From positions 1 to 42,505 of the forward strand of contig JADHWC010000011.1 of NCBI GenBank assembly GCA_016783665.1: a DNA stretch of 42,505 nucleotides, read 5' to 3'. The notes under the pieces are model-generated. The model ran no database searches, had not been told where the DNA came from, and worked only from the letters and a program-made list of their open reading frames with translations. Of this stretch, positions 1 through 42,505 are shown one piece after another. A program made the translations under genes and the position numbers. The DNA comes from Fidelibacterota bacterium. Lineage in GTDB: Bacteria > Fidelibacterota > UBA2242. The number at the start of each line of letters is the position of its first letter. The stretch's first letter is position 1.

Positions 1-987
1 GGTATGTTTATAGAGTTGATTCAATATTACTTCCGGGATAACGTCTCTTTTAAATTCAATTACAACTCGAATACCTTCCTTGTCGGACTCGTCACGTATA
101 TCGGAAATCCCCTCCACAATTTTATCTCGGACAAGATCAGCTATTTTTTCTATCAGCCTGGCTTTATTGACCTGATAAGGAATTTCAGTAATAATGATGC
201 TGTCATTACCAACCTTAGCTGTCTCCACAAATGCCTGCGCGCGAATTTTGATAATACCCTTACCTGTTTCATAAGCGCTTTTAATGCCTTCTCTGCCAAG
301 GATCATTGCCCTGGTCGGAAAATCGGGTCCCTTTACAATCTCCATCAGATCCTGTATCGTCGCTTCGGGATTTTCAACAAGATAGACGATAGCATTTGCA
401 ATTTCCGTTAAATTGTGAGGCGGGATGTTTGTCGCCATGCCGACGGCGATACCGCTGGCTCCGTTGACCAATAAAAGGGGAATGGCTGTTGGAAGCACCA
501 TGGGTTCTTTTAAAGAGTCATCAAAATTTGGGGCGAACCTGACTGTCTCCTTGTCAATATCTTTCATTAACTCGCTTGAAATTCGGCTCATTCTTGCCTC
601 GGTGTACCGCATTGCGGCAGCATTATCCCCATCTATTGAACCAAAGTTGCCCTGCCCGTCAACCAGTGGATATCGAAGCGAAAATTCCTGTGCCATACGA
701 ACAAGCGAATCGTAAACCGCAGCATCGCCATGAGGATGATATTTACCCATAACTTCTCCGACGATACGCGCACATTTTTTAGTTGGTCGGTTATATGTCA
801 GACCAAGATCAGACATGCCATACAGAATCCGGCGGTGAACCGGTTTCAAACCGTCCCTGACATCCGGAAGAGCTCGTGAAACTATAACCGACATGGAATA
901 GTCAAGGTAAGAATCCCGCATCTCTTCATCGATATTTACCGTAATAATCTTATTTCTTTGAAACTCTATATTTACTTGCTTGCTCAT
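1..987 (-). CDS. gyrA: DNA gyrase subunit A, 3' part missing (window edge)
   Basis: This is the N-terminal 329 residues of the DNA cleavage/religation subunit of gyrase, read leftward off the window; the ORF track misses it because no stop is present. I translated it from the ATG at 987. Visible landmarks are [20 protein letters not shown], the winged-helix/QRDR stretch [13 protein letters not shown], and [11 protein letters not shown] with the catalytic tyrosine at about residue 128. The QRDR position equivalent to E. coli Ser83 is alanine (about residue 89). Only 3 bases separate it from the gyrB stop, so the two are surely cotranscribed. GyrA and not ParC is favoured by the direct coupling to gyrB; the discriminating C-terminal GyrA box lies outside the window. 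Confidence 0.96.
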
Positions 988-990
988 TGT

Positions 991-3193
<2,203 letters not shown>

Positions 3194-3194
<1 letters not shown>

Positions 3195-4309
3195 TATGAA
3201 AATCCTATTGGTAAACCAAATGTCTTTACATTATATTTTTTAAAATCAAAACCATACTTTTTGAAAGCGGTAATGTCTGCTGTCGTTACAAGCGTCTGGT
3301 TCTGTTGTCCAACCTCTTTTAGAATATTCATACAATGGGTTACGTCTAACATTGCAAACAAATCATCCAGCAGGAATATAACTTTCTCGTTAATGTTCTT
3401 CTCAATATAAATACCCTCTGACATCTTTAGCGAAACCAGAAGAATTTTATGTTCACCATGAGATCCTATAAAACGAATATCTCTATCACCAAATAGTAAC
3501 AAAAGATGATCCAAATGGGGACCGGTTCCAGTGCGCCCGAATAATATATCTTTTTCAAATTTAGCTGCCAGCTTTTCTCTAAATACGTTTTTAAAATTCT
3601 CTAAATCAACATTAATATTTGGATTTATTTTTACTGAAACTTCTTTATTAAAATGTGATGTTTTCTTGAATACTTCTTTTAATACAAGGTTAAAGGACTC
3701 TATACATTCACTTCTTTTTCTTTGAATTGTATAAGCATAATCTATGAGAATTTCGTCAATCGTCTCTATATATTTATCATATTTGTTTATTCTTTTTTCT
3801 CTATATTTATTCAGCAAAATATTTCTTTGATATATATACTTCTTATATTCCATTAAAGCTATAAGATATTCTTTATTAATCTGTGCTAAAATACGATCAA
3901 TAAAATTTCTTCTGATTAACGGACCACCCTCTGTGATTTTTTGTGTTCCGGGAGATAATATAATTACCGGAATTTTGCCAATTATATCTGTTTTTTTCTT
4001 TAATTCGTTCTTGTTCAGGAAAACCTTTTTACCCTCATGTCTTGAATAGTTTAAGTTTACTGAAATTTCTTTTTTTTTTGAATTGGTAAATTGTCCAAAA
4101 ATTTGAAAATAATCCTGTTTATTTTTAATAACATCAGCATCGCTACCAGCACGGAAACTTTTTGTCAATGATAAAAAATGGATTGCTTCTAACAGCGTTG
4201 TCTTACCTGTTCCGTTATCACCATAAATTATATTCAGATTATCATTAAATTCAAAAAAACCATTATCATAGTTTCTGAAATAATTCAGTTTTAGCGTTTT
4301 TAATTTCAT
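3194..4309 (-). CDS. recF: DNA replication and repair protein RecF
   Basis: SMC-like ATPase that helps load RecA at gapped DNA with RecO and RecR; 371 residues, normal length. The N-terminus MKLKTLKLNYFRNYD is typical, followed by Walker A GDNGTGKTTLLEAIHF (about residues 31-46). Near the C-terminus are GTGPHLDHLL, an ABC-signature region reading GSHGEHKILLVSLK where many homologues have SQGQQR or SRGQLK, and Walker B VIFLLDDLFAMLD. The signature is therefore divergent but its serine and glycine are kept. The ATG at 4309 has no clear Shine-Dalgarno sequence and lies 62 bases after dnaN. The gene is lysine- and AT-rich like dnaN, its neighbour in the replication series. Confidence 0.95.
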
Positions 4310-4371
4310 AAAAATTGTGAACTTTTTTCGGTTTATCTAAATATATCAGATAAGAAAAAAATTTGTTTCTA

Positions 4372-5487
4372 TTATTCATTCAATCGTATTGGCATTATAA
4401 GCATGGTAAGTTCTTCGTTTTCACCTTGCTGATCAGGTAAAACGAGACAAGCGCTTATTGCGGATTTTAATTTTAATATCACTCTTTCAGTATCTATGTT
4501 TCGTAGAATTTCTTTGAAATATTCTGCGTTATAACCAATAACCATTTCATCACCACTATACTCTGCTTCCAATTCTTCATCGGCGGATGTTCTTGACTCC
4601 TGGTTTATCGTTGATACTTTTGATAGTTCTTTACTAACAGAAAGAGATATCTGATGGGTTGTCTTATTTGAAAAAATAATTACACGTCTTAACGTCGCAA
4701 GTAGATGATTTACATCAGTAATAACTATTTTATCATTATCCTTTGGAATAACACTTCTAAAATCCGGAAAATGTTCATCAATAATCCTTGAATAAATTAC
4801 CGTAGAGTCTAATTCAACTTTTATATGGTTTTCGCTAATCGAAAGCAAAGTGGTGCCTTTATTATCAAGATATCCCAATAATAAATTTAAAAATTTTGTT
4901 GGAATTATTACATCGCCTTCAAATTCTTCGTTATTGAAGTCTTTTCTAATTATACATACAAGTCTGTGCCCATCTGTTGATACAGCACTTATTTCATTGT
5001 GTTTAATCTGAAATAAAACTCCCATAAGCGCAGGTTTTATTTCATCTTTACTGACTGAAACTAGTGTTTTTTGGATCATTCGTCTCAAAATAATATTTTC
5101 TATTTTGATGTTATTGAAATTAGTTATTTTTGGAACAGATGGAAATTCTTCCCCCGGACGCCCCATTATCTCAAAAATTCCTTTACCGGATTTTAATATT
5201 ACACCTCCTTCTTCAGTTGCTGTAATATAAATATCACCTTCTTCGGCTTCATTAACTATATCTAAAATAATCCTGGTAGGTATTGCAACAGATCCATTTT
5301 CATATTCGTTGATATCCAGTGTAGTATTCATTGTAATTTCAATATCAGATGATCTGAGAGATAGACGACTATCATTAACCTCAAAAAGTATACTATTTAA
5401 GATTGGCATAGTTGATCGAGTAGGCGAAACTTTTGATATTTTTTGAATGTGTGTAAGGAGGATATTTTTATCGACGGATAATTGCAT
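4372..5487 (-). CDS. dnaN: DNA polymerase III beta subunit (sliding clamp)
   Basis: Ring-shaped processivity clamp, 371 residues, the standard length for three-domain beta clamps. Recognisable segments are LSVDKNILLTHIQKISKVSPTR at the N-terminus, the domain-1 stretch LSLRSSDIEITMNT, GRPGEEFPSVPK, the domain-2 VSTDGHRLVC, and a C-terminus LTMLIMPIRLNE resembling the usual ..YLIMPMRL. The start ATG at 5487 is preceded by AAGGAG nine bases upstream. It opens the dnaN-recF-dciA-gyrB-gyrA series but is not next to dnaA: surA-type genes, mfd, mnmG, mnmE and yidC lie between. Its own promoter is expected in the AT-rich gap 5488-5774, which also carries two DnaA-box-like sequences. Confidence 0.97.
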   Translation of the reverse strand: MQLSVDKNILLTHIQKISKVSPTRSTMPILNSILFEVNDSRLSLRSSDIEITMNTTLDINEYENGSVAIPTRIILDIVNEAEEGDIYITATEEGGVILKSGKGIFEIMGRPGEEFPSVPKITNFNNIKIENIILRRMIQKTLVSVSKDEIKPALMGVLFQIKHNEISAVSTDGHRLVCIIRKDFNNEEFEGDVIIPTKFLNLLLGYLDNKGTTLLSISENHIKVELDSTVIYSRIIDEHFPDFRSVIPKDNDKIVITDVNHLLATLRRVIIFSNKTTHQISLSVSKELSKVSTINQESRTSADEELEAEYSGDEMVIGYNAEYFKEILRNIDTERVILKLKSAISACLVLPDQQGENEELTMLIMPIRLNE

Positions 5488-5774
5488 TTTTTAGTACTCC
5501 TTATAAAATATTTTAACAACAGGTAATTTTACCAAAATATAGGTGTTTTTACAAGACATTTTAACACATAAAAACAGATATTATTAATAAAATAGTATTT
5601 GGAATAATATAAAGATTTTTATATTTATATATATGTTAGTTTGTTGATAAAGTGGCATCACACCTGTATATCACATAAAATAATTCAAATAAAACACTGT
5701 GTTTAGTTTGTTGATAACTCTCGCTTATTTATTTATTATTATTATTTTACCATTTCATTAAAATAAATAACAAA
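5488..5774 (-). promoter_or_regulatory. AT-rich dnaN upstream region with DnaA-box-like repeats
   Basis: A 287-base gap, extremely AT-rich, between the dnaN start and the 3' end of the SurA-type gene. It contains a perfect 15-base direct repeat, TTAGTTTGTTGATAA, at 5636-5650 and 5703-5717 (67-base period). Each copy ends in TGTTGATAA, the same 9-mer that clusters beside dnaA and is one base from the E. coli DnaA box. The rest is A/T runs such as TTTATTTATTATTATTATTTT. I see no clean -35/-10 pair. A role in DnaA control of dnaN, or as a second origin module, is inference. Confidence 0.55.
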
Positions 5775-7034
5775 TTATGAACCTATTCTCATCTCTATAT
5801 TAAATTTTGAGCGGAGTTCTTTGAGCCACTCCTCGTATAATTGAGTTTTTTTATATTCTAACGCCCAGTGTTCAATAGTAGTCCAAGAATCATCGTAAAC
5901 ACCATTTAACTTAAGAATATGATATCCCAGATCGGTTTTGAATACAGAACTAACTCTTCCTGTTTTAATTGTGTCTAATACAGATAAAAACTTTTGTTGC
6001 TGAATCTGGTTTTTAGGTATTCGCTGAATTCTTCCCCTATTTATTTTTACGTCGGGCGCATCACTATAAATTACCGCAGCTGAATCAAAAGAAAATTTAT
6101 TACTTATCAATAAATTTCTAACATATTCTATATGATTTTCAATTGATTCAATATTTCTATCAGAAATTTCCGGTTTGATTAAAATATGGCGAACATTTAT
6201 ATTTTCACCTTTTCGATCCAGTAGTTGTATAATATGATAGCCAAAATCGGTTTTTATAACGTTACTAATCTCTTTAATCTGAAGAGAAAAAGCCACCTCT
6301 TCAAATTCTTTAATAAAACCTCCTCGTACAATATAACCAAGATCACCACCATAAGCGGCGCTTGCAGGATCATCTGAATATTTATTAGCAAGTTCAGAAA
6401 AATCACCACCTTGTTTTAAAATATTCACCAAAGAATCTGCGGTAAAACGGGCTTTATTTTCTTCTTTAATACCGGGTTTTATATGAAAGAGTATCTGACT
6501 AAAATCAAGTGTAGGAGGTACTTCAGGTATACTGTCCTTAAAGGTATTATAAAATTTTTCTATTTCACGCCGGGTGATATTTATTTGGCTAAATTTTTCA
6601 TTTCTAAGTTTTTCAACAATCAGGCGATTTTTTATTATTGGACGATAATCTCGTTTTATTTTTGTTAGAGGGTTTCCTAATATTTTCTCGGCATTTTCTT
6701 TGGATCCAGCCTGATAAATTATATTCTCGATCTGTTGGTTTAACATGCTTTCAACTTCACGATCCTTGACTTCAATAGTTTCAATTTTTGCCTGTTCGAG
6801 AAGTATATTCTCATCTATTAATGCATTTAAGGATTGTTGTACCAGTTGATTATATGTTTCGATATTCTTCGATGGGTTGATGCCGATCTGAGATGCACTT
6901 AATCTGGCGAATTGATCAACCTCGCTTTTAAGAATAATATTTTCACCGACTATAACGGCTATTCCATCTAATAATTCTTGGGAATAAACCAAAGTTAACA
7001 GGATGGAGAGTAAGAGAAAAAATTGTTTTTTCAT
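5775..7034 (-). CDS. surA: SurA-like periplasmic peptidyl-prolyl isomerase/chaperone
   Basis: A 419-residue protein with a Sec signal peptide (MKKQFFLLLSILLTLVYSQ), a SurA N-terminal chaperone region (VIVGENIILKSEVDQFA) and two parvulin (PpiC) domains. The first runs from about residue 175 with LKQGGDFSELANKYSDDPASAAYGGDLGYI and FGYHIIQLLDRK; the second follows at NVRHILIKP and ends with LGYHILKL. This is the SurA layout: outer-membrane protein folding in the periplasm. The start overlaps the upstream gene by four bases (ATGA), so translation is coupled. Third of three consecutive parvulin-type genes after mfd; this is the one with full SurA architecture. The symbol is assigned by architecture, so orthology to E. 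coli surA is likely rather than certain. Confidence 0.86.
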   Translation of the reverse strand: MKKQFFLLLSILLTLVYSQELLDGIAVIVGENIILKSEVDQFARLSASQIGINPSKNIETYNQLVQQSLNALIDENILLEQAKIETIEVKDREVESMLNQQIENIIYQAGSKENAEKILGNPLTKIKRDYRPIIKNRLIVEKLRNEKFSQINITRREIEKFYNTFKDSIPEVPPTLDFSQILFHIKPGIKEENKARFTADSLVNILKQGGDFSELANKYSDDPASAAYGGDLGYIVRGGFIKEFEEVAFSLQIKEISNVIKTDFGYHIIQLLDRKGENINVRHILIKPEISDRNIESIENHIEYVRNLLISNKFSFDSAAVIYSDAPDVKINRGRIQRIPKNQIQQQKFLSVLDTIKTGRVSSVFKTDLGYHILKLNGVYDDSWTTIEHWALEYKKTQLYEEWLKELRSKFNIEMRIGS

Positions 7035-7870
7035 GGGTTTCTATTCCAATCTAATATATTTTCATATTTTATTTCAAAATCAGATGAGCGAATCAGGCTA
7101 TCAACTAATACATTATAGTTTTCCTGAATCTTTATTTGAGTTATTCGTTGCAATATTTCATCACGAACATCATCTATGGGGCGAATAGTTCCCGCCCTGG
7201 AACGGGATAAAACCTCAATAATATGATATCCATAATCGGAGGGAATGGGACCAAAAAGATTTCTGGGTGTGGTATCAAAAATAGTTTTATCTATTTCTTT
7301 AATAGATTCCCCTTTTCTTATGATTTTCTTTTCAAAGGAGTATTTCAAAAACAATCGATCTGTTTCTTTATGATTTCTTGAACGCAGGATTTTTTTAATT
7401 CTATTTGCTTCATCAAAATCATCTACAAATATGTGTGATACCCTTGCTTCATCAACGTCGCGTTTAAAACTTTTACGATTCTTAAAATAATAATCTCTGA
7501 TTTCATTTTCACTAACAGAAATATTTGACTGGAGAAGGTAATGAATGTAAGAATCAATAATTATTTCTTTTTTATAGCTTTGAACCTTATAGGCAATAGA
7601 TTCATCCCTGTCAAAATGGTATTTCTCTGCATGTTGGAAAATAATTTCATTTTTAACCCATGAAGATATAACAGATTTTACAAAATCTTCATCGACGAAT
7701 TTAGAATTATCAATATCGGGAAGCATTTGCAGCAAGTTGCTTTTTGTAAGGTAAGCGTTGTTGACACGAGCAATGTAATTAACGGGTTTGATGTCACGGC
7801 CACAGAACGAAAACAATAATAATACAACAAAAAAATTGTGTCTTTTCACGAAACCTGTACCTCTTTTCAT
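7031..7870 (-). CDS. parvulin-type peptidyl-prolyl isomerase, probably exported
   Basis: A 279-residue protein with a hydrophobic N-terminal segment (NFFVVLLLFSFCGRD), a SurA-N-like helical region and one C-terminal parvulin-like domain recognisable from ARVSHIFVDDFDEANRI, NLFGPIPSDYGYHIIEVL. The cysteine after the hydrophobic stretch suggests a lipoprotein, but the preceding FSF is not a good lipobox, so simple secretion or membrane anchoring is also possible. Overlaps of four bases on both sides (with the 463-residue parvulin gene upstream and surA downstream) show tight coupling. It probably works with its two neighbours in envelope protein folding; a specific client cannot be deduced. Some family members keep chaperone function without isomerase activity, and catalytic residues were not verified here. 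Confidence 0.72.
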   Translation of the reverse strand: MKRGTGFVKRHNFFVVLLLFSFCGRDIKPVNYIARVNNAYLTKSNLLQMLPDIDNSKFVDEDFVKSVISSWVKNEIIFQHAEKYHFDRDESIAYKVQSYKKEIIIDSYIHYLLQSNISVSENEIRDYYFKNRKSFKRDVDEARVSHIFVDDFDEANRIKKILRSRNHKETDRLFLKYSFEKKIIRKGESIKEIDKTIFDTTPRNLFGPIPSDYGYHIIEVLSRSRAGTIRPIDDVRDEILQRITQIKIQENYNVLVDSLIRSSDFEIKYENILDWNRNP

Positions 7871-9258
7871 ATATTTAATAATGATACATTAATTTCATAC
7901 GTATATTTATGTCTCAGCGATTGGATAAGTTCCAGCTCAATAGATTTGTATGAGGATTTTTTATAATCGGATAAAACACGATGTTTTATTGTATCAAAAG
8001 GACTAGGCTCAGATTTCTTTATATTTAGTACTTTTATAATTGAAAAACCTTTTCCCGAAGGAACTAGCTCCGGGTAAACAGCACCAAGCTCTGTTGATTT
8101 TGCGCACTTACCAATTCCGGCATAAAGGTCAGATGTAATATACCCGAGATAACCTTTTTGTGGTTTATTAAGAAAGCGTTCAGTGTATTTATCAGATAAA
8201 GATTTATAATCAGGGGATTGTTTTGCTTTTAATAAAACGTTTTCTGCCTTTTTTCTATCTTTTATGAATATTTCATGAACTTCATAAAGCGGTTTTGACA
8301 TGTATAAAACATTTTTATTCTGTTCATAAAACGTTTTTAGACGACCGTTATTTATATCAACTTTATTAGAAATTTCGTTTCGTTTATAGGAGTTATAGAG
8401 CAGATCATACTGTTTATCTAAAAGTTTCTGTTTAAAATCGGGAGCTCTGTCTAATTTTCGTTTTATTGATTTTTTTATAATTAGATCATTTATGATGACC
8501 TTTTCAATGGTTGTTTTTAAAGTGGGCGCATGTGATAACCTGCTCGGTATATTATAGGGATAATTTTTTGATCTTGATAAAAAGTCGCGCACACCCAAAT
8601 CGGTACCGTTTAATGAATAAAGTGCGGGTTTAAAATCCAACTCTCGTAAAATTATTTCTGAAACAGATGTTGGGATATTATTTTTAGAAAATGTTTTATA
8701 TTTTTTAAAATATTCTTTTGCAAGGCTGTCGATAGCGGAATCAGAAATTAACAGACGGTATTCCGTTATTAAGTTGTCAATCGTAGTGATATAAGCGCGC
8801 CGAATATTTTTTTCATAGGTGCCTGACAAATGGTTTTTAAGAACGGGTAGATATTCATTAAAAGTATAGGTCTCTTTACGTACCGGATTAAGATTTTCAT
8901 ATTCTCCCAGAAGAAGATCCTTTGTTATGATTGTATCGAGGATCGTCCGGTCAAAAAACATATTATACAACAACTGGTTCTTGTTGTTTTTCATTCTTTT
9001 TTGAAAACCGGGGTCGTTCCGGTGGCCCTTTTTAATAGCATCATATATTATTAGTTGGCGCTCAATAAATTGATTTACTTTTTCTTGCTTATCCTTAGTA
9101 GATAATAATTTAAAGGTATAATTTGGAACAAATGAATAAAAATCATCGAGTGAAAACCACCAATGTTCAATTTTAAGAAATTTATTCTGATTGTTACTAC
9201 CGCAAAATGTTATAAATAGAACAAAAACAAGAGAAACATTTTTTAAAAATTTTATCAA
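7867..9258 (-). CDS. divergent parvulin-domain envelope protein
   Basis: A 463-residue protein with an N-terminal hydrophobic segment ending in FITFCGSN (the same FCG ending as its neighbour), a long lysine-rich helical body, and a degenerate parvulin domain near the C-terminus: PLYEVHEIFIKDRKKAENVL, YKSLSDKYTERFLNKPQKGYLGYI, and GFSIIKVLNIK. This domain order (SurA-N-like body followed by one PPIase domain) resembles SurA/PrsA-type folding factors. It is the first of three parvulin-like genes following mfd, starting 18 bases after the mfd stop. The body has no motif I recognise. A role in folding outer-membrane or secreted proteins follows from the family and neighbours, not from residue-level evidence. 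The atypical lipobox leaves the anchoring uncertain. Confidence 0.62.
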   Translation of the reverse strand: MIKFLKNVSLVFVLFITFCGSNNQNKFLKIEHWWFSLDDFYSFVPNYTFKLLSTKDKQEKVNQFIERQLIIYDAIKKGHRNDPGFQKRMKNNKNQLLYNMFFDRTILDTIITKDLLLGEYENLNPVRKETYTFNEYLPVLKNHLSGTYEKNIRRAYITTIDNLITEYRLLISDSAIDSLAKEYFKKYKTFSKNNIPTSVSEIILRELDFKPALYSLNGTDLGVRDFLSRSKNYPYNIPSRLSHAPTLKTTIEKVIINDLIIKKSIKRKLDRAPDFKQKLLDKQYDLLYNSYKRNEISNKVDINNGRLKTFYEQNKNVLYMSKPLYEVHEIFIKDRKKAENVLLKAKQSPDYKSLSDKYTERFLNKPQKGYLGYITSDLYAGIGKCAKSTELGAVYPELVPSGKGFSIIKVLNIKKSEPSPFDTIKHRVLSDYKKSSYKSIELELIQSLRHKYTYEINVSLLNI

Positions 9259-9276
9259 TCCAACCTCATAAAAACG

Positions 9277-12200
9277 CTATAAATTAAGTTTACCTCCAAG
9301 GAGATACAAGAACTGTTTTATTTTTGAGATTCCCCTGTTTTTTTGATAAAACAGGACAAAAAGAAGATCTTTGCTGGGAATAAATTTATGGTAAATGTCA
9401 AGGGCGCCTGATATTTCCTTTAATATTGTTAAAAGTGTACGCGATTCTTTAAAAGGATGGTTGTTCTGAAAGTAGCAATTGCACCGGTTGTTATAAAAAA
9501 CAATCTTATAAATACCCGTTAATGAACAATACATCTTAATAATTGACAGATCAAAAAGATTTTCGCCTTCGGAGGGCAGTTTTCCAAATATGTCCATAAC
9601 CTCTGATTGAATTTGTTGAATATCAGTAATCGTCGTTGTAGAGCAAAGTTTTTTATAATAATTAAGTCGTAGCGATTCAGAAGAAATATACGATTCCGGA
9701 AAATAGGAAGGATAAGGAAAGGTCACGATAACCTCTTCCACAGCAGGGAAAATTTGTTTTTCGGAAACAGCCGTCTTGTCTTTAAGCTCGGACAAAGCAC
9801 CACTCATGATTTTAATATACAAATCGCATCCAACAGCATGAATATTACCGCTTTGTTCTAAGCCGAATACGTTTCCAGCGCCTCTTATTTCTAAATCTTC
9901 AAGGGAGATTGAATACCCCGAACCAAGAGACGTATGTCTCTGTATTGTCTGAAGTCGTTTAATTGCCTGGTGGGATAGCCGCGATGGGTTTGACACGATT
10001 AAATATGCATAAGCTCTTCGATTGTGCCGTCCGACCCGTCCACGTAATTGATAAAGCTGGGACAGACCAAAATTCTGAGCATTGTTTATAAAAATTGTGT
10101 TAGCGTTGGGAATATCAATTCCCGACTCAATGATTGCTGTAGTTACGAGAACATGAATATTGTTATTAATAAAATCAAACATAATGGGCTCAAGAAGTTT
10201 TTCAGGCATTTGTCCGTGGACGAACCGAATGATCAGATCCGGGAACATTTTTTCAAGGGATGCCGCGATCGATGCGATCGTTTTGATTTCATTATGGACA
10301 AAAAACACCTGACCACCGCGGGAAATTTCATTATAAACGGAGCGTACAATAATATTCTTATCAAAGGATATGGTCTCGGTAAATATTGGCAGGCGTTCTT
10401 TAGGCGGGGTGTTTATTAGTGAAAAGTCTCGAGCCCCTATTAATGAGAAATGTAACGATCGGGGGATTGGCGTTGCCGAAAGCGATAAGACATCAATATT
10501 TGCTCTGAATTTTTTAATCCGGTCCTTGTCTTTTACCCCGAATCGGTGTTCTTCGTCTATAATAAGTAATCCCAGGTCTGAAAACTTAATATCTTTTGAA
10601 AGGAGGCGGTGAGTACCAATAACAATATCGATCTTATTGTCGGCTAAGTCTTTTAAAACACGCGGCAGGTCGGCTTTTTTTACGAATCGTGAAAGCAAAG
10701 CGATAGAGATCGGATATTTATTCAGACGTTTTGTAAAAGAGACAAAATGTTGGTCTGCCAATATTGTTGTTGGCGCCAATATAACCACTTGTTTTGAATC
10801 ATTTACCGCCTTAAAAGCGGCGCGGATAGCCACCTCAGTTTTTCCAAAACCAACATCTCCACAAAGCAGGCGATCCAGAGGAAGATCACTTTCCATATCT
10901 TTTTTTATGTCAAGAATTGCTTTCAGCTGGTCGGGTGTTTCTTCGAATGAAAATTCCGCCTCCATGCTCAATTGGAAATCATTGTCTTTTGAGTAAGCAA
11001 AACCGGTTGATTTCAGACGCTTTGAGTATAATTCGATTATTTCTTGCGATACATCTTCAATAGATCGTTTTGTTCGTAGTTTGATGCGATCCCATTCACC
11101 GGATCCGAGTTTAGATAACTTTGGGACAAACCCTCCGGCTGAGCGGTATTTATGCACAACAGTCATTTTTTCAAGAGGAACAAATACTTTACCACCGCCG
11201 TCGTAAGCAATTACCAGACATTCTCGGGTTGAACCAAAGGCAGATACTTTTTTTAATCCAACATATTTACCAATTCCGTAATTGAGGTGTACCAACAAAT
11301 CGTTAACGTTTATTTCATCAGGATTGAAGGTAGAGTGTTGTACATCCTCGGGCAGAAAGTTGAAGGTTTTAGTTTTCCTCTTTTTATCAAAGATGTCTAT
11401 ATCAGTATAGACAAAAAGATTTATATCCGGTATCTCAAAACTGTTAGAAAGGGGCGCGCTGATGATAGAAATTGTTTCGCTTTGCAAAAGCGTTGAAAGC
11501 CTGGATTTCTGACTATTGTTTATACAGAAAAGGAAAATATGTTTTTTCGAGCTGTCGAGACGTAAAGCGCCAACATGTTTTTCAAAAGCGGTTAAGCCTC
11601 GTATTTCTAAAACGGGATACACTACACTATAATGTATATCTGAGGACCAAAGATCGTTTAAATGAATGATGGTTCTCGAAGAAATTTGATCGTGTTTTTC
11701 CAATAAGTTTTTTACACAGTCGTGGTGAATATCGGAGTGAGGTAGTAAAACCAGCGCATCTTCCGGAAGATGGGACAAAAGACCAGATATTTGACCGTCA
11801 GATATTGTTGACGGCGGGCGAATGGAAAAGGTCTTTAATTTTTCTATAGTTAGTTGTGTTTCAACGTCGAATATTCGAATTGAGGAAATCATATCTTCAA
11901 AAAATTCTATTCGTATAGGGCGCTGATGACCGGAAGGAAAAAAATCTACAATATCGCCGCGTACCGCATACTCCATTGGAAATTCAACGGAATATTCTCT
12001 TTGATATTCAAAATGCTGTAACCTGGCAACTAAATTTTCCCTTGTAAAGCGTAATCCGGTTTCTAATAAAACAGATTTTTGTTTGATAAGGGCAGGCGAC
12101 GGAAGACGCTGATCGAGTACTTCGTATGTTGATATGGCAACACAGCGCCTGGTTGATGATAATGTTTGCAGCGCACTATCAACCAGATGAAGATTGATGT

Positions 12201-12522
12201 GTTTTGGAGAAGATCCATCTGGTTCGGAAGAAACCTGATCGGGGAAGCATGCTATAGAATCATGAGATAAAAAAGATTCAAGATCATCGCGAAAAACCTC
12301 AGATTCAACGGGATCATTAAATAAAACCAGTAATGGTTTTTTAATTGCCTCAAAAAGCGTAGAAGAAAATACGCTCATTAATGTGGTTGTATTAATTCCG
12401 GATATGCTGAGATTTCCGGTTTTCGTTTCAAGATGACGAACTGATTGAACAAACGGTTTGTGCGATGAAAACGTTTTTGTTAGTTGCGAGATCGGGGATT
12501 GGGATTGTTTCACGTGAAACAC
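9277..12522 (-). CDS. mfd: transcription-repair coupling factor
   Basis: SF2 translocase that removes RNA polymerase stalled at DNA damage and recruits UvrA; 1081 residues, typical length. Seen in order: UvrB-like N-terminal region (FPSGHQRPIRIEFFEDMISS), RNA-polymerase-interaction domain (HLNYGIGKYVGLKK, GGGKVFVPLEKM), helicase motif I (LLCGDVGFGKTEVAIRAAF), DEEH box (IIDEEHRFGVKDKDR), SATPIPRSLHFSLIGARDFS, motif VI region (LYQLRGRVGRHNRRAYAYL) and a shortened TRCF C-terminal domain. The start used is GTG at 12522, one base after the mnmG stop; a second in-frame GTG lies at 12513. Either way the 5' end is built from a perfect parS-like palindrome, giving an FHVKQ N-terminus. No strong Shine-Dalgarno sequence is visible, so coupling to mnmG is likely. 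Confidence 0.96.
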   Translation of the reverse strand: MFHVKQSQSPISQLTKTFSSHKPFVQSVRHLETKTGNLSISGINTTTLMSVFSSTLFEAIKKPLLVLFNDPVESEVFRDDLESFLSHDSIACFPDQVSSEPDGSSPKHINLHLVDSALQTLSSTRRCVAISTYEVLDQRLPSPALIKQKSVLLETGLRFTRENLVARLQHFEYQREYSVEFPMEYAVRGDIVDFFPSGHQRPIRIEFFEDMISSIRIFDVETQLTIEKLKTFSIRPPSTISDGQISGLLSHLPEDALVLLPHSDIHHDCVKNLLEKHDQISSRTIIHLNDLWSSDIHYSVVYPVLEIRGLTAFEKHVGALRLDSSKKHIFLFCINNSQKSRLSTLLQSETISIISAPLSNSFEIPDINLFVYTDIDIFDKKRKTKTFNFLPEDVQHSTFNPDEINVNDLLVHLNYGIGKYVGLKKVSAFGSTRECLVIAYDGGGKVFVPLEKMTVVHKYRSAGGFVPKLSKLGSGEWDRIKLRTKRSIEDVSQEIIELYSKRLKSTGFAYSKDNDFQLSMEAEFSFEETPDQLKAILDIKKDMESDLPLDRLLCGDVGFGKTEVAIRAAFKAVNDSKQVVILAPTTILADQHFVSFTKRLNKYPISIALLSRFVKKADLPRVLKDLADNKIDIVIGTHRLLSKDIKFSDLGLLIIDEEHRFGVKDKDRIKKFRANIDVLSLSATPIPRSLHFSLIGARDFSLINTPPKERLPIFTETISFDKNIIVRSVYNEISRGGQVFFVHNEIKTIASIAASLEKMFPDLIIRFVHGQMPEKLLEPIMFDFINNNIHVLVTTAIIESGIDIPNANTIFINNAQNFGLSQLYQLRGRVGRHNRRAYAYLIVSNPSRLSHQAIKRLQTIQRHTSLGSGYSISLEDLEIRGAGNVFGLEQSGNIHAVGCDLYIKIMSGALSELKDKTAVSEKQIFPAVEEVIVTFPYPSYFPESYISSESLRLNYYKKLCSTTTITDIQQIQSEVMDIFGKLPSEGENLFDLSIIKMYCSLTGIYKIVFYNNRCNCYFQNNHPFKESRTLLTILKEISGALDIYHKFIPSKDLLFVLFYQKNRGISKIKQFLYLLGGKLNL
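12506..12521. promoter_or_regulatory. parS-like centromere site at the mfd start
   Basis: TGTTTCACGTGAAACA is a perfect 16-base palindrome and matches the widely conserved chromosomal parS consensus bound by ParB. It overlaps the first codons of mfd, whose second to fifth residues (FHVK) are encoded by it. It lies about 6 kb from the dnaA/oriC gap, where parS sites normally cluster. parA and parB themselves are not in the window. Confidence 0.88.
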
Positions 12523-12523
12523 A

Positions 12524-14386
12524 CTATCTTTTTAACAGGATCATTAATGAGGTGATATCGGAGGGAGACACGCCCGGAATTCGGGACGCCTGACCAATAG
12601 TTTCCGGGCGAAATTTGTGTAATTTTTCTCTGGCCTCTTTAGTAATGGATTTTATGTTGGAGTAATCCAAGCTGCCGGGGATCCTCAAAGATTCCTGACG
12701 TTTAAATCGGTCGATCTGTTTTATTTGTCTATGAATATAGCCTTTATATTTCACGTCGATTTCAATCTGATCATCTAGACCCTTATACTGCCGAATTCTT
12801 GATAGAAGGTCAGCAGGGAAGAATGATAAAAGAGCAGAAATATGAAATCCCGGGCGGCAGAGGATTTTTTGTAGAAGAACCCCCGAGTGAATAGTGCTTT
12901 CATTTTGGTTCTGCAAAATTGGGTTTATATCAGCCGGACAGACTGTGGTTGATTCGAGAAAATTTATTGCGGCTTTAATTGTAGCCCTCTTTGTATTGGC
13001 AGTTTTGAAGTAATGATCGTTGATAAGCCCAAGCAGATGACCCTTATGAGATAGGCGCATATCGGCGTTATCAAAACGGAGGAGGAGGCGATATTCAGCA
13101 CTGGATGTAAACATTCGATAAGGCTCATTGGGACTTTTTGTGATAAGGTCGTCGATTAAAACCCCAATATAGGCTTCAGATCGATCGAGAAAGAAAGGTT
13201 TTTCCTCTCGAATATTTAAGGCTGCATTTATTCCGGCAACCAGCCCTAAAGCTGCCGCCTCTTCATAGCCGGATGTTCCGTTTACCTGACCTGCAAGGAA
13301 AAGCCCGCCGATCAATTTTGTTTCGAGTGTTCTCTTTAGTTGGTAAGATGGAAAATAATCATATTCAATTGCATAACCGGGCTTTATTATTTCCGCATTC
13401 TCTAATCCCGGGATAGAGCGGAGGCCCCGCAGTTGAATATCGAGTGGAAGACTTGTAGAAAACCCGTTAACGTAAACTTGATTTGCGTTTTCCCATTCCG
13501 GTTCGAGAAATATCTGGTGCGAGTTCCGGTCACCGAAGCGAACGATTTTATCTTCTATGCTTGGACAATAGCGAGGACCAACGCCTCTTATTTTGCCTGA
13601 ATAAAGAGGAGACCTGTCCAGCCCGCGATAGAGAATTTCATGAGTTGTCTTTGTCGTATGTGTAATATAACAGGGAATGTTTTTGGGGCTGAAGCGCTCG
13701 GTTTGAAAAGAAAAGGGAATGGGATCTTTGTCTCCATATTGTGGCAGGACCTTTGTATAATCAATTGTGTCGGCTTTTATTCTTGGGGGAGTGCCGGTTT
13801 TCAGCCTACCGGATTTTATGCCAATTTTATTTAAAGATTCCGTTAAGCCCACCGCGCTCTTTTCATCGAGGCGGCCTCCTGAAAATTGGTCCATTCCGAT
13901 GTGAATTAACCCGTTTAAAAATGTGCCGGCGGTAATAATAGCTGTCTTACAAGGAATCGATCCATGGTTGATGGTTTCCACTGCGACAATGCGGGAATTT
14001 TCAACGACAATCTTTGTGGCAATATCTTCAATGACAGATAGATTATCCTGGTTCATGACACGCTTTTGTATTTCGAGAGAATATTGGTTTTTATCCGCCT
14101 GAGCGCGCGGAGACCACACCGCCCGCCCTTTAGATCGATTAAGCATTTTAAATTGAATGCCGGTTATATCGATAACCTTAGCCATCTCGCCACCGAGGGC
14201 GTCAATTTCAGCAACCAGGTGACCCTTTGCCAGTCCACCGATAGCCGGGTTGCACGACATTCTGGCGATGGCGGTTTTTTCCATAGTTATCAATAAGGTG
14301 TTTATGTCCATTCTTGCAGAAACCAACGCTGCTTCCACGCCGGCATGTCCGCCGCCAACCACGATGTTCTCAAAAGCATGTTTCAC
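12524..14386 (-). CDS. mnmG: tRNA uridine-34 carboxymethylaminomethyl modification enzyme, FAD subunit
   Basis: With MnmE it installs the (carboxymethyl)aminomethyl group at wobble uridine 34 of several tRNAs, using FAD and folate. About 620 residues. Motifs: the FAD-binding GGGHAGVEAA, SCNPAIGGLAKGHLVAEIDALGGEM, TGTPPRI, GPRYCPSIEDK, and the late LFLAGQVNGTSGYEEAAALG. The track uses a TTG at 14410 inside mnmE. I prefer GTG at 14386, which follows AGGG by six bases, lies just past the mnmE stop and gives the usual short N-terminus (MKHAFENIVVGGG). This GTG is inside a parS-like palindrome. The gene follows mnmE directly, so both subunits of the enzyme are coexpressed. No rsmG or parAB follows; mfd does instead. 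Confidence 0.96.
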   Translation of the reverse strand: MKHAFENIVVGGGHAGVEAALVSARMDINTLLITMEKTAIARMSCNPAIGGLAKGHLVAEIDALGGEMAKVIDITGIQFKMLNRSKGRAVWSPRAQADKNQYSLEIQKRVMNQDNLSVIEDIATKIVVENSRIVAVETINHGSIPCKTAIITAGTFLNGLIHIGMDQFSGGRLDEKSAVGLTESLNKIGIKSGRLKTGTPPRIKADTIDYTKVLPQYGDKDPIPFSFQTERFSPKNIPCYITHTTKTTHEILYRGLDRSPLYSGKIRGVGPRYCPSIEDKIVRFGDRNSHQIFLEPEWENANQVYVNGFSTSLPLDIQLRGLRSIPGLENAEIIKPGYAIEYDYFPSYQLKRTLETKLIGGLFLAGQVNGTSGYEEAAALGLVAGINAALNIREEKPFFLDRSEAYIGVLIDDLITKSPNEPYRMFTSSAEYRLLLRFDNADMRLSHKGHLLGLINDHYFKTANTKRATIKAAINFLESTTVCPADINPILQNQNESTIHSGVLLQKILCRPGFHISALLSFFPADLLSRIRQYKGLDDQIEIDVKYKGYIHRQIKQIDRFKRQESLRIPGSLDYSNIKSITKEAREKLHKFRPETIGQASRIPGVSPSDITSLMILLKR

Positions 14387-14394
14387 GTGAAACC
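14379..14394. promoter_or_regulatory. second parS-like site, at the mnmG start
   Basis: TGTTTCACGTGAAACC matches the 16-base parS consensus at 15 positions and differs from the perfect copy at the mfd start only in the last base. It covers the proposed GTG start codon of mnmG and reaches to the last base before the mnmE stop codon. The two copies are 1873 bases apart, in register with the 5' ends of two adjacent genes. Confidence 0.82.
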
Positions 14395-15756
14395 CTATTT
14401 GCCAATGCAAAAGTGACTAAAAATATTGTTAAGAATATCCTCATTTGTTGTTTTTCCCAATATGGCGCCTAAGCGATCAAGAGCTTCGCGGAGGTCTATT
14501 ACAATAATTTCGGACGGATTATCAGCTGTTGCGCTATCGACGGATTTCATAAGACTTTTTCGAGCCATATCAAGAGCTTCTTTATGTCGCAGCCGTGTAA
14601 TAAAGACCGATTCGCTTTCTTGACGGAGCCGCTCAATCTTTTTAACCATTCCGGACGTTATTTCATGAATACCGGTGAGATATTTTGCGGAACAAAAATA
14701 GTGTTGTTGCCCGGCAAATTGTTTTTTTACTTTACTGATCAGGTGAGGCTTTGCCAGGTCTGACTTGTTCAGGATATAAATTACTTTTTCGGAAATTTCA
14801 TCCGATAATTGTAATACGTTGGCCTTGAGCTCAGAAATATCTATGACATAAAGGATGATATTTCCTTTGTTTAAAAGATCTTTGGATTTTGACACACCGG
14901 CAGACTCAATAGAATCGTCGGTGTCACGAATTCCCGCTGTGTCGATTAATCGGAATTGATAATCGCCGACCCGGATTGACTCTTCGATAAAATCTCTGGT
15001 TGTTCCCGGCGAAGGAGACACAATGACCCGTTCTTCTTTTAAAAAGGCATTGAAAAGACTTGATTTTCCACTGTTCGGTGGTCCGATAATTGGGCAGACG
15101 ACACCCTCTCGGCAGATTTTACCATAATCATATGAATTTATCAAAGCCTCTATTTTTGCCGAAACAGCGTTAATTTGTTTAATGATTTCATCTTTGGGTG
15201 TAATTTGAATTTCTTCTTCTTGGAAATCGAGTTCCAGCTCAAGCACGGAAACTATATCAACAACCGCAGATTTTATATTCGATATTATCTCTCCAAACTT
15301 TCCTTCTAAAAGGCCGGCTGAAGCAGTCTGCGCGGAACGAGAGGCAGAGTAGATTATATCAGCAACGCCCTCTGCCTGGCTAAGATCCATTTTTCCGTTG
15401 AGGAACGCGCGCTGTGTAAATTCGCCCGGCGCGGCTCCGCGGGCGCCCTCTTGTTTGCATGCTGTAATAATAAGGTCACACAAAAACGGACTGCCGTGTA
15501 AGCTTATTTCAACCAGATTCTCGCCAGTGTAAGAATTCGGAGCTTTAAAATATGTGACAATGGCAGTGTCGATATAACCGTTTTTGTCATAAAGCCGACC
15601 GAAAATAGCAAGCCGGTGTCTCAGTTGCTGTTTGGATTTGAAGAGGTTCTGTATTATTTCGAAGGATTTATCTCCGGAGAGCCGAACGACTGCGATACCG
15701 CCAAATCCGCCAGGAGTGGACAGCGCGACAATGGTTGATTTGTTTTCTACACCCAT
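14395..15756 (-). CDS. mnmE: tRNA modification GTPase MnmE
   Basis: K+-activated GTPase partner of MnmG in wobble-uridine modification; 454 residues, standard length. N-terminal folate-binding domain (STIVALSTPGGFGGIAVVRLSG), helical domain, inserted G domain with GPPNSGKSSLFNAFL, switch region SPGTTRDFIEE, DTAGIR and NKSD, and the C-terminal FCIGK motif with its essential cysteine. The track start at 15870 lies deep within yidC and adds a non-conserved extension; ATG at 15756, 10 bases after the yidC stop, gives the canonical N-terminus. It sits in the classical rpmH-rnpA-yidD-yidC-mnmE-mnmG order. Confidence 0.96.
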   Translation of the reverse strand: MGVENKSTIVALSTPGGFGGIAVVRLSGDKSFEIIQNLFKSKQQLRHRLAIFGRLYDKNGYIDTAIVTYFKAPNSYTGENLVEISLHGSPFLCDLIITACKQEGARGAAPGEFTQRAFLNGKMDLSQAEGVADIIYSASRSAQTASAGLLEGKFGEIISNIKSAVVDIVSVLELELDFQEEEIQITPKDEIIKQINAVSAKIEALINSYDYGKICREGVVCPIIGPPNSGKSSLFNAFLKEERVIVSPSPGTTRDFIEESIRVGDYQFRLIDTAGIRDTDDSIESAGVSKSKDLLNKGNIILYVIDISELKANVLQLSDEISEKVIYILNKSDLAKPHLISKVKKQFAGQQHYFCSAKYLTGIHEITSGMVKKIERLRQESESVFITRLRHKEALDMARKSLMKSVDSATADNPSEIIVIDLREALDRLGAILGKTTNEDILNNIFSHFCIGK

Positions 15757-15766
15757 GTTCCAGGTG

Positions 15767-17521
15767 TTATTTGCGTCTGGTTTTTGACTGGATTTTGCGG
15801 AGAGTTTCAATCGTCGAAGGACGTTGTTTTTTCGGTTTTGATTTAGCTGGAACAAGTTTTTGTTGGGCAACCGTAAGAAGATTAAAGAGAGTGTAATACA
15901 GGTTTAGTCCGGACGGGAACTGATTGAACATGAAGAAAAACATGATTGGCATCATGTACATCATCATTTTTTGTTGCGGATTTGTGCTGGTTGCGCCACC
16001 GAGTTTCTGTTGTAAAATAGTGGATAGTGCCATAATTACCGGAAGAACATTAACATATTTTCCGTATATGGGAATTGTAAAAGGGAGGGTAAATATGGTG
16101 TCCGGCGCTGACAGGTCGGTAATCCACCAAATAAAGGGCGCGTGTCTTAGCTCAATGGTTGTTCGAAAAACAGTAAAAAGAGCAATAAGAATGGGCATCT
16201 GAAGCAGCAGGGGCAGGCAGCCGCCCATGGGATTGACGCCATGTTCTTTATAGAGCTTCATTTGCGCAGCACTTATTTTTTGCTGGTCATTTTTAAATTT
16301 TATCTTAATCTCTTCTATTTTTGGCTGAAGTTTTTGCATTTCCTTCATGGAGTGCATGGATTTGTTGGTTAGCGGGTAAAGAATAATTTTAATTAAAAAA
16401 GAAAAAATGATTAATACCCAGCCATAGTTTGGAATAATTTTTCTGAGATGAATAAACGTCCATACAATACCTTTGCTTATTGGTCTTAGAATTTTGCCCA
16501 GGCTCATTATATTTTCAAGGCCGGCATTCAGGCTTTTAACTGTTGTATAATCCAGGGGTCCGATAAACAACGCTGTTTGACTGATATCCTCCACAGGCAG
16601 AGATATTTGCATAGAGTATTGTTTATAATAATCCTTGCTGGATATTGGTATCCCGCTTGCCGATAATTTGTATCCGGAACAACTGTTTTGAGGGATGAAA
16701 GACGCCGCGAAATATTTTGTTCTGATGGCTGTCCAGCTTGTTTGCCCCGCGAATCGGGTTTCTTCTGACGCGTTCTTTTTTATATCAAGGGCTTCGGTCT
16801 CTCCGCCGCTGTATGCGTAAGCCTTGGAATATCGTGTTTCGTCTACAATATTTGGCTCGGTATAGGCAAGTCCACCGTCCCAAGAAAGATCATAATGTTT
16901 TGTAGCCATATCCCGCTGTAGATTGCGAAGATCGGTTTCAATATTAATTATATAGTTGTCACCATAGAAAACCAGGGTTTTATGAACAATCTTTATTTGC
17001 TTGTTATCGGTTAATGTAAAGGTGATTGTGGCGGAATCAGCTCCAGACAGCCAAATTGTATTACCGTATGTGTTTTTTGCATGGACGTTGTCAACAATGA
17101 AGTTTTGTTTAAGTATTATAGAATCACCGTCTATAGAAATATACTTTATAATTAGCGGTGATGTATGGTGATCGGTTATGAGTTCAACGAGAGTAGTGTC
17201 GTTTTCTTTAAACATATTATACTGTTTCAAAATAAAACTTGTTAGTGTTCCTCCGCCTATTGATGAGATTCGGGCTGTGTATAAATCCGTTTCGACCGTA
17301 ATATATTCCGCTTTGCTCGCATCAGAAAATTTTGGATGTTGTGTTTTTGAAATCTTGGTCAGATCTTCGGATAAAGTTGACACAGGTTCTTTTTGAGCTT
17401 CAATTTGTATTTCTTGCTCAGGCAAAGTGTCCGGGTTTTTTTTAAAAAGTTTAAAATAGGATGGCATTGCCAGAATAATCAGAAAAATTAAAACGAATGC
17501 CAGTATAGATTTTCTATCCAT
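15767..17521 (-). CDS. yidC: membrane protein insertase YidC
   Basis: Inner-membrane insertase of the YidC/Oxa1/Alb3 family, 584 residues with the Gram-negative layout: N-terminal membrane anchor (ILAFVLIFLIILAMPSYF), a large periplasmic beta domain (about residues 60-330), then the conserved core starting around NYGWVLIIFSFLIKIILYPLTNKSM, with the coiled region MKEMQKLQPKIEEIKIKFKND, MGGCLPLLLQMPILIALF and a C-terminal MMYMMPIMFFFMFNQFPSGLNLYY. The C-terminus is basic. The track start at 17587 lies inside yidD. I chose ATG at 17521, preceded by AGGAAG and overlapping the yidD stop by eight bases. It works with SecYEG or alone on membrane proteins, and lies next to yidD, its presumed helper. 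Confidence 0.96.
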   Translation of the reverse strand: MDRKSILAFVLIFLIILAMPSYFKLFKKNPDTLPEQEIQIEAQKEPVSTLSEDLTKISKTQHPKFSDASKAEYITVETDLYTARISSIGGGTLTSFILKQYNMFKENDTTLVELITDHHTSPLIIKYISIDGDSIILKQNFIVDNVHAKNTYGNTIWLSGADSATITFTLTDNKQIKIVHKTLVFYGDNYIINIETDLRNLQRDMATKHYDLSWDGGLAYTEPNIVDETRYSKAYAYSGGETEALDIKKNASEETRFAGQTSWTAIRTKYFAASFIPQNSCSGYKLSASGIPISSKDYYKQYSMQISLPVEDISQTALFIGPLDYTTVKSLNAGLENIMSLGKILRPISKGIVWTFIHLRKIIPNYGWVLIIFSFLIKIILYPLTNKSMHSMKEMQKLQPKIEEIKIKFKNDQQKISAAQMKLYKEHGVNPMGGCLPLLLQMPILIALFTVFRTTIELRHAPFIWWITDLSAPDTIFTLPFTIPIYGKYVNVLPVIMALSTILQQKLGGATSTNPQQKMMMYMMPIMFFFMFNQFPSGLNLYYTLFNLLTVAQQKLVPAKSKPKKQRPSTIETLRKIQSKTRRK

Positions 17522-17759
17522 GAGAATCTTCCTTATATGTTGGCAATGGATCATATCCGCCGGGATGAAACGGATGACATTTGCCAACTCGTTTAATCGT
17601 TAATAATGACGCTTTTAAGAAACCAAACTTTTTATATGCCATGATGCCATAGCTGGAACAGGAGGGATAAAAACGGCAAGAGGACGGGAGCGCGGGCGAT
17701 AGAACCGCCTGATATATCTTAATAATAAAAACAGCAAGTTTATTTATGATCTTCGACAT
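17514..17759 (-). CDS. yidD: membrane protein insertion efficiency factor
   Basis: An 81-residue YidD-family protein. The diagnostic motifs are LPSSCRFYPSCSSYGIMAYKK, with the conserved cysteines, and KCHPFHPGGYDPLP. An amphipathic/hydrophobic N-terminus ([16 protein letters not shown]) places it at the inner face of the cytoplasmic membrane. It overlaps rnpA by 20 bases and yidC by eight, so all three are translationally linked. The family role is support of YidC-dependent insertion. Confidence 0.93.
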   Translation of the reverse strand: MSKIINKLAVFIIKIYQAVLSPALPSSCRFYPSCSSYGIMAYKKFGFLKASLLTIKRVGKCHPFHPGGYDPLPTYKEDSHG

Positions 17760-18141
17760 TTTTAGTTAGAATAGCGGTTAAATATTCTTTAAACTCCTTA
17801 GAGTTGATATGTCCGGTGTTTTTAGTCACAGAAAAAATAATTCCATGCGGTGTGGTTACAAACGGCTTTGTATTTCTGTATGTTTCGCGAATGGTGCGTT
17901 TTATTAAGTTCCTTTTAACGGCATTGCCGATGCATTTTCTCAAAACAATCATCATTTCCCACTTTTCTTGGGGGGCGGCAACAATAATCACAGAATGGTA
18001 ATTCGCACGGATTTTTTGGTTATGGTTAAGAATTGCGAGATGTTTCTTCTTATCAGATATAATTTCGCTTTTAGGTAGATTAGGCGGAAAGAACTTTTCT
18101 TCCTTTTGCGCGTCTTTTTGCAATGATCCTTTTGCCGCCAT
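17740..18141 (-). CDS. rnpA: ribonuclease P protein component, overlapping rpmH
   Basis: Protein subunit of RNase P, which with the catalytic RNA matures tRNA 5' ends. The conserved part starts at [12 protein letters not shown] and includes the basic RNR-type helix [18 protein letters not shown] (usually GNAVRRNRIKR). The reading frame extends upstream into rpmH in another frame, and there is no standard start next to the conserved part. ATG at 18141 gives 133 residues and a 62-base overlap with rpmH; TTG at 18123, closely after AAAGGA, would still overlap by 44 bases. The N-terminal 20-25 residues ([20 protein letters not shown]) are thus an extension encoded over the ribosomal protein gene, reminiscent of the extended rnpA reported in Thermus. 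The gene overlaps yidD at its 3' end. Confidence 0.88.
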
Positions 18142-18214
18142 TACTGCTCATTCTTTCTCTAAAACCGTGTTTGTTTTTCCGCTTCCGGTTGCTTGGCTGA
18201 TATGTACGTTTCAT
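18080..18214 (-). CDS. rpmH: 50S ribosomal protein L34
   Basis: A 44-residue protein, too short for the ORF track. It starts [20 protein letters not shown] and ends [10 protein letters not shown], an almost canonical L34 sequence, including the conserved central [13 protein letters not shown] at 18214 is preceded by AGGAAC seven bases... upstream of the start (AGGAACACATG). It is the first gene of the leftward block and faces the origin; its 3' half is also the start of rnpA in another frame. Confidence 0.97.
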
Positions 18215-18327
18215 GTGTTCCTTTCATTTTATATTACCAAACAATTTTTAAAAGCTACGTAATTTAAAATAAAATTCCTTATTATCAACCGGTCTTTGTT
18301 TTTTTTAGAAATATTTCAACCTTTTTC

Positions 18328-18360
18328 TTGACATTTCAATGTGGACAATTATTTTATATA
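18328..18360 (+). promoter_or_regulatory. possible dnaA promoter overlapping a DnaA box
   Basis: A consensus -35 hexamer TTGACA at 18328-18333 faces dnaA, followed after 17-21 bases by A/T-rich candidates for the -10 (ATTTTA, or TATATA at 18355-18360). The spacing or the -10 is imperfect, so this is tentative. The DnaA-box-like TGTGGACAA lies within the spacer, which would allow DnaA to repress its own gene. Confidence 0.35.
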
Positions 18361-18377
18361 GAGCGCGGATTACCCGC

Positions 18378-18397
18378 TGTTGATAAATTGTTGATAA
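18378..18397. promoter_or_regulatory. tandem DnaA boxes
   Basis: Two exact copies of TGTTGATAA start 11 bases apart (18378-18386 and 18389-18397), in the same orientation. The 11-base step places both on the same face of the helix, typical for cooperative DnaA binding. Confidence 0.7.
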
Positions 18398-18560
18398 CAT
18401 CTTTTTATGAGGATTGTCTTGTCTTTTTTACGTGGTTGTATTTTGGAAGGCGTGTCGTTTTTCTCGACGGAATCATCGTCGGTGGTGATAATCTCTTGTG
18501 ATGTCTATCCTTTTAATTTTGTGTGGTGTTGATAACTAATGAACAGGTGTAACAATATAT

Positions 18561-19952
18561 ATGTATTCTACTGGTGATTATCGGCATATCTGGGATAACT
18601 GTCTGCAACTGATTAAGGGGCGTATTCCGCCGCAGACATACAGCACTTGGTTTCAGCCCATAAAGGCAATTTCTATTACGGACGGCTCTCTCTTTCTTCA
18701 GGTCCCGAACAAATTCTTCTATGATTGGCTAGATAGTCATTATAAAGAGACAATTCAGGGTTCTCTGCGAGAAGTGACGGGGAATGGTCTATCAATAAAA
18801 TACACGGTTTTGCTTACGGATACACCTTCAGAAGAAAAAGAAAAGATAATAGAAACGATTCCTGAGAATTATAATCGCAGCATCAACCTGAAGTCCGCGC
18901 AATCAGGTATGATCGAACGCGGTACCCGCATCAATGAGAACTATGTTTTTGAAAATTTTGTAGAAGGAAACAGCAACCAGTTTGCAAGGGCAGCGTCCAT
19001 TGCGGTAGCAAATAATCCCGGCAAGACACCATTTAACCCGCTTGTAATATATGGGGGCACGGGGCTGGGAAAGACCCATCTGTTACAGGCTATAGGAAAT
19101 AACGCATTATCGACCGGACATGCAAATAAAGTTGTTTATGTATCAAGCGATACGTTTACACTGGACTTTATCGCAGCTATTCAGAAAAATAAAACAACGG
19201 ATTTCTCCAGGTATTACCGCAGCGTGGACATGCTTTTATTGGACGACATCCAGTTTTTTCAAAACAAAGAACAGACCCAGGAACAATTTTTTCACATTTT
19301 CAATGATCTATATCAACACAACAGGCAAATTGTACTGACGACCGATCGTCCTCCGATGGAATTGAAAGGTCTTCAAGATAGATTGTTGTCCCGCTTCCAA
19401 TCAAGTTTGACGGTAGACATTCAACCACCTGACCTTGAGACGCGAATTGCAATTTTAAATAAAAAAGCATCATCTGACGGTCTGGATCTACCCTATGATG
19501 TTATAGAATTTATAGCCCAGAACGTAAAGTCCAATGTTCGCGAGCTGGAAGGTTTTCTCATACGCATGTTGGCATATTCCTCGCTAATGCAGGTTGATAT
19601 AGAATTAGACTTGGCGCGAAAAGTGTTCAGAGAAACCGGCGCTGTTGAGAAAAAAGGTATCGTCTCAATTGAAGACATTCAAAAAATCGTTGGCACATCT
19701 TATTCCATTAACCTGGATTCACTGGTTGGAAAATCGAGGACGAAGGAAGTTGCCGAAGCGCGGATGGTAGCAATGTATCTTGCCAGAGAACATACGAATC
19801 TGTCTTTGAAAACAATTGGAATATATTTCGGTGGACGCGATCACTCTACGGTTGTTCATGCATGCAAATGTGTTGAAGAGAGAAAAACAGACAACGAGCA
19901 ATTTTCAGCCAGAGTGATTTCTATACAGGAAAAAGTGAGAAACGCTATATAG
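18561..19952 (+). CDS. dnaA: chromosomal replication initiator protein DnaA
   Basis: AAA+ initiator that binds oriC and melts it; 463 residues. Domain I is recognisable in WDNCLQLIKGRIPPQTYSTW, domain II is a short linker, domain III has Walker A GGTGLGKTHLLQAIGN, Walker B MLLLDDIQFF and the LSRFQSSLTVDIQPPDLETR region, and domain IV has the DNA-binding signature GGRDHSTVVHACK. The ATG at 18561 follows AGGTG at a long distance of about 11 bases. The gene is transcribed rightward, away from rpmH and from dnaN, so it stands alone instead of heading a dnaA-dnaN operon. DnaA boxes just upstream suggest autoregulation. Confidence 0.98.
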   Translation: MYSTGDYRHIWDNCLQLIKGRIPPQTYSTWFQPIKAISITDGSLFLQVPNKFFYDWLDSHYKETIQGSLREVTGNGLSIKYTVLLTDTPSEEKEKIIETIPENYNRSINLKSAQSGMIERGTRINENYVFENFVEGNSNQFARAASIAVANNPGKTPFNPLVIYGGTGLGKTHLLQAIGNNALSTGHANKVVYVSSDTFTLDFIAAIQKNKTTDFSRYYRSVDMLLLDDIQFFQNKEQTQEQFFHIFNDLYQHNRQIVLTTDRPPMELKGLQDRLLSRFQSSLTVDIQPPDLETRIAILNKKASSDGLDLPYDVIEFIAQNVKSNVRELEGFLIRMLAYSSLMQVDIELDLARKVFRETGAVEKKGIVSIEDIQKIVGTSYSINLDSLVGKSRTKEVAEARMVAMYLAREHTNLSLKTIGIYFGGRDHSTVVHACKCVEERKTDNEQFSARVISIQEKVRNAI

Positions 19953-19985
19953 CTTAAAAAAATATAATAGTGATTGAAAAATAAA

Positions 19986-20014
19986 TTGACAAATAAGATA
20001 ATTATTAGTATAAT
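19986..20014 (+). promoter_or_regulatory. sigma-70-type promoter of ssb
   Basis: Perfect consensus hexamers: TTGACA at 19986-19991, a 17-base spacer, and TATAAT at 20009-20014. Transcription would start near 20021, leaving a leader of about 60 bases before ssb, whose ATG follows a strong AAGGAGG. This indicates high constitutive expression independent of dnaA. Confidence 0.85.
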
Positions 20015-20081
20015 TCATCGTAATGCTGGTATTTTTTTCAAATACGATGTTTTTTAACTAATTTTGTAAGGAGGAAAAATC

Positions 20082-20504
20082 ATGGCAAGGCCAAAAGGAA
20101 GCATTAACAAGGTTATACTGGTTGGTTATTTGGGACGAGACCCGGAAGTGCGTTATACGCCTAACGGAGACGCTGTCGCCGATGTATCTCTGGCGACCAC
20201 AGAATATTACAAGGATAAAAAAGGTGATCGCAATGAAAAAACCGAATGGCACAACCTTGTTATGTGGAGAACCCAGGCGGAATTTGCAAAAGAATGGCTA
20301 AAGAAAGGTCAGCTGGTATACGTTGACGGGCGCCTTCAAACCAGACAATGGGAAGACAAAGAAGGGCAAAAACGCAGCAAGACAGATATCCAGGTTGATC
20401 AAATTACCGTTCTTGGTGGTTTTGTTGGAAGAAACAAAAGCGATAACGCTCCAGAAAAAGATGACAGCGCCGCCAAGACCGGAGATGAAGAAATTCCTTT
20501 TTAA
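20082..20504 (+). CDS. ssb: single-stranded DNA-binding protein
   Basis: OB-fold protein protecting single-stranded DNA in replication, repair and recombination; 140 residues. N-terminal core: INKVILVGYLGRDPEVRYTPNGDAVADVSLATTE, then KTEWHNLVMW and GQLVYVDGRLQTRQWEDKEGQKRSK. A short acidic tail ends in DEEIPF, the partner-binding tip found on replicative SSBs. Start ATG at 20082 has a near-perfect Shine-Dalgarno sequence (AAGGAGG). It is not in the rpsF-ssb-rpsR context, so it is a separately expressed SSB close to the origin. It converges with the kinase gene across only six bases. Confidence 0.96.
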   Translation: MARPKGSINKVILVGYLGRDPEVRYTPNGDAVADVSLATTEYYKDKKGDRNEKTEWHNLVMWRTQAEFAKEWLKKGQLVYVDGRLQTRQWEDKEGQKRSKTDIQVDQITVLGGFVGRNKSDNAPEKDDSAAKTGDEEIPF

Positions 20505-20510
20505 TTGCTC

Positions 20511-22172
20511 TTAATGATATTTGAACGAACTTTCTCCAACAAATTCTCTTAGAATAGAGGTTGGAGGCACTTCCTTATTATCAATAGGAAGGAAGTATGA
20601 AAGAAAGTGAAGAAGCCGTTCTGATTCTGGATGGCTCGGTTCTTCTTGTTCGACCGATTTTAATGCAAATTCGGCATGTTGTTTTAAAACACCGATTTCA
20701 TATGCTAAAGAAGAGTTGAACATAATATCCGCTTCACCCTGATATTTAAAAATATATTTCTTTTCTCCCTCTACGACATTTTTCCACATATTAATCGTCT
20801 GAGCGGCAGGGTAGCCGCGGTATTTTGAATCACGGACAATTCGGCGTATCAAGCGGGTGTCGTGCGTCGGGATTCTGTTGATATCATCAAAATTTAAATG
20901 GGTCAATGCGCTTAAATATATTTTAAACTTATACACATTATTTATGTCTTTCGTGAGCCCCGGATTGATACCGTGTATTCCTTCGATAATGAAGAAAGTG
21001 TTTGGTGATGCCTGAATTGATTTTTTTCCAATTTCCTTTTTACCATTTATAAAATTATAGACAGGAACGGCAACCGGCTTGCCGGCAAGAAGATCGCTTA
21101 ATTGTGTGTTCAGTAATTTCAAATCTAATGCGCCCAACACCTCAAAATTTATATTATTTCCCTGTTCGCGGACGATTTCGTCTCTGTCTTTGAAATAATT
21201 ATCAAGAGATAAACTTATAACCCTATGTCCCAGAACTCGTAGCTGAATATAAAGTCTTTTCATAAAAGTTGTCTTTCCGGACGAAGAGGGACCCGCGACA
21301 AAAATTAACCGCCGGTCTTTATGTGATTTATCAATAGTATCCGCAATGGCAGCAATTTTCTTCTCGTGTAGCGCTTCAGAAATTTTAACCATTTCAGAAA
21401 TATTGTTGTTGGTTACCAAATCGTTTAATTGGCTAATGTTGGTTAGTTCCAGAATATTGCCCCAGCGCTCAGCTTCGTTAAAAATCTCATATAAACGTTC
21501 TTGATTATAAAAAGGCTGCATTGAAAAAGGATCGTTTTCCACGGGACAGCGAAAAACAAATCCATTTTTGTACTTTTTAATGATATATGTTTTGATTAAA
21601 CCAGTTTCAGGGGCTGGCGGGCTTGGCAGCCAGTATCGCTGCCCGTTTATTGTATATAGCATGACGTAGTTTAACGAACAGTGTTTAATGAGCTCTGCTG
21701 TATCGTATCTTCCAGTTTTTTGAAAATACAATTGCGCTTCACCTCTTGTGTATAGCTCGGGAAGTATTGGTATATTGGCGCTTACGGTTTCTTTAAAGCC
21801 CGATTTAATTTTTTCAAACACGCTGTCACTGAGTGGTTTTTGACCGTCAAGTTTGCAGTATACGCCGTCGCACATACTGTGAAGAACACGTAATTTTCTT
21901 TCTGGCAGCTTCTTCTCGACGGTGTACTGAAGAATACAGATTGCGGCGTTTTCATAGGCTCTGCGTGGAGAGTCGTAGAAGTTCTGTATCGTTCCGATGG
22001 TTGTATTTTCATTAACCGTTTCGTTTAATGAGGCAAACGTGTTGTTTTTAATTGCCAAATATTCAAGACAGGGCTTATCTCTGTTATACTGTTTCAAGAT
22101 GTTTCTTATTGTTAGCCCTTTTTTAACCTTAATGTGCCGTCTTTTGTCGATTGATATGTCTATTGTTTCCAT
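20511..22172 (-). CDS. TGS-domain uridine-kinase-like nucleoside kinase
   Basis: A 553-residue multidomain protein. The N-terminal about 60 residues look like a TGS domain (ISIDKRRHIKVKKGLTIRNIL), followed by a region resembling the second additional domain of threonyl/alanyl-tRNA synthetases (RVLHSMCDGVYC), and a C-terminal uridine kinase/phosphoribulokinase P-loop domain with GPSSSGKTTFMKRLYIQL, SLDNYFKDRDEI, FFIIEGIHGINPGL. This combination is a known family usually annotated as nucleoside or uridine kinase; the substrate has not been deduced from sequence. It lacks a visible promoter partner and ends six bases from the ssb stop with no terminator between them. Confidence 0.82.
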   Translation of the reverse strand: METIDISIDKRRHIKVKKGLTIRNILKQYNRDKPCLEYLAIKNNTFASLNETVNENTTIGTIQNFYDSPRRAYENAAICILQYTVEKKLPERKLRVLHSMCDGVYCKLDGQKPLSDSVFEKIKSGFKETVSANIPILPELYTRGEAQLYFQKTGRYDTAELIKHCSLNYVMLYTINGQRYWLPSPPAPETGLIKTYIIKKYKNGFVFRCPVENDPFSMQPFYNQERLYEIFNEAERWGNILELTNISQLNDLVTNNNISEMVKISEALHEKKIAAIADTIDKSHKDRRLIFVAGPSSSGKTTFMKRLYIQLRVLGHRVISLSLDNYFKDRDEIVREQGNNINFEVLGALDLKLLNTQLSDLLAGKPVAVPVYNFINGKKEIGKKSIQASPNTFFIIEGIHGINPGLTKDINNVYKFKIYLSALTHLNFDDINRIPTHDTRLIRRIVRDSKYRGYPAAQTINMWKNVVEGEKKYIFKYQGEADIMFNSSLAYEIGVLKQHAEFALKSVEQEEPSHPESERLLHFLSYFLPIDNKEVPPTSILREFVGESSFKYH

Positions 22173-22384
22173 AAAGGTTAAGATATGAATAAAAGTAATA
22201 AAAATAAAGATTGGTTTTCAAGGATTGATAATTTTTCAGGCCTATTTTTATCCGACGGCATTATTAAGGAATCTTAAGCTCTCTTTTGTTTGGTGTATTC
22301 ATATGTATAAATTAACTAGTTGCATTTTCGATCATTTTACGTTAATGTCGGTGGGTATTTTTAGGTATTATTTAAGGGAATATT
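22173..22384. other. divergent intergenic region
   Basis: 212 bases between the divergently transcribed kinase gene and the membrane-protein gene. Both promoters should be here; no strong consensus hexamers are evident. An ORF of 30 codons from ATG 22185 has a modest AAAGG upstream but no recognisable product (see findings). Confidence 0.4.
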
Positions 22385-23479
22385 ATGTGGAGAACAGATG
22401 AAGGTAGTACAGGCAGACTCATCCAGCTCTGTATCGGTTATTTTATTTTCTATATTATTACAGGTCTAAGCGTCAAGTTTTTCTTATCGACAGGAATTGG
22501 ACGCCCGGGTATGAATGGAATGGAATATCTGTTTTACAGCACAGCCAGCAGCACCCTGCTTGCTACTTCAGTGGTGCTTTTTCTAAAATGGTATAGGATG
22601 GAATCTGTAAAACGAATTACCCTGGGCAAGATTTCCTTTCCCTCAGAATTTTTATATATTATTCCATCCGGAATTTGCACCGCTATAGTTATTCCGACCA
22701 CCACCCTAATGTATTCCTTTGGGGCAATTTCCGTTATGGTTGCGATGGTAATCATGCGTGGCGCCGTTATTGTAATTGGACGAATCGTTGATGCCATTCA
22801 GATCAGACAGGGAATTCTGCATAAAAAAGTTTACCAAGAAGAAAATATTGCTATTGTATTTGCCCTGTTGGCTATCAGTATCAAGGTGTTAAGCAGTTCG
22901 GGCAATGGCAAGGCTAATCCATTTACGTCGCTTCCGGTAATGATTATCTTTGGTTCCTACATCATTGCTTATGCCATCCGTATTTATATAATGAATTATT
23001 ATAAAAACACGCGACCGAAAAATGTAAAATTCAATAATAATAAGAGCTTCTTTGCAGTAGAGCAAATTACCTCCACAACGACCCTCTATCTTATCACGAT
23101 TATTCTTTTAACAATAGTAAAAACCACTGGTTGGTCCGGAGAGCGAATCATGCCTTTTGCAAATTCTTTTTTTCATCCCATTGCGGGTTGGTGGTATTGG
23201 GCAATGATCTTCGGCACAGCTTTTGGCGTCGTAGCGTTTTTCTCGGTTTTCATCTTCATGTTCAGGGGCAGAACCGCTACTTTTGCCGGACTTGTAAACC
23301 GCTTAACGTCCTTAATTGCCGGAACGGTTTCGACGCTCATTTTCTGGCTGGCTTTTAGCGGCAAGAAGCCAATAATTGTGGATTGGATTTCATTGATATT
23401 TATTTTAACCGCAGTGTCCTTTATTGCGGTGGCTGAGAAAAAACGTTCTCGGGAACTGGCACTGAACGAATCCAGATAG
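22385..23479 (+). CDS. polytopic inner-membrane protein, possible drug/metabolite-type transporter
   Basis: A 364-residue, highly hydrophobic protein with roughly ten predicted membrane segments, for example IQLCIGYFIFYIITGLSVKF, LYIIPSGICTAIVIPTTTLM, LPVMIIFGSYIIAYAIRIYI and WYWAMIFGTAFGVVAFFSVF. Two repeated five-helix halves are plausible, and the total fits the drug/metabolite (EamA-like) superfamily, but I see no diagnostic motif and do not assign a substrate. The start ATG at 22385 follows AAGGGAAT. A P-loop protein gene starts 26 bases after its stop in the same direction, and the pair ends in a terminator, so they form a two-gene operon. Confidence 0.55.
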   Translation: MWRTDEGSTGRLIQLCIGYFIFYIITGLSVKFFLSTGIGRPGMNGMEYLFYSTASSTLLATSVVLFLKWYRMESVKRITLGKISFPSEFLYIIPSGICTAIVIPTTTLMYSFGAISVMVAMVIMRGAVIVIGRIVDAIQIRQGILHKKVYQEENIAIVFALLAISIKVLSSSGNGKANPFTSLPVMIIFGSYIIAYAIRIYIMNYYKNTRPKNVKFNNNKSFFAVEQITSTTTLYLITIILLTIVKTTGWSGERIMPFANSFFHPIAGWWYWAMIFGTAFGVVAFFSVFIFMFRGRTATFAGLVNRLTSLIAGTVSTLIFWLAFSGKKPIIVDWISLIFILTAVSFIAVAEKKRSRELALNESR

Positions 23480-23505
23480 ATAGTGATTATAAATAAGAGG
23501 TCATA

Positions 23506-24231
23506 ATGTGCAAAAATCATTTTGATATCATTATTCTAAACGGACGTCCCGGATCGGGCAAGTCAGAGGTAATTGATTATTTAATAAAAACACCTGTCGA
23601 TGAGCGCATTCGACGTTTTCATATTGGGAAATTAGATGAAATTGATGATTTTCCCATGCTGTGGACCTGGTTTGAGGAGGATGCGATTCTGGAAAAGATC
23701 ATGCAAAAACCAAGGAGGCATACGGATAAAGAAGGATACTTTCTGTATGAATATCAATGGCATCTTCTGATTGAAAGAATTTCCATGGAATATAGCAAGA
23801 AGTTACGGAATAACGATAAGTATCATGAGGATTTTACCTCTCTTGTAGAATTTTCCCGGGGTTCCGAGCACGGCGGATATATTGAAGCCTATAAGTATTT
23901 GTCCGATGAGATTTTTAAAAAAGCGGCTATTTTTTACATTGAAGTATCATTTGATGAATCCTTGCGTAAAAACAGGAAACGATTTAATCCTGATCGCCCG
24001 GACAGTATTCTGGAACACGGTCTTCCCGATGAAAAACTAAAACGTTTATATTGCGAGGTTGACTGGGAAGCATTTAAGGGAGACGATCCGGAATTTATCA
24101 CAATTAAAGGACATAAGGTGCCGTATGTCGTACTGCAGAATGAAAAAGATATAACTACAACCAGAGATGAAAGGCTCGGAGATGTATTGGAAGATCTTTT
24201 TGGAAAGTTGTGGGATTTGTGGAAGAAATAA
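23506..24231 (+). CDS. P-loop NTPase/kinase-like protein of unknown function
   Basis: A 241-residue soluble protein with a Walker A motif close to the N-terminus (ILNGRPGSGKSEVIDYL, about residues 11-27), like small nucleotide or sugar kinases. Other notable segments are MLWTWFEEDAILEKIM, FSRGSEHGGYIEAYKYLSDE (a possible lid or Walker B surrogate region), KNRKRFNPDRPDSILEHGLP and VPYVVLQNEKDITT. No substrate can be named. It follows the membrane-protein gene by 26 bases with the ATG after AAGAGG, and is the last gene of the pair before the terminator at 24257. A functional link with the membrane protein is inferred from this arrangement. Confidence 0.6.
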   Translation: MCKNHFDIIILNGRPGSGKSEVIDYLIKTPVDERIRRFHIGKLDEIDDFPMLWTWFEEDAILEKIMQKPRRHTDKEGYFLYEYQWHLLIERISMEYSKKLRNNDKYHEDFTSLVEFSRGSEHGGYIEAYKYLSDEIFKKAAIFYIEVSFDESLRKNRKRFNPDRPDSILEHGLPDEKLKRLYCEVDWEAFKGDDPEFITIKGHKVPYVVLQNEKDITTTRDERLGDVLEDLFGKLWDLWKK

Positions 24232-24256
24232 CAGAAGAATTTACAAATAAGTATAG

Positions 24257-24282
24257 AAAAGCCCTGTTCTTCAGGGCTTTTT
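24257..24282. terminator. bidirectional rho-independent terminator
   Basis: AAAAGCCCTG TTCTT CAGGGCTTTTT: a ten-base-pair stem with a five-base loop, A-rich on the left and T-rich on the right, so it can end transcription in both directions. It lies between convergent genes, the P-loop gene from the left and the arsenate reductase gene, whose stop codon it touches, from the right. Confidence 0.88.
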
Positions 24283-24773
24283 CATTGTCTGTTTTCGCTT
24301 ATAAACGTTTCAACTTTTTGTTTTAAAATATTCCTTGTAATTTGAAATGCCATCAATTTGCGTTCTTCATCGCCGAAAATTCGTATGGGATCGTCAATAT
24401 ACCAGTTGATTCGTTTAAATTCACCGGGGAAATCGGGACAGCTTAAAGCGGCAACTTCGCAAAGCGGAATCACATAGTCAAATTTTGTGTCGGCGTATTC
24501 GTTTACATGGATTGATTGATGCCCTTCCATGGAAATGCCGATTTCCGCCATCACCTTTTTGGTGAGATGATGTACTCCGGCGGGAGTTATACCGGCGCTG
24601 TGAATATCAAATATTTCTCCGGCATGAGCTTTCAATAAAGCTTCAGCCATCTGGCTGCGGACAGAGTTGCCCGTGCAAATGAAAAGAACTTTTTTCTTTC
24701 CATCTAATGGCTTTGGTTCGCTCTTCGGTTCTGTTTTTTGCTCATTGCGGAAAAGTTCGCTTAAATCGCCCAT
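24282..24773 (-). CDS. arsC: thioredoxin-type arsenate reductase / low-molecular-weight phosphatase family
   Basis: A 163-residue protein of the LMW protein tyrosine phosphatase fold. The P-loop CTGNSVRSQMAEA (CX5R) begins at Cys33; HSAGITPAGVHH follows. Two more cysteines occur at 105 and 112 in VIPLCEVAALSCPDFPG. The spacings 72 and 7 equal those of the catalytic triad Cys10-Cys82-Cys89 of Bacillus-type ArsC, which supports thioredoxin-coupled arsenate reduction rather than phosphatase activity. I prefer ATG at 24773 (GGAG five bases upstream) over the track start at 24806. The first 25 residues form a charged, proline/lysine-rich extension not needed for the fold. No arsR or arsenite exporter is adjacent, so the gene is solitary and may instead serve general phosphatase roles. 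Confidence 0.85.
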   Translation of the reverse strand: MGDLSELFRNEQKTEPKSEPKPLDGKKKVLFICTGNSVRSQMAEALLKAHAGEIFDIHSAGITPAGVHHLTKKVMAEIGISMEGHQSIHVNEYADTKFDYVIPLCEVAALSCPDFPGEFKRINWYIDDPIRIFGDEERKLMAFQITRNILKQKVETFISENRQ

Positions 24774-24874
24774 TAAATCTCCATTTCTCTTGCGAAATAT
24801 AACCATTTTATGGGATTTTATACAAATTGAATTTTAGATAAACAGATTTTTATCAACAGCGGTGGTTTGTATAT

Positions 24875-25798
24875 TTGGTTATGATTAGCGCTGATCAGAT
24901 ACGCACAACTGTATTTAAAGAGGGTTTTGCGGCGTATGGGTTTTCGGATCCGGTATTGAAACCTGCTCATTTAATGCGTTTTAAGAAATGGATAAATGCC
25001 GGGTATCAAGCCGATATGCAATGGATAGAGCGAAATATCGAACAGAGATTGGATATTCGAGAAAGAGTTCCCTGGGTAAAATCGGTACTTGCGGTGGCAG
25101 ATAATTATTTTAATCATATTGATGTTTCTTTGAATAACCCCCGGATTTCCCGATATGCTCTTGGCGGCGATTATCATGAAATAGTTAAAAAGAAACTTCT
25201 CAATATATTATCTGTATTAGAGGAGATGGAACCAGGGATTATTGGTAAAGTGTACGTTGATACCGGACCGGTACTTGAAAGAGCTTTTGCTGCTCAGGCG
25301 GGATTGGGTTGGATTGGGAAAAATTCGTCTTTGATAGTAAATGATATCGGGTCCTATTGTTTTCTTGGGGAACTGATCTTAAATGTTCCGGCAAAACAAT
25401 CTAATGAAACTGAAAAATTGTGTGGCAATTGCACGAAATGTATAGAAGCCTGCCCAACCGGCGCAATTATAGAGCCGGGGTTGATAGATTCCCGGAAATG
25501 CATTTCCTATTTAACAATAGAGAAGCAGGGCGATTTTACAAGCAGAGAAGAGCAATTGTTGAATAATTGGTTGTTCGGCTGCGACGTCTGTCAGGAATGT
25601 TGTCCGTGGAACCAAAAGTGGGGGAAAAAAACAGGTGAAACGCGGTATATTAATCGGCTTTCGATTATTGAAAGGTCCTTAAATGAATGGCTGGAAATTA
25701 CAGAAGAAGAATTTAAAGATCTTTTTACAAACAGTTCTGTTAAACGTCTGCACTTTGATCGGTTTAGACGAAACCTGCTGGCTCTTATATCAAAATAA
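24875..25798 (+). CDS. queG: epoxyqueuosine reductase
   Basis: Cobalamin-dependent iron-sulfur enzyme for the last step of queuosine synthesis at tRNA position 34. 307 residues from the track TTG, or 305 from ATG at 24881, which I consider the more likely start. Family features: YADNYF-like VADNYFNHIDVS, RYALGGDYHEIVKKKL, DTGPVLERAFAAQAGLGWIGKNSSLI, and two [4Fe-4S] ferredoxin motifs CGNCTKCIEACPTGA and CDVCQECCPWN. The C-terminal HEAT-like part seen in some homologues is short. It is divergent from arsC with a 68-100 base shared upstream region that contains one TTATCAACA 9-mer (24850-24858). Confidence 0.93.
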   Translation: MVMISADQIRTTVFKEGFAAYGFSDPVLKPAHLMRFKKWINAGYQADMQWIERNIEQRLDIRERVPWVKSVLAVADNYFNHIDVSLNNPRISRYALGGDYHEIVKKKLLNILSVLEEMEPGIIGKVYVDTGPVLERAFAAQAGLGWIGKNSSLIVNDIGSYCFLGELILNVPAKQSNETEKLCGNCTKCIEACPTGAIIEPGLIDSRKCISYLTIEKQGDFTSREEQLLNNWLFGCDVCQECCPWNQKWGKKTGETRYINRLSIIERSLNEWLEITEEEFKDLFTNSSVKRLHFDRFRRNLLALISK

Positions 25799-25833
25799 AT
25801 TTTTATGATTCGATAAAAGGCGTATATTTATGG

Positions 25834-26886
25834 ATGAATAAAACCATCGAGATGAAAGAAAAAACTGTTATTGCTGTCGATGCGATGGGTGGCGACCATG
25901 CACCTGACGAAATTGTAAAAGGCGCCGCTGAAGCCACAGTTGAATCACCGGTAAATGTTATTCTGGTTGGTGATGAATATCGCATAAAGGCTATATTGGA
26001 AAAAGCAGAATATCGCCGTGAACAACTTGAAATTGTTCATACGGACGATATGATAACGATGGAAGACGTACCACATGAGGCTATTCGGCAGAAGCCGGAG
26101 GCATCAATGATGCTGGCGGCAAAATTATGTTCCGCTGGACGAGCGCAGGGATTAGTATCGGCGGGAAATACTGGAGCATATGTGCTTTCCGCTTCATTAA
26201 ATATCCCCCGTATCGCAGGGATTCGAAAAACAGCTATAGCCACTGTTTATCCAACGAGAAACGCACAAAAGCGAGAGGATCATTTTTCGCTATTGCTGGA
26301 CATCGGCGCCAATATTCACTGTTCTGCAGAAGACATGGTTCAGTTTGCATTAATGGGAAAGATTTATGCATCTGATATTAAAGGAATAAAGGACCCAACC
26401 GTGGCGCTCTTGAATATTGGTAAAGAATCGTACAAAGGCGGTAAAATACTTTCGCGGGTTTATAAAATTCTTGATGAACTTCCGGGTGTGAATTTTATAG
26501 GTAATATCGAGGGCAATGATGTCATGCGGGGACTCTCGGATGTCGTCGTTACCGAAGGATATGTCGGTAATATAGTTACTAAAACCATGGAAGGAATTGC
26601 CGAGACGGTTTCCCAGCTTGGTCGATATGCCTTTAAGCGCCGCTTTCTTTGGCGAATCGGGCTTATTGCCCTTTCAAGCGGCATTCGACAGCTAAAACAA
26701 CTGACTGATTACTCCGAATACGGCGGCGCGCCGCTGCTTGGATTTAAAGAAATTGTGATAAAAGCGCATGGACGTTCAAAAGCCAAGGCGATCACAAATG
26801 CTGTTAAATTAGCAGCAAAATCTCATCGCGATAATATCTGCGGGCGAATTGAAAAGGAGATCGCTGAGTTTGAATCCCTAAAATAA
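25834..26886 (+). CDS. plsX: phosphate acyltransferase PlsX
   Basis: Makes acyl-phosphate from acyl-ACP for phospholipid synthesis at the membrane surface; 350 residues. Motifs: VIAVDAMGGDHAPDEIVKGA at the N-terminus, VSAGNTGAYVLSASL, LLDIGANIHCSAEDMVQFA, GNIEGNDVMRGLSDVVVTEGYVGNIVTKTMEG and YGGAPLLGFKEIVIKAHGRS. All are typical of the family. The usual partners fabH or rpmF are not adjacent. ATG at 25834 has only a weak upstream AAAGG; an internal ATG eight codons later... is also in frame near the conserved core (MKEKTVIAVDAMGG). Confidence 0.95.
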   Translation: MNKTIEMKEKTVIAVDAMGGDHAPDEIVKGAAEATVESPVNVILVGDEYRIKAILEKAEYRREQLEIVHTDDMITMEDVPHEAIRQKPEASMMLAAKLCSAGRAQGLVSAGNTGAYVLSASLNIPRIAGIRKTAIATVYPTRNAQKREDHFSLLLDIGANIHCSAEDMVQFALMGKIYASDIKGIKDPTVALLNIGKESYKGGKILSRVYKILDELPGVNFIGNIEGNDVMRGLSDVVVTEGYVGNIVTKTMEGIAETVSQLGRYAFKRRFLWRIGLIALSSGIRQLKQLTDYSEYGGAPLLGFKEIVIKAHGRSKAKAITNAVKLAAKSHRDNICGRIEKEIAEFESLK

Positions 26887-27066
26887 TTTTTTCTCTATAG
26901 AGCTCCTTATTCCCATAGATTTTAGTTTGCGCGATAAATTGGGTCGTTGTATTCCCAATTCCTTAGCCGCTCGGCTAATGTTCAGATTCACTCGCTGGTC
27001 GGCAATATCATAGTTAGGCGATTTGGGTTTTATCAACAGGGATTCTGATTTATCGGTTGGAACAAA
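26878..27066 (-). pseudogene. remnant of a Fis-type DNA-binding domain (sigma-54 regulator C-terminus)
   Basis: On the minus strand, the plsX-comM gap keeps an open frame of 63 codons with no ATG. Its end reads VNLNISRAAKELGIQRPNLSRKLKSMGI, a clear factor-for-inversion-stimulation type helix-turn-helix as found at the C-terminus of NtrC/NtrX/AtoC-like sigma-54 activators. The AAA+ and receiver domains are absent; the frame meets a stop at 27067, and comM occupies the sequence beyond. It overlaps the plsX stop by nine bases. A tiny standalone protein from the in-frame TTG near 27033 is conceivable but has no good ribosome-binding site. I interpret it as the surviving tail of a deleted regulator gene. 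Confidence 0.68.
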
Positions 27067-27122
27067 TTAAAAAAACCGATATATTCACAAAACATTTTGT
27101 AAACGGAAGAGGACTACACATT

Positions 27123-28667
27123 ATGCCTGGATTTTCGCTTGTCAAGAGTGCCGCAGTTTTAGGTATTGACGCGTATATAGTGAACGTGGAATGTAATCTC
27201 AGCCGTGCAGAACTACCGCGTTTTATAACTGTCGGATTGCCGGAAGGAGCCGTTAAAGAAAGCAAGGAGCGAGTTACATCCGCCATCAAAAACACGGGAT
27301 ATTATATTCCCAGCAATAAGGTTGTGATAAACCTAGCGCCGGCGGATATTCGGAAAGAGGGAAGCGCCTTTGACCTGCCGATTGCCATAGGAATTCTAAG
27401 CGCGGCAAAAATATTATCACCTGATTTACTGAACGATTACGTCATCCTTGGGGAATTATCTCTTGATGGTTCATTGCGGGGAATAAAAGGTACGCTGCCT
27501 ATCTCGGTATCAATAAATGACTCTGGTATAAAAGGAATTATTTTACCGGAAGATAATGCCCGAGAAGCTGCGATCGCAGGTGGTCTTTCCGTAATCGGTG
27601 TAAAATCCTTACAGGAAGCCATTGGTTTTTTGAATGGAAAATTTATGCCCGCTAAGGTTTGCGTGAACGTACAAGACCTTTTTGAGGAAAGACGGCAATA
27701 TGACCGGGATTATGCTGATGTAAAGGGGCAAGAACACGCAAAGCGGGCGCTCGAAGTGGCGGCTGCCGGCTCACATAATATTATCATGATCGGTCCTCCG
27801 GGCTCCGGAAAAACCATGCTCGCCAAACGTTTTCCGTCGATATTGCCCAATCTGACGCTTGAAGAAGCGCTGGAAACAACAAAAATTCATTCTGTTGCGG
27901 GTCTGGTGCCGCCTGGAGAGGGCATTATCGCCACCCGGCCTTTTCGCTCTCCTCATCATACAATTTCGGATGCTGCTTTGGTTGGCGGTGGAAAGATTCC
28001 ACGCCCCGGCGAGGTGAGTCTTGGTCACCACGGGGTTTTGTTTTTGGATGAGCTGCCGGAATTCAAGAAAAATGTTCTGGAAGTGCTTCGCCAACCGATG
28101 GAAAACGGTATGGTTACAATCAGCCGGGCCCAAATGTCTTTATCCTATCCGTCGAATTTTATTCTTGTTGGCGCCATGAATCCATGTCCTTGCGGGTACA
28201 GTACGGATCCGAATAATGAATGCGCATGTTCACCGGCGCAAATTCAGAAATATATGTCCAGAATTTCCGGACCATTATTGGATCGAATTGATATTCATAT
28301 TGAAGTCCCGGCGGTTAGACTATCTGATCTGGCTAATAAAAATCCGGGCGAGCGATCAGAGAAAATACGTGAACGCGTCCAGGCTGCAAGGAAGATACAA
28401 TCTGCCCGTTTTAAAGATTTCCAGGGAATATATGCTAATGCGGATATGGAGACAAAGCTGATTCGTAGATTTTGTAGAATTGACAAGACGGGAGAGACTT
28501 TGCTGCATAACGCTATTTCAAAATTGGGACTCAGCGCGCGCGCGTATGACCGTATTTTGAAAGTATCCCGCACAATTGCGGATTTGGCGGGCATTGCTGA
28601 AATCCATCCGGAACATTTAGCCGAAGCCATCCAGTATCGCAGTCTTGACCGTCAGCTGTGGCTTTGA
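27123..28667 (+). CDS. comM: YifB/ComM-family Mg-chelatase-like AAA+ ATPase
   Basis: A 514-residue protein. N-terminal Lon-protease-like fold domain (LVKSAAVLGIDAYIVNVECNLSRAELPRFITVGLPEGAVKESKERV), central AAA+ ChlI domain with Walker A GPPGSGKTMLAKRF and Walker B LFLDELPEF, cysteine cluster MNPCPCGYSTDPNNECACSP, and the C-terminal LSARAYDRILKVSRTIADL helix bundle. ComM members promote branch migration of integrated DNA during natural transformation in competent species. The track start at 27057 precedes the conserved N-terminus; I chose ATG at 27123 after GAGG. Other competence genes are not in the window, so the role in competence is from the family only. Confidence 0.92.
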   Translation: MPGFSLVKSAAVLGIDAYIVNVECNLSRAELPRFITVGLPEGAVKESKERVTSAIKNTGYYIPSNKVVINLAPADIRKEGSAFDLPIAIGILSAAKILSPDLLNDYVILGELSLDGSLRGIKGTLPISVSINDSGIKGIILPEDNAREAAIAGGLSVIGVKSLQEAIGFLNGKFMPAKVCVNVQDLFEERRQYDRDYADVKGQEHAKRALEVAAAGSHNIIMIGPPGSGKTMLAKRFPSILPNLTLEEALETTKIHSVAGLVPPGEGIIATRPFRSPHHTISDAALVGGGKIPRPGEVSLGHHGVLFLDELPEFKKNVLEVLRQPMENGMVTISRAQMSLSYPSNFILVGAMNPCPCGYSTDPNNECACSPAQIQKYMSRISGPLLDRIDIHIEVPAVRLSDLANKNPGERSEKIRERVQAARKIQSARFKDFQGIYANADMETKLIRRFCRIDKTGETLLHNAISKLGLSARAYDRILKVSRTIADLAGIAEIHPEHLAEAIQYRSLDRQLWL

Positions 28668-28720
28668 CAGAAATAGAAATCCCATAGTTTTTACTAATAA
28701 TTCACTTAATTTTTTACTGA

Positions 28721-31099
28721 ATGCGTAAAGAATATCTCAATAACCTGTGTATATATGTTATCTTTCTGATATACATGGTTTCGGGAGCGCAATTGTTTTC
28801 TCGGGAATCCGATGGTCGTATCAGTGGATATATTCGGGATTCCGAGACAGGCGAGCCGTTAATGTATACCAATACCGTACTGGTCGGTCAGGGTATCGGG
28901 TCAGCTAGTAATACGTATGGGTATTTTGTGATATCCGGTGTTCCGGCGGATGATTATACGTTGCGGGTTTCCTATGTCGGCTATAAAACGGAGGATTGTG
29001 ACGTATCGATGCCGCTTGGTGGCGATATTCGGATAGACATAGAGCTTGATCGGGAAAGTATTCAAGGTGAAGACATTATTGTTACGGCTGAACGTATCCG
29101 CTTTATGGAAAAGGTGGAAATCAGCCGGACAAACATTTCTTTTCGCGAAGTAAAGGCCGCTCCGGCATTTATCGAGTCAGACTTATTTCGATCAATCCAG
29201 ATGCTACCCGGGGTAACGTCCCAAAACGACTTTTCTTCGGCATTAATCGTACGCGGCGGAAGCCCGGATGAAAACCTGATACTACTGGATGGCGCGGAAA
29301 TATATAACCCATACCATATTGGAGGTGTTTTTTCGACATTCAATGCAGACGCAATTGCCGATGCGGAGTTTTTAGCCGGTGGTTATCCGGTAGAGTATGG
29401 CGGCAGAATATCATCGGTGCTGAATATTACAAGCAAAGAAGGCAATTCGAAATCAGGAAAACTGACAAATGGAACGCCATTGGCAAAATATTGGGACCTA
29501 AGCGGGGTGAAAGGTGAAATTTCAGCGCTCAGTAGCAAGGTGCTACTGGAGGGCCCGCTTTATCGTGGCTCCTGGATGATTTCACTGCGTAGAACATATT
29601 TTGATCAGCTGGCGAAGCTATATTATTGGATAAAAAAGAGCGATCAGAGCTGGAAATATTATTTCTGGGACAGTCAGATTAAGTTGGTTTCGGATATAAA
29701 TAAGAAAAACAGACTTTCTTTCTCAACTTTTACAGGGCGGGACAGATTGGCGTTCATTATTGATAGGGATTTGTCCGGTGAAATAAATTTTGATTGGGAC
29801 TGGGGAAACAGCACATCGAACCTTCAATGGCGCTATGTCCCGAATTCGCGCTACTTTTCTGAAATGAGCCTGTCAAAGACGGTGTATTCATTTGATGTTG
29901 ATCTGAGTTTCAGTAGTGTGGACAGCGTGGCGGGAAAAGCCTCTAACAGGATTCTGGTAAAAAATAGCGTAGAGGATATTTGTCTTAGAGAGAAGGTATA
30001 TTGCTATTTAAACAGCTATCATACATTGACATTTGGTATAGAACTAAAGAGACTTGGGATAAGCTTCAAACAAATGCTCGACGATGTAAAGTTTTTTGAT
30101 ATATCTCAGAACCCAATGATCTTATCGTTCTTTGTCCGGGATCAATGGAAACCCAACGCCCTGCTGGCGCTTCAATTTGGCATTCGAACGACAAAATATG
30201 AGATACATAAACGCTTATATACCGAACCTCGATTAGGTATCAAATATAACCTCACAGAAAATACGGTATTAAAAGGGAGCTGGGGTAAGTATTATCAATT
30301 TCTGTTCACGACTAATGACGAAAATCAGATTTTACGGATTGTCGATTTCTGGGAGCCCATCCCAAAGTATCTCAAGGCAGCATCAAATCAGCATATTATT
30401 CTTGGAGTTGAGCGGTGGCTTGGGGAGGGATTCACTGGTTCCATAGAATCATATTATAAACCATATTCTTATTTATTGGGAAACAATCCGAACAATAACC
30501 CGGCCATCGATACTGATGATTTTATCGCCGGAACTGGAAAAGCCCGGGGCATTGAGCTTCTGATTCGGAAATTAAACGGTAAATTAACAGGCTGGTTGGG
30601 ATATTCGTATAATTACGTTCAGAAACGAATTGATTTTAACGGCGACGGGAAAGTCGTTGCGTCTGATGATGAGATATATTATCCCAATTACTACCGCCCG
30701 CATATATTCAATCTATTTTTGAATTATAAAATAAATAAAAGAAATCGCATAAGCTTGACGTTGACAACATCCAGTGGACAGCCTTATACACCGGTTTTAG
30801 GTAAAGTGTACACACAAAGCAATTTTGGAGACATCGACAACCCTTATCAAAACCTTGTAAATATTTACGGGCGTAAAAATTCAGAGACATATCCTAAATA
30901 TATCCGGGGTGACATCGGCTGGACGCGCAACATTTCACCCTATGGGATTACAGGTAAATTCAAAATACAGATCATTAATTTTACAAACCATTTTAACGTG
31001 TTGATTTATAATTGGGATCATTCAAAATCGCCATCACAGGTATCAGCGATAGGGATGTTTCCTATTATTCCTACCATAGGAGTGGAATTTGAACTTTAA
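28721..31099 (+). CDS. TonB-dependent outer-membrane receptor with N-terminal carboxypeptidase-regulatory-like domain
   Basis: A 792-residue outer-membrane beta-barrel receptor. A signal peptide (LCIYVIFLIYMVSGAQLFS) is followed by a CarbopepD_reg-2/CNA-B-like domain (SGYIRDSETGEPLMYTNTVL ... YTLRVSYVGYKTE), a plug domain (LIVRGGSPDENLILLDGAEIYNPYHIGGVFSTFNADAI), and a barrel with repeated aromatic beta strands, for instance GWLGYSYNYVQKRIDFNGDG near the end. The DUF4249 lipoprotein gene starts inside its last codons. In related FCB-group bacteria such pairs make uptake systems, but the ligand cannot be named. Upstream are only 53 bases, with no visible promoter hexamers. Confidence 0.9.
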   Translation: MRKEYLNNLCIYVIFLIYMVSGAQLFSRESDGRISGYIRDSETGEPLMYTNTVLVGQGIGSASNTYGYFVISGVPADDYTLRVSYVGYKTEDCDVSMPLGGDIRIDIELDRESIQGEDIIVTAERIRFMEKVEISRTNISFREVKAAPAFIESDLFRSIQMLPGVTSQNDFSSALIVRGGSPDENLILLDGAEIYNPYHIGGVFSTFNADAIADAEFLAGGYPVEYGGRISSVLNITSKEGNSKSGKLTNGTPLAKYWDLSGVKGEISALSSKVLLEGPLYRGSWMISLRRTYFDQLAKLYYWIKKSDQSWKYYFWDSQIKLVSDINKKNRLSFSTFTGRDRLAFIIDRDLSGEINFDWDWGNSTSNLQWRYVPNSRYFSEMSLSKTVYSFDVDLSFSSVDSVAGKASNRILVKNSVEDICLREKVYCYLNSYHTLTFGIELKRLGISFKQMLDDVKFFDISQNPMILSFFVRDQWKPNALLALQFGIRTTKYEIHKRLYTEPRLGIKYNLTENTVLKGSWGKYYQFLFTTNDENQILRIVDFWEPIPKYLKAASNQHIILGVERWLGEGFTGSIESYYKPYSYLLGNNPNNNPAIDTDDFIAGTGKARGIELLIRKLNGKLTGWLGYSYNYVQKRIDFNGDGKVVASDDEIYYPNYYRPHIFNLFLNYKINKRNRISLTLTTSSGQPYTPVLGKVYTQSNFGDIDNPYQNLVNIYGRKNSETYPKYIRGDIGWTRNISPYGITGKFKIQIINFTNHFNVLIYNWDHSKSPSQVSAIGMFPIIPTIGVEFEL

Positions 31100-32270
31100 C
31101 CATTCAAATTTTTTAATACGAACTATCATATTTGCATTACTGTCCGTGTGCTTAATCATATTAGGCGCCGGTTGTGAGAAGGATCTCGATATTACGACAT
31201 TTTCAAAAGATTATGAATCCTATGTTCCCGAGTTACGTATTGAAGCTGTTTTTGATCCCGTTCATCCTGAAAATTCTATTGTTCGCATTGACCGGTCAAT
31301 TGCGATAGACGATACAATGGTGTTCAATGGGCTTGATGACGATGGCGACTGGGCGCCATTTTCGGATCTCAATGGAAATGGCAAATGGGATGCCGGGGAA
31401 CCGCTAAATGACGATCTCGGCGAAGATGGAATAGAAGGACAAGACGAAGGCTTTCCCGGCAGGGATGACGGCGAGGGAAACGGGTTGCCGGATCAGGGAG
31501 AACCCAATATCGATGAATACGATGAAATCCTTCCAATGATTCACGATACTACCGCGCAGGTATTGGTTACCAACATCCAGGAGGGCTCACCTTCATATGG
31601 AAATACAATAGTTTTCGAATGGGTTTCAAGGGCGGACTCGTTCCAGATATTCAAATACCGTGGTCCTGGAAGACGAAATGCAGATGAAGAAGATCCGGAA
31701 GTGGAGACAGTGTATTATGGCGCCTATCGCCTCGCCGGACAGGATACTATTCGATGTGGGTGTGAGTATGAATTAACAATATTGTCGGAAAAGTTTGGTT
31801 TAAACATCACCGGCACGACGATTACAATTCCACCGGTAGAGTTTTTGACAAACAGCCGGTTGTTTCCGACAGTTCTTGATGAAGATACGCTGGTTTTTGT
31901 CTATGGTGCAAATGGCGGAGTGGCCTGGCAATCGGATATACGAAGTTCGGTTTACTATATTAAAATGGAGAAAATGGAAACTTCCGATTCTCTGGTGTTG
32001 GAATATCGACATCCCGCTTTTCCGCTTGAGATCTTGACATCCGTAAATTCCGGCATACCAGTTGGTTACGAACCACTGTTTTCGGATATTTTACCGGGCT
32101 TGTATAAATTGACAGTCAGTGTTATGAATGAGAATTACGGGAAATATTTCTACTCCGATCTTCCACTTAAAGATCCTGAAAAAACAAACCTGCGTGATCA
32201 GTTCGGTAATTCCGTAATCGGGGTTGTCGGATCGATTGCCGATAATAGTATATTTATTCGGGTGCAATAA
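31089..32270 (+). CDS. DUF4249-like lipoprotein with Asp-rich calcium-loop insert
   Basis: A 393-residue lipoprotein: N-terminal hydrophobic segment with lipobox LGAGC (Cys about residue 29), then PELRIEAVFDPVHPENSIVRI, resembling the DUF4249 family that accompanies TonB receptors. Residues about 78-143 form an unusual acidic insert with DLNGNGKWDAGEP, DDDGDW, DDGEGNGLPDQGEP and related motifs, which look like EF-hand or thrombospondin-type-3 calcium loops. The start is TTG at 31089, overlapping the receptor gene by 11 bases, so translation is coupled. It is probably on the cell surface or in the outer-membrane periplasmic leaflet, helping the receptor. The function beyond this is unknown. 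Confidence 0.72.
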   Translation: MNFNHSNFLIRTIIFALLSVCLIILGAGCEKDLDITTFSKDYESYVPELRIEAVFDPVHPENSIVRIDRSIAIDDTMVFNGLDDDGDWAPFSDLNGNGKWDAGEPLNDDLGEDGIEGQDEGFPGRDDGEGNGLPDQGEPNIDEYDEILPMIHDTTAQVLVTNIQEGSPSYGNTIVFEWVSRADSFQIFKYRGPGRRNADEEDPEVETVYYGAYRLAGQDTIRCGCEYELTILSEKFGLNITGTTITIPPVEFLTNSRLFPTVLDEDTLVFVYGANGGVAWQSDIRSSVYYIKMEKMETSDSLVLEYRHPAFPLEILTSVNSGIPVGYEPLFSDILPGLYKLTVSVMNENYGKYFYSDLPLKDPEKTNLRDQFGNSVIGVVGSIADNSIFIRVQ

Positions 32271-32336
32271 ATCATCAACCTTCTATTGAATTCTTCGTCT
32301 GCCGAAGTTATATTTCAAACCGCTTAGGGTGGATAG

Positions 32337-33248
32337 TTGATTCTACAAACATTTAATTTAAGTAAAAGATTCGGAAATCGCTGGGCGGTGAAAAACCTGA
32401 ATTTGTCCGTCGAAAAAGGACAAATATTCGGATTTCTCGGTCCCAATGGCGCCGGCAAGAGCACAACAATCCGGGTGTTGTTGAATCTCATACGACCGAC
32501 GAACGGATCGTTTGAATTATTGTCTAAAAACGTAAAAGACCATGGTCAGAAGATCTATTCAAATATTGGTGCATTGGTGGAGAAACCGGATTTCTATCTC
32601 TATCTCTCTGCTGAACAGAACCTGAGGATTCTGGGGGCTTTAGGCGGAGATATTCCTCCTGATAGAATAAAAGAGGTGCTGGAGATTGTAAAACTTGCCG
32701 ACAGGGCAAAGGATAAAGTGCGCAATTTTTCACACGGTATGAATCAGCGCCTCGGCATTGCGCAGGCATTGTTATCCTATCCGGAACTGATTATTTTGGA
32801 CGAACCGACATCCGGGCTCGACCCTCAGGGGATAAAAGAAGTTCGCGATTTAATTGTAACGCTTGCACAAGAGCAGGAAATCACTGTTTTTTTATCGTCC
32901 CACCAGCTGCATGAAATCGAGCAAACTTGTACTCATATGGCGATCATAGATAATGGAGCGTTAGTTGTTCAGGGCGGAGTGGAGGAACTGCTCCGCGAGA
33001 CCGATTTTTATGTCACAGAGGTAATCGTGGACCAACCGGAAAGAGCTTGCGATTTATTAAAGCTGGAACGTTGGATAAGAAAAGTATCAATAGCGGAAAA
33101 TGTAGTAAAGGTTCAAATACCGGCAAAAGAACGACCACAGCTAACGGAATTTCTTGTTCGTAATCATTTTGCCGTATATTCGGTTGTGCCCAGGACATCT
33201 CTGGAGGATTATTATTTGTCCCTGTTAAAGACGAAAGAGGCGGAATAA
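32337..33248 (+). CDS. ABC transporter ATP-binding protein
   Basis: A 303-residue ATPase of the ABC-2/CcmA-like export type. Motifs: Walker A GPNGAGKSTTIRVLL, Q-loop region GALVEKPDFYLYLS, signature SHGMNQRLGIAQALL (a variant of LSGGQ), Walker B LIILDEPTSGLDPQG, and the H-loop SSHQLHEIE. A C-terminal about 80-residue extension is usual for this subfamily. The start is TTG at 32337 with AGGGTGG upstream. The permease gene starts three bases after its stop and a LolA-like protein gene overlaps that, so they form an operon. The transported molecule is unknown. Confidence 0.92.
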   Translation: MILQTFNLSKRFGNRWAVKNLNLSVEKGQIFGFLGPNGAGKSTTIRVLLNLIRPTNGSFELLSKNVKDHGQKIYSNIGALVEKPDFYLYLSAEQNLRILGALGGDIPPDRIKEVLEIVKLADRAKDKVRNFSHGMNQRLGIAQALLSYPELIILDEPTSGLDPQGIKEVRDLIVTLAQEQEITVFLSSHQLHEIEQTCTHMAIIDNGALVVQGGVEELLRETDFYVTEVIVDQPERACDLLKLERWIRKVSIAENVVKVQIPAKERPQLTEFLVRNHFAVYSVVPRTSLEDYYLSLLKTKEAE

Positions 33249-33251
33249 TTC

Positions 33252-34097
33252 ATGCGATTATTTCTTAGAGCTGCATATTTCGAGGTTCTGAAAATATTCA
33301 GCCGTCTGAGAACATATATTGGTTTTGCGACGATTGCCGTCCTGATACCGCTGATTATGTTTTTAGTCCGGAAATATGGATTCGAGGTGCAAGACCAGAC
33401 GCTGCGATCGCTTGGAAATTCCTTCCTGTTTGTGGGGTCTTTAGTAAACGGATTGTTGGTTTCATATTATCTGATGAATGTGCTCTGGGTGCATTTTCCG
33501 TTCTTCATTGTGCTTGTGGCTGGAGATATTATGGCGGGCGAAGGCGCAGCCGGAACCTTCCGTATTTTGTTGACCAGACCGGTTACCCGGTTTCAAATTA
33601 TCACCGCAAAATTTTTTGCGACATTTTTTTATACCCTTACAATTGTTTTTTTCCTGGGATTGTTAAGTATAGGCGCAGGCATGTTGATTGTTGGCGGCGG
33701 CGATCTTTTTGTTTTTGATAAAGGAATATTGATCCTTGCTCAAAGCGAGGCGCTTTATAGATTTCTGCTGGCATACATGCTGGCGGTTGTGGTGCAGATG
33801 GTGGTTGCTTCACTGACATTTTTATTCTCCACAATAACCAGCAATGGAATTGGTCCGATCATCGGAACATATGCGGTTCTGGCTGTGTTTTTTATTCTAT
33901 CGGTGTTAAAGATCAACGCACTTGATGTTATTCGTCCGTATCTGTTCACATCGTATTTTGACGTATTTTTTGCGCCTTTTAGCGATCCGATACCCTGGAG
34001 TGAAATTCTGCATAAAGTCGGATACTTGTTGTGCTATATTTTTGGTTTTTATATCATCAGTACGGTGATATTTTTAAGAAAAGACATTACTACATGA
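33252..34097 (+). CDS. ABC-2 type transporter permease
   Basis: A 281-residue membrane protein with about six membrane segments: IGFATIAVLIPLIMFLVRKY, the AGDIMAGEGAAGTFRILLTRPVTR motif typical of ABC-2 permeases (cytoplasmic coupling region), FFATFFYTLTIVFFLGLLSI, VVQMVVASLTFLFSTITSNG and a C-terminal LLCYIFGFYIISTVIFL followed by LRKDI. It pairs with the ATPase just upstream. Its stop overlaps the next ATG by four bases (ATGA), coupling it to the LolA-like gene. Confidence 0.9.
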   Translation: MRLFLRAAYFEVLKIFSRLRTYIGFATIAVLIPLIMFLVRKYGFEVQDQTLRSLGNSFLFVGSLVNGLLVSYYLMNVLWVHFPFFIVLVAGDIMAGEGAAGTFRILLTRPVTRFQIITAKFFATFFYTLTIVFFLGLLSIGAGMLIVGGGDLFVFDKGILILAQSEALYRFLLAYMLAVVVQMVVASLTFLFSTITSNGIGPIIGTYAVLAVFFILSVLKINALDVIRPYLFTSYFDVFFAPFSDPIPWSEILHKVGYLLCYIFGFYIISTVIFLRKDITT

Positions 34098-34825
34098 GAA
34101 TTCGACAGAACCAAGTCCCAAAATTGTTTGTTTTTATAGTCGCTCTTGCAGCGTTTGTCAAAACCCCGATATCGGCATCTGAATTAACAAAACCTAATCC
34201 GCAAGTAATAATCGAGAAAGTGCAAGCGCGGCTTGAACAAATAGATGATTACTGCGTGACCGCCCGGGTAAATGTTGACATTCCAAATTTACGCATGCCC
34301 AATAAAAAGCTGACGATCTTTTATAAAAGTCCGGATAAGCTTTCGGTGAAAACATCCGGTTTTGCCATTGTCCCTAAAATTGGGTTTTTGCCATCAGTAA
34401 AAGATTTAATTGCCGAAAACGTGGATATTATCCATAAAAACACTCTGCGTGAAGATGGAACCACGCTTTATATTCTGGATATCACTCCAAAAGAATTATC
34501 CGTGGAAACAACTGCAACCATATGGGTAAACGGTCAAAGGTGGACTGTGGAAAAAGTCTTACTTCAGGTTAAGAATGCTGGTGAATCTGTGATGAATTTT
34601 TACTATTTACAAGTAGATAGCTTCTGGTTGCCGGAATCGACAGTGGTATATCTCAACATGGAGCACGGTATTCCACACATGAATCGTCCAACCGTAGAAA
34701 ACCCAGTCGGGACAATTGATCGTCGTAGTCGAAACAGATCCGGACCGGTGAGCGGAAAGGTTTTGATAACATTTGAGGATTATCGCATCAACAAGGGGCT
34801 TGACGATTCGTTATTTGAAGATTAA
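34094..34825 (+). CDS. LolA-like periplasmic outer-membrane lipoprotein-sorting family protein
   Basis: A 243-residue secreted protein: signal peptide VPKLFVFIVALAAFVKTPISASE, then a domain starting QVIIEKVQARLEQIDDYCVTARVNVDIP and KLTIFYKSPDKLSVKT, which resembles LolA/DUF4292-type lipid-binding half-barrels. I chose ATG at 34094, overlapping the permease stop, instead of the track start at 34031. Immediate coupling with an ABC-2 transporter suggests that the two handle one hydrophobic or lipid-linked substrate across the envelope, but this is inference. It is not the classical lolA, which usually stands next to ftsK. Confidence 0.68.
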   Translation: MRIRQNQVPKLFVFIVALAAFVKTPISASELTKPNPQVIIEKVQARLEQIDDYCVTARVNVDIPNLRMPNKKLTIFYKSPDKLSVKTSGFAIVPKIGFLPSVKDLIAENVDIIHKNTLREDGTTLYILDITPKELSVETTATIWVNGQRWTVEKVLLQVKNAGESVMNFYYLQVDSFWLPESTVVYLNMEHGIPHMNRPTVENPVGTIDRRSRNRSGPVSGKVLITFEDYRINKGLDDSLFED

Positions 34826-34882
34826 AGTATTTAGGGCAGATTATTTTTACGCAAATTTTTGCTTTTATGGTATCAAATACTT
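34825..34882. promoter_or_regulatory. inverted repeat upstream of padR
   Basis: AAGTATTT (34825-34832) and AAATACTT (34875-34882) are exact inverted arms, extended with one mismatch to 11 bases each, around 42 bases of A/T-rich DNA. It lies between the LolA-like gene and padR and could be an operator for PadR or the base of a long hairpin. It does not match the ATGT-N8-ACAT PadR operator. Confidence 0.35.
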
Positions 34883-34935
34883 AAAATCAAACAATGTTTG
34901 AAACAACGAATAAATTATAGAATAGAGAGAGATTT

Positions 34936-35451
34936 ATGACGCGGCTGGAGCTGACAATTTTAGGAATCGTGAGAGAAAAACCGCGCCATGCCTATGATGT
35001 AGAAAAAGTGATCGTGGAAAAAGGCATTCGGGATCGTCTGAACATCGGGTTCTCCACTATTTATTCCACGTTAAAAAAAATGGAAAAGAACAGCTGGCTT
35101 GAAAGCCAGTATAAGCCACAGGAACGGCTTCCCGGACGACGCGTCTATACAATTACCCATAAAGGCAGGCAATTACTTGTGGAAGATTTGAAAAAAGCTC
35201 TATCACTACCCCAAAGGGAACAGTCGCTATTGGAAACCGGACTGAGTTTCGGGGAATATTTAAGTCAAGAGGAAATGAAAGAGGCGTTATCGCTCTACGA
35301 TTCTGAATTAAGCCGGCTAATCCAGAAGAAAATCGGAGAAATAACTCATTTCAAGAATCCAGGTGTCATTGAAAGAGCTCTTTTAATGCGACCTCTTTCA
35401 TTATGGCAGGCAGAACGCAAGTGGATTCGGGAGCTGTTGGCGCTTTTATAA
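34936..35451 (+). CDS. PadR-family transcriptional regulator
   Basis: A 171-residue winged-helix regulator: MTRLELTILGIVREKPRHAYDVEKVIVEKG, FSTIYSTLKKMEKNSWLES and PGRRVYTITHKGRQLL are the typical PadR wHTH. A C-terminal helical dimerisation region follows (MKEALSLYDSELSRLIQKKIGEI). PadR proteins generally repress efflux or stress genes and are released by small aromatic ligands. Its neighbours are an ABC-2 transporter upstream and a small membrane protein starting 21 bases downstream; either could be the target. The ATG follows AGAGAGAG. Confidence 0.88.
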   Translation: MTRLELTILGIVREKPRHAYDVEKVIVEKGIRDRLNIGFSTIYSTLKKMEKNSWLESQYKPQERLPGRRVYTITHKGRQLLVEDLKKALSLPQREQSLLETGLSFGEYLSQEEMKEALSLYDSELSRLIQKKIGEITHFKNPGVIERALLMRPLSLWQAERKWIRELLALL

Positions 35452-35472
35452 ACCAAATAACAGGAGAGAAAC

Positions 35473-35784
35473 ATGGACAAATGGATTGATTATTTATCTG
35501 CCAATCCCGTTATTGCCCTGGCATTGGTTATTGTACTTATTTTATTTCTGTTTATGGTTTTCCGTAAATTGATAAAATGGGCGGTCATTTCATTTATCAT
35601 CCTGGCTGTCGCAGGCGGTCTATCATATAATGAAGCCCAGAAGCAACCCCAGATCGTCAAAGATATTTTAAAAAAAGGCGAGAGTCTAAAAGAAAAAGTT
35701 TTTAAAGAGGGTGAAAAAGCAGCCGAAAAAGCCGTAGATGAATTGAAAAAAAACGTTAAAGATAAAACGAAAATAATAGATTAA
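35473..35784 (+). CDS. small membrane protein with charged helical tail
   Basis: A 103-residue protein. Two hydrophobic segments, VIALALVIVLILFLFMVFRK and WAVISFIILAVAGGLSYN, form a likely hairpin in the membrane, followed by a highly charged amphipathic helix rich in Lys and Glu (KKGESLKEKVFKEGEKAAEK). I do not recognise a family. It follows padR by 21 bases behind an AGGAGAG ribosome-binding site, so it is probably controlled with it. It could be a membrane-stress protein akin to phage-shock or colicin-tail-like helices, but there is no motif for a firm call. Confidence 0.6.
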   Translation: MDKWIDYLSANPVIALALVIVLILFLFMVFRKLIKWAVISFIILAVAGGLSYNEAQKQPQIVKDILKKGESLKEKVFKEGEKAAEKAVDELKKNVKDKTKIID

Positions 35785-35931
35785 TAAACACAATGTTTAA
35801 AAGCATTGGTTTTTTCTCGACGGATAAATATTATTTCAAGCGTCTTCGCAGAGCGCCCGGTTAAAACAGGTGTTTATCCCGTTCCGTTTATTTTATCACT
35901 TAAGAAAAATACCAGATAGGAGAAAAAACAG

Positions 35932-37314
35932 TTGCCAAAATATATTGTAGAACCGTTTCGGATTAAGGTCGTCGAACCTATAAAAAAAACCACCCGAGAA
36001 GAGCGGGCTCAAATATTGGAAACCGCCGGAAATAACGTATTTAATATACCTTCCGAGAAAGTATATATTGATTTATTAACGGACAGCGGCACCGGCGCCA
36101 TGAGTGACAATCAATGGGCGGGGATGCAATTGGGCGATGAATCCTATGCTCATTGCCGGAACTGGTTTCATTTTGAAGAAACGGTGAAGAATATTACCGG
36201 CTTGAAACATGTGATTCCGACTCACCAGGGGCGGGTTGCCGAAAATCTTCTTTTTTCAACAATTCTAAAAAAGGAAATGGTTGTTCCCAATAATAATCAT
36301 TTTGATACGACCCGCGCTAATATTCTGGCGAATGGCGGAATTCCACTGGATCTGGTTATTGAGGAGGGAAAAGATCCGGACGTCTATCATCCGTTTAAAG
36401 GCAATGTGAATGTTGAAAAACTTAAGGACACGATTTATAAATACGAACGGGCAAGAATTCCGCTGGTTATGATTACCGTCACCAATAATTCCGGCGGCGG
36501 ACAGCCGGTTTCCATGGAAAATATTCGCAGTGTTCGGGCGCTATGTGATAAGTACGGAATTCCACTGTTTTTTGATGCGTGCCGGTTTGCGGAGAATGCC
36601 TATTTCATTAAAATGAGAGAAGAGAAATACAGGGATAAGGAGATTTCGGAAATAGTGCGGGAAATGTTTTCCTATGTTGACGGGTGCACGATGAGCGCAA
36701 AAAAGGATGCGCTTGTCAATATCGGCGGATTTATTGCTTTAAACGATGATTCGCTGGCTGAAAAACTGAAAGAGAAGCTGATCCTGATAGAAGGATATTT
36801 TACTTATGGCGGATTGGCGGGGCGCGATCTGGAAGCCGTTGCGCGGGGGCTGGTTGAAGCTCAGGATGAAGATTACCTGGCGTACCGCGTGGGACAGGCA
36901 AAGTACCTTGGTGATTGTTTAGAAGAGGCGGGCGTTCCTTGTTTAAAACCCACCGGCGGTCATGCAGTATATGTTAATGCGCGGAAATTCCTCGATCATA
37001 TTCCTCAATGTGAGTTTCCCGGACAGGCTCTTGTGGTCAACCTGTATCTTCATTCCGGGATTCGCTCTACTGAAATCGGGAGCTATATGTTTGCTCATAA
37101 AGACCCCAAAACCGGAGAGATAAATTATCCCGATATGGACCTGGTGCGTCTTGCTCTGCCGAGAAGAGTCTATACGGGCGGACACCTGGATTATGTTGCG
37201 GAATCGTTGAAAGAATTATATGCAATCCGATACAGCATGAAGGGCATGCGCATTGTTGAGCATGGAGAATCGGCATTGCGCCACTTTGTGGCGCGACTTG
37301 AGTTTATTGAATAG
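35932..37314 (+). CDS. tnaA: tryptophanase / tyrosine phenol-lyase family PLP lyase, tryptophanase-like active site
   Basis: A 460-residue beta-eliminating lyase, cleaving an aromatic amino acid to an indole or phenol, pyruvate and ammonia. Fold landmarks: EPFRIKVVEPIK, DLLTDSGTGAMSDNQWAGM, IPTHQGRVAEN, the PLP lysine in CTMSAKKDALVNIGGF (Lys258) and GGLAGRDLEAVA. Much of the sequence looks like tyrosine phenol-lyase, but three specificity positions are those of tryptophanase: Asp125 (FDTT; TPL has Thr), Ile382 (TEIG; TPL has the substrate-binding Arg381) and His451 (LRHF; TPL has Phe). So I favour tryptophanase. TTG start with AGGAG nine bases upstream. No aromatic amino acid permease is adjacent. 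The last base of its stop codon is the left edge of the cassette-like insertion. Confidence 0.85.
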   Translation: MPKYIVEPFRIKVVEPIKKTTREERAQILETAGNNVFNIPSEKVYIDLLTDSGTGAMSDNQWAGMQLGDESYAHCRNWFHFEETVKNITGLKHVIPTHQGRVAENLLFSTILKKEMVVPNNNHFDTTRANILANGGIPLDLVIEEGKDPDVYHPFKGNVNVEKLKDTIYKYERARIPLVMITVTNNSGGGQPVSMENIRSVRALCDKYGIPLFFDACRFAENAYFIKMREEKYRDKEISEIVREMFSYVDGCTMSAKKDALVNIGGFIALNDDSLAEKLKEKLILIEGYFTYGGLAGRDLEAVARGLVEAQDEDYLAYRVGQAKYLGDCLEEAGVPCLKPTGGHAVYVNARKFLDHIPQCEFPGQALVVNLYLHSGIRSTEIGSYMFAHKDPKTGEINYPDMDLVRLALPRRVYTGGHLDYVAESLKELYAIRYSMKGMRIVEHGESALRHFVARLEFIE

Positions 37315-37334
37315 TTAGACGAAATGGCCGATTT
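37314..37334. repeat. left arm of imperfect inverted repeat, cassette left end
   Basis: Starts at the last base of the tnaA stop codon with GTTAGAC, a match to the integron core box GTTRRRY, and continues GAAATGGCCGATTT. It pairs with the arm at 37961-37981 at 18 of 21 positions. Confidence 0.75.
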
Positions 37335-37352
37335 AATAGGTGGTGCTGAAAA

Positions 37353-37955
37353 ATGAAGAATCTCATAAGAAACTTAGGTCACGAAAGTCTTTGGGTAAGA
37401 ACAGGGTATGCTTTCATGTTTTTCTTTGCATTCCTATCTCTTGCCTAAGCTTTCGGCTTTCTCTTTCTACCAGAAGGCATTATGAAGGAGTTCCCCTCAC
37501 CCTCTCTTATGGTATTCGAAGAAAAAGAATCTTTCCTTTCTTCCTTCATTAAGACCTTAGTTTACAATTTGTTCGTAATGGGTATGATAGTAGGGATAAA
37601 TCATTTTAGAGTTCGCTCACTCACTCTTGGTTATTTCCCACTATACGCCAATACTGTAATGATAGCGCTATTTGCCGGGACAAACTCTTTTAGTGGGGGT
37701 GTATCAGCCTACACCTTGGAAGGGTGGCTATTGTTCTTGCAAATAGGATTCCTGGAGTTTTCAGCTTACATTTTTGCATGTGTTGCTACGGTAAATTTAG
37801 CCATGTTTCATGCTGGGAGATGGCGTGGTGAAAAGTTCAAGAAAACACGAGATTTTAAGCAAATTAAGCTATCAAAACACGAACTTCTACTTTTATTGGT
37901 AACTTTTGGACTATTAACTGTTGCAGCACTTAACGAGTGGAGGCATATTAGTTGA
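37353..37955 (+). pseudogene. SpoIIM-like membrane protein gene with in-frame stop
   Basis: ATG at 37353 follows AGGTGG by nine bases and opens MKNLIRNLGHESLWVRTGYA, then a membrane segment interrupted by TAA at 37446-37448 (codon 32). The frame continues without further stops to 37955; the track lists only its 157-residue second part from ATG 37482. If read through, the product has 200 residues and about five membrane segments. FIKTLVYNLFVMGMIVGI, TLEGWLLFLQIGFLEFSAYI and the ensuing FACVATVNLA resemble the SpoIIM/DUF95 family. ATG 37482 has a modest AGAAGG six bases... upstream, so restart of translation is possible, which could give a shorter but functional protein. It fills the cassette nearly end to end. 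Confidence 0.6.
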
Positions 37956-37960
37956 TGAAG

Positions 37961-37981
37961 AAATCGGCCACATCGCCTAAC
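37961..37981. repeat. right arm of imperfect inverted repeat, outer arm of attC
   Basis: Begins AAATCGGCCACATC and ends GCCTAAC (37975-37981), a match to the RYYYAAC box of attC sites and complementary to the left cassette end with three mismatches in 21. Confidence 0.75.
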
Positions 37982-38056
37982 AGAGCGTATCTGACTACGT
38001 GCCTTTGGCACTTCGCCCAAATCCAGCCTAACGGCTGGCCTTCAGATACGATCGGG
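37975..38056. other. attC-like recombination site
   Basis: Starts with the RYYYAAC box GCCTAAC, a four-base spacer, then CGTATCTGA (37986-37994), which pairs perfectly with TCAGATACG (38042-38050), then a five-base spacer and G at 38056. The one-base-larger spacer on the 3' side mimics the asymmetry of real attC arms. Between the arms are two further small hairpins, GTGCC-TTT-GGCAC (37999-38011) and CCAGCC-TAAC-GGCTGG (38023-38038), as in long attC terminal structures. The 3' GTTRRRY box is missing here but is supplied by the left cassette end. Confidence 0.62.
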
Positions 38057-38077
38057 ACGATAACGTCATAAAACTTT

Positions 38078-38182
38078 GACAAGTTTAAAGACTTAGCTGA
38101 AAAAGTTTTCCCGATTTTAGCCGGGTTAGTTATAATTGTTGTTGCGTTGTCGGCAGGTGAATTGTTAATAATTCCTAGCTAA
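38078..38182 (+). pseudogene. possible C-terminal remnant of a small membrane protein
   Basis: A frame of 34 codons ending at TAA 38180-38182 reads DKFKDLAEKVFPILAGLVII and a further hydrophobic run VVALSAGELLIIPS. It has a stop at 38069-38071 upstream and no start codon between, so it looks like the tail of a broken gene with one membrane helix. It lies in DNA that would directly follow tnaA if the cassette were removed. Chance open frame is possible. Confidence 0.3.
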
Positions 38183-38306
38183 TCGAAAATAGCATTCAAG
38201 AATTATAAAGCATCTTTCACGTAATAACTCCTGTGTTTCTGATTCCGGGAAAGCGTGTCTCCCTAAACCAAAACGCCCAATATTTTCACATAAAATAAAA
38301 TTTGTG

Positions 38307-38336
38307 ACAATAAACTTGCATTTAGGGGTTTATTGT
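38307..38336. promoter_or_regulatory. 9-bp inverted repeat upstream of the cyclotransferase gene
   Basis: ACAATAAAC (38307-38315), 12 bases, GTTTATTGT (38328-38336): perfect arms in an A/T-rich setting 55 bases before the start of the next gene. An operator for a dimeric repressor or a small hairpin are both possible. Confidence 0.45.
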
Positions 38337-38391
38337 TGATATTTTTACGGCATGATTTTGGAATGGGGATAATTTTTTTGGAGGGGGTGGC

Positions 38392-38832
38392 ATGACGAAC
38401 ACCCGGCTGTATTTTGCCTATGCCGATAATATGAACGAAGAGATTGTTCGTGAGATATGTCCAGGAGTTTCTTTCGAAGGGGTTGCTGAACTCAAAAACC
38501 AGCGCCTTACATTCAACTCACAGGGCAAAATTACTATTACAGAAGATGGCACCCACTCGATATGGGGCATTGTGTGGTGTCTTTCGACGAGAGACATTCA
38601 CCTGCTTGACGAGAAAGAAGTTGAAACTCTCGGCACATTTAAGAAAGTCAGCAAACACGTCAATTTTTTAGATGGGCGCAGCGCCGAGGCGTTTTTATAT
38701 ATTACCGATGTCGGCGATCGACCGTCGTATAGCCAATCACTCATTGATTTTATTATTGAACAAGCACAATATTGGTCGCTGCCCACTTCCTACATCGGTT
38801 TCTTGGAAGAGCTTCAGGGACAATACAGCTGA
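38392..38832 (+). CDS. gamma-glutamylcyclotransferase-like (AIG2/GGCT fold) protein
   Basis: A 146-residue protein of the GGCT-like superfamily. The N-terminal nucleotide/substrate loop, commonly YFAYGSNM, reads YFAYADNMNEEIV, and the conserved WGIVWCLSTRDIHLLDEKEV matches the GVLY.LS..DL..LD..E segment with the usual acidic residues. Members cleave gamma-glutamyl compounds to 5-oxoproline; the GSN to ADN change in the loop makes the activity here uncertain. ATG at 38392 follows GGAGGGGGTGG. It is convergent with the large secreted protein gene across only five bases. Confidence 0.72.
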   Translation: MTNTRLYFAYADNMNEEIVREICPGVSFEGVAELKNQRLTFNSQGKITITEDGTHSIWGIVWCLSTRDIHLLDEKEVETLGTFKKVSKHVNFLDGRSAEAFLYITDVGDRPSYSQSLIDFIIEQAQYWSLPTSYIGFLEELQGQYS

Positions 38833-38837
38833 TTGGA

Positions 38838-41800
38838 TTATTTCACCAGAAGTACTTTTTTATGGGCGGTATAGTTGCGGGCATTCATGCGGCATAAATA
38901 CATACCTCCGGGCACAGAGACTCCATATGAGTCAGCGCCGTCCCACAGGGCCTCATAAACACCAGGGGAATGGTCACCCGACGCAATCGTTTTGATGCGT
39001 TTTCCAAGAATGTCGTAGATTGTCACATCTACGGGTCCGAATTCTGACACCTCATACCGAATAGTTGTAATGCGGTTGAACGGGTTTGGATAGTTCTGAT
39101 GGAGGATATAATTCGTTGGCGCGTATTTATCGTAATGTCTTCGATATCCGATTGTCGTAAACACAAATGGGTTTTGATCGCTGTTAGAAGCCCAGGTTTC
39201 CTTTCCACTATTATCAACAGCCACGACTTTCCAAAAATATTTCGTTTGCCGGTCCAGAGGTCTCATTGAAAAGTATGATACAATGGCGCTGTCTTCGGAA
39301 GAAAGCACGATTTCATTTGTGTTTGTTTGAAAAAGACTGTCCGTGCCGTAGAACAGAATATATTTTATTTCACTTGCCAGGTCTTTATCGGTGGTTGTCT
39401 GCCACATGAATTGAGCATCGGTTCTGACGGAATCTTCATAAAAACGAGGCGATAATAGCTGGAAATTTTTTGGCGGATTATCGTATGCGTTCACCCCAAA
39501 ATATTGAATAGTTGACCAGTCAGATTTTTTCCCGTCCGGATCTAACGCTGCAATCTGGTAGCCATAGTAAACGTCTTCTTTCAAGTGGGGCAGCTGTATG
39601 CCGGGCACACCTAAATCACTATGACTAAAGTAATGTTTCTTGGGTTTTTCTGTCAGAAAATAACGGAGGATATAATAAATGTCTCTGTCGGATTGCCCGG
39701 GATCGGGGTCGGTAGTTGGCGTCCAGCTGATTAGAGGCGTCGGTGTTTCTACAATCATTGAGTCTTTCGGGAGAAAGCCGGCGGAGACAGGAAAAGGTTG
39801 TTCTTGTATCTGATTGGTTATAAATGAATTTATGGTTGACCACGTTGAAAGCGCCCCGTGAGAATCTATTGCCCTGACGCGGTAAAACCATTTGGCGTTT
39901 TCAATAAGCTCGTCGGTAATCTGGAAATAGTTTTCACCGGCGCCGCTTGTAAATATCCTGGTTTTGCTTTCGGGAAATAAGGCGGCGTCAGAAAGTTCAA
40001 GTTGATATGAAATACTCAGGTGTAAATCAGAGAAATCGGGATCGCGAGCCGGACTCCAGCGAATTAGAGGAGTTTGAGACCTTACGGTCTCCCCATTCGA
40101 CGGCGAGAAACCGCCCGTGACGGCTTCGGGAGGATTGTTTTGAGAATTGTATATAAACCTTCGTGGTGTTTTCAAGGGTGGACTGGTAATCCGGAATTTA
40201 TCTTCGGCAAATATTCGCCAGTAATACATATGGTTGTCCTTTAATCTGCTTTTTCCGGGAATCTCATGAAGTAAAACGCTGATACCGTTTGACGGAGGCG
40301 GGGTTAATGTGTCTATCCATGTTGCTGTTTGTAACGCAGGTACACGGATGCTGATTAGTGGCGGACGAAATTTTGAAGAATTGTCAATTTCGATAATATA
40401 CGAAATAGTATCACCCGGGTCAGGGTCCCAGCCGGCTTCCCACCAGAACCCGGCTTCTGGTCCAATTTCCATTAGATCTCGCGGTAAAATCAATTTAACA
40501 GGACCCGCCGGTGGTTCGTTATATCGGTTAATCCAGAATGTGTGGATACTCGACCAGAAGGATTTGCTTTCTTCAAGATCTATCGACTGGACACGCCAGT
40601 AATATTGAGCGTTTTCGAGCAATGCAGTCTTCAGACGGATCCGGGTGTGGTTGTAGGGGCAGTCCTGTAAGATAAATTTTGTTCCGCTAAAGGAACGGTT
40701 TTGACTGATTTGAACCCGATAGCGAAGCTGGTCGGATACATCAGAATCATAAGCTGCGTGCCAGCGAATTACCGGGTGTTGCGTTTTTATAATGGCTGAA
40801 TCGGGAAAGAAACCGGACTGCGGTTGTAGGGGCGGTTTGTTTATGTTATCATCATACCGGAAGTAGGCGCTTTCATGGGTTGACACCTCTCCTCCCCAAT
40901 TATCAAAGATGCTTAGTTGAACATCATAATAGTGTCCAACAATCAGTTTACTAAGATCAATACGATGCAGCTGATAGCGAACGAGATTATTGTAGCCGAT
41001 ACTGAAATTAGACGCCAACCTGAATCTTGACAGGTCGACAAGAGTGTCCGAGAGGTGTTCGATAAATATCGGCTCTTTTGTATCATGATTTAAAATAATT
41101 ACATCGAAGGATAACCTGTCGGCTTTGTCTGGGTCATCTTCAAATTGCCAGATAATATATTGCTCGGGGCTAAGAATTTGCCCGTTCCGGGGAGAGATTA
41201 TAACAGGAACCGGAGGCGGCAGGTTTCCAAGATTAAGCGTGAACGATCCGCTCTGATTGCTGGTTTGTTTCAGACCTCCATGGTCTATTGCTGTTACTTT
41301 CCAATAATATGTCCGGTGGTTTTCGAAATCTCCCGGGGAGAGTTTTGTAAATTGTGGGGACGTTTGGGCGGTTTTGACGAGATATTTGAATGAAGGGTCG
41401 ATGGAATATTCGACAACGTACTTTGAAATGCCTTTTCCAAATTTTTCATCGGGGTCGATGGCAGGACGCCACGTTAGAGTCGGGACTTCAATTAATGTAT
41501 CCCCGCCAACGGGGGAGACTAAATCGAATTTATCAGGGATATCGTTAATTCTATTGATGTGGAATGGTTGTGCTTTGCTCCACGGAGAATATTCAACACC
41601 ATCACTCGAACGGACTCTGGCGTAGAAAGTAGAATTGTCCGGAAGGATAATCGTAACAGGTATACGGTTCTGATTGGTTTGGACAATCGACGCCGACAGC
41701 AATGTGTCTAATTGCAGATCGTTGCCGGATGAATCTCCGGTGATTTGGAAATGATAAAAAAGGTCGGATGGCGGGATTTGGAGATCGTCGGACTGTACGA

Positions 41801-42284
41801 TCGGGAAAGAAAAGTGGATACTTTCAAAAACCGGTGGCTTTTGCATACCAATTTGAGGAGCCGTCGGTGGTGTGTTCATCGTGAAAGATATTGATTCTTC
41901 AACGGACCAACCCGAATCCGGCGAAACAAGCTGAATTGAGAATAAGTATGTATTGCCGTCAAGTAAAGCGCCAAGACTGATAAAGTGAAACCGACTACCG
42001 TAATATCTATGAGCACCAGAACGCCACAGGATGGAATCCCTACTATCGGCAAGTTGAGAAATAATCATTTCCATCTGCAGATTCCCGGAGGTATCCGATA
42101 GAGACCAATGAAATTGGGGAGCATGATTTATGCATTGACGGGTATCGGACTCGCCTGAAATACCGAGATCGATTATTTCTACAGGGTTTTGGGATCTGTC
42201 TTTAGCATTAATGGTTCGGACTCCGAATGCGAGAAACAGAACCAGACAGATAATATCAATGTTTAATCGTAAATTGCGTCCCAT
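38838..42284 (-). CDS. large secreted fibronectin-III-repeat protein with type IX secretion sorting domain
   Basis: A 1148-residue secreted protein: signal peptide (IDIICLVLFLAFGVRTINA), then about eight tandem fibronectin-III-like units, each marked by a W-x5-D-x-D segment (WRPAIDPDEK, WHAAYDSDVSD, WEAGWDPDPGD, WSPARDPDFSD, WTPTTDPDPGQ, WQTTTDKDLAS) and a YYWRVxAxD strand. The C-terminal about 90 residues start HQNYPNPFNRITTIRYEV and contain VTIYDILGKRIKTI and VPGGMYLCRMNA, the FlgD-like type A sorting domain of type IX secretion. It is probably delivered to the surface or released. Binding partner unknown. The aspartates may bind calcium. Other type IX genes are not in the window. Confidence 0.88.
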   Translation of the reverse strand: MGRNLRLNIDIICLVLFLAFGVRTINAKDRSQNPVEIIDLGISGESDTRQCINHAPQFHWSLSDTSGNLQMEMIISQLADSRDSILWRSGAHRYYGSRFHFISLGALLDGNTYLFSIQLVSPDSGWSVEESISFTMNTPPTAPQIGMQKPPVFESIHFSFPIVQSDDLQIPPSDLFYHFQITGDSSGNDLQLDTLLSASIVQTNQNRIPVTIILPDNSTFYARVRSSDGVEYSPWSKAQPFHINRINDIPDKFDLVSPVGGDTLIEVPTLTWRPAIDPDEKFGKGISKYVVEYSIDPSFKYLVKTAQTSPQFTKLSPGDFENHRTYYWKVTAIDHGGLKQTSNQSGSFTLNLGNLPPPVPVIISPRNGQILSPEQYIIWQFEDDPDKADRLSFDVIILNHDTKEPIFIEHLSDTLVDLSRFRLASNFSIGYNNLVRYQLHRIDLSKLIVGHYYDVQLSIFDNWGGEVSTHESAYFRYDDNINKPPLQPQSGFFPDSAIIKTQHPVIRWHAAYDSDVSDQLRYRVQISQNRSFSGTKFILQDCPYNHTRIRLKTALLENAQYYWRVQSIDLEESKSFWSSIHTFWINRYNEPPAGPVKLILPRDLMEIGPEAGFWWEAGWDPDPGDTISYIIEIDNSSKFRPPLISIRVPALQTATWIDTLTPPPSNGISVLLHEIPGKSRLKDNHMYYWRIFAEDKFRITSPPLKTPRRFIYNSQNNPPEAVTGGFSPSNGETVRSQTPLIRWSPARDPDFSDLHLSISYQLELSDAALFPESKTRIFTSGAGENYFQITDELIENAKWFYRVRAIDSHGALSTWSTINSFITNQIQEQPFPVSAGFLPKDSMIVETPTPLISWTPTTDPDPGQSDRDIYYILRYFLTEKPKKHYFSHSDLGVPGIQLPHLKEDVYYGYQIAALDPDGKKSDWSTIQYFGVNAYDNPPKNFQLLSPRFYEDSVRTDAQFMWQTTTDKDLASEIKYILFYGTDSLFQTNTNEIVLSSEDSAIVSYFSMRPLDRQTKYFWKVVAVDNSGKETWASNSDQNPFVFTTIGYRRHYDKYAPTNYILHQNYPNPFNRITTIRYEVSEFGPVDVTIYDILGKRIKTIASGDHSPGVYEALWDGADSYGVSVPGGMYLCRMNARNYTAHKKVLLVK

Positions 42285-42455
42285 ACCCCATTAATTTAGA
42301 TAAAGGGCTGCATTTTTACATCAATTTTAGGCAAGAAATTTAGATTAAGGTAATGTAGTAATAATTGGTATAATAGACAAATAATGGTGGCTGAAATAGC
42401 GGTAATCGATTAATACTCAGCGAATTACAGAGAATTTTTATATATTAAGATAAAA
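42285..42455. other. intergenic region upstream of divergent genes
   Basis: A/T-rich sequence between the start of the fibronectin-repeat gene and the small ORF at the right edge. GGTAATG at 42349 resembles the tip of an IS1-type inverted repeat, but nothing else confirms it. Confidence 0.3.
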
Positions 42456-42505
42456 ATGGTTAAGAAAACATGTCCCAGATGTCACTCTAGACAGACAAAA
42501 AAAAC
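42456..42505 (+). CDS. N-terminus of a zinc-ribbon protein, cut by window edge
   Basis: Sixteen codons, MVKKTCPRCHSRQTKK, start at ATG 42456 and run off the window. CPRCH is half of a zinc ribbon. N-termini like this are common in IS1-type transposase subunits (InsA-like) and in other small DNA-binding proteins, so an insertion sequence may start here; the visible part is too short to decide. No clear ribosome-binding site. Confidence 0.4.
   Translation, partial: MVKKTCPRCHSRQTKK

Follow-up and report, generated by a model that had tools for sequence, protein, structure and literature searches.

Secondary-site insertions of integron cassettes have been described for aadB in RSF1010 (Recchia and Hall 1995) and by Loot et al. 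(2024), both as cited in PMC10127599 and PMC12901181. Genome-wide insertion at attG sites is cited in PMC12901181, PMC12444791 and PMC11023631, and IntI1 is reported to cut G^A in the triplet GAT at secondary sites (PMC10127599). Archaea have been found to share cassettes and attC types with bacteria, in most cases with no integrase next to them (Ghaly et al. 2022, PMC9668308). Here we describe a locus in a Fidelibacterota bacterium, found in a 42.5 kb stretch of DNA that we analyzed as a whole (the window). The segment 37315-38059 of the forward strand is an authentic integron gene cassette at a chromosomal site other than attI. The reading that we favor, with a probability of roughly 0.7, is that a single cassette circle was inserted by an integron integrase (IntI) at a GAT site behind a tryptophanase gene. 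Secondary-site insertion is a known process; the example is new, its gene is a cross-domain one and the structure of its ends is interesting.

In the terms of IntegronFinder, the locus resembles integron cassettes, CALINs and lone attC sites in its single sense gene, its left GTTRRRY box, its right attC of the order R''-L''-L'-R' with a variable terminal structure, and the lack of an adjoining integrase. It differs from them in having one attC at a housekeeping locus, a degenerate right R' box and a gene broken by a TAA codon. It shares with the attG-type insertions (aadB in RSF1010, Loot et al.), as these are cited in the sources above, precise insertion at a G^WT-like point, with neither attI nor attC as the target. 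In contrast to those, it is natural, chromosomal, from an uncultured lineage and not resistance-selected, and its GAT is deduced rather than observed in an empty site. The locus thus provides a case from nature, in a chromosome and mapped to the base, of a cassette that has moved out of the integron to an ordinary site.

The attC site (R''-L''-variable terminal structure-L'; 37975-38059, forward strand) has paired R''/R' and L''/L' boxes around a variable terminal structure, the R' box being supplied in the circle by the left end of the cassette. By sequence and fold, the L'' arm CGTATCTGA lies at 37986-37994 and the L' arm TCAGATACG at 38042-38050 of the same strand, and the bottom strand of the site folds with the L stem. 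Spacers of unequal length had been noted earlier; the asymmetry holds, but the lengths are 4 and 8 in the free circle instead of four and five bases. A covariance model built from nine sites, the window site included (R1), matches 37969-38070 with 80 bits. A second model, built from 44 other attC-like array sites with the window site excluded (R2), gives one match in the 42.5 kb window, at the same positions (44.4 bits, E = 3e-7), which places the site in this attC family and bears out the earlier note in its assignment of an attC. R2 detects no second attC in the window, so the two or more close sites of a CALIN are absent. The two models are not fully independent, since R1 seeded the 44-site collection. 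Over the 44 sites, 19 of the 23 stem pairs have changed on both sides (194 cells; 0/500 shuffles), a figure somewhat inflated because the alignment was fitted to the structure; in slid controls the pairing collapses, with about a quarter to two fifths of the cells pairing. A strict home-made search for R boxes first missed the window site because R' boxes are degenerate; a relaxed search gave 21 matches, most of them a single site counted on either strand, compared with 4 in shuffles. The fold by itself is modest (z = -3.2; 2/200 shuffles), as might be seen in a chance hairpin beside an ordinary host gene. That explanation is nevertheless practically negligible: it is already refuted by the R2 match and by boundaries common to the archaeal copies, and the patchy distribution of the gene also speaks against it.

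The cassette is 745 bp long and is present once in the 2.38 Mb genome, a whole-genome search having found no second copy. It starts at the TT of a GTTRRRY box, GTTAGAC (37314-37320, forward strand), the left core box, which is identified from the sequence and the archaeal copies and is the R' box of the free circle. The crossover G^TT falls after G37314, the final base of the stop codon TAG of a tryptophanase/beta-eliminating lyase gene (35932-37314, forward strand, 460 aa; Pfam Beta_elim_lyase, E = 1.4e-80), which ends at the left junction. This edge is independently supported by copies in other hosts: the local DNA alignment with the copy of Ca. Methanoxibalbensis begins at 37314, and that with a Thermoproteota copy begins at 37310, within 4 bases of the junction, and runs on into the attC. 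On the right, the crossover ACG^TTA of complete attC sites in relatives and archaea aligns to ACG38059^ATA in the window; the cassette therefore spans 37315-38059, and the implied empty site reads GAATAG^ATAACG. The earlier note had put the right edge at 38056 and the empty site at GAATAG^ACGATAACG, and both shift with the crossover. The elements that it listed (GTTAGAC, GCCTAAC at 37975-37981 and the two L arms) are all present in the sequence, and against the independent copies in other hosts the boundaries are clean, as its test required. The right junction G^ATAACG (38059-38065, forward strand), located by the R2 alignment and by likeness to the relative G015, forms the host side of the putative GAT secondary (attG-type) site. 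The junctions G37314^TT and G38059^AT thus fit the G^TT/G^WT pattern of an attG-type insertion with no other change in the host.

In the favored reading, the event ran as follows. The attC of the free circle would have consisted of the right end joined to the left GTTAGAC box, and it would have been recombined as a folded bottom strand by the integron integrase. The target would have been, in place of attI, an ordinary chromosomal GAT in duplex DNA that overlaps the stop codon of the tryptophanase gene (TAG^ATAACG). The uninterrupted joint before insertion would have read TAG-ATAACGTCATAAAAC, and recombination would have taken place at G^A. This would have split the R' box, so that GTTAGAC stayed on the left and the attC on the right was left with a degenerate R' (GATAACG). 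Lying downstream of tryptophanase in sense orientation, the cassette gene could be transcribed by read-through.

The host genome has a candidate for the enzyme. Searching the full genome for intI, as the earlier note had proposed, yields one integron integrase, on contig C86 (327 aa; TIGR02249, 484 bits versus a cut-off of 265). Nothing in the window matches the integron integrase family, in keeping with the earlier remark that none is near, nor is there a complete integron (intI and attI beside the cassette). We infer that the C86 integrase or a related one was the agent, that a single GAT was the target and that the gene is expressed by read-through. An array beside this intI was considered; the contig ends 180 bases after the gene, and no attC was seen there. 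A divergent, truncated second integron-integrase fragment lies just upstream of the intact gene (L036:9247-9564). Elsewhere the genome has at least three more attC-like sites, on contigs C19 (67-78 bits), C37 (two) and, weakly, C113. One of the sites on C37 is followed by an apparent RelE/HigB-HigA toxin-antitoxin pair (L070:1650-2505). Toxin-antitoxin pairs are typical cargo of cassette arrays.

How does the insertion point look in close relatives? The site lies in a housekeeping-like region with dnaA at 18561-19952, about 17-19 kb away, in agreement with the approximately 19 kb from oriC estimated before. To the right, an AIG2/gamma-glutamyl-cyclotransferase-like host gene (38392-38832, forward strand) is the syntenic neighbor in relatives. 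Among the close relatives compared, no intact empty site was found. In G002, whose tryptophanase orthologue has 92% DNA identity, other foreign DNA occupies the same point: directly behind the tryptophanase stop, this congener has a SIR2-like gene that is interrupted by a transposase-like gene (L030:1199-5378, contig C487). The G015 contig stops 2 bases short of the junction. In another congener, G001, the same intergenic region contains an attC-like structure of another kind, along with a methyltransferase-like gene (L033:1406-1538, contig C136). The region downstream of tryptophanase is plastic and possibly a hot spot for cassettes.

The transposon-interrupted gene in G002 also raises the question of whether homologous recombination, or another mobile element carrying the cassette, brought it here in place of IntI acting at the site. 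We consider this quite improbable, since neither a transposase nor a terminal repeat nor additional flanking sequence accompanies the cassette, and both edges match the IntI crossover positions to the base. The presence of a single copy and the lack of a transposase likewise dispose of the multicopy transposase element that the earlier note had named as the competing element type.

A more serious alternative, yet still an unlikely one, is that the locus is the remnant of a small array (CALIN) of at least two cassettes, of which the right-hand one was deleted and its GTT mutated to GAT, leaving one attC. On this view the integron cassette would still lie outside an integron, but it would not have been inserted as one circle. 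The G001 site in the same intergenic region is compatible with such a history, as is the right flank, where G002 homology begins only at about 38180 and the stretch 38072-38179 holds 36 open codons, membrane-like in sequence, that resemble a protein tail with no start. On the other hand, G015 shares host-like AAYGTYATAAAAC from 38062 (12/2000 shuffles reach the alignment) and shares sequence again from about 38160, so the DNA beyond the right edge looks native; a search of 245 genomes found no credible relative of the 36 codons (best other E = 0.11); and the window has no second attC. For its lack of relatives we rejected the stretch as a second cassette fragment; by comparison with G015 it is probably host spacer. 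Insertion of one circle at a secondary site, as the earlier note had predicted, is thus well supported by the attC match, the integrase in the genome and the shared boundaries, while it is not proven against the loss of a former small array.

The cassette contains a single gene, read toward attC in the sense direction (37353-37955, forward strand, 200 codons), for a SpoIIM-like membrane protein. The single sense gene described earlier is therefore present and correctly oriented, but it is interrupted by an in-frame TAA at codon 32 (37446-37448), where both intact homologues have Tyr. After the stop, an open reading frame of 157 aa continues in the same frame (37482-37955). Judged from the sequence, the TAA may mark a pseudogene, a shorter protein made from 37482 or an assembly error. 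The family assignment is a weak one: the Pfam SpoIIM match of the archaeal homologue L058 has E = 5.9e-4, under the gathering score. A structure prediction for the cassette protein, made from three sequences, has a pLDDT of 40, too low to be of use.

The gene occurs in 1 of the 245 genomes of its phylum and in none of the other 244. Its closest relative is in Ca. Methanoperedenaceae GB37 (83% amino acid identity), and one is in a WOR-3 bacterium (75%); further relatives are in a Thermoproteota archaeon, a Methanosarcinales archaeon and Ca. Methanoxibalbensis. The only relatives found are thus from archaea and from one bacterium of another phylum; none was found on plasmids, phages or viral contigs. 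This distribution shows the gene to be horizontally acquired. For L058, contamination is unlikely: its contig is 1.9 Mb long, and the genes around it are archaeal (by eye, resembling a translation factor, NMD3 and a RIO kinase). The remaining archaeal copies come from contigs of metagenome-assembled genomes, some of them short. As in Ghaly et al. (2022), cassettes and attC types are shared across domains; here, by comparison, a specific gene (at most 83% amino acid identity) is found in this bacterium, WOR-3 and several archaea, and one site is resolved to the base. The gene is thus a further, specific instance in favor of integron cassettes acting as vehicles between domains.

The ends of the cassette have a further property. 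The left 21 bases (37314-37334, forward strand) are complementary at 18 of 21 positions to the right outer arm (37961-37981, forward strand), which ends in the R'' box GCCTAAC (37975-37981). This is the sole such match in the window on either strand, with a probability of approximately 9e-9 per random pair, and it argues that the two ends belong to one circle. The earlier note had pointed out these 18 matches; the observation is real and not unique, since it recurs in other cassettes of the clade. For 21 other cassettes of the same attC type that lie between consecutive sites, we compared the two ends over the 14 bases outside the R boxes. Complementarity is higher within cassettes than in mismatched pairs (permutation p-value = 1.5e-4), and with the window included at least 10 matches are seen in 4/22 own pairs versus 0/462 mismatched pairs. 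We tentatively propose that cassettes of this clade carry long arms, approximately 14 complementary bases beyond the R boxes, so that the attC of the circle is longer-stemmed and is halved at any insertion; the idea is a speculative one. If true, long arms would set circular cassettes apart from integrated ones, and they would serve as an R-box-independent fingerprint of the partner in the original circle. Their complementarity would offer a way to tell which cassette ends once shared one circle.

Sites of the same attC type form same-strand arrays by R1 in the relatives G018 (22 sites), G006 (13) and others, and in the archaeon Ca. Methanoxibalbensis, where L062 has an array of five strong sites and one weak one. 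Of the 61 genomes in the relative set, 19 have an integron integrase that scores over the cut-off. In G055 intI is closely followed by an attC-like site (L090:8573-8686). G018, with its 22 attC matches, has no integrase match at E <= 1e-40; in that genome one attC lies directly behind what by eye are a DNA methyltransferase-like gene and a possible restriction-enzyme gene (L054:1500-3083, contig C19). Several attC sites of the family are preceded by a shared stretch, GAACTCtgcgg...CCTTGC...GGTCATATAACA, with two small hairpins, which appears as an extra conserved outer part. It is seen at about 3000-3070 of L038 (reverse complement), in L039, at about 5250-5310 of L069 and at about 4830-4880 of L062.
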